35,154 bases of DNA from Deltaproteobacteria bacterium. Its GTDB lineage: Bacteria > Desulfobacterota > Syntrophia > Syntrophales > Smithellaceae. The notes under the pieces are model-generated. The model was given only the letters and a program-made list of their open reading frames with translations. It did no database searches and was not told the origin of the DNA. Made by a program: the position numbers and the translations under genes. Shown piece by piece: positions 1 to 35,154 of the stretch; position 1 is the first letter of the stretch; the number at the start of each line of letters is the position of its first letter. Location of the stretch: contig JANYAY010000148.1 in NCBI GenBank assembly GCA_025361065.1, positions 1 through 35,154 of the forward strand, read 5' to 3'.

Positions 1-161
1 AGCCGTACCTGCCTGGCTCTAGATGGGCCGCAGGCATGGCTATGGATAACTCTCACATGGGGGAGGGAAACTTTCTTCTGATAACAGCTTAATAATATAG
101 ATGTTTCAATGAAAATATTAAAGAAATTTTGACATTACGATCTTGGAATTAAGGGGGCTTT

Positions 162-1958
162 ATGAAAAAAGATAAAATTATCCGGGTGGAAAGGATAACA
201 CCGGATAAGCTTATATCTGTGATTGGCATCTCACCGGCAGATAACTTACAGGGATATCCTACCGCAATCCCCTGGAAAAGCAAAATTGCCGGACTTCAGG
301 TAAGAGGGTTGTTTGGCTATCAAAAGTTACTCGATACCGTGAGTAAGGATGTTTCTGTTTTCGGCCCTTGGTCTCTCGCCGCTGCCTGGCAAAGCAGTGT
401 GCTCGATACTTTTGTGACCGGTCCTATTAAAGCACAGGCGCGTATGGCAGTTGGTTCGGGCAGAAATCCCGATCTTATTGCCGATATGAACGGTTGGAGT
501 TACAAAGGTTATTCCCGTCTGCTCTATACTTTTACCGGTTTTTTTATTAAGGATGGCAAATTTGACCAGGGAAAGGCGCTCGATATATCAACCACGCAAA
601 GCGGTAAAGAATTTCTGGTAAATTACATGGAAGAATTTGCCCAGATTGAACATAATTACAATAATGTTGGTCTGACCCGCCTCAAAGCAATGAAAGAGCT
701 TTTAAAGTGTCTGCTGGTTTTGATTACGGAAACGCCCTTTGCCAGCGGGGAATTGCCTTTTGCCAAACTCAATCCGGAGGGAACCTTAGCAACATCATTT
801 GAGGAGTATCTTGCGGAAAACCGCACTAGAATGGAAAACCTGTTTCGTGAAAATGCTTTTGATATAAAAGAATATTCCGAAAGAGTAACGCTGGGAAAAA
901 TCGGTTGCTCCGAATATAAGTATGTCGAAGGATCGCTTATCCATCGGGTTAGATTACGTCACTATCCATTGCCCAAAGGAATAAAGCCGAACGGTAAAGT
1001 TCTTTATATGTGTACGCCACTTATTAATAAGCCGGATATTTTTGACTTGGCCACAGGTAAATCCCTTATTGAAGGTATGCAGAAGGAAGGTTACGAGATA
1101 TATCTTGTTGATCCCGGTGATCCCGGTTGGGGAGAAACGCAATTAGGCTTGGATTTCTATGGTAAAACCATACCTGACCATTTTTTGGGCCTGATCAAAA
1201 AGAGACATCCCCGTGCAGAAATATATGTCATGGCCTATTGTATGGGCGGTACGCTGATTTTGCCTTATCTGGCCCGCCGGGCACAGGAACTTCTGGCCGC
1301 AGGTTGTCCAATGGACATAAAAAAAGTGGCGCTGATGGCATCACCGATGAAGTTCGATGATGAGGAAAGCGGACATAAAGCTATGCGTTCGCTGATTCGG
1401 GGAAGTTATGATCCTCTGCTGATGAACGAACTTTTTGGGGCGGTTAATATTCCTTCGCAGATAATTGAAGCCGGCATGAACGATATTCAACCGGGCGTTC
1501 AATATACGGTTGTTCTTGGTTTCTATGGCCGGGCAGAGAAAGGGGATGTCATCGCGGATTCAGCGCCGTTTCTGTATTGGCTGACTCATGGAACTAAATT
1601 CCCGGTAAAAGCTCATGCTCAGTGGATTCAAAATATTTATATCGACAATCAAATTTATGAAGGCAACTATTGTTTGCCTTCTACTAACCCGGAATTTGAT
1701 AATAAACCGGTAAACATGGATATACTCAGGGAAGCGGGTGTCACCATTTTTGATTACAGAGGAACGAGAGATCCTATTGCTCCGGCCGGTTCCTGTGTTG
1801 CCGGTGAAACTTGGGGACAGGTGGGTTGTGGTAATGTGAAGATTGTCGGTGCTCATTTAAACCGGACATTTGAGAAGAACATCGGTCATATTTTTGTAGT
1901 AAGCCGCAAGCATTTATCCGAATATTTGATTGCGGTTAATGAATTTTTCCGTGCCTGA
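162..1958 (+). CDS. PHA synthase-like (PhaC family) alpha/beta hydrolase
   Basis: Poly(3-hydroxyalkanoate) synthase family protein of 598 residues. Such enzymes polymerise hydroxyacyl-CoA on a catalytic cysteine. The cysteine nucleophile box AYCMGG places Cys360, the acid is Asp537 in TRDPIAP and the base is His576 in NIGHIFVV, so the triad is complete. The box resembles the class III/I pattern G-x-C-x-G rather than a serine lipase. The first ~260 residues form the long N-terminal part usual for class I synthases. The ATG follows a purine-rich AAGGGGG Shine-Dalgarno. No phasin, PhaE or PhaR partner, and no phaA/phaB, is adjacent; a MITE-like repeat follows the stop codon. It could make polymer or be a PhaC-like acyltransferase/hydrolase. 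Family assignment is firm, substrate unknown. Confidence 0.85.
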   Translation: MKKDKIIRVERITPDKLISVIGISPADNLQGYPTAIPWKSKIAGLQVRGLFGYQKLLDTVSKDVSVFGPWSLAAAWQSSVLDTFVTGPIKAQARMAVGSGRNPDLIADMNGWSYKGYSRLLYTFTGFFIKDGKFDQGKALDISTTQSGKEFLVNYMEEFAQIEHNYNNVGLTRLKAMKELLKCLLVLITETPFASGELPFAKLNPEGTLATSFEEYLAENRTRMENLFRENAFDIKEYSERVTLGKIGCSEYKYVEGSLIHRVRLRHYPLPKGIKPNGKVLYMCTPLINKPDIFDLATGKSLIEGMQKEGYEIYLVDPGDPGWGETQLGLDFYGKTIPDHFLGLIKKRHPRAEIYVMAYCMGGTLILPYLARRAQELLAAGCPMDIKKVALMASPMKFDDEESGHKAMRSLIRGSYDPLLMNELFGAVNIPSQIIEAGMNDIQPGVQYTVVLGFYGRAEKGDVIADSAPFLYWLTHGTKFPVKAHAQWIQNIYIDNQIYEGNYCLPSTNPEFDNKPVNMDILREAGVTIFDYRGTRDPIAPAGSCVAGETWGQVGCGNVKIVGAHLNRTFEKNIGHIFVVSRKHLSEYLIAVNEFFRA

Positions 1959-1996
1959 AAGAGACTTGCTTAAAAAAATGTTTTCCGGATTATACT

Positions 1997-2131
1997 TGAT
2001 GGTCTCGTAAAAAGTCCGTCACACCGATGAAAACCGGTGTCCAGCGTTTTATAAGTTTTTGATATATCTGGATTCCGGCTTTCACCGGAATGACGATTCT
2101 GAGGCTTTTCCGACTTTTTACGAGGTCGTCA
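1997..2131. repeat. MITE-like inverted-repeat element (~135 bp)
   Basis: The two ends are imperfect inverted repeats of about 22 bp: TGATGGTCTCGTAAAAAGTC on the left matches the complement of the right end (2111-2131). The element is bounded on both sides by the direct repeat TACT (1993-1996 and 2132-2135), a possible target-site duplication. It contains two internal hairpins, ACACCG/CGGTGT (2021-2026, 2035-2040) and ATTCCGG/CCGGAAT (2072-2078, 2085-2091). No transposase is encoded. It lies between two convergent genes. Confidence 0.6.
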
Positions 2132-2149
2132 TACTTGGCAGATGAATTA

Positions 2150-2635
2150 TTAATTATCCGGCAATAGCTTTCTCCAATCGAGAGATGAAAAAGTGTTATG
2201 CAGGGAATGATCATCGTCCACCAGGTGATGTTCCAACTGGCGGAATACTTTTCCGGCGATATTTTTTACGACATAAGGATCGACTATATTATCGTCCATT
2301 CCATGATAGATTATAACCGGGAGCCCAAGTTGTTGCCCGGCACCGGGACGGAATTCGGGAAGATTCAGCGCCGGAGCCAGCAAGATCATTTTCTGCACCC
2401 GGCTTTCATTCTGTAAGGCAAATTGGGCTGCCATCAGGCCGCCATAACTTGATCCCACCAGAAGCAGGTTGTTTTTCCCGGCCAGCAGTCCCGACAGTTT
2501 CTGCATCCGCAAAGCAAAGTCACCGATGTAGTCTTCAATAATCATCTCCGGAAAAAATTTCCGGAAAAATTGTCCTTTTTCGCCATGCGATGTACTTTCC
2601 AGACCATGAATAAAAACAAGATTATTAACCATCAT
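2150..2635 (-). CDS. YqiA-like alpha/beta hydrolase (small esterase)
   Basis: Compact 161-residue alpha/beta hydrolase resembling the YqiA/UPF0227 esterases. It opens with FIHGLES (the oxyanion HG motif) and carries the nucleophile elbow GSSYGG, an acidic residue in GMDDNIVD and the catalytic His in DDDHSL near the C-terminus, so the triad is present. No signal peptide, so it is probably cytoplasmic. Two consecutive ATGs start the frame; AGAGG lies upstream and is better spaced for the second one (start at 2632). It is convergent with the PhaC-like gene and its stop lies about 20 bp from the MITE. Substrate cannot be told from sequence. Confidence 0.75.
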   Translation of the reverse strand: MMVNNLVFIHGLESTSHGEKGQFFRKFFPEMIIEDYIGDFALRMQKLSGLLAGKNNLLLVGSSYGGLMAAQFALQNESRVQKMILLAPALNLPEFRPGAGQQLGLPVIIYHGMDDNIVDPYVVKNIAGKVFRQLEHHLVDDDHSLHNTFSSLDWRKLLPDN

Positions 2636-2695
2636 TATCCTCTAAAAATATTTTGTTAGTCAATTTTTATTGCCACGATTATGGCAGTATGTTAG

Positions 2696-2885
2696 GACTT
2701 GCGCAAGAGGAGATTTTTATTTATGCCGAGTCGAATTCAAAATAATAACGCGGCGGCAAGGAGGAGTCGACGAGGCGTATTTTATATACGTTGAGGAAAC
2801 CGACGACGCCCCAGGCATAAGCCGGGCTTCGTTGCCAACAAAGTTAGCGTTTGAATGCGACTTGGCAAGAGGAGATTTAATTATG
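2696..2885 (+). repeat. Duplicated ribosome-binding/start region upstream of the DUF1015 gene
   Basis: The segment 2696-2725 (GACTTGCGCAAGAGGAGATT then TTTATTTATG) is repeated with small indels at 2859-2885 (GACTTGGCAAGAGGAGATTT then AATTATG). Both copies hold the same Shine-Dalgarno and an ATG. The downstream copy starts the DUF1015 protein. The upstream copy starts a 23-codon reading frame (2723-2794, beginning MPSRIQNNN, basic, ending in TGA). The upstream frame could be a leader peptide or simply a decayed duplicate. Confidence 0.5.
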
Positions 2886-4121
2886 GCTTTAGTATTACCT
2901 TTTCGGGCGGTTCGGCCTAATCGCCAATATGTGGCAGACGTGGCTGCCTTACCTTACGATGTTATGACGCGCGAAGAAGCAATAGATGCTGTCGGCGGCA
3001 AACCTTTAAGCTTTCTGCACGTCGAGAAATCGGAAATTGACGTTCCCGGCGAGACCCCGGACCACGATCCCTTGATTTACGAGACGGCAAAGCGCAATTT
3101 TACCCAAATGCAGGAAAAAGGGATATTGTTTCAGGATGAATTGCCCTGTTTTTATATTTATCGTCAGCAAATGGGCGCGCAAGTGCAAACCGGCATTGTC
3201 GGTGTTGTAAGTGCCGGAGAATATGATGAAGGGAAAATTAAAAAACACGAGCTTACCAGGCAGGATAAAGAAGAAGACCGCATAAACCATGTAAATCTGG
3301 TTGATGCGCAAACCGGGCCGGTATTTATAACGTATCAAACCCGTCCTCAGCTGGATGCTGTTGTCGGCCAGGTGACGGCAGGCAATCCCGAATACAATTT
3401 TACTGCCGAAGATGGCGTAATTCATACTGCCTGGATCGTAACGGATAACCGGCAGATTGCAGAGATAACAAAAGAATTTTCCGCGATCGATGCTCTTTAT
3501 ATTGCCGATGGACATCACCGCGCGGCAGCCGCATCGGCTGTGGCCCGGCTGAGGCGCAAGAACGATAATTCTCCGGAGAGCCGGGAGTACGAGAGCTTCC
3601 TGGCGGTGCTCTTTCCCCACAATCAGTTAAAAGTTATGGATTATAACCGTGCTGTGAAGGACTTAAATAGTCTGACACCGCAGGAGTTTAAAGAAAAATT
3701 AAGTTCCTGCTTTACAATCACCGCAAATTTTACGCTGAAATCGCCGCAAAAATTCCATGATTTCGGGATGTATCTCCAGGGGACGTGGTATCAACTGACA
3801 ATTAAAGAAGAAGCATATAACGATAATGATCCCGTAGCGCGCCTGGATGCGGCAATATTACAGGAACATTTGCTGGCGCCGGTTCTGGGGATTAATGATC
3901 CGCGCACCGATGACCGTATAAAATTTATCGGCGGCATCCGGGGCATGGCCGAACTGGAAAAGCTGGTGGACAAAGATGGCTTTGCTGTTGCTTTTTCTCT
4001 TTACCCGACAACAATAGAACAAGTAATGCAGGTTGCCGATGCCGGAGCTATCATGCCGCCGAAATCAACCTGGTTTGAGCCGAAATTGCGCAGTGGGATT
4101 TTTGTTCATAAACTGTCGTAA
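2883..4121 (+). CDS. DUF1015 family protein
   Basis: Conserved protein of 412 residues with the DUF1015 signature: the N-terminal FRAVRPNRQYVADVAALPYD segment, a central HELTRQDKEEDR motif and the strongly conserved ADGHHRAAAA motif in the second half. In the family these His/Asp clusters look like a kinase- or nucleotide-binding-like active site, but no biochemical role is established that I know of. The frame is open upstream to 2670; I place the start at 2883 because AAGAGGAG lies just before it and family similarity begins at MALVLPFRAVRP. The gene stands alone, followed by the toxin-antitoxin promoter. Confidence 0.8.
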   Translation: MALVLPFRAVRPNRQYVADVAALPYDVMTREEAIDAVGGKPLSFLHVEKSEIDVPGETPDHDPLIYETAKRNFTQMQEKGILFQDELPCFYIYRQQMGAQVQTGIVGVVSAGEYDEGKIKKHELTRQDKEEDRINHVNLVDAQTGPVFITYQTRPQLDAVVGQVTAGNPEYNFTAEDGVIHTAWIVTDNRQIAEITKEFSAIDALYIADGHHRAAAASAVARLRRKNDNSPESREYESFLAVLFPHNQLKVMDYNRAVKDLNSLTPQEFKEKLSSCFTITANFTLKSPQKFHDFGMYLQGTWYQLTIKEEAYNDNDPVARLDAAILQEHLLAPVLGINDPRTDDRIKFIGGIRGMAELEKLVDKDGFAVAFSLYPTTIEQVMQVADAGAIMPPKSTWFEPKLRSGIFVHKLS

Positions 4122-4156
4122 TGAAATTTCCAATAATATTTTATTCAGACGGCTTC

Positions 4157-4201
4157 TTGACAGTTTAATCCGGATAGATTAAACTGGTCTCCAACTGGTC
4201 T
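4157..4201 (+). promoter_or_regulatory. Promoter and palindromic operator of the toxin-antitoxin operon
   Basis: A perfect 10-bp-arm palindrome, CAGTTTAATC then a 6-nt spacer then GATTAAACTG (4161-4186), overlaps a sigma-70-like promoter with -35 TTGACA at 4157-4162 and a -10-like TAAACT at 4180-4185 (17-bp spacer). A direct repeat AACTGGTCT follows at 4182-4190 and 4193-4201, one helical turn apart. This layout fits autorepression by the antitoxin or toxin-antitoxin complex. Confidence 0.65.
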
Positions 4202-4218
4202 GAATGGAGGAGTTTTAT

Positions 4219-4458
4219 ATGGAAACAGTAGGCGCCTACGAAGCGAAAACATCTTTTTCCAAACTGTTGGCAAGAGTTAACAGTGGAGAAAAAATCAATA
4301 TTACCAAGCACGGGGTGACCGTCGCCGTATTGCAACCTCCCGGAAGGGCAAAAAGAACAAATCCAGCAGAAACCATTCGTCAACTGCGTCTGTTCAGGAA
4401 TCAGCATAGCCTGAAAGGTATTTCTCTGAAAGAAATGATCGAAGAAGGCCGACGTTAA
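4219..4458 (+). CDS. Phd/YefM-type antitoxin
   Basis: Small 79-residue antitoxin of the Phd/YefM (prevent-host-death) type. The N-terminus METVGAYEAKTSFSKLLARV followed by GEKINITKHGVTVAVL matches the family's DNA-binding half (the A-K-x-x-F-S-x-L-L pattern and the ITKHG-x-x-VAVL strand). The C-terminal tail, rich in Arg and ending KEMIEEGRR, would bind and neutralise the toxin. The start at 4219 is chosen because GGAGG lies at the right distance; an in-frame ATG at 4204 lies upstream of that site. The stop codon abuts the toxin ATG at 4459, so the pair is translationally coupled. Probably binds the palindrome at 4161-4186. Confidence 0.85.
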   Translation: METVGAYEAKTSFSKLLARVNSGEKINITKHGVTVAVLQPPGRAKRTNPAETIRQLRLFRNQHSLKGISLKEMIEEGRR

Positions 4459-4887
4459 ATGATACAGGAATTTGTTGTCGATAATTCAGTGGTAATGTCC
4501 TGGTGCTTTCAGGACGAGACGAGCAAATATTCCGATGCCGTGCTCGATTACCTTGCCGGCGCCAATGCCTATGTTCCCGCTATCTGGCCTTTGGAAGTAG
4601 GCAACGTTCTGCTTGTTGCGGAACGAAAAAACCGTCTCAGTCAGGCGGACAGTTCCCGTTTTATTGCCTTGCTTCTTGAACTGCCGATAATCGTCGAGCA
4701 GGAATCGCCGGAAAGAATGCTGGGTGAAATATTAGCTCTTGCCCGGAAATACAAACTTTCCAGCTACGATGCCACATATTTGGATCTGGCTATGCGTAAA
4801 GGCTTGCCACTTGCTACGCAAGATAAAAGTCTTGTGGCGGCAGCAAAAAAATGCCGGGTGCCGATTTTAAACATAAAAGATGTATAA
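4459..4887 (+). CDS. VapC-like PIN-domain toxin (ribonuclease)
   Basis: PIN-domain protein of 142 residues, the usual VapC length. The acidic metal-binding residues expected for PIN nucleases are visible: Asp8 (FVVDNS), Glu46 (PLEVGN), Asp104 (SSYDATYLDLA) and Asp122 (ATQDKSL). VapC toxins cut RNA, typically tRNA or rRNA, with Mg2+ or Mn2+. It begins directly after the antitoxin stop with no gap, in the usual antitoxin-first order. All catalytic residues are present, so the toxin is likely functional. The RNA target cannot be predicted. Confidence 0.9.
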   Translation: MIQEFVVDNSVVMSWCFQDETSKYSDAVLDYLAGANAYVPAIWPLEVGNVLLVAERKNRLSQADSSRFIALLLELPIIVEQESPERMLGEILALARKYKLSSYDATYLDLAMRKGLPLATQDKSLVAAAKKCRVPILNIKDV

Positions 4888-4959
4888 AAGAAATCTTCTG
4901 AACCATATATAATTTCGTGCATTTATAAAAATTAATTTGGCTGAGGATGCTGATAACCA

Positions 4960-5393
4960 ATGCCGCTAAGCTGGAATGAGATTAAGACACGCGCCCATAC
5001 CTTTTCCCGGGAATGGCAAGAGGAATGCTCCGAGGACGCCGAAGTAAAATCATTTTGGGACGGTTTTTTTAATGTCTTCGGCATTTCCCGCAAACGGGTC
5101 GCCAGTTTTGAAGAGCCGGTCAAAAAGCTCGATGAAAAGTACGGGTATATTGATCTGTTCTGGAAGGGTGTTCTCGTTGTTGAACATAAATCGCGTGGCA
5201 AAAGCCTCGACAAAGCCTATACACAGGCGCTGGATTATTTCCCCGGAATAAAAGAACGTGATCTGCCTAAATATGTTTTGGTTTCCGACTTTACAATCTG
5301 GAGGAAAACGGACAACACGAGTTTGAACTGAAAGATTTGCACAAGAATGTGTGCCTGTTTGCGCCGGAGAAGCCCCAGCGGCGGAAGACATGA
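4960..5393 (+). pseudogene. Frameshifted 5' remnant of an MmeI-like type IIG restriction-methyltransferase
   Basis: The frame starting at 4960 (MPLSWNEIKTRAHTF) reads through SFWDGFFNVFGI, RRVASFEEPVKKL-like and IDLFWKGVLVVEHKSRGKSL, then QALDYFPGIKERDLPKYVLV. This is the N-terminal endonuclease domain of MmeI-type class I DNA methyltransferase/restriction fusions, which normally exceed 800 residues. The frame ends at 5331. A second frame from about 5295 continues the homology as LEENGQHEFELKDLHKNV and stops at 5393, so there is a frameshift near 5290-5300. The helicase-like spacer, methyltransferase and target-recognition parts are absent and the sequence turns into repeats. The D and E-x-K residues of the nuclease (IDLFW, VEHKS) remain, but the gene is dead as a whole enzyme. 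Confidence 0.8.
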
Positions 5394-5819
5394 CTAAGTG
5401 GCAGAAAACACTACGAGTGCTGTCATGACGGACTTGATCCGGCATCCGGACGTTGTCACGGTCTTGTGACCTCGCGTGACCTTCGGGTTATTAGGTTGCG
5501 TAGGCCGGGAGCCATGACCTTTAATCACGCTGCTGCGTGACGAGCGTCAATTCTCCGCAGCTTGCTGCGAGGTGGTTGAATAAAATTACTGGATTTACCC
5601 TGAAGGGCACAAACCGGATCGCGCTTCGCTTGCCCGGAATGACAGATAAAGGTAATTGTTCCATAATCTCTATGCAGGATGCCAAAAGGTTTAATACGGA
5701 TTGCAATGGCACACGAGGTGTGCCTAGCAAAGACAAACTATGGGTGCATGCCTCCTTCTTTATGGAAAACGAATTTTCAAAACAAAGTCCTGCGTATGAC
5801 GTTTAGTGAGAATTGTATT
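5394..5819. other. Repeat-rich intergenic stretch without a gene
   Basis: No protein is supported here. The stretch holds REP-like fragments (around 5422-5450 and 5612-5645), the structured repeat copy at 5520-5582, and a perfect hairpin GGCACAC/GTGTGCC with a 3-nt loop at 5708-5724. It looks like accumulated repeat debris downstream of the broken restriction gene. Confidence 0.55.
5520..5582 (+). repeat. Structured dispersed repeat, copy 1
   Basis: Shares its two ends with the sequence at 7105-7207 on the opposite strand. It contains the hairpins CACGC/GCGTG (5526-5530, 5535-5539) and CGCAGC/GCTGCG (5556-5561, 5564-5569). Compared with copy 2 it lacks an internal segment of about 45 nt. The first hairpin differs from copy 2 by paired changes that keep the stem intact. 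Confidence 0.65.
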
Positions 5820-6572
5820 ATGGACGAAGAAACACTGGACGAAATTCTTGACGGACGTTTGCGTGTCTTCCAGAAAAAAAGAGGTTACCGTTTTTCTCTG
5901 GATGCAATTTTGCTTGCCCATTTTATTTCTCTAAAAGCAAAAAGCAAAGCCATTGATCTGGGAACGGGCAGCGGTATTATTCCTTTGATCCTGGCCGCTC
6001 GCTTCCCGCATGTTTCCTTTGCCGGTCTGGAAATCCAGGCCGACCTGGCGGCGCTGGCAAACAGAAGCATTCAACTCAATGGTCTAAAGGAACATATCAG
6101 TATTATCCATGGTGATGCCCGCAAAATAAAGAATATTTTCCCCGCGCATTCTTTTGACGCAGTAACTTTTAATCCTCCTTACAGGAAAATTAATTCCGGC
6201 AGAATTAATCCCGATTGGGAAAAAGCAATTGCCCGCCATGAGATCAAAGGCTCTCTGAAAGATTTCTTGCAGGCGGCAAAGTATTTATTGAAGCCGGGGG
6301 GAAAGGTTTTTGCTATTTATCCGGCGAAAAGATTGGCCCAATTGGTATCTCTGTTTCGTGACAACTCTATAGAACCAAAAAGGATGAAATTTGTTTTTTC
6401 TGCTGCGAAATCTGCTGCCGAATTTGTTTTGGCCGAGGGTAGAACAGGCTCTCGTGAGGAATTGCAAATTGAACCTTCATTGATTATATACGATCAAGAT
6501 AAAAGATATACCGACCAGATGAATGGTATCTTCAGCGATCTTGCTTCAGCTGCATCCGGCGGCGACGGTTGA
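5820..6572 (+). CDS. TrmN6-like tRNA1(Val) adenine-N6 methyltransferase
   Basis: SAM-dependent methyltransferase of 250 residues of the TrmN6/YfiC type. The SAM-binding motif DLGTGSG lies at residues 46-52 and the catalytic NPPY motif, characteristic of amino-methylating N6-adenine enzymes, at 118-121. The N-terminal GRLRVFQKKRGYRFSLDAIL segment is the usual YfiC opening. In E. coli the enzyme modifies A37 of tRNA1(Val); the target here is inferred. The frame is open further upstream, but that part shows no similarity; I use ATG 5820, with 5796 as alternative, and neither has a strong Shine-Dalgarno. Its 3' end overlaps the convergent DciA-like gene by about 41 bp. Confidence 0.8.
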   Translation: MDEETLDEILDGRLRVFQKKRGYRFSLDAILLAHFISLKAKSKAIDLGTGSGIIPLILAARFPHVSFAGLEIQADLAALANRSIQLNGLKEHISIIHGDARKIKNIFPAHSFDAVTFNPPYRKINSGRINPDWEKAIARHEIKGSLKDFLQAAKYLLKPGGKVFAIYPAKRLAQLVSLFRDNSIEPKRMKFVFSAAKSAAEFVLAEGRTGSREELQIEPSLIIYDQDKRYTDQMNGIFSDLASAASGGDG

Positions 6573-7053
6573 TTTCTATTTGCATAACTCTTTTTAATAT
6601 TGCAGCCAATTCATGGTCAGCGAGAGATGATGTGCATTCGGCAATCATCTTTTTGTCCCGGTCTTTTAAAAATGATTTTTTCGCGGTGGCGATTTCCGCT
6701 TCCAGCGCTATCTTTTTTTTGCTGATTGCATGGCCAATCGTAAAACGAATTTCTTTAATGGCCTCCTTGCCGGCAAGCTCATTGAGCTTTTGGCGAATAT
6801 CATCCTTCATGAAATGCAGCTGTTGAACCCAAACCGAAGAAGTAGCTTTTACGAAAAGTGTCCCGCCTCGCAATCCATCCGGTTGCGTTTGTACGGAAAT
6901 TTGTTCCCCTACAGCCTTCGGCCAGAGTTTCAGCACGGCATTTTCTTCCAGTTTTGCCGCCATGCCTCTCCGTTTGAAGGCGGAAAACAATATTTCTCCT
7001 ATTGATTGCAATCGGGTCTGGTGATTTCTTCGGCGCATGATTTTTTGTGACAC
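6532..7053 (-). CDS. DUF721/DciA-like protein
   Basis: Protein of 173 residues with the DUF721 domain: KLEENAVLKLWPKAVGEQIS followed by LFVKATSSVWVQQLHFMKDD and a short helix-strand ending IKEIRFTIG. DciA proteins of this family help load the replicative helicase DnaB in bacteria lacking DnaC. The C-terminal ~70 residues are highly charged and helical, possibly a coiled coil. The open frame begins with GTG at 7053; the ATG at 7038 (MRRRNHQT) is an equally likely start, since neither has a clear ribosome-binding site. It is convergent with and overlaps the TrmN6-like gene. A structured repeat lies upstream, between it and the kinase operon. Confidence 0.75.
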   Translation of the reverse strand: MSQKIMRRRNHQTRLQSIGEILFSAFKRRGMAAKLEENAVLKLWPKAVGEQISVQTQPDGLRGGTLFVKATSSVWVQQLHFMKDDIRQKLNELAGKEAIKEIRFTIGHAISKKKIALEAEIATAKKSFLKDRDKKMIAECTSSLADHELAAILKRVMQIEINRRRRMQLKQDR

Positions 7054-7104
7054 AATTTGGGCAATAGGTCAAGCAGGCAACTGTAAGCTTCTAAAAAAGG
7101 CACT

Positions 7105-7207
7105 AATCAACAACCTCGCAGCAAGCTATCGAGGTATGAAATGAAAGTCATTATATCGCGAGCTCGCTCACGAGAATTAACGCTCGTCCCGCAGCAGCGG
7201 GATTAAA
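7105..7207 (-). repeat. Structured dispersed repeat, copy 2 (inverted relative to copy 1)
   Basis: On the minus strand this matches both ends of the copy at 5520-5582. The end hairpin is CCCGC/GCGGG (7188-7192, 7197-7201) where copy 1 has CACGC/GCGTG. An additional ~45-nt central segment contains the palindrome GCGAGCTCGC. The repeat ends directly at the stop codon of the histidine kinase gene and could serve as its 3' structure. Confidence 0.65.
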
Positions 7208-7208
7208 A

Positions 7209-9167
7209 TCAATGACCTGATTTATCATCCAGGATTTTACGCAGATGAATGGCTATTTCGCCCATTGTGAAAGGTTTTTGAATGAAACCGACACAACCGC
7301 GATTGATGATCTTGCTGGCCTGACCATTTATACTGTAACCACTGGACAGCAGGACCTTAACATCAGGCTTAATCTTTTTGAGTTCATCAAAGATTTCACC
7401 TCCGCTCATTTCCGGCATAACCATATCCAGAATTACTAAATCGATAGATTCTTTTGCTTGTGTGCAAATATCTATTGCGGTTGAGCCATTCTGAGCAGTA
7501 AATACTTTGTATCCTAATGCTTTTAACAATTCCCTTCCTACATCCAGAATCAGAGATTCGTCATCAACTATCAGGATTGTTTCCGTGCCCCGGGACATTT
7601 CCCTGCTCTGTTCTGTTTCCTGTTCTTTAATTTTTGTATGTGCCGAAACCGGCAGATAAATAGTGAAGGTAGAACCATGCCCTTTTTCGGAATACACATT
7701 GATAAACCCATTATGGTTTTTGATAATGCCGTAAACAGAGGCTAGTCCCAGTCCGGCTCCCCGCCCCATCTCTTTGGTGGTGAAAAACGGTTCAAATATT
7801 CGTTCTTTTGTTCTTTCATCCATGCCGACGCCGGTATCGGTTATTGAAATCTTCACATAATGACCATTTTTGCCATTGTAATCTTTAAACCGGTTTTCTT
7901 CCAGAATGACATTGGATGTTCTCAGATAGAGGTCACCACCGCCCGGCATTGCCTGCCAGGCATTAACATAGAGATTGAGCAGCACTTGGTCGATTTGGCC
8001 CGGATCAACGTCTGTCAGACATAAATCGTCAGCGAGGGCGTGGTGGATGGTGATTTCTTTTTTGGTACGGCCAATTGTTTCTGATGCCCTGTAAATCAAA
8101 GAATTTATGTCCACTGTTTTTACTTCGTATTTGCCACCGCGGGCAAATCCCAATAATTGTTTAGTTAAATCCGCTCCACTCATAACCAGTGTCTCGATGG
8201 TTTTCAAGTGTTCGTGGATGGGTGTCTGCGGATCAATGAGTAACAGGGCTAAAGAAGCATGTCCTTGTATTCCCATCAGCAGATTATTGAAATCATGAGC
8301 AATGCCACCGGCAAGAGTGCCGATGGATTCCATTTTTTTCGCTTGTAATAACCGGGCTTCCGTTCTTTTTTGTTTGGTTATGTCACGCATGAAATTTAGT
8401 GTCGCCGGCTGATTATCCCAATCGACGACAAGACTATTTGTTTCTACCCAATGTGTCGAACCATCTTTGTCAATAATCCGGAAAGTGTAATTGTTGCTGG
8501 AGTTTTCTCCCCGCATAGAGCTTTGCTGCTGCTTATAAACCATATCGCGGTCCTCGTCTAAAACCAGATTGCGAAGAGAAGTATTCAATATTTCTTTGAG
8601 ATTATAGCCAAGCATTTGCGGAAAGCGTTTATTGGCGAAAGTTATTTTCTCCGCCTGAATGATAAATATTGCTTCATTGGAGTTTTCAATCAGCAGGCGG
8701 TATTTTTCTTCTGATTTCCGCAAGGCTTCTTCAGCCCGCCGGCGTTCGGTGATATCTTTGGAGACAATGGCGACGGCAATTTTTTTGGAAGAATCTCCAT
8801 TTTCTCTTACCGGACTGAATGTTCGCAAAAAGTATTCGGTTTTATTCGGGCTCTGATGTTCGTCCTGAATGGATTGCCCCGTAGCAAATACTTGTTTAAC
8901 TTTTTTTGTAAAATCCTGGCTTTGCTGAGGGGAATGAAAATCTTTATAAGAGTAACCGACAATTTTTTCCGCAGGCAAATTTAAACGATGCAAATGGTTG
9001 TCATTGATGAATAGATAACGTCCTTCCTCATCAACAAGATAAAGAGAATCACTTGTAGAATCGACGAGATAACGGTATTGGTTTCCGGATATTTCCATCT
9101 GGTGGATTTTTTGCTCTAAGTCCTTTATTCTATGGCCGAGCTCTTCGTATGTAAGGCTCTGTATCAT
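7209..9167 (-). CDS. PAS-PAS hybrid histidine kinase with C-terminal receiver
   Basis: Cytoplasmic hybrid sensor kinase of 652 residues with no membrane segment. Order: a short coiled coil (1-30), PAS 1 (~30-145, ending VSKDITERRRAEEAL), PAS 2 (~150-270, ending MRDITKQKRTEARL), HisKA with the phospho-acceptor His291 in GGIAHDFNNLL, HATPase_c with N box (LNLYVNAWQAM), G1 (DTGVGM) and G2 (GRGAGLGL), and a receiver domain with DD in IVDDES and the phospho-acceptor Asp581 in VILDMVMPEMSG. The conserved receiver Lys lies in FIQKPF. It is the last gene of a three-gene minus-strand operon: its ATG overlaps the stop of the macro-domain gene by 4 bp (ATGA). No dedicated DNA-binding regulator is adjacent, so the output is unknown. 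Confidence 0.93.
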   Translation of the reverse strand: MIQSLTYEELGHRIKDLEQKIHQMEISGNQYRYLVDSTSDSLYLVDEEGRYLFINDNHLHRLNLPAEKIVGYSYKDFHSPQQSQDFTKKVKQVFATGQSIQDEHQSPNKTEYFLRTFSPVRENGDSSKKIAVAIVSKDITERRRAEEALRKSEEKYRLLIENSNEAIFIIQAEKITFANKRFPQMLGYNLKEILNTSLRNLVLDEDRDMVYKQQQSSMRGENSSNNYTFRIIDKDGSTHWVETNSLVVDWDNQPATLNFMRDITKQKRTEARLLQAKKMESIGTLAGGIAHDFNNLLMGIQGHASLALLLIDPQTPIHEHLKTIETLVMSGADLTKQLLGFARGGKYEVKTVDINSLIYRASETIGRTKKEITIHHALADDLCLTDVDPGQIDQVLLNLYVNAWQAMPGGGDLYLRTSNVILEENRFKDYNGKNGHYVKISITDTGVGMDERTKERIFEPFFTTKEMGRGAGLGLASVYGIIKNHNGFINVYSEKGHGSTFTIYLPVSAHTKIKEQETEQSREMSRGTETILIVDDESLILDVGRELLKALGYKVFTAQNGSTAIDICTQAKESIDLVILDMVMPEMSGGEIFDELKKIKPDVKVLLSSGYSINGQASKIINRGCVGFIQKPFTMGEIAIHLRKILDDKSGH

Positions 9168-9718
9168 TTAGCTTCCATTGCTCCGGTCGAAAGTAATTTT
9201 TTAAATTCGCTGAAAAATATTTCATAAGTCTGCTGGTTAAATAAAATGTGGCGAACCAGCCTAATGCCGGTGTTTTCCCGGGCAAACTCAATGCATGTCT
9301 TAAGTGCCAGATGAGCTGCTTCATCTACAGGGTAGCCATAAATACCGGCGCTGATAGCCGGGAAAGAAATACTTGGCAAATTTTTTTTCACGGCGAGTTT
9401 TAAGCTTTCGCGGTAAGCACTTTGAAGGAGATTTGCTTCATTTCTGTTGCCACCGCGATAAATTGGCCCGACGGTATGAATAACATATTTTGCCTGAAGG
9501 TTGCCTCCGGTGGTAATGACGGCCTGCCCTGTCGGACAGCCGCCGATTTTACGGCACTGGGCCATAATTGACGGACCGCCGGCGCGGTGAATGGCGCCAT
9601 CAACACCGGCACCGCCTGCCAAGCGCTCATTGGCGGCATTTACTATGGCAGCGGTCGTTTCTGCGGTGATATCGCCACAAGCCAGCATGATTGTTGTTTG
9701 ATTAATCTTGGCTTCCAT
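9164..9718 (-). CDS. Macro-domain protein, YmdB-like O-acetyl-ADP-ribose deacetylase
   Basis: Single macro domain of 184 residues. The family motifs are present: GDIT followed by AAIVNAANERLAGGAGVDGAI (ADP-ribose binding, with the Asn and Asp of the NAAN...GVDGAI signature), AGGPSIMAQCR, YVIHTVGPIY and the phosphate-binding loop FPAISAGIYGYP. MacroD/YmdB-type proteins hydrolyse O-acetyl-ADP-ribose or remove mono-ADP-ribose from proteins. It begins 1 base after the stop of the permuted phosphoglycerate mutase and its stop overlaps the histidine kinase start, so all three genes are likely co-translated. The link to phosphoglycerate chemistry or signalling is inference. Confidence 0.92.
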   Translation of the reverse strand: MEAKINQTTIMLACGDITAETTAAIVNAANERLAGGAGVDGAIHRAGGPSIMAQCRKIGGCPTGQAVITTGGNLQAKYVIHTVGPIYRGGNRNEANLLQSAYRESLKLAVKKNLPSISFPAISAGIYGYPVDEAAHLALKTCIEFARENTGIRLVRHILFNQQTYEIFFSEFKKLLSTGAMEAK

Positions 9719-9719
9719 A

Positions 9720-11303
9720 TTATTGCTTTTGAACTTTTGTGCCTTCTCCGTAAATCAGCATCCGGTATGCTTTTTCAATTCTATCCCAGTTTTCCTCGCG
9801 GTCCATCGACCAGTAGCGGCCGATTACCGAGACAACCTGTCCTATATTTAATGATAATGATTTTTCTTCTATTTTTTTTATGTATTGAGGGCCGCTTTCC
9901 GGCAGTTCGCCGCGCCGTCCGAGCATGGAGTGAATAAAAAGATTTTCAATTCCTTGTGACGCGGCCATTTCCATCAGGGCAAAAAGATGATTGATGGATC
10001 CATGAGAACTGAAGAAGGAAACTATCCCGATCAGATGCAGCGCCTTGCCCGACTCTTTGGCTTTCCCCATGACGCTTAAAAAAGCATCATTCTGGTGAAA
10101 GGTCCTATTGGTGATAGCCAGGTCGATTTTCAACCGATCGGAATAAATTTTGCGGCCGGCGCCGATATGCAAATGTCCGGCCTCGGAATTTCCCACGGTA
10201 CCTGGCGGCAAACCGACAGCTTCTCCGGAGGCAGCAAGGCGCGATACAGGAAATCTGATCATGAGTTGATCCATAATCGGCGTTTGGGCGCGGGAAATGA
10301 GATTGGCTTCCGTGTTTTCATTTAGTCCCCAGCCATCCAGAATTATCAGCAATAATCTTTGCGAAGTGTCATTGCCGGTCAGCTTTTGCGAAATCAGCGA
10401 GGAACCTGTCATCAGGGGAGATAAGGGCAGACCAAGAATATCCAATACTGTCGGAGCTATATCGGTCAGTTCGCCATCTTTGCGCAAAGTCAACTCCTTA
10501 TTCGGGTGCAGCAGAATAAAAGGAACCGGGCTGTCCGTATGTCCTGTATCCACTGCTCCATCCGGATAAAGCCATTTTTCGACAGTGCCATGATCAGCAG
10601 TAACAATTACAGACATTCCTTTATCTCTGGCACTTTTAATAACCATACCGGCATGTTTGTCTACTGCTTCCACAGCGCGCAGAATTGCGGTTTCGTTTTC
10701 AATATGGCCAACGACATCAACATTAGGAAAATTAACAACGATAAAATTGCAATTATCATCGTCAATTTTATCCATTGTCGCTTTTGTTATCTTTTCGATG
10801 GACATTTCCGGCGCTTCATCAAACAGGGCGACATCTTTCCGGGTCGGGACAACAATTCTTTCTTCACCGGGAAGGAGCTCCTGTTTCTTGCCGTTGAAAA
10901 AAAATCCGACATGCACAGCTTTCTCTGCCTCAGTAATTTTTGCCTGTTTCATCTGATGCCGGGAAATAATGGCGCTTAAAACATCTTCCAGTGTTTCCTC
11001 CTGCGGGAAAGCAACCTGGACATTAAGCCCTTTTTGATATTCAATCATGGTGGCAAAATGCAAATCAAGATGAGAATTAACAGGAAATTCGGCGAAATTG
11101 TCTTCAGTTAAGCTGCGGGTTAATTCTATTTCCCGCTCGCCGCGAATGTTGTAAAAAATGACGGAGTCACCTTTACAAATTCTACCTGAGGGCTTACCTT
11201 GCGAGTCGGTTAAAATCAACGGCAGGAGGGTTTCGTCTTCCTGTCCTTCTTTGTATGCTTTGCGGACAGCTTCCGACATGGGGAAATTAAAATCTAAACT
11301 CAT
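9720..11303 (-). CDS. Circularly permuted cofactor-independent phosphoglycerate mutase
   Basis: Protein of 527 residues, close to the ~510 of GpmI, but with its two halves exchanged. Residues ~10-310 match the canonical second half: EAVRKAYKEGQEDE, FYNIRGEREIELTR, the TEAEKAVHVGFFFNG segment, metal ligands Asp196/His200 (NVDVVGH), Asp237/His238 (TADHG) and His255 (GHTDSP), then the usual C-terminal end ADIAPTVLDILGLP and MTGSSLI. After a ~10-residue linker comes the canonical N-terminus: LIILDGWG (Asp323), GEAVGLPPGTVGNSEAGH with the phospho-acceptor Ser373, then the first half of the transferase domain to YRMLIYGEGTKV. The cut lies in the loop just before the AVRKAYK helix. Two transferase loops deviate (SFFSSHGSINH, LGRRGELPESG). 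The start at 11303 has a weak AGGT-type site; upstream in-frame sequence is not conserved. First gene of an operon with the macro protein and the kinase. Activity as a mutase is likely but not certain. Confidence 0.9.
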   Translation of the reverse strand: MSLDFNFPMSEAVRKAYKEGQEDETLLPLILTDSQGKPSGRICKGDSVIFYNIRGEREIELTRSLTEDNFAEFPVNSHLDLHFATMIEYQKGLNVQVAFPQEETLEDVLSAIISRHQMKQAKITEAEKAVHVGFFFNGKKQELLPGEERIVVPTRKDVALFDEAPEMSIEKITKATMDKIDDDNCNFIVVNFPNVDVVGHIENETAILRAVEAVDKHAGMVIKSARDKGMSVIVTADHGTVEKWLYPDGAVDTGHTDSPVPFILLHPNKELTLRKDGELTDIAPTVLDILGLPLSPLMTGSSLISQKLTGNDTSQRLLLIILDGWGLNENTEANLISRAQTPIMDQLMIRFPVSRLAASGEAVGLPPGTVGNSEAGHLHIGAGRKIYSDRLKIDLAITNRTFHQNDAFLSVMGKAKESGKALHLIGIVSFFSSHGSINHLFALMEMAASQGIENLFIHSMLGRRGELPESGPQYIKKIEEKSLSLNIGQVVSVIGRYWSMDREENWDRIEKAYRMLIYGEGTKVQKQ

Positions 11304-11493
11304 TGTATTACCTATAAGAGAATTCAAATAATTATCGGCTGACGTATTTAGCGAAATAATATAAAACTGTAAAGATAAACTTTTATTGCAGCGTGGCCGC
11401 AAATCCTTTTGATTACATTAAGCAGTGGAATAAGTTGAAAAGAAAGCTGTTAAATGATAGAAACTCGTTTAACCTCTCCGGAGAGTAATAGTT

Positions 11494-11886
11494 ATGCAAC
11501 CGCTGCGATCACCAAGAGAAGAAAATCATGATGCTTTATGTGAGGAATTATTAAGAGAACGGGCCGCAGTACTGGGACGTGCAGGAATGGCAGTAGAAGA
11601 TACCATTGCTGAACTGACAAAATTGGATCACGAAATTCAAATTAAAAAAGAACAACTGAAATCATTGAGGCTCCGGAAGGAGTGCCCTTATGATCTACAG
11701 GAGCAACAGGTACTCATTGGCGAAATTAACATAAGCATAGATCAATTCAATGCGGTTCGCAAGAGAGCTCAACGGAAATATTATTATCTCATTGTCACAC
11801 GTGAAGCCCTGGGTTTACGAAGGCACGATATGATTCAGGAAATATACATCATTCCGGTAATAAAGAAAAAGATACAGGCTTTTTGA
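11494..11886 (+). CDS. Hypothetical coiled-coil protein
   Basis: I do not recognise this 130-residue protein. It is highly charged and helical, with heptad-like runs across residues ~30-65 (AELTKLDHEIQIKKEQLKSL) and ~70-100, and no signal peptide or membrane segment. GGAGAG lies ahead of the ATG. The TGA stop is followed immediately by the ATG of the pcm gene, so the two are translationally coupled and probably functionally linked or co-regulated. It is divergent from the phosphoglycerate mutase operon across a ~190-bp gap. Length and tight coupling make it a credible gene. Confidence 0.7.
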   Translation: MQPLRSPREENHDALCEELLRERAAVLGRAGMAVEDTIAELTKLDHEIQIKKEQLKSLRLRKECPYDLQEQQVLIGEINISIDQFNAVRKRAQRKYYYLIVTREALGLRRHDMIQEIYIIPVIKKKIQAF

Positions 11887-12540
11887 ATGGATAGATATAA
11901 AAAACAACGGGCACGAATGGTAGAAACGCAGCTAGTTTCGCGCGGTATAACCGATGACAGTGTTCTGAAGGCGATGGGAACCGTACCGCGCCATCTTTTT
12001 GTTGATGAAGGTCTGATTGATCAAGCCTACAGCGACAATCCCTTGCCAATTGGTGAAAGGCAGACTATTTCCCAGCCCTTCATCGTTGCTCTTATGACGC
12101 AGGGGCTGGAATTGAAAAGGAAAGATAGAGTGCTGGAAATTGGAACAGGTTCCGGTTATCAGGCGGCAATTCTGGCGCAATTAGCCGATCGTGTTTTTTC
12201 CATCGAACGTATTGCGACACTGGCTTCGCGGGCCCGCAAAATTCTAGATGCGCTCAATTATTATAATGTGGCCATCAGAGTCGGTGACGGTTCTTATGGA
12301 TGGAAAGAAGAGTCTCCATTTGACGCAATCATTACTACAGCCGCCGCGCCGGGAGTACCTAAATATTTAATCGAACAGCTTGTTGTCGGAGGCCGGTTGA
12401 TTGTGCCTGTCGGGGGACGAGATGTACAAACTTTGTGTAAATTGACGCGCCTTTCTGAAGATATAAATGACATCAAAAAAGAAGACCTGGGTGGTTGCCG
12501 CTTTGTGAGTTTGATTGGGGAGAGTGGATGGAAGGAATAA
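11887..12540 (+). CDS. pcm: Protein-L-isoaspartate O-methyltransferase
   Basis: 217-residue repair methyltransferase that methylates L-isoaspartyl residues in damaged proteins using SAM. Diagnostic segments are VPRHLFV (34-39), GERQTISQPFIVALM (57-70), the SAM motif VLEIGTGSGYQAAILA (82-97) and FDAIITTAAAPGVP. C-terminal GGRLIVPVGG is also typical. It begins directly after the stop of the coiled-coil gene, and the next gene (LysM/M23 lipoprotein) overlaps its 3' end by 13 bp. The pcm-nlpD neighbourhood is widespread in proteobacteria and supports both calls. No truncation. Confidence 0.95.
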   Translation: MDRYKKQRARMVETQLVSRGITDDSVLKAMGTVPRHLFVDEGLIDQAYSDNPLPIGERQTISQPFIVALMTQGLELKRKDRVLEIGTGSGYQAAILAQLADRVFSIERIATLASRARKILDALNYYNVAIRVGDGSYGWKEESPFDAIITTAAAPGVPKYLIEQLVVGGRLIVPVGGRDVQTLCKLTRLSEDINDIKKEDLGGCRFVSLIGESGWKE

Positions 12541-13484
12541 AGCCCGGTCCGTTTAAAAGAATCCATATCAGCAATCTATTGGTTTATGTTTGTTTTGTCT
12601 TATTTATCGCAGTCTTTTTTGCTTCCTGTTCGGCGCCTTCGTCCTATGTACAGAAGGAACCGGCAAAAGGCATTTATCATCGGGTAAAAAAAGGCGAAAC
12701 CTTTCGGAGTATTGCCCGTGCTTATCATATTAAGGTGCAGGATTTAGCTGAAGTCAACAATATAAGCAATCCCGGCTTGATTGAGGAGGGTTCTGTTGTT
12801 TTTATTCCTGATGCCAACCAGGTTATTGATGATGTTATAACTTCCGTTAAGAAAATGGATGCAGAAACCAAGGCTGCAATCATGGCCGATAACGCCCTAA
12901 AAGCTAAACAGCCTTTGAAAAATGATAATGGAAAAACCGTCAAGAGAGCCACTGAAGATACCAAGAGTACTGAGAAAAAAGTGGTACCCCCTGCCGTGGC
13001 AACGGAAAATGAGAAAATTGCCAAGTTGACGCCGCGTGATGATGTGCCGGCAATAGAATCAACTCCGGCACGAAAGCCGGCAGTCGAAGAAAAAGAAGAT
13101 ATTCAATTTGACAAAAGGCGGTTTATTTGGCCGGTGCGCGGCAGCGTAAAAACACGCTTCGGGATTCAACCTAATAAAACTTATCATAATTGGATTAAGA
13201 TTGTTTCTGTTGCTGGAACTACGGTAAAAGCCGCTGCTGCCGGCATAGTTATTTTTTCTGCGCAGTTAAAAGATTATGGAGAGACAATTATTGTACGTCA
13301 CGAAAACAGTTTTGCCACAGTATATACACATCTGAAGAAACGATATGTGAAAACTGACCAGAAGATTAAAAAGAGCGACGTGATAGCCATTATCGGTGAA
13401 ACAGATGAAGCAGGCGATACTTATATGAATTTTGAAGTGCGTCTGCACGGCAAAGCGCGCAATCCCCTTTTTTCCCTTCCTTAA
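12528..13484 (+). CDS. NlpD-like LysM and degenerate M23 lipoprotein
   Basis: 318-residue predicted lipoprotein. A hydrophobic segment (15-32) ends in the lipobox FASC with acyl-acceptor Cys34. A LysM peptidoglycan-binding domain follows (~50-95: YHRVKKGETFRSIARAYHIK), then a Lys/Thr/Glu-rich linker and a C-terminal M23 (LytM) domain (~200-318: FIWPVRGSVKTRFGIQ). The zinc ligands are degenerate: the usual HxGxDI reads HNWIKI, so the Asp is Lys, and the HFE of the HxH site reads NFE. Hence it is probably a non-catalytic activator of cell-wall amidases, as NlpD and EnvC are. It overlaps the pcm stop by 13 bp, matching the classical pcm-nlpD order; no rpoS follows here. Confidence 0.88.
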   Translation: MEGIKPGPFKRIHISNLLVYVCFVLFIAVFFASCSAPSSYVQKEPAKGIYHRVKKGETFRSIARAYHIKVQDLAEVNNISNPGLIEEGSVVFIPDANQVIDDVITSVKKMDAETKAAIMADNALKAKQPLKNDNGKTVKRATEDTKSTEKKVVPPAVATENEKIAKLTPRDDVPAIESTPARKPAVEEKEDIQFDKRRFIWPVRGSVKTRFGIQPNKTYHNWIKIVSVAGTTVKAAAAGIVIFSAQLKDYGETIIVRHENSFATVYTHLKKRYVKTDQKIKKSDVIAIIGETDEAGDTYMNFEVRLHGKARNPLFSLP

Positions 13485-13687
13485 TAATTTCAGCGGACTG
13501 GCCAAAAAACTATCCAACAACTATCCAAAAACATTAACAATTATGATGATCTAATAAATCTTTCAGTTTGGGTAGGATGCTAAGCTGTTTTAATTTCCTG
13601 AATAATATTAAATAGTATTAATCATTGACTAAAAATTAAAATGATGGTAGTCTGTTACGTTCTTAAGGAAAGGCAGGTAAAAGAAAA

Positions 13688-14173
13688 ATGTTTAAAGTAG
13701 GGGATTTGGCGGTGTATCCTGCGCAAGGCGTCGGAGTCATTGAAGCTATTGAAAACAGGGAAGTAATGGGGAAGAAGCAGCCCTTTTATATTATGAAAAT
13801 CATGGGTAATGGCATGAAGATAATGATCCCGACGACGAGTGCCAAGGCTGTAGGTTTACGAGAAGTCATTTTGGAGAAAGAAATACCCAGAGTATATGAA
13901 ATTCTTCGCAATAAAGATGTTACGATAGACAAGCAGACCTGGAATAAGCGTTACCGGGAGTATCTGGAAAAAATTAAAACCGGTTCAGTATTTGAAATTG
14001 CCAGTGTCTTACGCGACCTCTTTATATTGAAAAGCGATAAAAATCTTTCCTTTGGTGAAAGAAAAATGATGGATACCGCGAAAAATTTGCTGGTTAAGGA
14101 AATATCCGTGGCGACCAACAAGCGAGAAGATAAAGTTGAACAAGATTTACAAACCATTTTTACCGTACAATAA
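13688..14173 (+). CDS. CarD-family transcriptional regulator
   Basis: 161-residue CarD/CdnL protein. The N-terminal RNA-polymerase interaction domain opens with FKVGDLAVYPAQGVGVIEAI and continues with KQPFYIMKIMGNGMKIMIPT; the C-terminal half is the helical DNA-binding domain (NKRYREYLEKIKTGSVFEIA, LSFGERKMMDTAKNLLVKEI). These proteins bind the RNA polymerase beta subunit and stabilise open complexes at rRNA and other housekeeping promoters. A possible promoter lies upstream (TTGACT at 13625-13630 with a poor -10 at 13648-13653), and a direct repeat AACTATCCAA occurs at 13508-13517 and 13519-13528. It precedes the yacL-ispDF-gltX set on the same strand. Confidence 0.93.
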   Translation: MFKVGDLAVYPAQGVGVIEAIENREVMGKKQPFYIMKIMGNGMKIMIPTTSAKAVGLREVILEKEIPRVYEILRNKDVTIDKQTWNKRYREYLEKIKTGSVFEIASVLRDLFILKSDKNLSFGERKMMDTAKNLLVKEISVATNKREDKVEQDLQTIFTVQ

Positions 14174-14357
14174 TTATTTTCTCTGAAAATCCTGAAAAAA
14201 TGCTCTTTGAAAATTAAAAACGAGTAAATCGTCTTTCCTTGATAATTTGAGGAAAACCGTAAATAATACCTCTGCTTTAGAAGAAAATGATATTTCTGAA
14301 CCGAATCTGGATGTACAAATATACAAAAACAATATCTTTGCAAAGGAGGTGAGACGG

Positions 14358-15386
14358 TTGATCATTAAAATTCTCTTGGTTTTAGCCTGCTCGATAAGTG
14401 GTTCCGCTATTGCCTACTATACGGCAACTCCGAATTCATCATATTTAATTACTCAATCGATTATCGGCTTAATTATCGGATTATTTGTTGCCGTTTTAGT
14501 TATAAGGCTGGAAAAAGACCTGCGAAAAATATCTCTGAGAATTATTCTGGGCGGAGTAGTCGGCATGATCATTGGTCTGCTGATTGCATTAATCCTGGGC
14601 TTTGGCCTGAATATGGTCAGTAAAATCAGAGAAAATCAGCAAATTATTCCATGGATTTATCTGCTCTTGACCGGGATATTAGGTTATCTGGGGCTTGTTC
14701 TGGGATCAAAAAAGATTGAGGAATTTAACTTTCGGGGAAGCAGCTTAAAAACGGGGTCAGAACAACGGATTCTGGACACAAGTGTTATAATCGATGGAAG
14801 GATTGCTGATATTTGCGACAGTGGGTTTATGGAGGGAGAATTAATTGTTCCTCGTTTCGTGTTGAATGAATTGCAGTTTGTTGCCGATTCTTCTGATTCC
14901 ATAAAACGGTCGCGTGGACGCCGCGGGCTGGATGTCTTAAACCGGATGCAAAAAAGTTCGACCATTCACATTGAAATTGTTGAACAGGATTTTCCGCGAA
15001 TCAAGGGTGTGGATGGAAAATTGGTGGCCTTGGCGCAGAAGATTAATGCCAAACTTTTAACCAATGATTTCAATCTGAACAAGGTTGCGGAATTACAGGG
15101 CGTCCGGGTCCTGAATATCAATGAACTGGCGAATGCCCTGAAACCGGTTGTCCTGCCGGGCGAGCAAATGGCCGTTAAGATTATTCGCGAAGGTAAAGAG
15201 CATGGGCAGGGTGTCGGTTATCTGGATGATGGTACCATGATCATTGTGGATAGTGCCCAAAAACTGCTCAATACGAATGTGGAAGTAGTTGTTACCAGCG
15301 TACTGCAGACAACTGCCGGACGCATGATTTTTTCGGAATTAAAAGAAGCGTCGGAAAAGAAGAATAATCAAAATTCAAAAAACTGA
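14358..15386 (+). CDS. YacL-like PIN-TRAM membrane protein
   Basis: 342-residue protein with four predicted transmembrane helices in the first ~125 residues (IIKILLVLACSISG; IIGLIIGLFVAVLVI; GGVVGMIIGLLIALIL; IPWIYLLLTGILGYLGLVLG), then a PIN domain with its acidic residues (RILDTSVIIDGRI, VLNELQ, GVDGKLVALA, LLTNDFNL) and a C-terminal TRAM RNA-binding domain (KEHGQGVGYLDDGTMIIVD). B. subtilis YacL has the same architecture. I choose the TTG start at 14358 because a near-perfect Shine-Dalgarno, AAAGGAGGTGA, sits 7 nt upstream; the frame is open to 14247 but lacks a ribosome site there. Probably a membrane-tethered nuclease of unknown target. Followed by a terminator-like hairpin before ispDF. 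Confidence 0.88.
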   Translation: MIIKILLVLACSISGSAIAYYTATPNSSYLITQSIIGLIIGLFVAVLVIRLEKDLRKISLRIILGGVVGMIIGLLIALILGFGLNMVSKIRENQQIIPWIYLLLTGILGYLGLVLGSKKIEEFNFRGSSLKTGSEQRILDTSVIIDGRIADICDSGFMEGELIVPRFVLNELQFVADSSDSIKRSRGRRGLDVLNRMQKSSTIHIEIVEQDFPRIKGVDGKLVALAQKINAKLLTNDFNLNKVAELQGVRVLNINELANALKPVVLPGEQMAVKIIREGKEHGQGVGYLDDGTMIIVDSAQKLLNTNVEVVVTSVLQTTAGRMIFSELKEASEKKNNQNSKN

Positions 15387-15531
15387 TATTTTTTTATCAA
15401 CAATTCAAATCGAAGATTATGTCTCGGTGTTAATAAAGAAATCGATTTGAGATGTACAGAAGATAAAGCCAACAAAGATAATACTTTGCTTTGGAATTGG
15501 ATAAGGACGGGAAAAAGTACCTTTGGCCAAT

Positions 15532-15577
15532 AAGCCCGGGAAAAACATTTTCCGGGCTTTTGCTTTTTGAAGGAAAA
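15532..15577 (+). terminator. Rho-independent terminator or attenuator before ispDF
   Basis: The hairpin pairs AAGCCCGG...AAAA (one bulged G) with TTTTCCGGGCTT across a 3-nt loop and is followed by the T-rich TTTTGCTTTTTG. It lies immediately upstream of the ispDF ribosome site (GAAGGA). The leader before it (15387-15531) also holds an inverted repeat TCAAATCGA/TCGATTTGA (15405-15413, 15442-15450). It may terminate yacL transcription or attenuate ispDF. Confidence 0.65.
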
Positions 15578-15579
15578 TT

Positions 15580-16767
15580 ATGAAAACAGTGGCAATTATA
15601 CCTGCCGGTGGCGCGGGCCGGAGATTAAAAGCCGGGATAGCCAAGCAATATCTGCAGATAGAGAAGCTGCCGGTGTTAGTGCATTCTCTTAAAGTTTTCG
15701 AGCAGACGGCGATTATTGATAAAATTATTCTGGTTGTTCCGGAAAGTGATATAAAATATGTACAGGAAGAATTAATAATTAAAAATGGTTTGAAAAAAGT
15801 AGCAAAAGTTATTGCCGGTGGCGCAAAGCGGCAGGATTCAGTGAGAAACGGCCTTGCAGAAATTAATGATCACTGTGATATTATCCTGGTTCATGATGGA
15901 GTAAGACCCTTTGTCACTTCGGAAATGATCAGTCGGGTTGTTGATGTTGCCCATGAGTTCCAGGCTGCTTCTATTGGTGTAAAAGCGAAAGATACAGTCA
16001 AGGAAACGCGGGATGATGATTTTGTAGCCAGAACAGTACCGCGGCAGAATTTATGGCTTGTCCAAACTCCGCAGGCTTTTACTTTTGCCGTTTTGAAAGA
16101 GGCCTATGAGGCCGCTTATCGGAATAATTATTACGGCACCGACGATGCATCTTTAGTTGAACGAATCGGCGTAAGAGTTAAGATGATAGCCGGTTCTTAT
16201 GAAAATATTAAAATTACAACTCCGGAAGATCTGATCATTGCGGAAGCTTTGCTGAAAAATAAATCAGGGGGAGAAATGCCAATTCGCACCGGTCTGGGCT
16301 ATGACAGCCATCGATTTGTCACGGGAAGGAAACTTATCCTCGGTGGAATAGAGATTCCTCATGATCAAGGTCTGCAAGGGCATTCTGATGCCGATGCCCT
16401 GATTCATGCTGTTTGTGATGCACTTTTGGGGGCAGCGGGCGCGGGTGATATCGGTCGGCACTTTCCTGATACCGATCCGGCCTTTAAAGGTATTTCCAGC
16501 ATGATTCTTCTGGAACGTGTGCGCGAAATGATTGCGTTGAAAGGATTTTCCATTATTAATATTGATGCTTCAATTATTATGGAAAAGCCGAAACTGGCTC
16601 CCTTTGCCGGTGAGATTGCCGCAAATATAGCAAACGCTTTAAATCTGCCTGCTGCCGCTGTCAGTGTTAAAGCCAAAACAAATGAAGGTATGGGTTTTGT
16701 GGGCAGGAATGAAGGTATAGCGGTATTTGCCGTCGCCACAGTGATGGAAAGGAAAAATAATGGCTGA
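15580..16767 (+). CDS. ispDF: Bifunctional IspDF (MEP cytidylyltransferase / MECDP synthase)
   Basis: 395-residue fusion catalysing two non-consecutive steps of the methylerythritol phosphate isoprenoid pathway. Residues ~1-225 are IspD: PAGGAGRRLKAGIAKQY (CTP binding), GGAKRQDSVRNGL, VHDGVRPFV and the QTPQAF and YGTDDASLVER motifs. Residues ~235-390 are IspF: RTGLGYDSHRF with metal ligands Asp/His, LGGIEIPH, GHSDADALIHAVCDALLGA, FPDTDP and KAKTNEGMGFVGRNEGI. Both active sites look intact. Separate genes are the rule in many bacteria, while the fusion is known in alpha- and epsilonproteobacteria and some others. The stop overlaps the gltX start by 8 bp. Confidence 0.96.
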   Translation: MKTVAIIPAGGAGRRLKAGIAKQYLQIEKLPVLVHSLKVFEQTAIIDKIILVVPESDIKYVQEELIIKNGLKKVAKVIAGGAKRQDSVRNGLAEINDHCDIILVHDGVRPFVTSEMISRVVDVAHEFQAASIGVKAKDTVKETRDDDFVARTVPRQNLWLVQTPQAFTFAVLKEAYEAAYRNNYYGTDDASLVERIGVRVKMIAGSYENIKITTPEDLIIAEALLKNKSGGEMPIRTGLGYDSHRFVTGRKLILGGIEIPHDQGLQGHSDADALIHAVCDALLGAAGAGDIGRHFPDTDPAFKGISSMILLERVREMIALKGFSIINIDASIIMEKPKLAPFAGEIAANIANALNLPAAAVSVKAKTNEGMGFVGRNEGIAVFAVATVMERKNNG

Positions 16768-18199
16768 TAAGCCCCGAGTAAGATTTGCGCCATCCCCCAC
16801 GGGAGAGTTGCATGTGGGCAATGCGCGCACAGCTCTGTTTAATTGGATGTTTGCCCGCCATCAAGGCGGCGATTTTGTTTTGCGCATCGAAGATACGGAT
16901 GAATCACGCAGCGCGCTTTCTTACCAGGTTAATTTGCTCAACGATTTAACCTGGCTAGGTCTGGATTGGGACGAAGGACCACAGAAAGAAGGAGCTTATG
17001 GCCCGTATAAACAAAGTGAGCGGCTCGATATCTACACCCGCCATCTGCAGCAACTGGAGGCCGCCGATCTTGTTTATCCCTGCTATTGCACGGAAGAAGA
17101 ACTCGAAGAAGAGAGGCAGGCATTAATCTTGAGCAAGCGCATGCCGCGCTATATGGGCAAATGCCGCAAACTTACACGACAGGAGAGACAACAAAAAGAA
17201 GCCGCCGGCAGAAAGCCGTCATTCCGTTTTAAAGTTCCTGATGAAACATTTCAGTTTGACGATTTAATCCGCGGGGCGATGAAGTTTGAAGGCACTGCCA
17301 TTGGCGATTTTATTATTGTCCGTTCCAACGGCATGCCCGCCTACAATTTTGCGGTAGTGATTGACGATCATCTGATGGGCATTACACACGTCATCCGCGG
17401 CGAAGATCATTTGTCCAATACCGCTCTGCAGATCATGCTCTACAATGCTTTCGGCTTTCCTCCGCCGACCTTTGCGCATCATTGCCTGATTCTCGGTCGT
17501 GACCGCTCGAAATTAAGCAAACGTCATGGTTCGGTTTCTGTCGGCGAATTCCGCAAGCAGGGTATTTTGCCCGAAGCGCTCATGAATTACCTGGGGTTGC
17601 TGGGCAGCTCTTTTACCGAAGGACGCGAAGTATTATCCCGTGAGGAAATGATTACCGCTTTTTCCTTGGAGCGTGCATCCAAAAGCGGCGCAATATTTGA
17701 TGAAGAAAAACTGCACTGGCTCAATGCCATTTACATTCGTAATTGTCCGACGGAAGATTTAGTTTCGCGGCTGCAGCCTTTTTTAGAGCGGGCGGGTTAT
17801 AAAACTGATACGCTTGATCCGGTATGGTTTCATCAGGTTATTGATCTCATTAAAAATGATTTAACAACACTTGCTGAAGTTGGCAGCCACATTGATATAT
17901 TCTTTGATGATAAATTCGCCATCACCGCCGAGGCCGGACAGATATTGGAAAAGGCAAGCTCCTGTCCGGTTGTGAAAGCCTTTGCCGAGTATTTAAAAAC
18001 TGCCGCAGGTAATCCGCAGGAAATCTATTTAGCCGCGATTAAATACACAAAGGAAAAAACAGGCGTTAAGGGCAAGGACTTGTTCATGCCCATTCGTGCG
18101 GCGCTCACCGGCCGTGTCCATGGCCCGGAGCTCGACAAAGTTTTTGCGATACTGGGTAAAAATGCCGCTTTAAATAGACTGAAACCTTTTGCCGATTAA
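16760..18199 (+). CDS. gltX: Glutamyl-tRNA synthetase
   Basis: 479-residue class I aminoacyl-tRNA synthetase charging tRNA(Glu). The HIGH box appears as FAPSPTGELHVGNARTALFN and the KMSKS box as SKLSKRHG; LRIEDTD and IRGEDHLSNT are further GluRS signatures. A zinc-binding-like Cys-x-Cys...Tyr-x3-Cys set is visible in YPCYCTEEE...RYMGKC, as in the E. coli enzyme. The start is at ATG 16760, overlapping ispDF by 8 bp. The order yacL-ispD-ispF-gltX recalls Firmicutes. Full length, nothing missing. Whether it also charges tRNA(Gln) cannot be read here. Confidence 0.97.
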   Translation: MADKPRVRFAPSPTGELHVGNARTALFNWMFARHQGGDFVLRIEDTDESRSALSYQVNLLNDLTWLGLDWDEGPQKEGAYGPYKQSERLDIYTRHLQQLEAADLVYPCYCTEEELEEERQALILSKRMPRYMGKCRKLTRQERQQKEAAGRKPSFRFKVPDETFQFDDLIRGAMKFEGTAIGDFIIVRSNGMPAYNFAVVIDDHLMGITHVIRGEDHLSNTALQIMLYNAFGFPPPTFAHHCLILGRDRSKLSKRHGSVSVGEFRKQGILPEALMNYLGLLGSSFTEGREVLSREEMITAFSLERASKSGAIFDEEKLHWLNAIYIRNCPTEDLVSRLQPFLERAGYKTDTLDPVWFHQVIDLIKNDLTTLAEVGSHIDIFFDDKFAITAEAGQILEKASSCPVVKAFAEYLKTAAGNPQEIYLAAIKYTKEKTGVKGKDLFMPIRAALTGRVHGPELDKVFAILGKNAALNRLKPFAD

Positions 18200-18560
18200 T
18201 ATGCTCGCCTGAACAGTTCACTTGTTCCTATTACGGGAAGTTGACTATTGTCAGCTTAAATACGTAACATAGATTAACCAATCTTGTGAGCTATCTTCTT
18301 AAAATAAACCTTCCCGCATGCTTATCTTGGATTGGATTCCAATCAGAGCTCTTCTCGACATTTAATGCTCTTGCCTTATCTTCAACTGTAGCGGTGAAAG
18401 TATGATGAAGACGGGTTTGTTAGTCATTTCGAAATTTTACCGGCGATAGTTTCCTGAGAAGATACCAAGAGGCGGCGGCAGCGATCGGCAAGCGACAATT
18501 GATTGCGGTTTGTTTGCAGTTATTGTATGAAAGAGCACTCGATTCTAAGGAGGATGTTCG
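18200..18560. other. 361-bp gap without a gene
   Basis: No coding or RNA gene is supported. A short perfect palindrome, GATTGG/CCAATC with a 3-nt loop, lies at 18330-18344. The end holds the strong AAGGAGG ribosome site of the next gene. A promoter for the secreted-protein block is expected here, but I cannot pick one with confidence. Confidence 0.5.
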
Positions 18561-20132
18561 ATGAAATCCGCTATAGGAAGAATGATTCTAGTTTCTCTCC
18601 TTTTCGCCTTATTGCAGGCTTTTCCTGCTCAGGCCGCTCCGGAGCAGCGTTTGGCGCTGGTTATCGGCAACAGCAATTACAGCTCCGGACCGCTGAAGAA
18701 TCCCGTGAACGATGCCTCCGACATCGCGGTTTCCCTCCAGAAACTCGGGTTTACAGTGCTTCTCAAGAAAAACGTCAACATCAAAGAGATGGAGGCCGGC
18801 ATCGAGGATTTCGGCAATCGTCTGAAACGCGGCGGTGTCGGTCTTTTTTACTTTGCCGGCCATGGTCTCCAGGTAAATGGTATCAACTATCTCATTCCCG
18901 TCGGAGCCAAAATCGACAAGGAGTCGGACGTTAAATATGAAGCGGTAGATGCGGGGAAAATACTTGATGAAATGGCCAATGCCGCCAACGGCTTCAATAT
19001 TATAATCCTTGATGCCTGCCGGGACAATCCTTTTCATCAGCAGTTCCGTTCTGTCAGCCGCGGTTTGGCGATTGTCGGCAGCGCTCCCAAAGGATCATAC
19101 ATTTCCTATTCAACCAGTCCCGGCCAGGTGGCGCAAGACGGTGACGGCCGCAACAGCCCTTTTGCCGCCGCATTAATAAAATATATGAAGGAACCCGGCT
19201 GGACTATTGAACAGGTTTTTAAAAACGTCCGTCATCGACTGAGCCAGGATACGTTAGGCAAGCAGGTGCCCTGGGAATTGTCGTCTCTGGAAGGCGATTT
19301 TTTCTTCGTCCCCTTTAACAATAAAGGCACCGGCTATTCGAGGGATTTGTCCGATAGTAAGGACGCTGTTGCGGCAAGGACTAAACAATCAACCAAGGAA
19401 AGATCTTTTTTGGCCACAGGAGACACCTTTAGAGATACAGTCACCGGCATGGAATTTATTCCGGTTAACGCGGGATGTTTCCCGATGGGCGATAGCTTTG
19501 GTGACGGATTGCCTTCGGAAAGACCGCTTCATGAAGTCTGCGTAGACAGTTTCTACCTGGGCAAATATGAGGTGACTCAGGGGCAGTGGAAAAAGATTAT
19601 GGGAGGAAATCCTTCTCATTTCAAAGACTGCGGAGAGAACTGTCCGGTAGAGAGTGTAAGTTGGGCTGATGTTCAGTCCTTTATTGCGGAAATGAACAAT
19701 CTGAGCGGCCAGAAATATCGCCTGCCTACGGAAGCGGAATGGGAATATGCAGCCCGCGACGGCGGTAAGATGGTAAAGTGGGCTGGAACAAGCTCTGAGA
19801 GCAAACTTACCGACTATGCCTGGTACGATGCCAATTCGGGTGATAAAGCGCACCAGACAGGTCGGAAAAAGCCTAATGCGCTGGGATTCTATGACATGTC
19901 GGGCAATGTCTGGGAATGGACAAATGATTTGTACTCGGAAACTTATTACCAGAAAAGTTCCCGGGACAACCCTGCCGGTCCGCAAGAAGGTGAAAATCGT
20001 GTATTGCGCGGCGGTTGCTGGCTGGACCGGCCTGCCGATGTCCGTTCTTCGCTACGCTTTTTCTTTGCTCCAAAGACAGGTTTCAAAAGTATAGGATTCA
20101 GGCTGGTACGAATCTCTGGTGGTTCCAACTGA
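18561..20132 (+). CDS. Secreted caspase-like (C14) protease fused to an FGE/SUMF1 domain
   Basis: 523-residue exported protein. A signal peptide (1-26, ending PAQA) precedes a caspase-like p20 fold (~30-260) that opens RLALVIGNSNYSSGPLKNPVNDA. The dyad is His101 in YFAGHGLQ and Cys153 in ILDACRDNP, followed by SYSTSPGQVAQDG and NSPFAAALIKYM, typical of bacterial caspase homologues. Residues ~295-518 are a formylglycine-generating-enzyme-like (sulfatase-modifying factor) domain: FIPVNAGCFPMGD, YEVTQGQW, PVESVSWADVQSF, YRLPTEAEWEYAAR, GFYDMSGNVWEW, RVLRGGCW, IGFRLVR. A strong AAGGAGG precedes the start. Bacterial caspase-FGE fusions occur; FGE-like modules there may bind ligands or carbohydrates rather than make formylglycine. 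It precedes the G8-type protein on the same strand. Confidence 0.9.
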   Translation: MKSAIGRMILVSLLFALLQAFPAQAAPEQRLALVIGNSNYSSGPLKNPVNDASDIAVSLQKLGFTVLLKKNVNIKEMEAGIEDFGNRLKRGGVGLFYFAGHGLQVNGINYLIPVGAKIDKESDVKYEAVDAGKILDEMANAANGFNIIILDACRDNPFHQQFRSVSRGLAIVGSAPKGSYISYSTSPGQVAQDGDGRNSPFAAALIKYMKEPGWTIEQVFKNVRHRLSQDTLGKQVPWELSSLEGDFFFVPFNNKGTGYSRDLSDSKDAVAARTKQSTKERSFLATGDTFRDTVTGMEFIPVNAGCFPMGDSFGDGLPSERPLHEVCVDSFYLGKYEVTQGQWKKIMGGNPSHFKDCGENCPVESVSWADVQSFIAEMNNLSGQKYRLPTEAEWEYAARDGGKMVKWAGTSSESKLTDYAWYDANSGDKAHQTGRKKPNALGFYDMSGNVWEWTNDLYSETYYQKSSRDNPAGPQEGENRVLRGGCWLDRPADVRSSLRFFFAPKTGFKSIGFRLVRISGGSN

Positions 20133-20237
20133 TGCGAAACGGCTCCAATACACTTTGTGCTCTCAGAGCATCACAAGTAGTGTTGTTTTTCAATGCAGAT
20201 TGATTTTATTCGATTACCGGCAGTGAGGAGTATTCAG

Positions 20238-23200
20238 ATGTCCATTAAATGGCGAAAATGTTTAGTCTTGTTTTTTGCTGTTATCTCAGTTCTTCTGTTT
20301 TCATCCCCGGTTTTCGCAGGCCCTGCGGATGAGTGTACAGAGCAGAATACCTGGAAACCGGATTTTCAAAAAGGCCAGCCCGTCGAAATAAAAAACAAAA
20401 CAGTTTGTATCGGTCCCGGTGAATATCATTACGGCTTCGTCAACATCCACAGTAAAGGCAAACTGATTTTTAAGGATGCCGCTATCGATTTCTGGGCCAA
20501 ATCCATTCTGGTGGAAAAGGATGGCAGCCTGATTGCCGGGTCAGAGGATAATCCCATAAGCAGCAAAATTACAATCCATCTTTACGGCAAAGACGAGGGG
20601 CCGGGTATCACCTGCAAGACAACCTCCGGGCCGCCGGCAACCGCTGACACTATTTGTGGAGTTCCCCGTAAAATATGGACGGATGGCGGAATGCCGGAGG
20701 GAATGACCGCCAACTTTTACCGCTACAAGAACCTGCCGACTTATGATGACGAACAAGACGGTGATTATTATTTCGGCCGGAAGGTCCTGGCGGTTTCTTA
20801 CGGCGGTACCCTTCAGCTTTTCGGGAAAAAAGGTGCGGCCTATGCTGCTACTCCGGGAGTCAGTTGGACCCGACTGAATCATCCGGCCAACGCAACAGAT
20901 GTGACACTTGCCTTGGACAAGGCCGTGGACTGGCAAAAAAACGATCAGATAGTGTTGACAACGACGGATTTTCTGCCGGGGCATTCCGAAAAGCAGTCCA
21001 TTGAATATGTTGATGACTCCAGGAGACTTATCGAGATTTCCGACCGTAAAGGGGTTAAGTATTTTCATAACGGCATTAAATATCCAGTCGAAAAAACCTT
21101 GCCCGACCGCATGAAGGGGGCTCCGGGAATTCAGATCAAAGATGTGGAAACAAGGGCGGCGGTTGCTCTTCTTTCCCGGAATATCGTGATCAAATCGGAA
21201 GGCGACAATGATAATGAACAATTTTATGATGCAGAGAAAGAGACGCAAAATAAGCGGTACTTCGGCGGTCATACAATTGTCCGCCAGGGGTTTGCCAAGT
21301 ATCAGGTGCAGGGTGTGGAATTTTATCATTTAGGCCAGGGCGGGCGCATGGCGCATGCACCGGTGAATTTTCTGTTGACCCAGAATGTTCCCGCAGAAAC
21401 TTTTGTCCGCGACTGCTCCATCCACGATTCAATGTCACACTGGATCGAACTGCGGGGTACGCAGAATGTGTTTCTGGAAAGAAACATCGGTTACCTGTCC
21501 ATCGGACACGGCTTTGTTCTGGCCGACGGCACGGAGATAAATAATATTCTGCGCGGGAATATCGGAATTTACTCCAGGCCCGCAGTGGAATATCCGGACA
21601 ACCCCCGCAGGGTTCCCGGTGTTACAGCCAATGTTAAAAATACTGCATCCAATCTGCTGCAAAATGCCGGAGACGTGATTCATCCTTCGGTGTTTTTTAT
21701 TATGAACGGCTATAACACTTTTGAGGATAACATGGCCGCCGGGGCGGGTGCCTGCGGATCGTGCTATTGGTTTCCTCCCGCAAAAATGAGTGGTCTCTCT
21801 AAGGAAAATCCTTATAGTTTTTCCTGGGAGGGATACGCAGCTATCGGGCGTAATGAAATAGGGAAGGCTCCTATTTTTTCTTTCAAGGGCAATTTCTGTA
21901 CAACAGCCCAGAATTCTTTTGTCACAGTCGGCGCCGTCGGGTCCTGCAACGGTGTCTATTCAGATATGGCGCCCACTGATCCCTCGCTCAAACCCATCCC
22001 CAACCCCTATACGGACCAATATGTAAACCGTTCCTTTTTCCCTCAGGTATCTAATGCCGATTGGCTTGTGCCCACTATTTGTGCTCCCGGTGATAAAAAC
22101 GATCCTGATTCCTGCGGGACCGTGAACTCGGAGCAATATAAGTTTATGTGCGCGAAGGGACAGACACAGAACTGTTCGATAAGTGTTCTCGATTCTTATA
22201 CTTCTTCTTTCAACTGGGCGCAGCAGAACTTTTCCGCAATCTGGCTGCGGGGCAACTGGTTTCTCGTGACCAACAGTGCCTTGACGGATATCTTGAACGG
22301 CGGGCTGACCATGGTATCCGGGGGCACTTATGATCAGGTAGTCAACGGCTACTGGGCCCTGACCCGCCGGAGTGTTTTTGTCGGCAGCACCCAGAATAAC
22401 AATCCTTTTGCCACCAACGCCGGACCGGTCAATGCAGAGAGCAATTTGTCCTGTGAAGATGTGAAGGGCGGGAATGCGGCGCACTGTCTTCTGCGTAACG
22501 AGGGAATCAGCTTTCCGATGGACAATTTCTCCGTTTACCAGCGTTTTTATAATATTTACGATGGCCCTGTTTATCAGGAGACAAACGCTTATTTGAATAT
22601 TCGAACGAGGCGCCTGGTCTGTGAGGAAGGAGGCACCTGCAATTCCAGCCCATTCATGTATGGGCCTAAATCAAGAGGCATAGGGATTCCCAAGGCGCGA
22701 GAGAATTCGGGCGGTGTCGAATATAGTAAAGGTGTCGATGCTGCGGCCTCCATAAAGAAAGGCGATTGTTTCATGCCCAATGCGGCGATCGGCTGGAAGC
22801 AGCCCAATGGCTTCTATTATCCTCCGGCTTTCCATTCGAACAATCTGTTCTTCGATAACGTGGACTTGCGCCATTTTATCATTGTACCGCTCTTCGATCC
22901 GGGCAAAGGGAAAGCAAATCCGAATAAAGTAAAGAGCGAGTATTGCACTTATCCTTCCGGTGATCCCGGGACACTGTTTAGTTCCGATTTCTCCGATATC
23001 GACCGGCAGACCGAGCTCAATGATAATGACGGCACCCTGAGCGGACTGGCGGCGGCCGACCCTATTCAGATTCCCCGCAACGGAGGAACGATTTCCGTCA
23101 ACCGTGATAAGTTCTTCGATATGCCTGTAAACACGGTGGAGTGCCTTTCCCAGCAATCCTGCCTGCAAGCTCCGAATGATTACATAACAGCTGTTATCTT

Positions 23201-24245
23201 CGCTAATTGCGCCCGCCGCGATCTTGTCACAGGGCAGGCAGGCTCATGCAATGAATGGAAATGGAACAAGGAGTGCGAAAACCGCAAGTGTTACGGTGTG
23301 CCCATCTACCGGCAGTTGCTTAAAGATGATGAAACGGCCGGCCCCGAACAGTCGATCCGCATGATGGGAGGAGGTATTTCCCAGAGAAGCACGCTGCTTA
23401 GCAACAAGGGTGTTTATTATATCGATACAACCGTGAGCCGGGACACTCAGGCCAATGAGATTAAAGATATCCCGGGACTAAACGCAGACAGCCTGCGATC
23501 AACCCTTTTTGACGGTAACCATACATACGACTTCTTTCTTCTCTATGCCAAACCGGCGACTCGGGCAACCTTTCAGCTTTATGTAGGAAAAAATTTCAAT
23601 CCGCAGACCGGATTGAGATTCATCCGGGTCGGGCAAAATCATCACGATAAAGACTTGCGCGCAGATGATGCCTATGTTCTGTCTTCGCCGGTGCAAATCA
23701 ATGTCAGCGGTGCGGATAGTAAGCCTCTGACCTGGCCGTGGTCGCCGGCCGGCTTCGACAGCACTACCGGCATCCTGACCGTTACCATGGACTTGAGTGT
23801 TTTTGCCGATGACTTCAAAAAGGGCGTTCGCGAATCGTGCGGGCCGCCTTCTTTTTGTCAGTGGCAGCCCGATGCTAATCCCGCCAATGCCGATGGCGGG
23901 TCATGCGTAGCCAAAGTTTACCCTGCCGGGAAAAAACCGATCGGATACCAGCTCGACGATGCCGCATGCCAATGGTCGCTCAAGGCTGCGGAATGTCCGA
24001 GCGGCGGCTGCCCGGGGTTTCAGGTTGATTTTCCTGCCGGGTTTACAGCCGATGGTCAGAATCCGCGACCGACACCGGTGAAGTTTGCCGAATGCAATAA
24101 AATCGATCCTCAATGCAATGCCGATATCTGGAAGATAAAATGGGTTTATCCTGCGGACGGTTTGTCCAGAGATGCCAAACAGGCAAACTCCTGCGTGTAC
24201 GATAAAGATAACCCTCCAGCACTTCCCGACAAAAGTATCTGGTAG
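20238..24245 (+). CDS. Large secreted G8/CEMIP-like beta-helix protein
   Basis: 1335-residue exported protein. Signal peptide 1-27 (cleavage after VFA); start at ATG 20238 preceded by GAGGAG. Residues ~35-260 resemble a G8 domain and its flanks: LIFKDAAIDFWAKSILVEKD, GSLIAGSEDNPI, then VSYGGTLQLFGKKG, SWTRL (209-213), VDWQKNDQIVLTTTDF and HSEKQSIEYV. Residues ~330-465 read as a right-handed beta-helix: VQGVEFYHLGQGGRMAHAPV, FVRDCSIHDSMSHWIELRGT and IGHGFVLADGTEINNILRGN, which parallel CEMIP/TMEM2 and fibrocystin-L segments. The rest is cysteine-rich (over 30 Cys), suggesting disulfides, with no haem motif or C-terminal anchor. Animal relatives degrade or bind hyaluronan; whether this one is a polysaccharide enzyme is inference. 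Followed 20 bp later by a five-haem cytochrome gene. Confidence 0.75.
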   Translation: MSIKWRKCLVLFFAVISVLLFSSPVFAGPADECTEQNTWKPDFQKGQPVEIKNKTVCIGPGEYHYGFVNIHSKGKLIFKDAAIDFWAKSILVEKDGSLIAGSEDNPISSKITIHLYGKDEGPGITCKTTSGPPATADTICGVPRKIWTDGGMPEGMTANFYRYKNLPTYDDEQDGDYYFGRKVLAVSYGGTLQLFGKKGAAYAATPGVSWTRLNHPANATDVTLALDKAVDWQKNDQIVLTTTDFLPGHSEKQSIEYVDDSRRLIEISDRKGVKYFHNGIKYPVEKTLPDRMKGAPGIQIKDVETRAAVALLSRNIVIKSEGDNDNEQFYDAEKETQNKRYFGGHTIVRQGFAKYQVQGVEFYHLGQGGRMAHAPVNFLLTQNVPAETFVRDCSIHDSMSHWIELRGTQNVFLERNIGYLSIGHGFVLADGTEINNILRGNIGIYSRPAVEYPDNPRRVPGVTANVKNTASNLLQNAGDVIHPSVFFIMNGYNTFEDNMAAGAGACGSCYWFPPAKMSGLSKENPYSFSWEGYAAIGRNEIGKAPIFSFKGNFCTTAQNSFVTVGAVGSCNGVYSDMAPTDPSLKPIPNPYTDQYVNRSFFPQVSNADWLVPTICAPGDKNDPDSCGTVNSEQYKFMCAKGQTQNCSISVLDSYTSSFNWAQQNFSAIWLRGNWFLVTNSALTDILNGGLTMVSGGTYDQVVNGYWALTRRSVFVGSTQNNNPFATNAGPVNAESNLSCEDVKGGNAAHCLLRNEGISFPMDNFSVYQRFYNIYDGPVYQETNAYLNIRTRRLVCEEGGTCNSSPFMYGPKSRGIGIPKARENSGGVEYSKGVDAAASIKKGDCFMPNAAIGWKQPNGFYYPPAFHSNNLFFDNVDLRHFIIVPLFDPGKGKANPNKVKSEYCTYPSGDPGTLFSSDFSDIDRQTELNDNDGTLSGLAAADPIQIPRNGGTISVNRDKFFDMPVNTVECLSQQSCLQAPNDYITAVIFANCARRDLVTGQAGSCNEWKWNKECENRKCYGVPIYRQLLKDDETAGPEQSIRMMGGGISQRSTLLSNKGVYYIDTTVSRDTQANEIKDIPGLNADSLRSTLFDGNHTYDFFLLYAKPATRATFQLYVGKNFNPQTGLRFIRVGQNHHDKDLRADDAYVLSSPVQINVSGADSKPLTWPWSPAGFDSTTGILTVTMDLSVFADDFKKGVRESCGPPSFCQWQPDANPANADGGSCVAKVYPAGKKPIGYQLDDAACQWSLKAAECPSGGCPGFQVDFPAGFTADGQNPRPTPVKFAECNKIDPQCNADIWKIKWVYPADGLSRDAKQANSCVYDKDNPPALPDKSIW

Positions 24246-24265
24246 TTGAAGTGTGCAGAAGAGTT

Positions 24266-25960
24266 ATGAAAAAAAGACATCATTTGTTTTTATTAATGGT
24301 CATTGCCGCACTGGCTTTTATTTTTGGCCTCGGCGGCCGGCTTGCGGAATCCGGGGCAGGATCGGGAGCATCCCTGTCCGGACAGGTCGCGGACGGAAAA
24401 GGCCCCGTAGCCGATGCGCATGTTCTTGTCCAGGGTACCACGATCAAGGTTAAGACAGATACCGCCGGAAGGTTCCTGCTGACCGGATTACCGGAGGGCA
24501 GGCCGATGCGGATAAGCATCTGGAAAGAAGGTTATTACTCCGCTTTGAGTGAGGAAGTAACTGAGCCGGCGGGAAACATCAGTATAAAGATGATTACCTA
24601 TCCGCTGACGGATAATCTCAGATATGAGTGGCTGTCGCCGGAAGGCAAAAACGGCTGCGTCCAATGTCATCCGGCGCTGACAAAGATGAGTCTGAAAGAC
24701 CTCCACCAGAATTCCGCGCGCAATCCCCGTTTCCTGACCATGTATCGAGGAACCGATGTTGAGGGGAAGCAAAGTCCGCCGACACGTTACGACTGGGGAG
24801 GGGGAATATGGAAGACGGCCCAAGTTCCGCAGAAACCGGATTTATCTCAGGCGTATTACGGACCGGGTTACGTGCTTGATTTTCCGGGGACAACAGGAGA
24901 TTGTTCGGCCTGCCATATTCCGGGGGCGTCTATTCCGTTCAATATCGATCCGCAGGCGGCCAGGGGCGCCGATCTCTATGGCGTTCACTGCGATTTCTGC
25001 CACAAGGTGGCGAACGTCTTTGTAGATCCGAAAACCGGCATGCCGAACCGGCAACGCCCGGGGGTGCATTCCATGGATGTCAGAAGGCCATCGGCGAAGG
25101 ACGGCATGCGCTCCCAGCTTTTCTTCGGCACTTTTACGGACGTGAACGCGGCGCAAAACAACGCGAATCTCCCGCTTTTGCGGGAAAGCCGCTATTGCGC
25201 ATCCTGCCACTTCGGTGTTTTCTGGAATACGGTGGTTTATAATTCCTACGGTGAATGGCTCAAGAGCCCATATAGTGATCCGCAATCGGGGAAAGCCAAA
25301 ACCTGCCAGGCCTGCCACATGCCTTCCCCTGCCGTCCATCAGGGGAAAACCATAACGAATATTGCACCGGGGAAAGGGGGAATAGAGCGCAATCCCTCCG
25401 CTATTCATTCGCATGACATGACCGTGAATGAATATCTGCTGCGCAATTCCCTCAGTATGAGCGCCTCCGCGAAGAAGCTTAATGGCCGGGCCTTAGTTGA
25501 GGTGAAAATTGTTAATGACAAAACGGGGCACCATGTACCTTCCGATTCTCCGCTGCGCCATCTGATCCTGCTTGTCGAGGCGAGGGATGAAAAGGGAAAT
25601 TTGTTGAGGCAGGAAAGCGGCCCGGTACTGCCCCAGTGGTGCGGCGACAGGAAAAACATAAAAGGTCATTATGCCGGATTGCCGGGTAAGGCTTATGCAA
25701 AACTGCTCAAGGAAAAGTGGACGGATGTTTTTCCGACCGCCGCATATTGGAATCATACCGAACTGGTCAGTGATAACCGCATTGCCGCTTTTGCGCAGGA
25801 CTCGACAGCCTTCGAATTTATACCGCTGAAAAGCGGGAAGAGTGTGATTACAGTCTCGCTCCTTTACCGCCGGGCATTTATTGAGCTGATGGAGCAAAAG
25901 AAGTGGAATGTTCCGGATATTCTTATGGCGCAGAAGAAGATCATTGTCACACAGAGGTGA
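24266..25960 (+). CDS. Pentahaem cytochrome c with N-terminal carboxypeptidase-regulatory-like domain
   Basis: 564-residue exported protein. An N-terminal hydrophobic segment (6-25) acts as signal or anchor. Residues ~33-110 are a carboxypeptidase-regulatory-like beta domain (SLSGQVADGKGPVADAHVLV, TDTAGRFLLTGLPEG). Five CxxCH haem c sites follow at residues 131 (CVQCH), 213 (CSACH), 242 (CDFCH), 311 (CASCH) and 347 (CQACH), with additional His residues as possible distal ligands. The C-terminal ~200 residues are beta-rich and haem-free. Likely a periplasmic or surface electron carrier; no oxidase or nitrite-reductase signature was recognised. The ATG at 24266 is 20 bp after the G8 protein stop, so the two are probably one transcript. 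Confidence 0.9.
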   Translation: MKKRHHLFLLMVIAALAFIFGLGGRLAESGAGSGASLSGQVADGKGPVADAHVLVQGTTIKVKTDTAGRFLLTGLPEGRPMRISIWKEGYYSALSEEVTEPAGNISIKMITYPLTDNLRYEWLSPEGKNGCVQCHPALTKMSLKDLHQNSARNPRFLTMYRGTDVEGKQSPPTRYDWGGGIWKTAQVPQKPDLSQAYYGPGYVLDFPGTTGDCSACHIPGASIPFNIDPQAARGADLYGVHCDFCHKVANVFVDPKTGMPNRQRPGVHSMDVRRPSAKDGMRSQLFFGTFTDVNAAQNNANLPLLRESRYCASCHFGVFWNTVVYNSYGEWLKSPYSDPQSGKAKTCQACHMPSPAVHQGKTITNIAPGKGGIERNPSAIHSHDMTVNEYLLRNSLSMSASAKKLNGRALVEVKIVNDKTGHHVPSDSPLRHLILLVEARDEKGNLLRQESGPVLPQWCGDRKNIKGHYAGLPGKAYAKLLKEKWTDVFPTAAYWNHTELVSDNRIAAFAQDSTAFEFIPLKSGKSVITVSLLYRRAFIELMEQKKWNVPDILMAQKKIIVTQR

Positions 25961-25989
25961 GTGTCTATTGGAAAACGGAGATTAATTCT

Positions 25990-26490
25990 ATGAACCATTT
26001 TTTTGTTCCGCTGATTGCGGCAGCCGGTTCGCTCCTCCATATCTATTTTGATAAGAAGCAGCGTTCGGCCCGCAGGGTGCTGGAAATAATTCTTGTGTGG
26101 TTTTTTTCGGTCTTTTCCGGTATATCCAGCATACTGGCGTTTTTCGCCCATACATTTGCCGCCGATAAAATTGCGGTCTACATAGGATGGCCGCCGGGCA
26201 GCCCCTTCCAGTTTGAAGTGGCCGTAGCCAATCTGGCCCTAGGCGTGCTGGGTGTTTCCTGCATCTGGCTGCGCGGGAATTTCTGGATCGCCACAGTGAT
26301 GGCCGGAGCTGTCTTCGGGTTCGGCGCGGCATTCGGCCACATCCGCGATATAATAGTAAATTCCAACTATGCTCCGGGCAATGCCGGTGCAATTCTATAT
26401 CTGGACATTGGAGGTCCCATACTGATGATAGTTCTGTTAACCATTTTTAAAATACTGGAAAAAAGAGAATTACGGAACAATTATCGATAA
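25990..26490 (+). CDS. DUF6790-like integral membrane protein
   Basis: 166-residue membrane protein with about four to five hydrophobic helices (MNHFFVPLIAAAGSLLHIYF; VLEIILVWFFSVFSGISSIL; VAVANLALGVLGVSCIWL; FWIATVMAGAVFGFGAAFGH; ILYLDIGGPILMIVLLTIF). The YIGWPPGSPFQFEVAVANLA and GHIRDIIVN-x-N-x-APGNAG segments match my recollection of the DUF6790 family. The start at 25990 follows CGGAGA. It lies 29 bp after the cytochrome, so it likely belongs to the same operon and may tie the exported redox protein to the membrane, which is inference. Function unknown. Confidence 0.75.
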   Translation: MNHFFVPLIAAAGSLLHIYFDKKQRSARRVLEIILVWFFSVFSGISSILAFFAHTFAADKIAVYIGWPPGSPFQFEVAVANLALGVLGVSCIWLRGNFWIATVMAGAVFGFGAAFGHIRDIIVNSNYAPGNAGAILYLDIGGPILMIVLLTIFKILEKRELRNNYR

Positions 26491-26645
26491 GTTAAGGGCA
26501 GGGGGCTGGGACCAGCGTATACATGGTTGAAATATTGTGGTACAGTATGGCAACAGGCGGCAAACGGAGAAAACAAACAGCAACCGGAATATCGCTTGAA
26601 ACAGGTCGACGCGACCTAAAAAATATTTTCATAGGAGGATATAAG

Positions 26646-27413
26646 ATGAGCTACAGTAATATTATTGTTTCCACAAAGGATTTTGTAACCACCATCACTC
26701 TCAACCGTCCACCCACAAACTCGGTTAATCTTGGCGTTCGTGAAGAGTTAGATCAGGCTGTAACCGAGCTGGAAAAAAGCAAGGAAACCAGGGTTGTTAT
26801 CATCACCGGAGCCGGTGAAAAAGGGTTTTGCGCCGGCATGGATCTTTCGGATGTGGCCAATATTGCCAAGGGGCCTGAAGGCAACAAGATTATGAATGCC
26901 ATCTCCCGGTCTCAAAAACCTTATATTGCCGCAATCAATGGTTATGCACTGGGCGGCGGCTGTGAAACGGCGCTGGCCTGCCATTTCCGTTTGATGACCG
27001 ATAATCCCAAGGCTGTCATAGGCCTTCCCGAAGTCAATCTGGGCATCACGCCCGGCTGGGGAGGCATTCAGCGCCTGCCGAGAGTTTTGGGAAAATCCAA
27101 GGCTCTGGATATAATTCTTTTCAGCAAGAGGCTCACAGCATTGGAAGCTCTGGCAATCGGTCTTGTGGACAAAGTTATTCCTGCGGCCGATTTGATGAAA
27201 GAAGCCCAGGCCTTTGCTGCGGTGCTGGCGAAACGTCCTCCTCTGGCAGTGGCGGCAGTTCTGGAAGGTATGGACGTTGGGCTGGATAAGGGCATCGATG
27301 AGGGTCTGCGTGTTGATACAGGATGGACAAGCAAACTTGTCAGTAGTAAAGACGCCAAAGAAGGCATAACAGCCTTCCTGGAAAAACGTGAGCCGGTCTT
27401 CACAGGCGAATAA
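26646..27413 (+). CDS. Enoyl-CoA hydratase/isomerase family protein
   Basis: 255-residue crotonase-fold protein. Both oxyanion-hole regions (GEKGFCAGMDLSDV and NGYALGGGCETAL) and both catalytic glutamate positions (the Glu in GGCETAL and in GLPEVNLGITPGWGG) are kept, consistent with hydration of trans-2-enoyl-CoA in beta-oxidation or fermentation. The start at 26646 is set by AGGAGGATATAAG just upstream; the open frame extends to 26523 but that part is not conserved. It stands alone, downstream of the secreted redox block and upstream of a hairpin repeat. Isomerase or other crotonase activity is not excluded. Confidence 0.92.
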   Translation: MSYSNIIVSTKDFVTTITLNRPPTNSVNLGVREELDQAVTELEKSKETRVVIITGAGEKGFCAGMDLSDVANIAKGPEGNKIMNAISRSQKPYIAAINGYALGGGCETALACHFRLMTDNPKAVIGLPEVNLGITPGWGGIQRLPRVLGKSKALDIILFSKRLTALEALAIGLVDKVIPAADLMKEAQAFAAVLAKRPPLAVAAVLEGMDVGLDKGIDEGLRVDTGWTSKLVSSKDAKEGITAFLEKREPVFTGE

Positions 27414-27434
27414 AAAAGGAAATTGGCCTTGTAA

Positions 27435-27496
27435 AAACGGGGACGGTTCTATTTTAATCAAACTGCGGATCTAAAACAAATAGAACCGTCCCGTTT
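27435..27496. repeat. REP-like long hairpin
   Basis: Left arm AAACGGGGACGGTTCTATTT (27435-27454) pairs with AAATAGAACCGTCCCGTTT (27478-27496), with one bulged G and a 23-nt loop. The GGGACGGTTCTATTT core resembles dispersed palindromes seen in deltaproteobacterial genomes, often linked to REP-associated transposases (from memory). It sits just after the enoyl-CoA hydratase and could also end its transcript. Confidence 0.65.
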
Positions 27497-27566
27497 ATTT
27501 CCCAACGTTTATTTCCGTTAACCATTAAGACAGCCAAAGGAAGACCTGATCCCTATCTGTCATTAA

Positions 27567-28370
27567 ATGAAGAAGATATTAAAGATAATCTCGTTATCGC
27601 TTATTCTGCCAATATTTTGGGGAGGCTGTAATATGCAAAACAGATTTCTATATTTTCCCAGTCCGGAGCGGCCTCCCGTGCGGATACTGGAGAATGAGGG
27701 CATGAAGCTCTGGCAGGAGACGGCTGCGGATTATCATGGCTTGATTGCCGCGAATGATGCTTCCGCGCCCAACGGCACAATTGTTCTTTTTCACGGCAAT
27801 GGCGGCACGGCACTCGACAGAGGATTTTATTTGAAGCCTCTGATGGATCTTGGTTTCCGCGTAATCCTGGCCGAGTATCCGCAATACGGAGGCCGCCCGG
27901 GGAAGTTGGGAGAAAAACATTTTGTCGCCGCCGGCCTGGAAACGGTGCGGCTTGCCCATAATCAATATGGAGAACCGCTTTATCTGCTGGGCGAATCACT
28001 TGGTTGCGGCGTTGCTGCGGCTATCGCTAAACAGACATCCGTTCCTGTCGCCGGGATAATATTAATTACTCCCTGGGATACGCTGGCCTCCGTCGCCAGG
28101 TCGCTATTCCCTTTTCTTCCCGTTAAGCTGGTTTTAACCGATAAGTATGACAGCATCGAAAATCTTCAATCGTTCCCAAAGAAAATTTCCGTAGTCGGGG
28201 CGAAGCGTGATGAGATTCTGCCGATTAAACATGCAATGAACTTGTATGACGCTCTTCCCGAAGGCAAAAAACGCCTGTGGATAATTCCAGGTGCAGGTCA
28301 CAACGATTGGCCGTTCCATGCCGATGCATCTTTATTTAAAGAAATTACCGATTTTGTCCGGATCGACTAA
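27567..28370 (+). CDS. Lipoprotein-like alpha/beta hydrolase
   Basis: 267-residue alpha/beta hydrolase resembling BEM46/YfhR-type enzymes. A hydrophobic leader ending in FWGGC (Cys21) suggests a lipoprotein, though the lipobox is atypical at -3. The fold motifs are LFHGNGG (oxyanion), the nucleophile elbow GESLGCG, Asp in KRDEILP and His in GAGHNDW, so the triad is complete. No Shine-Dalgarno precedes the ATG at 27567. An ATG at 27633 (MQNRFLYFP) has a GGGAGG site 8 nt upstream and would give a cytoplasmic form, so the start is uncertain. Substrate unknown. Separate from its neighbours. Confidence 0.82.
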   Translation: MKKILKIISLSLILPIFWGGCNMQNRFLYFPSPERPPVRILENEGMKLWQETAADYHGLIAANDASAPNGTIVLFHGNGGTALDRGFYLKPLMDLGFRVILAEYPQYGGRPGKLGEKHFVAAGLETVRLAHNQYGEPLYLLGESLGCGVAAAIAKQTSVPVAGIILITPWDTLASVARSLFPFLPVKLVLTDKYDSIENLQSFPKKISVVGAKRDEILPIKHAMNLYDALPEGKKRLWIIPGAGHNDWPFHADASLFKEITDFVRID

Positions 28371-28421
28371 TGGAATGATAATGAAAATTCAGAATGCAGA
28401 AGTAAGGATAATCAAATATTT

Positions 28422-29552
28422 GTGATCGACGATCAAATTTACAGGCAGCTCCAGATTCAATTAGACAAGTATCCGATTGGCTATCCCGCGACAAAAAGCG
28501 GTGTGGAAATTGATATCCTGAAATACTTTTTTACTCCGCTTCAGGCAAGGATAGCTCTCTGCCTGACCCTCCGTTCCATCCCCGTTTCTCCGATTCACAA
28601 ACGATTCCGGAAAAGATTCCATAGGGAATTATCAAAGGATGATATGGGAGAGCTGCTTGAGGAAATGTTTAGAAAAGGCGTTATCCGCCGCTCGGAGAAT
28701 AATGGAGCACCCCGCTATGGCATTGCCATGCTGGCAATCGGCATGTTTGAATATCACGTGGATGATCTCACTTCCGAACTGGTGGAAATGATCCACAAAT
28801 ATTTTGATGAAGCATTTGGCGCCGAATTTTTTCGTTCATCTCTGCCGCAGTTGCGGACAAGCCCGCATCTCAAAGCGATCGTTCCGGAATATATTGTTGA
28901 TACTTATGACAATATGCGGCACTTCATCACCAACACCAGAGAAACCATCCATGTGGCCAACTGCGTGTGCAAACAGGGGGAAGCCATTATCGGAAAGCCT
29001 TGCCGGCAGACCGATAATATTGAAGTCTGCCTGCTTTTCGGATCAACCAGCTATGGAGCGCGCAACCGGGCGAAAAAAATATCAAAAAAGGAATGTCTGC
29101 AAATATTAGATCTGGCCGAAGAAAAAGGGATGGTGCTGCAGCCCGGAAATTCGCGCCGGCCAAGCTGCATCTGTATCTGCTGTGGTTGCTGCTGCGGGGT
29201 GCTGACAACGGCCAAGAAACAGCCACGGCCGGCCCGGTTTTTTGCTTCCAATTATTACGCCCGAATCGATATGGCTTTATGCAGGGGCTGCGGGATTTGT
29301 GTGCAGCGCTGCCCGATGAATGCAATTATTTCGGATGATAAAAACTTCCGGGTGGATTTGGACAGATGCATCGGGTGCGGCCTGTGCGTGACTCGGTGTA
29401 AACCCCAGGCTGCCTCGCTGATTAAAAAAGACAAGATTACAGTGCCGCCGTTGAATACCGAGATCTTATATTTAAGCATCCTGATGGAAAAAGCCGGCAG
29501 AAAAAAGATGATCGTCAATATGCTGCGGCTGCTCTTGGGCAAGCCTCTATAA
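28422..29552 (+). CDS. Ferredoxin-type 2x[4Fe-4S] protein with N-terminal winged-helix-like region
   Basis: 376-residue protein. Residues ~20-110 look helical and winged-helix-like (FFTPLQARIALCLTLRSIPV, ELLEEMFRKGVIRRSENNG). A middle part holds scattered cysteines (ANCVCKQG, KPCRQ, VCLLFG) and a striking CICICCGCCCG cluster. The C-terminus carries two ferredoxin motifs: Cys287/290/293/297 (CRGCGICVQRCP) and Cys316/319/322/326 (CIGCGLCVTRCKP, lacking the classical CP). Such proteins are common in sulfate reducers and syntrophs, with electron-transfer roles assumed. It starts with GTG and has a distant AAGGA. Function beyond FeS binding is unknown. Confidence 0.8.
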   Translation: MIDDQIYRQLQIQLDKYPIGYPATKSGVEIDILKYFFTPLQARIALCLTLRSIPVSPIHKRFRKRFHRELSKDDMGELLEEMFRKGVIRRSENNGAPRYGIAMLAIGMFEYHVDDLTSELVEMIHKYFDEAFGAEFFRSSLPQLRTSPHLKAIVPEYIVDTYDNMRHFITNTRETIHVANCVCKQGEAIIGKPCRQTDNIEVCLLFGSTSYGARNRAKKISKKECLQILDLAEEKGMVLQPGNSRRPSCICICCGCCCGVLTTAKKQPRPARFFASNYYARIDMALCRGCGICVQRCPMNAIISDDKNFRVDLDRCIGCGLCVTRCKPQAASLIKKDKITVPPLNTEILYLSILMEKAGRKKMIVNMLRLLLGKPL

Positions 29553-29642
29553 GGTCAAGAGATAGAGATGATAGTATTGAAGCTAGACCGTTGAAAAACC
29601 ACATGACACCAGCAATTCTGTGTCCGAACCTATGTTTGACTT

Positions 29643-29729
29643 TAAAGACAATGACCAATTAAGTCTTGTCTTTACAACCATATTTATTGAAGTCGTTAAT
29701 TGCAGCAGCTACTCTTAAATGTAGTAGCT
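29643..29729. terminator. Intergenic hairpins between convergent genes
   Basis: Two perfect inverted repeats lie in the gap: TAAAGACAA/TTGTCTTTA (29643-29651, 29666-29674) and AGCTACT/AGTAGCT (29707-29713, 29723-29729). They sit between the ends of the FeS protein and the convergent sigma-54 regulator, where a bidirectional terminator is expected, but neither has a long T-run. Confidence 0.35.
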
Positions 29730-29807
29730 TTCAACCCTTGCTGCGCAGGAGTGATTTTGTAACGCCTCTATCAATTGGCAACAAAAGACACTGCCGATGG
29801 CGCTAAA

Positions 29808-31190
29808 TCAATACTTGAGCTTTTTGTAAAGAATGGAGCGGTGTATCCCGAGCCGCTTTGCAGCTTCAGACTTTTTTTGCCCTACTTCATGAAGAACGGT
29901 TTCGATATATTCCGTCTCTTTTGCCTTCAAATAATCTTTCAGCGTATGTTCCTTTGCCTCCGGTTTTTCTTCGATATGAATCAATTTCCGGATGTCATCC
30001 GCGTCAATGAGTTTCCTTTCCGTAAATATCAGTGCCCTTTCGATGACATGCTTGAGCTCCCGGATATTGCCGGGCCACCGGTGTTCAAGAAGAAGCTTTG
30101 CAGCTTCTGTGGAGAGGTCTTTTCCGGGTACGTTGTGGTCCGTGCAAAATTTATTTACAAAATGCTTGATGAGCAGGGGGATATCTTCTTTTCGCTTTCT
30201 TAATGGCGGGATCTCCAGAACGAGAGCACTGACCCGGTAATAGAGATCTTCGCGAAACTCTCCCGCATTGACCAGATTCTCCAGATTTTTATTGGTGGCG
30301 GCAATGACGCGCAAATCGCATCGCTGGCATCCGGAACCACCTACCCGCATGAACTCCTTTTCTTCAAGGACTCGAAGAAGTTTCACTTGCATTGCAAAGG
30401 GTAATTCGGCGATTTCGTCCAGGAATAGAGTTCCGCGAGAGGCCAGTTCGAAATAACCCTTTTTCCCCCGCACGTCGTCTCCGGTGAATGCCCCCTTTTC
30501 ATAACCGAAGAACTCCGCCTCAAAAAGGTCTTTTGGAATGGCCCCGCAATTGACGCTGATCAAAGGACCGTAGCGTCTCCGGCTTTCGTTGTGGATTGAG
30601 TGGACGATGAGTTCCTTTCCCACGCCGCTCTCTCCCGAGATGACTGTATGGAGTTCAATTCCCGCCAGTTTCTGGGCGATATTCTTGCAGGTTTTAATCG
30701 CTACGCTCTCTCCGATGATATTTTCAAAGGAATATTTAGAATAGCTACGGTTGTCGAGTAGAGTCTTGTATGTATTGATTTCCTGCTCCAGTCGGGCATA
30801 TTTTTGGGCCAGCTTCTGTAAGTCTCCTGCGGTGTTGAAGGATATGTAAGCGATGCAGCCGATGACTTCTCCCTCGAAAACAATGGGCACCCTGCTGCCG
30901 ATGGCTGTCCTCCCGTCCGGAAAGGTGTGGGTTGAATTGACTTCAGCTATACCGGTCTCCATAACCAGAGGTATCCGGGTGTTCGGAATGAACTCATCGA
31001 TATGGTGACCGAGGATCTTATCTCGGTCATGGTCAAGATTGAGAATGTTACAATAGGCGTCGTTGAAAAAAACGATCTTTCCTTCCCTGTCTACAATCAC
31101 GAATGGAACCGGCAAATTGTCGAAGATGGAGTCCAAAATATTGATGGTGTAATTCAACGTGCCTTTTTTTCTGGCCAATGTTGTAGGCAT
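29808..31190 (-). CDS. PAS sigma-54-dependent transcriptional activator (Fis-type HTH)
   Basis: 460-residue enhancer-binding protein. A PAS sensor domain (~15-120) replaces a receiver, so control is by a small ligand or redox state rather than phosphorylation. The AAA+ domain (~155-390) has Walker A GESGVGKE (186-193), the sigma-54 contact loop GAFTGD (233-238; consensus GAFTGA, so the last Ala is Asp), Walker B GTLFLDE (253-259) and the arginine-finger region FREDLYYRV. The C-terminal Fis-type helix-turn-helix is SEAAKRLGIHRSILYKKLK (441-459). It is divergent from the acyl-CoA dehydrogenase operon; the palindrome at 31349-31382 and the -24/-12 element at 31439 between them are likely its targets. 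Confidence 0.95.
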   Translation of the reverse strand: MPTTLARKKGTLNYTINILDSIFDNLPVPFVIVDREGKIVFFNDAYCNILNLDHDRDKILGHHIDEFIPNTRIPLVMETGIAEVNSTHTFPDGRTAIGSRVPIVFEGEVIGCIAYISFNTAGDLQKLAQKYARLEQEINTYKTLLDNRSYSKYSFENIIGESVAIKTCKNIAQKLAGIELHTVISGESGVGKELIVHSIHNESRRRYGPLISVNCGAIPKDLFEAEFFGYEKGAFTGDDVRGKKGYFELASRGTLFLDEIAELPFAMQVKLLRVLEEKEFMRVGGSGCQRCDLRVIAATNKNLENLVNAGEFREDLYYRVSALVLEIPPLRKRKEDIPLLIKHFVNKFCTDHNVPGKDLSTEAAKLLLEHRWPGNIRELKHVIERALIFTERKLIDADDIRKLIHIEEKPEAKEHTLKDYLKAKETEYIETVLHEVGQKKSEAAKRLGIHRSILYKKLKY

Positions 31191-31348
31191 GATTCATCCT
31201 CGCTTTCTCAGGCCGGTAATTCAAAAATACCAACGCACTTCAAACATATACGGTCACTGTCTCGATTTGTCAACATTTTGCTCCCGCAGAAAGACATTGA
31301 AGGCAATGGCTATCCTAAACACAAAATGACCTGGCCGGAAGGTTGGTG

Positions 31349-31382
31349 GCCGGAAGTGTCTTTGTTTGAAGACACTTCCGGC
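31349..31382. promoter_or_regulatory. Perfect palindrome, candidate enhancer (UAS) for the sigma-54 activator
   Basis: GCCGGAAGTGTCTT (31349-31362) and AAGACACTTCCGGC (31369-31382) are exact inverted repeats around a 6-nt spacer. Centred about 80 bp upstream of the sigma-54 promoter, this fits an enhancer site for a Fis-type activator. A related half-site recurs at 34872-34883. A terminator is less likely, since no T-run follows. Confidence 0.65.
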
Positions 31383-31438
31383 TTGTTACGGGGGGGAAGC
31401 TTTACAATAATATCAATATATTTAAATACATACATTCA

Positions 31439-31454
31439 TGGTATGTTTTATGCT
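31439..31454 (+). promoter_or_regulatory. Sigma-54 (-24/-12) promoter candidate for the acyl-CoA dehydrogenase operon
   Basis: TGGTATGTTTTATGCT fits the TGGCAC-N5-TTGC consensus with GG and GC exactly 10 bp apart. Mismatches are T for C at -23, T for C at -21 and A for T in TTGC. It would give a leader of about 150 nt before the gene at 31617. Confidence 0.5.
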
Positions 31455-31616
31455 TTTATGGAAGGCGCAGATGGTTGGAGCGGACGATAAATGTTCATGG
31501 CGAACAAATGCGGATGCCTGCAGTACTGATCAGTTTGGTTTTATACCACTGTTCGATGGCAACCGACCGTCTTTGCAGGCAGGATAGAATATATTCAATA
31601 TGAGGAGACCATTGAT

Positions 31617-33479
31617 ATGAGTAATATGTTAGTCAACACGCGAGATCAACAATTTGTTCTTTTTGAGCAACTGGGCGTAGAAACACTTTTTGCAGCGAAA
31701 CCTTACACCGACTATTCCCGTGACGTTGTGAACATGATTTTGAAAGAGGCAGAGAAACTGGCAGTCGAAGAGATCCTACCCACTTACGTGGTCGCTGACC
31801 GGGAGGGCTGTACTTTTACGGACGGGAAAGTTTCGGTTCCGGCGTCTTTCCACAGCGCCTTTAAAAAATACCGGGAAGGGGGCTGGATTGCTGCACCGGA
31901 GGATTCGGACGTGGGCGGACAAAACCTTCCCATGGCCGTGTGGACTGCCTGCAGCGAATTTTTTTTCGGAGCAAGTTTTGCTTTTTCCGTTTACCAATGT
32001 CTGAACCACGGCGCGGCATGCCTCGTCCACCTTTTCGGGACAAAAGAGCAAAAGGATCGTTATCTTTACAGAATGTTCGATGGAGAGTTTGCCGGAACAA
32101 TGTGCCTGACGGAGCCAGGAGCGGGGTCCGAAGTCGGCGCGACCCGGACGACAGCCAAGCTCCTTCCCGATGGAAGGTATGCCATCAAAGGGATCAAATC
32201 ATTCATCAGCGGCGGCGATCATGATCTGACAAAGCAGATCGTACACCTTGTTTTGGCGCGCATTGAGGGCGACATTCCCGGCACGGCCGGTATATCAGTG
32301 TTTATCGTGCCCAAGTACAAAATGAACGCGGATGGGTTGGTTGGTGAATCAAACGATGTAGTTACCGGGAATGTCGAGCATAAGATGGGCATCCGGGGAT
32401 CCGCCACCTGCACGCTTAACTTCGGGGAGAATGACGGCTGTGTCGGCGAACTCCTTGGCAGTTTGCGGGAAGGCATGAAGATCATGTTTCATATGATGAA
32501 CGAGTCGCGGCTTGAAGTTGGCATGCAAAGTCTTTCCGGGGCGAGCGTGGCCTATGAGCATGCCGTTCAATATGCCCGGGAACGTATCCAGGGAAAGGCG
32601 CTCAAGGACATGAAGAATCCTGACGCTCCTTCGGTGCCCATCATCGAACACCCGGATATCCGCCGCACCCTGCTCTGGATGAAGGCGCACTTAGAAGGGA
32701 TGCGGGGCCTGAATTATTTCGTCGGTTTATGTATCGACCGGGCGAAAATTGCACAAACAGAAGAGGAGCGATTGACCTGGAATGGCTATGTTGAGCTCCT
32801 TACTCCTGCCTGCAAGGCCTATTGCTCTGACAAGGCTATGGAGATCTGTTCGCTGGCAATCGACATCTACGGCGGTTATGGCTATATTCAGGAATACCCC
32901 GTGGAGCAATATCTGCGGGACATGAAGATCGCGACGATTTATGAAGGTACGAATTACATTCAATCGATGGATCTGGTGGGGAGAAAACTGGCGCAGCGCA
33001 AGGGGCAGAACCTTGCCAACCTTCTTGCCATGATCCGGACATGTATCGATAAGGCGAAGGAAAATGATGCCCTCAAAGATTGGGCACAATATCTGGAGGA
33101 AGCCCTGACTTCCGTGGAAGGCCTGACGCGGCAGTTGGCTGTATGGGGAAAGAGCCCGGACTTCGTTCTGCCGGTTCTGAACGCCCGCCCCTATCTCATG
33201 ATCTTCGGCGATCTGGTCATTGGATGGCAGCTCACCGAGGGTGCTCTGGTGGCTGTGGAAAAATGCGCGACACTCTTCGATCGTGCCGGGGCGAAAACAA
33301 AAGAAGCGCAGAAGGCTACGGCCGGAAACGACCGGGAGGTCGCCTTTTACCAGGGTCGGATAGCGTCGGCCAAGTACTTTGCAATGAATGTCCTTCCCAC
33401 CGTCCAGGGACGCTGCACGACAATCGCTCTGGGCGACAAGAGTCCCATTGAGATTGAGACGTCATTTTTCACGGACTGA
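31617..33479 (+). CDS. Acyl-CoA dehydrogenase (long form)
   Basis: 620-residue FAD-dependent acyl-CoA dehydrogenase, larger than the usual ~380 because of an extra ~130-residue C-terminal domain (as in the ~600-residue deltaproteobacterial forms). Motifs: MCLTEPGAGSEVG and IKGIKSFISGGDH for FAD and substrate binding, QYARERIQGK, and the catalytic base Glu443 in ATIYEGTNYIQ. It oxidises acyl-CoA to enoyl-CoA and passes electrons to ETF. GAGGAG precedes the ATG. It is first in a probable operon with two MaoC-type hydratases, downstream of a sigma-54 promoter and divergent from its likely activator. Substrate chain length is not visible. Confidence 0.95.
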   Translation: MSNMLVNTRDQQFVLFEQLGVETLFAAKPYTDYSRDVVNMILKEAEKLAVEEILPTYVVADREGCTFTDGKVSVPASFHSAFKKYREGGWIAAPEDSDVGGQNLPMAVWTACSEFFFGASFAFSVYQCLNHGAACLVHLFGTKEQKDRYLYRMFDGEFAGTMCLTEPGAGSEVGATRTTAKLLPDGRYAIKGIKSFISGGDHDLTKQIVHLVLARIEGDIPGTAGISVFIVPKYKMNADGLVGESNDVVTGNVEHKMGIRGSATCTLNFGENDGCVGELLGSLREGMKIMFHMMNESRLEVGMQSLSGASVAYEHAVQYARERIQGKALKDMKNPDAPSVPIIEHPDIRRTLLWMKAHLEGMRGLNYFVGLCIDRAKIAQTEEERLTWNGYVELLTPACKAYCSDKAMEICSLAIDIYGGYGYIQEYPVEQYLRDMKIATIYEGTNYIQSMDLVGRKLAQRKGQNLANLLAMIRTCIDKAKENDALKDWAQYLEEALTSVEGLTRQLAVWGKSPDFVLPVLNARPYLMIFGDLVIGWQLTEGALVAVEKCATLFDRAGAKTKEAQKATAGNDREVAFYQGRIASAKYFAMNVLPTVQGRCTTIALGDKSPIEIETSFFTD

Positions 33480-33625
33480 GGAAAGGTAAGGCGTTTTTGA
33501 ACAGACTTTCGTGAAGGTGATCCGGTTGCCTCGGGTTGCCTTCATGAGACTCGCCCGCCCTCGGGAAAAGATCTCCGGAGAGTCAGGCGAAAGCAAAGCA
33601 TACAGCAAAAGGAGGTTACATTACA

Positions 33626-34072
33626 ATGGCAGATCGATCAAAAGCAGGTACTCAATACGAACCCTTCGTCTGGGAAGTAGAGCGAGGAAAGATCCGGGAG
33701 CTGACAGATGCGATCGGTGACAAGAATGTCCTATATCGGAACCGCGAAGCTGCCCGGGAAGCCGGATATAAGGATGTTCCCGCACCACCGACCTTTGCCA
33801 CCCTCCCCTTTTCCTGGAATAAAATCATCAACAAAGTCGCGAAGGACTTGAACATGAACTACGCCAAAATGCTCCATGGCGGCGAATCCTATGAGTATCT
33901 TAGCGAGATTTATCCGGGTGATGTCCTAACGGGAACCTTGAAGATTCTCTCGGTTGAAGAAAAAAGCGGGAAGGCAGGTGCCATGGATATAGTCAAGTTT
34001 GTGATCGAATACAAGAACCAGCAGGACGAACTTGTCCTCAAAGCCACGACCATGGCGGTCGAGAGAAAATAG
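33626..34072 (+). CDS. MaoC-like dehydratase, N-terminal-type (FAS1_DH-like) hot-dog protein
   Basis: 148-residue hot-dog-fold protein of the MaoC_dehydrat_N type (FVWEVERGKIRELTDAIGD, APPTFATLPF, LHGGESYEYLSEIYPGDVLTG). It lacks the catalytic Asp/His pair found in the partner gene, as in the non-catalytic subunit of HadA/HadB-like heterodimers. An AAAAGGAGG site precedes the ATG by 11 nt. It lies 147 bp after the acyl-CoA dehydrogenase and 14 bp before the second MaoC gene, so it likely forms a heteromeric (R)-hydratase with that product. Confidence 0.88.
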   Translation: MADRSKAGTQYEPFVWEVERGKIRELTDAIGDKNVLYRNREAAREAGYKDVPAPPTFATLPFSWNKIINKVAKDLNMNYAKMLHGGESYEYLSEIYPGDVLTGTLKILSVEEKSGKAGAMDIVKFVIEYKNQQDELVLKATTMAVERK

Positions 34073-34086
34073 GAGATAATAGAACA

Positions 34087-34518
34087 ATGGAAGAGATTCG
34101 ATCTTTTAATCAAGCCGTCGAGGGAATGCCACTGACCTCCCTGACCAAGGCCCCGGTAACACACCTGCAACTTGTCCGATATGCTGGCGCATCCGGAGAC
34201 TTCAACCCTCTACACATCGATCCCGAGTCCGGGAAAGCAATCGGCATCGGCCAGATTGCCCATGGCATGCTCATCATGGGCTTTGTCGGTCAAGCCGTTA
34301 CGGGATGGATACCAAAAAAATACTTGAGAAAGCTGGATGCCCGGTTTGTGGGGATGACGCATCCGGGGGATATAGTGACAGTAAGCGGTGTGATTACCGG
34401 CAAAAAAACAGAAATTAATCGGCACCGGGTCTTTGGAGATGTTTCGGCAAAAAATCAAAACGGAGACCTTCTCGTCACCGGGTCTTTTATGGCCGACCTT
34501 CCGGAATTGGATCCCTGA
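34087..34518 (+). CDS. MaoC-family (R)-enoyl-CoA hydratase subunit
   Basis: 143-residue MaoC hydratase with the catalytic pair in the motif GDFNPLHID (Asp and His of the R-hydratase D-x4-H signature), then GQIAHGMLIMGFVGQ and MTHPGDIVTVSG. It hydrates enoyl-CoA to (R)-3-hydroxyacyl-CoA or the reverse. AGGAGA lies ahead of its ATG. With the preceding MaoC_N protein it would form a HadAB-like heterodimer acting on the product of the acyl-CoA dehydrogenase. (R)-3-hydroxyacyl-CoA is also the PHA-synthase substrate, though the PhaC-like gene is 32 kb away. Confidence 0.9.
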   Translation: MEEIRSFNQAVEGMPLTSLTKAPVTHLQLVRYAGASGDFNPLHIDPESGKAIGIGQIAHGMLIMGFVGQAVTGWIPKKYLRKLDARFVGMTHPGDIVTVSGVITGKKTEINRHRVFGDVSAKNQNGDLLVTGSFMADLPELDP

Positions 34519-34643
34519 CAAACCGTTGCCCAAGGAATTGTTCATGCACTGGAACAATAATCTGGAGATGATATACGGTCGTGCACAAAACGTATGTGCT
34601 CGGAAGTGACCGGACCGCTTGAATAGAATGATTCTTTGCCAGT

Positions 34644-34702
34644 AGGCCTTTTGAAGACTGATGAACCCTTGACGTTTCCGGTTTTCACAAGGCCTTTTTT
34701 TT
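34644..34702 (+). terminator. Terminator candidate of the acyl-CoA dehydrogenase operon
   Basis: AGGCCTT (34644-34650) pairs with AAGGCCT (34689-34695), directly followed by an 8-T run. The stem probably extends inward with mismatches (TTGAAGAC against GTTTTCACAA). It lies 126 bp after the last MaoC stop. Confidence 0.5.
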
Positions 34703-34871
34703 GTATAAAATGGTCTGATCATTTCAACAAACAACCGCTGCCTATATTTGGGTTCCATTTGTCTCAGGGATGAGACAAACGCGTCTCCCGCCGCCGACAA
34801 CAGTCATGGCCTGCCCACGGTTTATCACTCTAATCCTTCCGGACCCGGTCGCATTATTGTCCTCAACTGGA

Positions 34872-34901
34872 GACACTTCCGGCGTTGTTCAGGAACAACA
34901 C
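34872..34901. promoter_or_regulatory. Second candidate activator-binding region
   Basis: GACACTTCCGGC (34872-34883) repeats the right arm of the 31349-31382 palindrome, and is followed by an inverted repeat GTTGTTC/GAACAAC (34884-34890, 34893-34899). It lies ~55 bp upstream of the sigma-54 promoter at 34937, so the same activator may act here. Confidence 0.45.
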
Positions 34902-34936
34902 AGGAAATTGTCTTTTAATTCAAGGTGCTTATGTTT

Positions 34937-34952
34937 AGGCACAGGAGTTGCA
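34937..34952 (+). promoter_or_regulatory. Strong sigma-54 (-24/-12) promoter
   Basis: AGGCACAGGAGTTGCA matches TGGCAC-N5-TTGCA at all but the first base, with GG and GC 10 bp apart (34938-34939, 34950-34951). It points toward the window end, so its gene lies outside. Confidence 0.65.
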
Positions 34953-35154
34953 AATAAGTATATTGCCATGGACATCTATCTAATATCGAAATGATAAGAC
35001 GAACAGAGATTTAAGTGGTAGTGTCAAAAGTTTTATGAAAACTAGCACGGATAAATGAAAAGAGAGATAGGATTTGGTTCGGGAGTAAAAGCAAGAGCCA
35101 TTTGACATAGCGATAATGTTTGTCGGAAGATTTCAGGCAAACTTAGGCCATAAA

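Follow-up and report, generated by a model that had tools for sequence, protein, structure and literature searches.

A circularly permuted relative of cofactor-independent phosphoglycerate mutase, probably with a changed substrate, in Syntrophales and other mostly uncultured bacteria

The window (the whole stretch of DNA analysed, 35,154 nucleotides) encodes a protein which, judged from its sequence, is a clean circular permutation of the cofactor-independent phosphoglycerate mutase (iPGM). We consider it most probable (about 0.6) that this is a once-permuted and neofunctionalised iPGM paralogue, which would carry out a phosphoserine-type phosphotransfer or mutase reaction on another small phospho-acid and would not be the 2PG/3PG mutase of the cell. 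The gene and its parts are arranged as follows:

9720-11303, minus strand: permuted iPGM-like gene, 527 aa, ATG at 11303, stop at 9720-9722, open reading frame intact
10392-11273, minus strand: residues 11-304, matching canonical residues 218-509 (phmmer against 1EJJ)
10356-10391, minus strand: residues 305-316, linker from the canonical C-terminus to the canonical N-terminus
9738-10355, minus strand: residues 317-522, matching canonical residues 6-211 (phmmer against 1EJJ)

Against 1EJJ, the iPGM of G. stearothermophilus, phmmer finds two segments, each collinear, whose order is swapped (202.9 and 202.3 bits); no piece is duplicated in the 527-aa protein, and only residues 1-5, 212-217, and 510-511 of 1EJJ, around the old and the new termini, stay unaligned. 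We take residues 11-304 to hold the second half of the transferase domain followed by the phosphatase part with Asp403, His407, Asp444, His445, and His462, and residues 317-522 to hold the phosphatase part with Asp12 and Ser62 followed by the first half of the transferase domain. The order Asp12/Ser62 segment, transferase domain, metal-site segment, which belongs to the definition of GpmI, is not the order of the window protein. The initial annotation had read the same exchange of halves from the letters, with nothing lost or duplicated and a linker of about ten residues; the alignment bears this out, and the linker measures 12 residues. A full-length alignment in canonical order, named there as a possible refutation, was not obtained, as the alignment splits into the two swapped pieces. 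The linker has 8-18 residues in 92 of the 93 distinct members of the family and 60 in one; a permuted homologue with a 60-residue linker lies at L105 8001-9701, by position in the same genome as G153 and G460.

Among the Pfam and NCBIfam profiles, TIGR01307, PF01676, and PF06415 (iPGM_N) each match the window protein in two stretches. The iPGM equivalog TIGR01307 reaches 481.6 bits summed over both, above its cut-off of 330.65, while NF003897 stays below its own (389.7 bits, cut-off 862). PF01676 (Metalloenzyme) gives 200.6 bits in two stretches and, together with the metal-site motifs, places the protein in the alkaline phosphatase superfamily.

The full-length predicted model is confident (mean pLDDT 86.7, pTM 0.82) and, along with the sequence, supports the clean permutation that had been proposed initially. 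VIA-align superposes model residues 8-305 on residues 215-510 of 1O98 and 1EJJ (Z 22.2, 293 residues, rmsd 6.0-6.1) and residues 7-306 on the S. aureus iPGM 4nwj (Z 22.1, 291 residues, rmsd 2.1). The iPGM matches in the PDB, by both Foldseek and VIA-align, reach only model residues of about 6-307, which is one half. Such coverage would be expected of aligners that keep residue order, as we assume these to do, if the rest stands in the wrong order, and it is not itself a proof. Folded alone, the second half gave a poor model (pLDDT 62.1).

The permuted proteins comprise a separate group among iPGM homologues. Removal of exact copies reduced 147 loci to 93 sequences, no two of which exceed 95% identity and which form 84 clusters at 90%; these were placed in a tree with 53 canonical proteins and one reference, after every sequence had been rotated into the same order of halves. 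All 93 permuted proteins lie on one side of a single branch (FastTree local support 1.0, length 0.63; IQ-TREE SH-aLRT 100, length 0.70). After rerooting, FastTree gave 0.719 at the permuted node, which we take as a shifted label, given the value of 1.0 before rooting and the SH-aLRT of 100. These sequence data indicate that iPGM was circularly permuted once, in an ancestor, and that the members form a single clade. All 63 two-piece homologues fetched (the 53 and ten from genomes holding both kinds) have the canonical order, and the canonical order is the one occurring in the superfamily, which is why we regard it as ancestral. In the permutation, a short linker within the phosphatase domain would have connected the former termini, and the transferase domain would have been cut near canonical residues 212-217 to give the new ones. 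Tandem duplication followed by trimming is a plausible route; no tandem iPGM copies, the intermediates of duplication, were noticed among the fetched loci.

The amino acid composition of the pocket distinguishes the permuted from the canonical proteins, although the chemical core is the same. The segments concerned are the following:

11130-11147, minus strand: residues 53-58, IRGERE, equivalent to canonical 260-265 (FRADRA type); Arg261 and Arg264 kept, Asp263 changed to Glu, Glu at 265
10185-10187, minus strand: Ser373, equivalent of the catalytic Ser62, Ser in 93/93
9996-10022, minus strand: residues 428-436, VSFFSSHGS, where canonical proteins mostly have (V/L)SDGGVHSH or alike; His123 kept
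9906-9920, minus strand: residues 462-466, GRRGE, in place of canonical DGRD plus T/V (151-155); Arg153 kept, Asp154 lost

The metal ligands and the nucleophile (Asp12, Ser62, Asp403, His407, Asp444, His445, and His462, in what we take to be B. stearothermophilus numbering) are kept in all 93 permuted proteins, as are His123, Arg153, Arg185, Arg191, Arg261, Arg264, and Lys336, presumably the set which binds the anion or substrate. For the C. elegans iPGM, the residues corresponding to the former are given as metal sites in passages of PMC5382265. In the permuted proteins, the loops in which His123 and Arg153 lie have a different sequence. V122S, D151G, G152R, D154G, D263E, and M404V occur in 93/93 permuted proteins and G409E and N447T in 91/93, all these positions having the canonical letter in 53/53 canonical proteins; position 155 is Glu in 93/93 permuted versus 3/53 canonical proteins. 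Canonical copies were examined in ten of the 20 class genomes with both kinds, and all ten keep Val122, Asp151, Gly152, Asp154, Asp263, Met404, Gly409, and Asn447. Positions 404, 409, and 447 are distant from the new termini in sequence, and since the phosphatase half is thus altered too, the changes would be hard to read as a mere repair of these termini. Asp154 presumably acts toward the acceptor hydroxyl in iPGM; a literature search for this role did not return it. Both Asp154 and Asp151 of the DGRD loop belong, like the canonical order of halves, to the defining features of GpmI, and since neither feature is found here (Gly at both positions in 93/93), we class the family as iPGM-derived and not as GpmI.

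Three known systems were compared with the family. With GpmI (TIGR01307; 1EJJ, 1O98) the permuted protein shares both domains, the Ser nucleophile, the remaining six metal-site residues, and the anion-binding Arg/Lys/His set, with an identity per half of about 34-46% to nearer and about 29-37% to more distant canonical proteins; it differs in the order of halves and, in 93/93 members, in Asp151, Asp154, and several pocket residues, and in most genomes counted it occurs beside an orthodox PGM. The archaeal-type PGM apgM (PRK04135, PRK04200; PF10143), which we take to belong to the same superfamily, is matched weakly (TIGR00306, 36.7 bits), and apgM proteins of about 400 aa exist separately in the same genomes. 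Phosphopentomutase DeoB is also a weak match (TIGR01696, 22.3 bits), and its structure 4n7t aligns over 173 residues (Z 11.4, rmsd 2.7) only with model residues 103-308, a part of the phosphatase domain.

We suppose that the product of the permutation became a separate enzyme which kept the two-metal, serine-nucleophile phosphotransfer chemistry. Ser373 would accept the phosphate and hand it on inside a pocket which the two domains close together, with the anionic substrate bound by Arg54, 57, 464, 496, and 502 and Lys128. The pocket presumed to recognise the glycerate hydroxyls would have been rebuilt: Asp151 and Asp154 are lost, position 152 is Arg, and positions 155, 263, 265, and 409 carry Glu. 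The enzyme would thus most likely move or remove phosphate on a different small phospho-acid. That this is not 2PG/3PG is suggested by the loss of the acids presumed to read the glycerate and by the added arginine, and that it is a small phosphorylated acid by the retained arginines. We infer both the phosphoserine chemistry and the changed substrate from residue patterns. Counted against this reading are the persistence of all Arg, Lys, and His residues which presumably bind glycerate and phosphate in iPGM, the TIGR01307 score, and the lack of a neighbour conserved across phyla.

The first two of these points would fit an ordinary PGM in permuted form, whose changed loops compensate for the permutation and in which the invariant Glu155, already present in three canonical proteins, could be a stand-in for Asp154; it might be a second or regulated PGM used, e.g., in gluconeogenesis. 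The invariance of the nucleophile, the metal ligands, and the His/Arg/Lys set in 93/93 proteins agrees with this, and so does the frequent position of the permuted protein as the only iPGM homologue of its genome: by our count, 46 of 66 class bearers and 19 of 20 bearer genomes from the named loci lack a canonical copy. Against it stand the replacement by Gly, throughout the permuted set, of two aspartates which none of the 53 canonical proteins lacks, the changes in the phosphatase half away from the new termini, and the distribution of PGM kinds among genomes, where orthodox PGMs displace one another and not the permuted protein. We regard an ordinary PGM as less likely, though it is the strongest competitor.

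For this distribution we used 92 good genomes of the host’s class (at least 90% complete, at most 5% contaminated), with presence lists compiled manually from profile and homology searches. The orthodox kinds were canonical iPGM, dPGM (TIGR01258 above cut-off), and PRK04135-type aPGM (E 1e-75 or better), the aPGM tally including four below cut-off (G012, G029, G087, and G147). Fragments in G031, G085, G093, G094, and G123 and the long-linker form in G153 were counted as permuted-present, fragments or partial matches in G059, G060, and G131 as canonical-present, and weak matches in G043, G047, G087, and G089 (E 4e-16 or weaker) as neither kind. Exactly one orthodox kind occurs in 81 of the 92 genomes, two in five, and none in six; in 20,000 shuffles, exactly one kind fell to 42 genomes on average and to 62 at most. 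Canonical iPGM, dPGM, and PRK04135-type aPGM thus nearly exclude one another across the class.

The permuted gene does not take part in this exclusion. An orthodox PGM is present in 43/46 permuted bearers versus 43/46 non-bearers (Fisher p = 1.0, kinship ignored) and is absent from three of the 46 good bearers (G033, G067, and G098) versus three of the 46 non-bearers; in all 155 class genomes it is absent from 9/66 bearers versus 14/89 non-bearers. Bearer genera have canonical iPGM (g5, g38), dPGM (g12, g14), or aPGM (g1, g6, g31), and non-bearer genera likewise have canonical iPGM (g2, g8), dPGM (g41, g20), or aPGM (g4, g18), so that the contrasts in PGM kind recur across genera. The window’s own genome has a PRK04135-type aPGM (573.9 bits, above cut-off), and the permuted protein is the sole iPGM homologue found in it. 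Nineteen further bearers (G441-G459; G460 was left out as the same genome as G153) have no dPGM above cut-off and all have a PF10143 protein, and one of them (G454) has a canonical iPGM. Of four PF10143 proteins typed outside the class, three were PRK04135 and one (G454) PRK04200; higher-scoring PF10143 proteins, beside a gene which by eye is homoserine dehydrogenase-like, are PRK04200-type and were not counted as aPGM. In G447 (Chloroflexota), it is the aPGM gene, and not the permuted gene, that adjoins a phosphoglycerate-kinase-like gene.

These data indicate that the presence of the permuted gene is independent of the presence of an orthodox PGM, which speaks against a housekeeping PGM role for its product. 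We rejected the idea that the permuted gene serves as the sole PGM of its bearers, as good genomes showing no orthodox PGM are equally frequent with and without it, although the permuted protein could be the PGM in the three good bearers concerned. The identity as phosphoglycerate mutase assigned in the initial annotation is thereby put in doubt: Asp154 and its loops are replaced in all permuted proteins examined, and the gene is distributed without regard to orthodox PGMs.

A further possibility is that the protein acts as a phosphatase and not as a mutase: with Asp154 missing, water would take over the phosphate from Ser373, perhaps for clearing a damaged or toxic phospho-acid. The loss of this residue, with the role toward the acceptor hydroxyl that we ascribe to it, would agree, and genes of hydrolase families lie downstream in two lineages, as follows for the window:

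9164-9718, minus strand: macro-domain gene, starting 1 nt after the stop of the permuted gene

A macro-domain gene lies at most 400 nt downstream in 42 of the 78 loci having more than 700 nt there, all within L081-L127; counting one shorter locus, it follows in 43/47 loci of L081-L127 and in 0/32 later loci with room. In three Chloroflexota loci, a gene of the histidine-phosphatase family stands directly after the permuted gene (L134 9554-10177, by Pfam, with a homologue in L138 and L155). However, neighbours differ between phyla, and the whole transferase domain is kept with its arginines; according to passages of PMC5382265, this domain helps to close a solvent-inaccessible site in iPGM. Hydrolysis as the main activity is quite improbable, and a phosphotransfer or mutase reaction on another small phospho-acid is still our preferred reading.

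Among the 63 of 80 loci compared, short or near-duplicate contexts being left out, no neighbour conserved across phyla was found; ORF calling missed the permuted gene in six of the loci in this comparison (L112, L113, L120, L121, L142, and L143). Because the neighbours differ between lineages, no function can be deduced from them. The neighbourhood of L223 resembles that of the window, with CarD, a LysM-type protein, PCMT, a small protein, the permuted gene, and the macro-domain gene, except that in L223 one additional gene separates CarD from the LysM protein; the names were read from the sequences, except that PCMT and macro in the window come from Pfam.

The search for homologues with the same order, proposed at the outset, found full-length collinear matches, and therefore the same permutation, in 60 of 155 genomes of the host’s class, the window’s own included; six further class genomes have fragments or the long-linker form. 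In a phylum sample, 14 of 297 genomes (own included) have such matches, seven of them class members, and in the phylum labelled Chloroflexota (that of G456) 2/301 genomes have the permuted protein. A scan of species genomes gave 384 relatives, and the best 80 of the 384 are all permuted with near full-length matches. The record labels of these best 80 include 52 Deltaproteobacteria/Syntrophales or like, 15 Aminicenantes, 5 Chloroflexota, 3 WOR-3/Stahlbacteria, and one each of Zixiibacteriota, Armatimonadetes, Clostridiales, and candidate division B38; labels may be wrong or contigs misbinned, and four contigs outside the Deltaproteobacteria/Syntrophales group exceed 100 kb. The G081 genome, which carries the permuted copy L223, is a single contig of 3,179,300 bases. 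It also has three PF10143 matches, in agreement with the three archaeal-type iPGMs given for S. aciditrophicus in passages of Foster and others (PMC2964296).

Between the window gene and two relatives of 83-85% identity, dN is 0.08 and 0.10 versus dS of 0.69 and 0.71, an about seven- to ninefold excess of synonymous over nonsynonymous change per site, which points to purifying selection on the permuted gene. We found no supporting points for an artefact of assembly or binning, or for two partial genes having been fused. Both are practically precluded by the recurrence of the same order in 60/155 class genomes, in all of the best 80 loci, and in the single-contig genome (which also removes the assembly error considered in the initial annotation, and chance with it), by one open frame in each case with nothing lost or duplicated, and by this selection.

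It is unusual for an enzyme of central metabolism to have become circularly permuted in nature and for this form to be fixed throughout a large clade, and to our knowledge this is the first case for iPGM. Among 5.39 million open-access papers, a collection with few subscription papers and no preprints, no title reports a circular permutation in phosphoglycerate mutase, in iPGM, or in the alkaline phosphatase superfamily; together with the canonical order in 63/63 two-piece homologues, this agrees with the initial remark that no standard iPGM has such a layout. The word stem “permut” is absent from the main text of PMC2964296, and PMC5570346, on phosphoglucomutase 1 paralogues, is by its title on another subject, as are five other papers found. 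We would give even odds that the permuted proteins represent an unrecognised family across several phyla of mostly uncultured bacteria, combining the first natural iPGM permutation with a new specificity, and that they perform a phosphotransfer or mutase step unassigned to any gene. The iPGM profile adds up the two halves and exceeds its cut-off, so that an enzyme doing other work may be entered as glycolytic in metabolic models of syntrophic and uncultured bacteria. Should the altered pocket reflect a new substrate, these organisms would have an unassigned reaction, which is testable with one protein.

Three other genes of the window, all on the plus strand, are worth noting. Positions 15580-16767 encode an IspD-IspF fusion, a single protein for two isoprenoid-synthesis steps, and positions 18561-20132 a caspase-domain (Peptidase_C14) protein fused to a formylglycine-generating-enzyme-like domain. 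The 1350-aa protein at 20193-24245 has a G8 domain and a CEMIP-type beta-helix, which are known mainly from animals.
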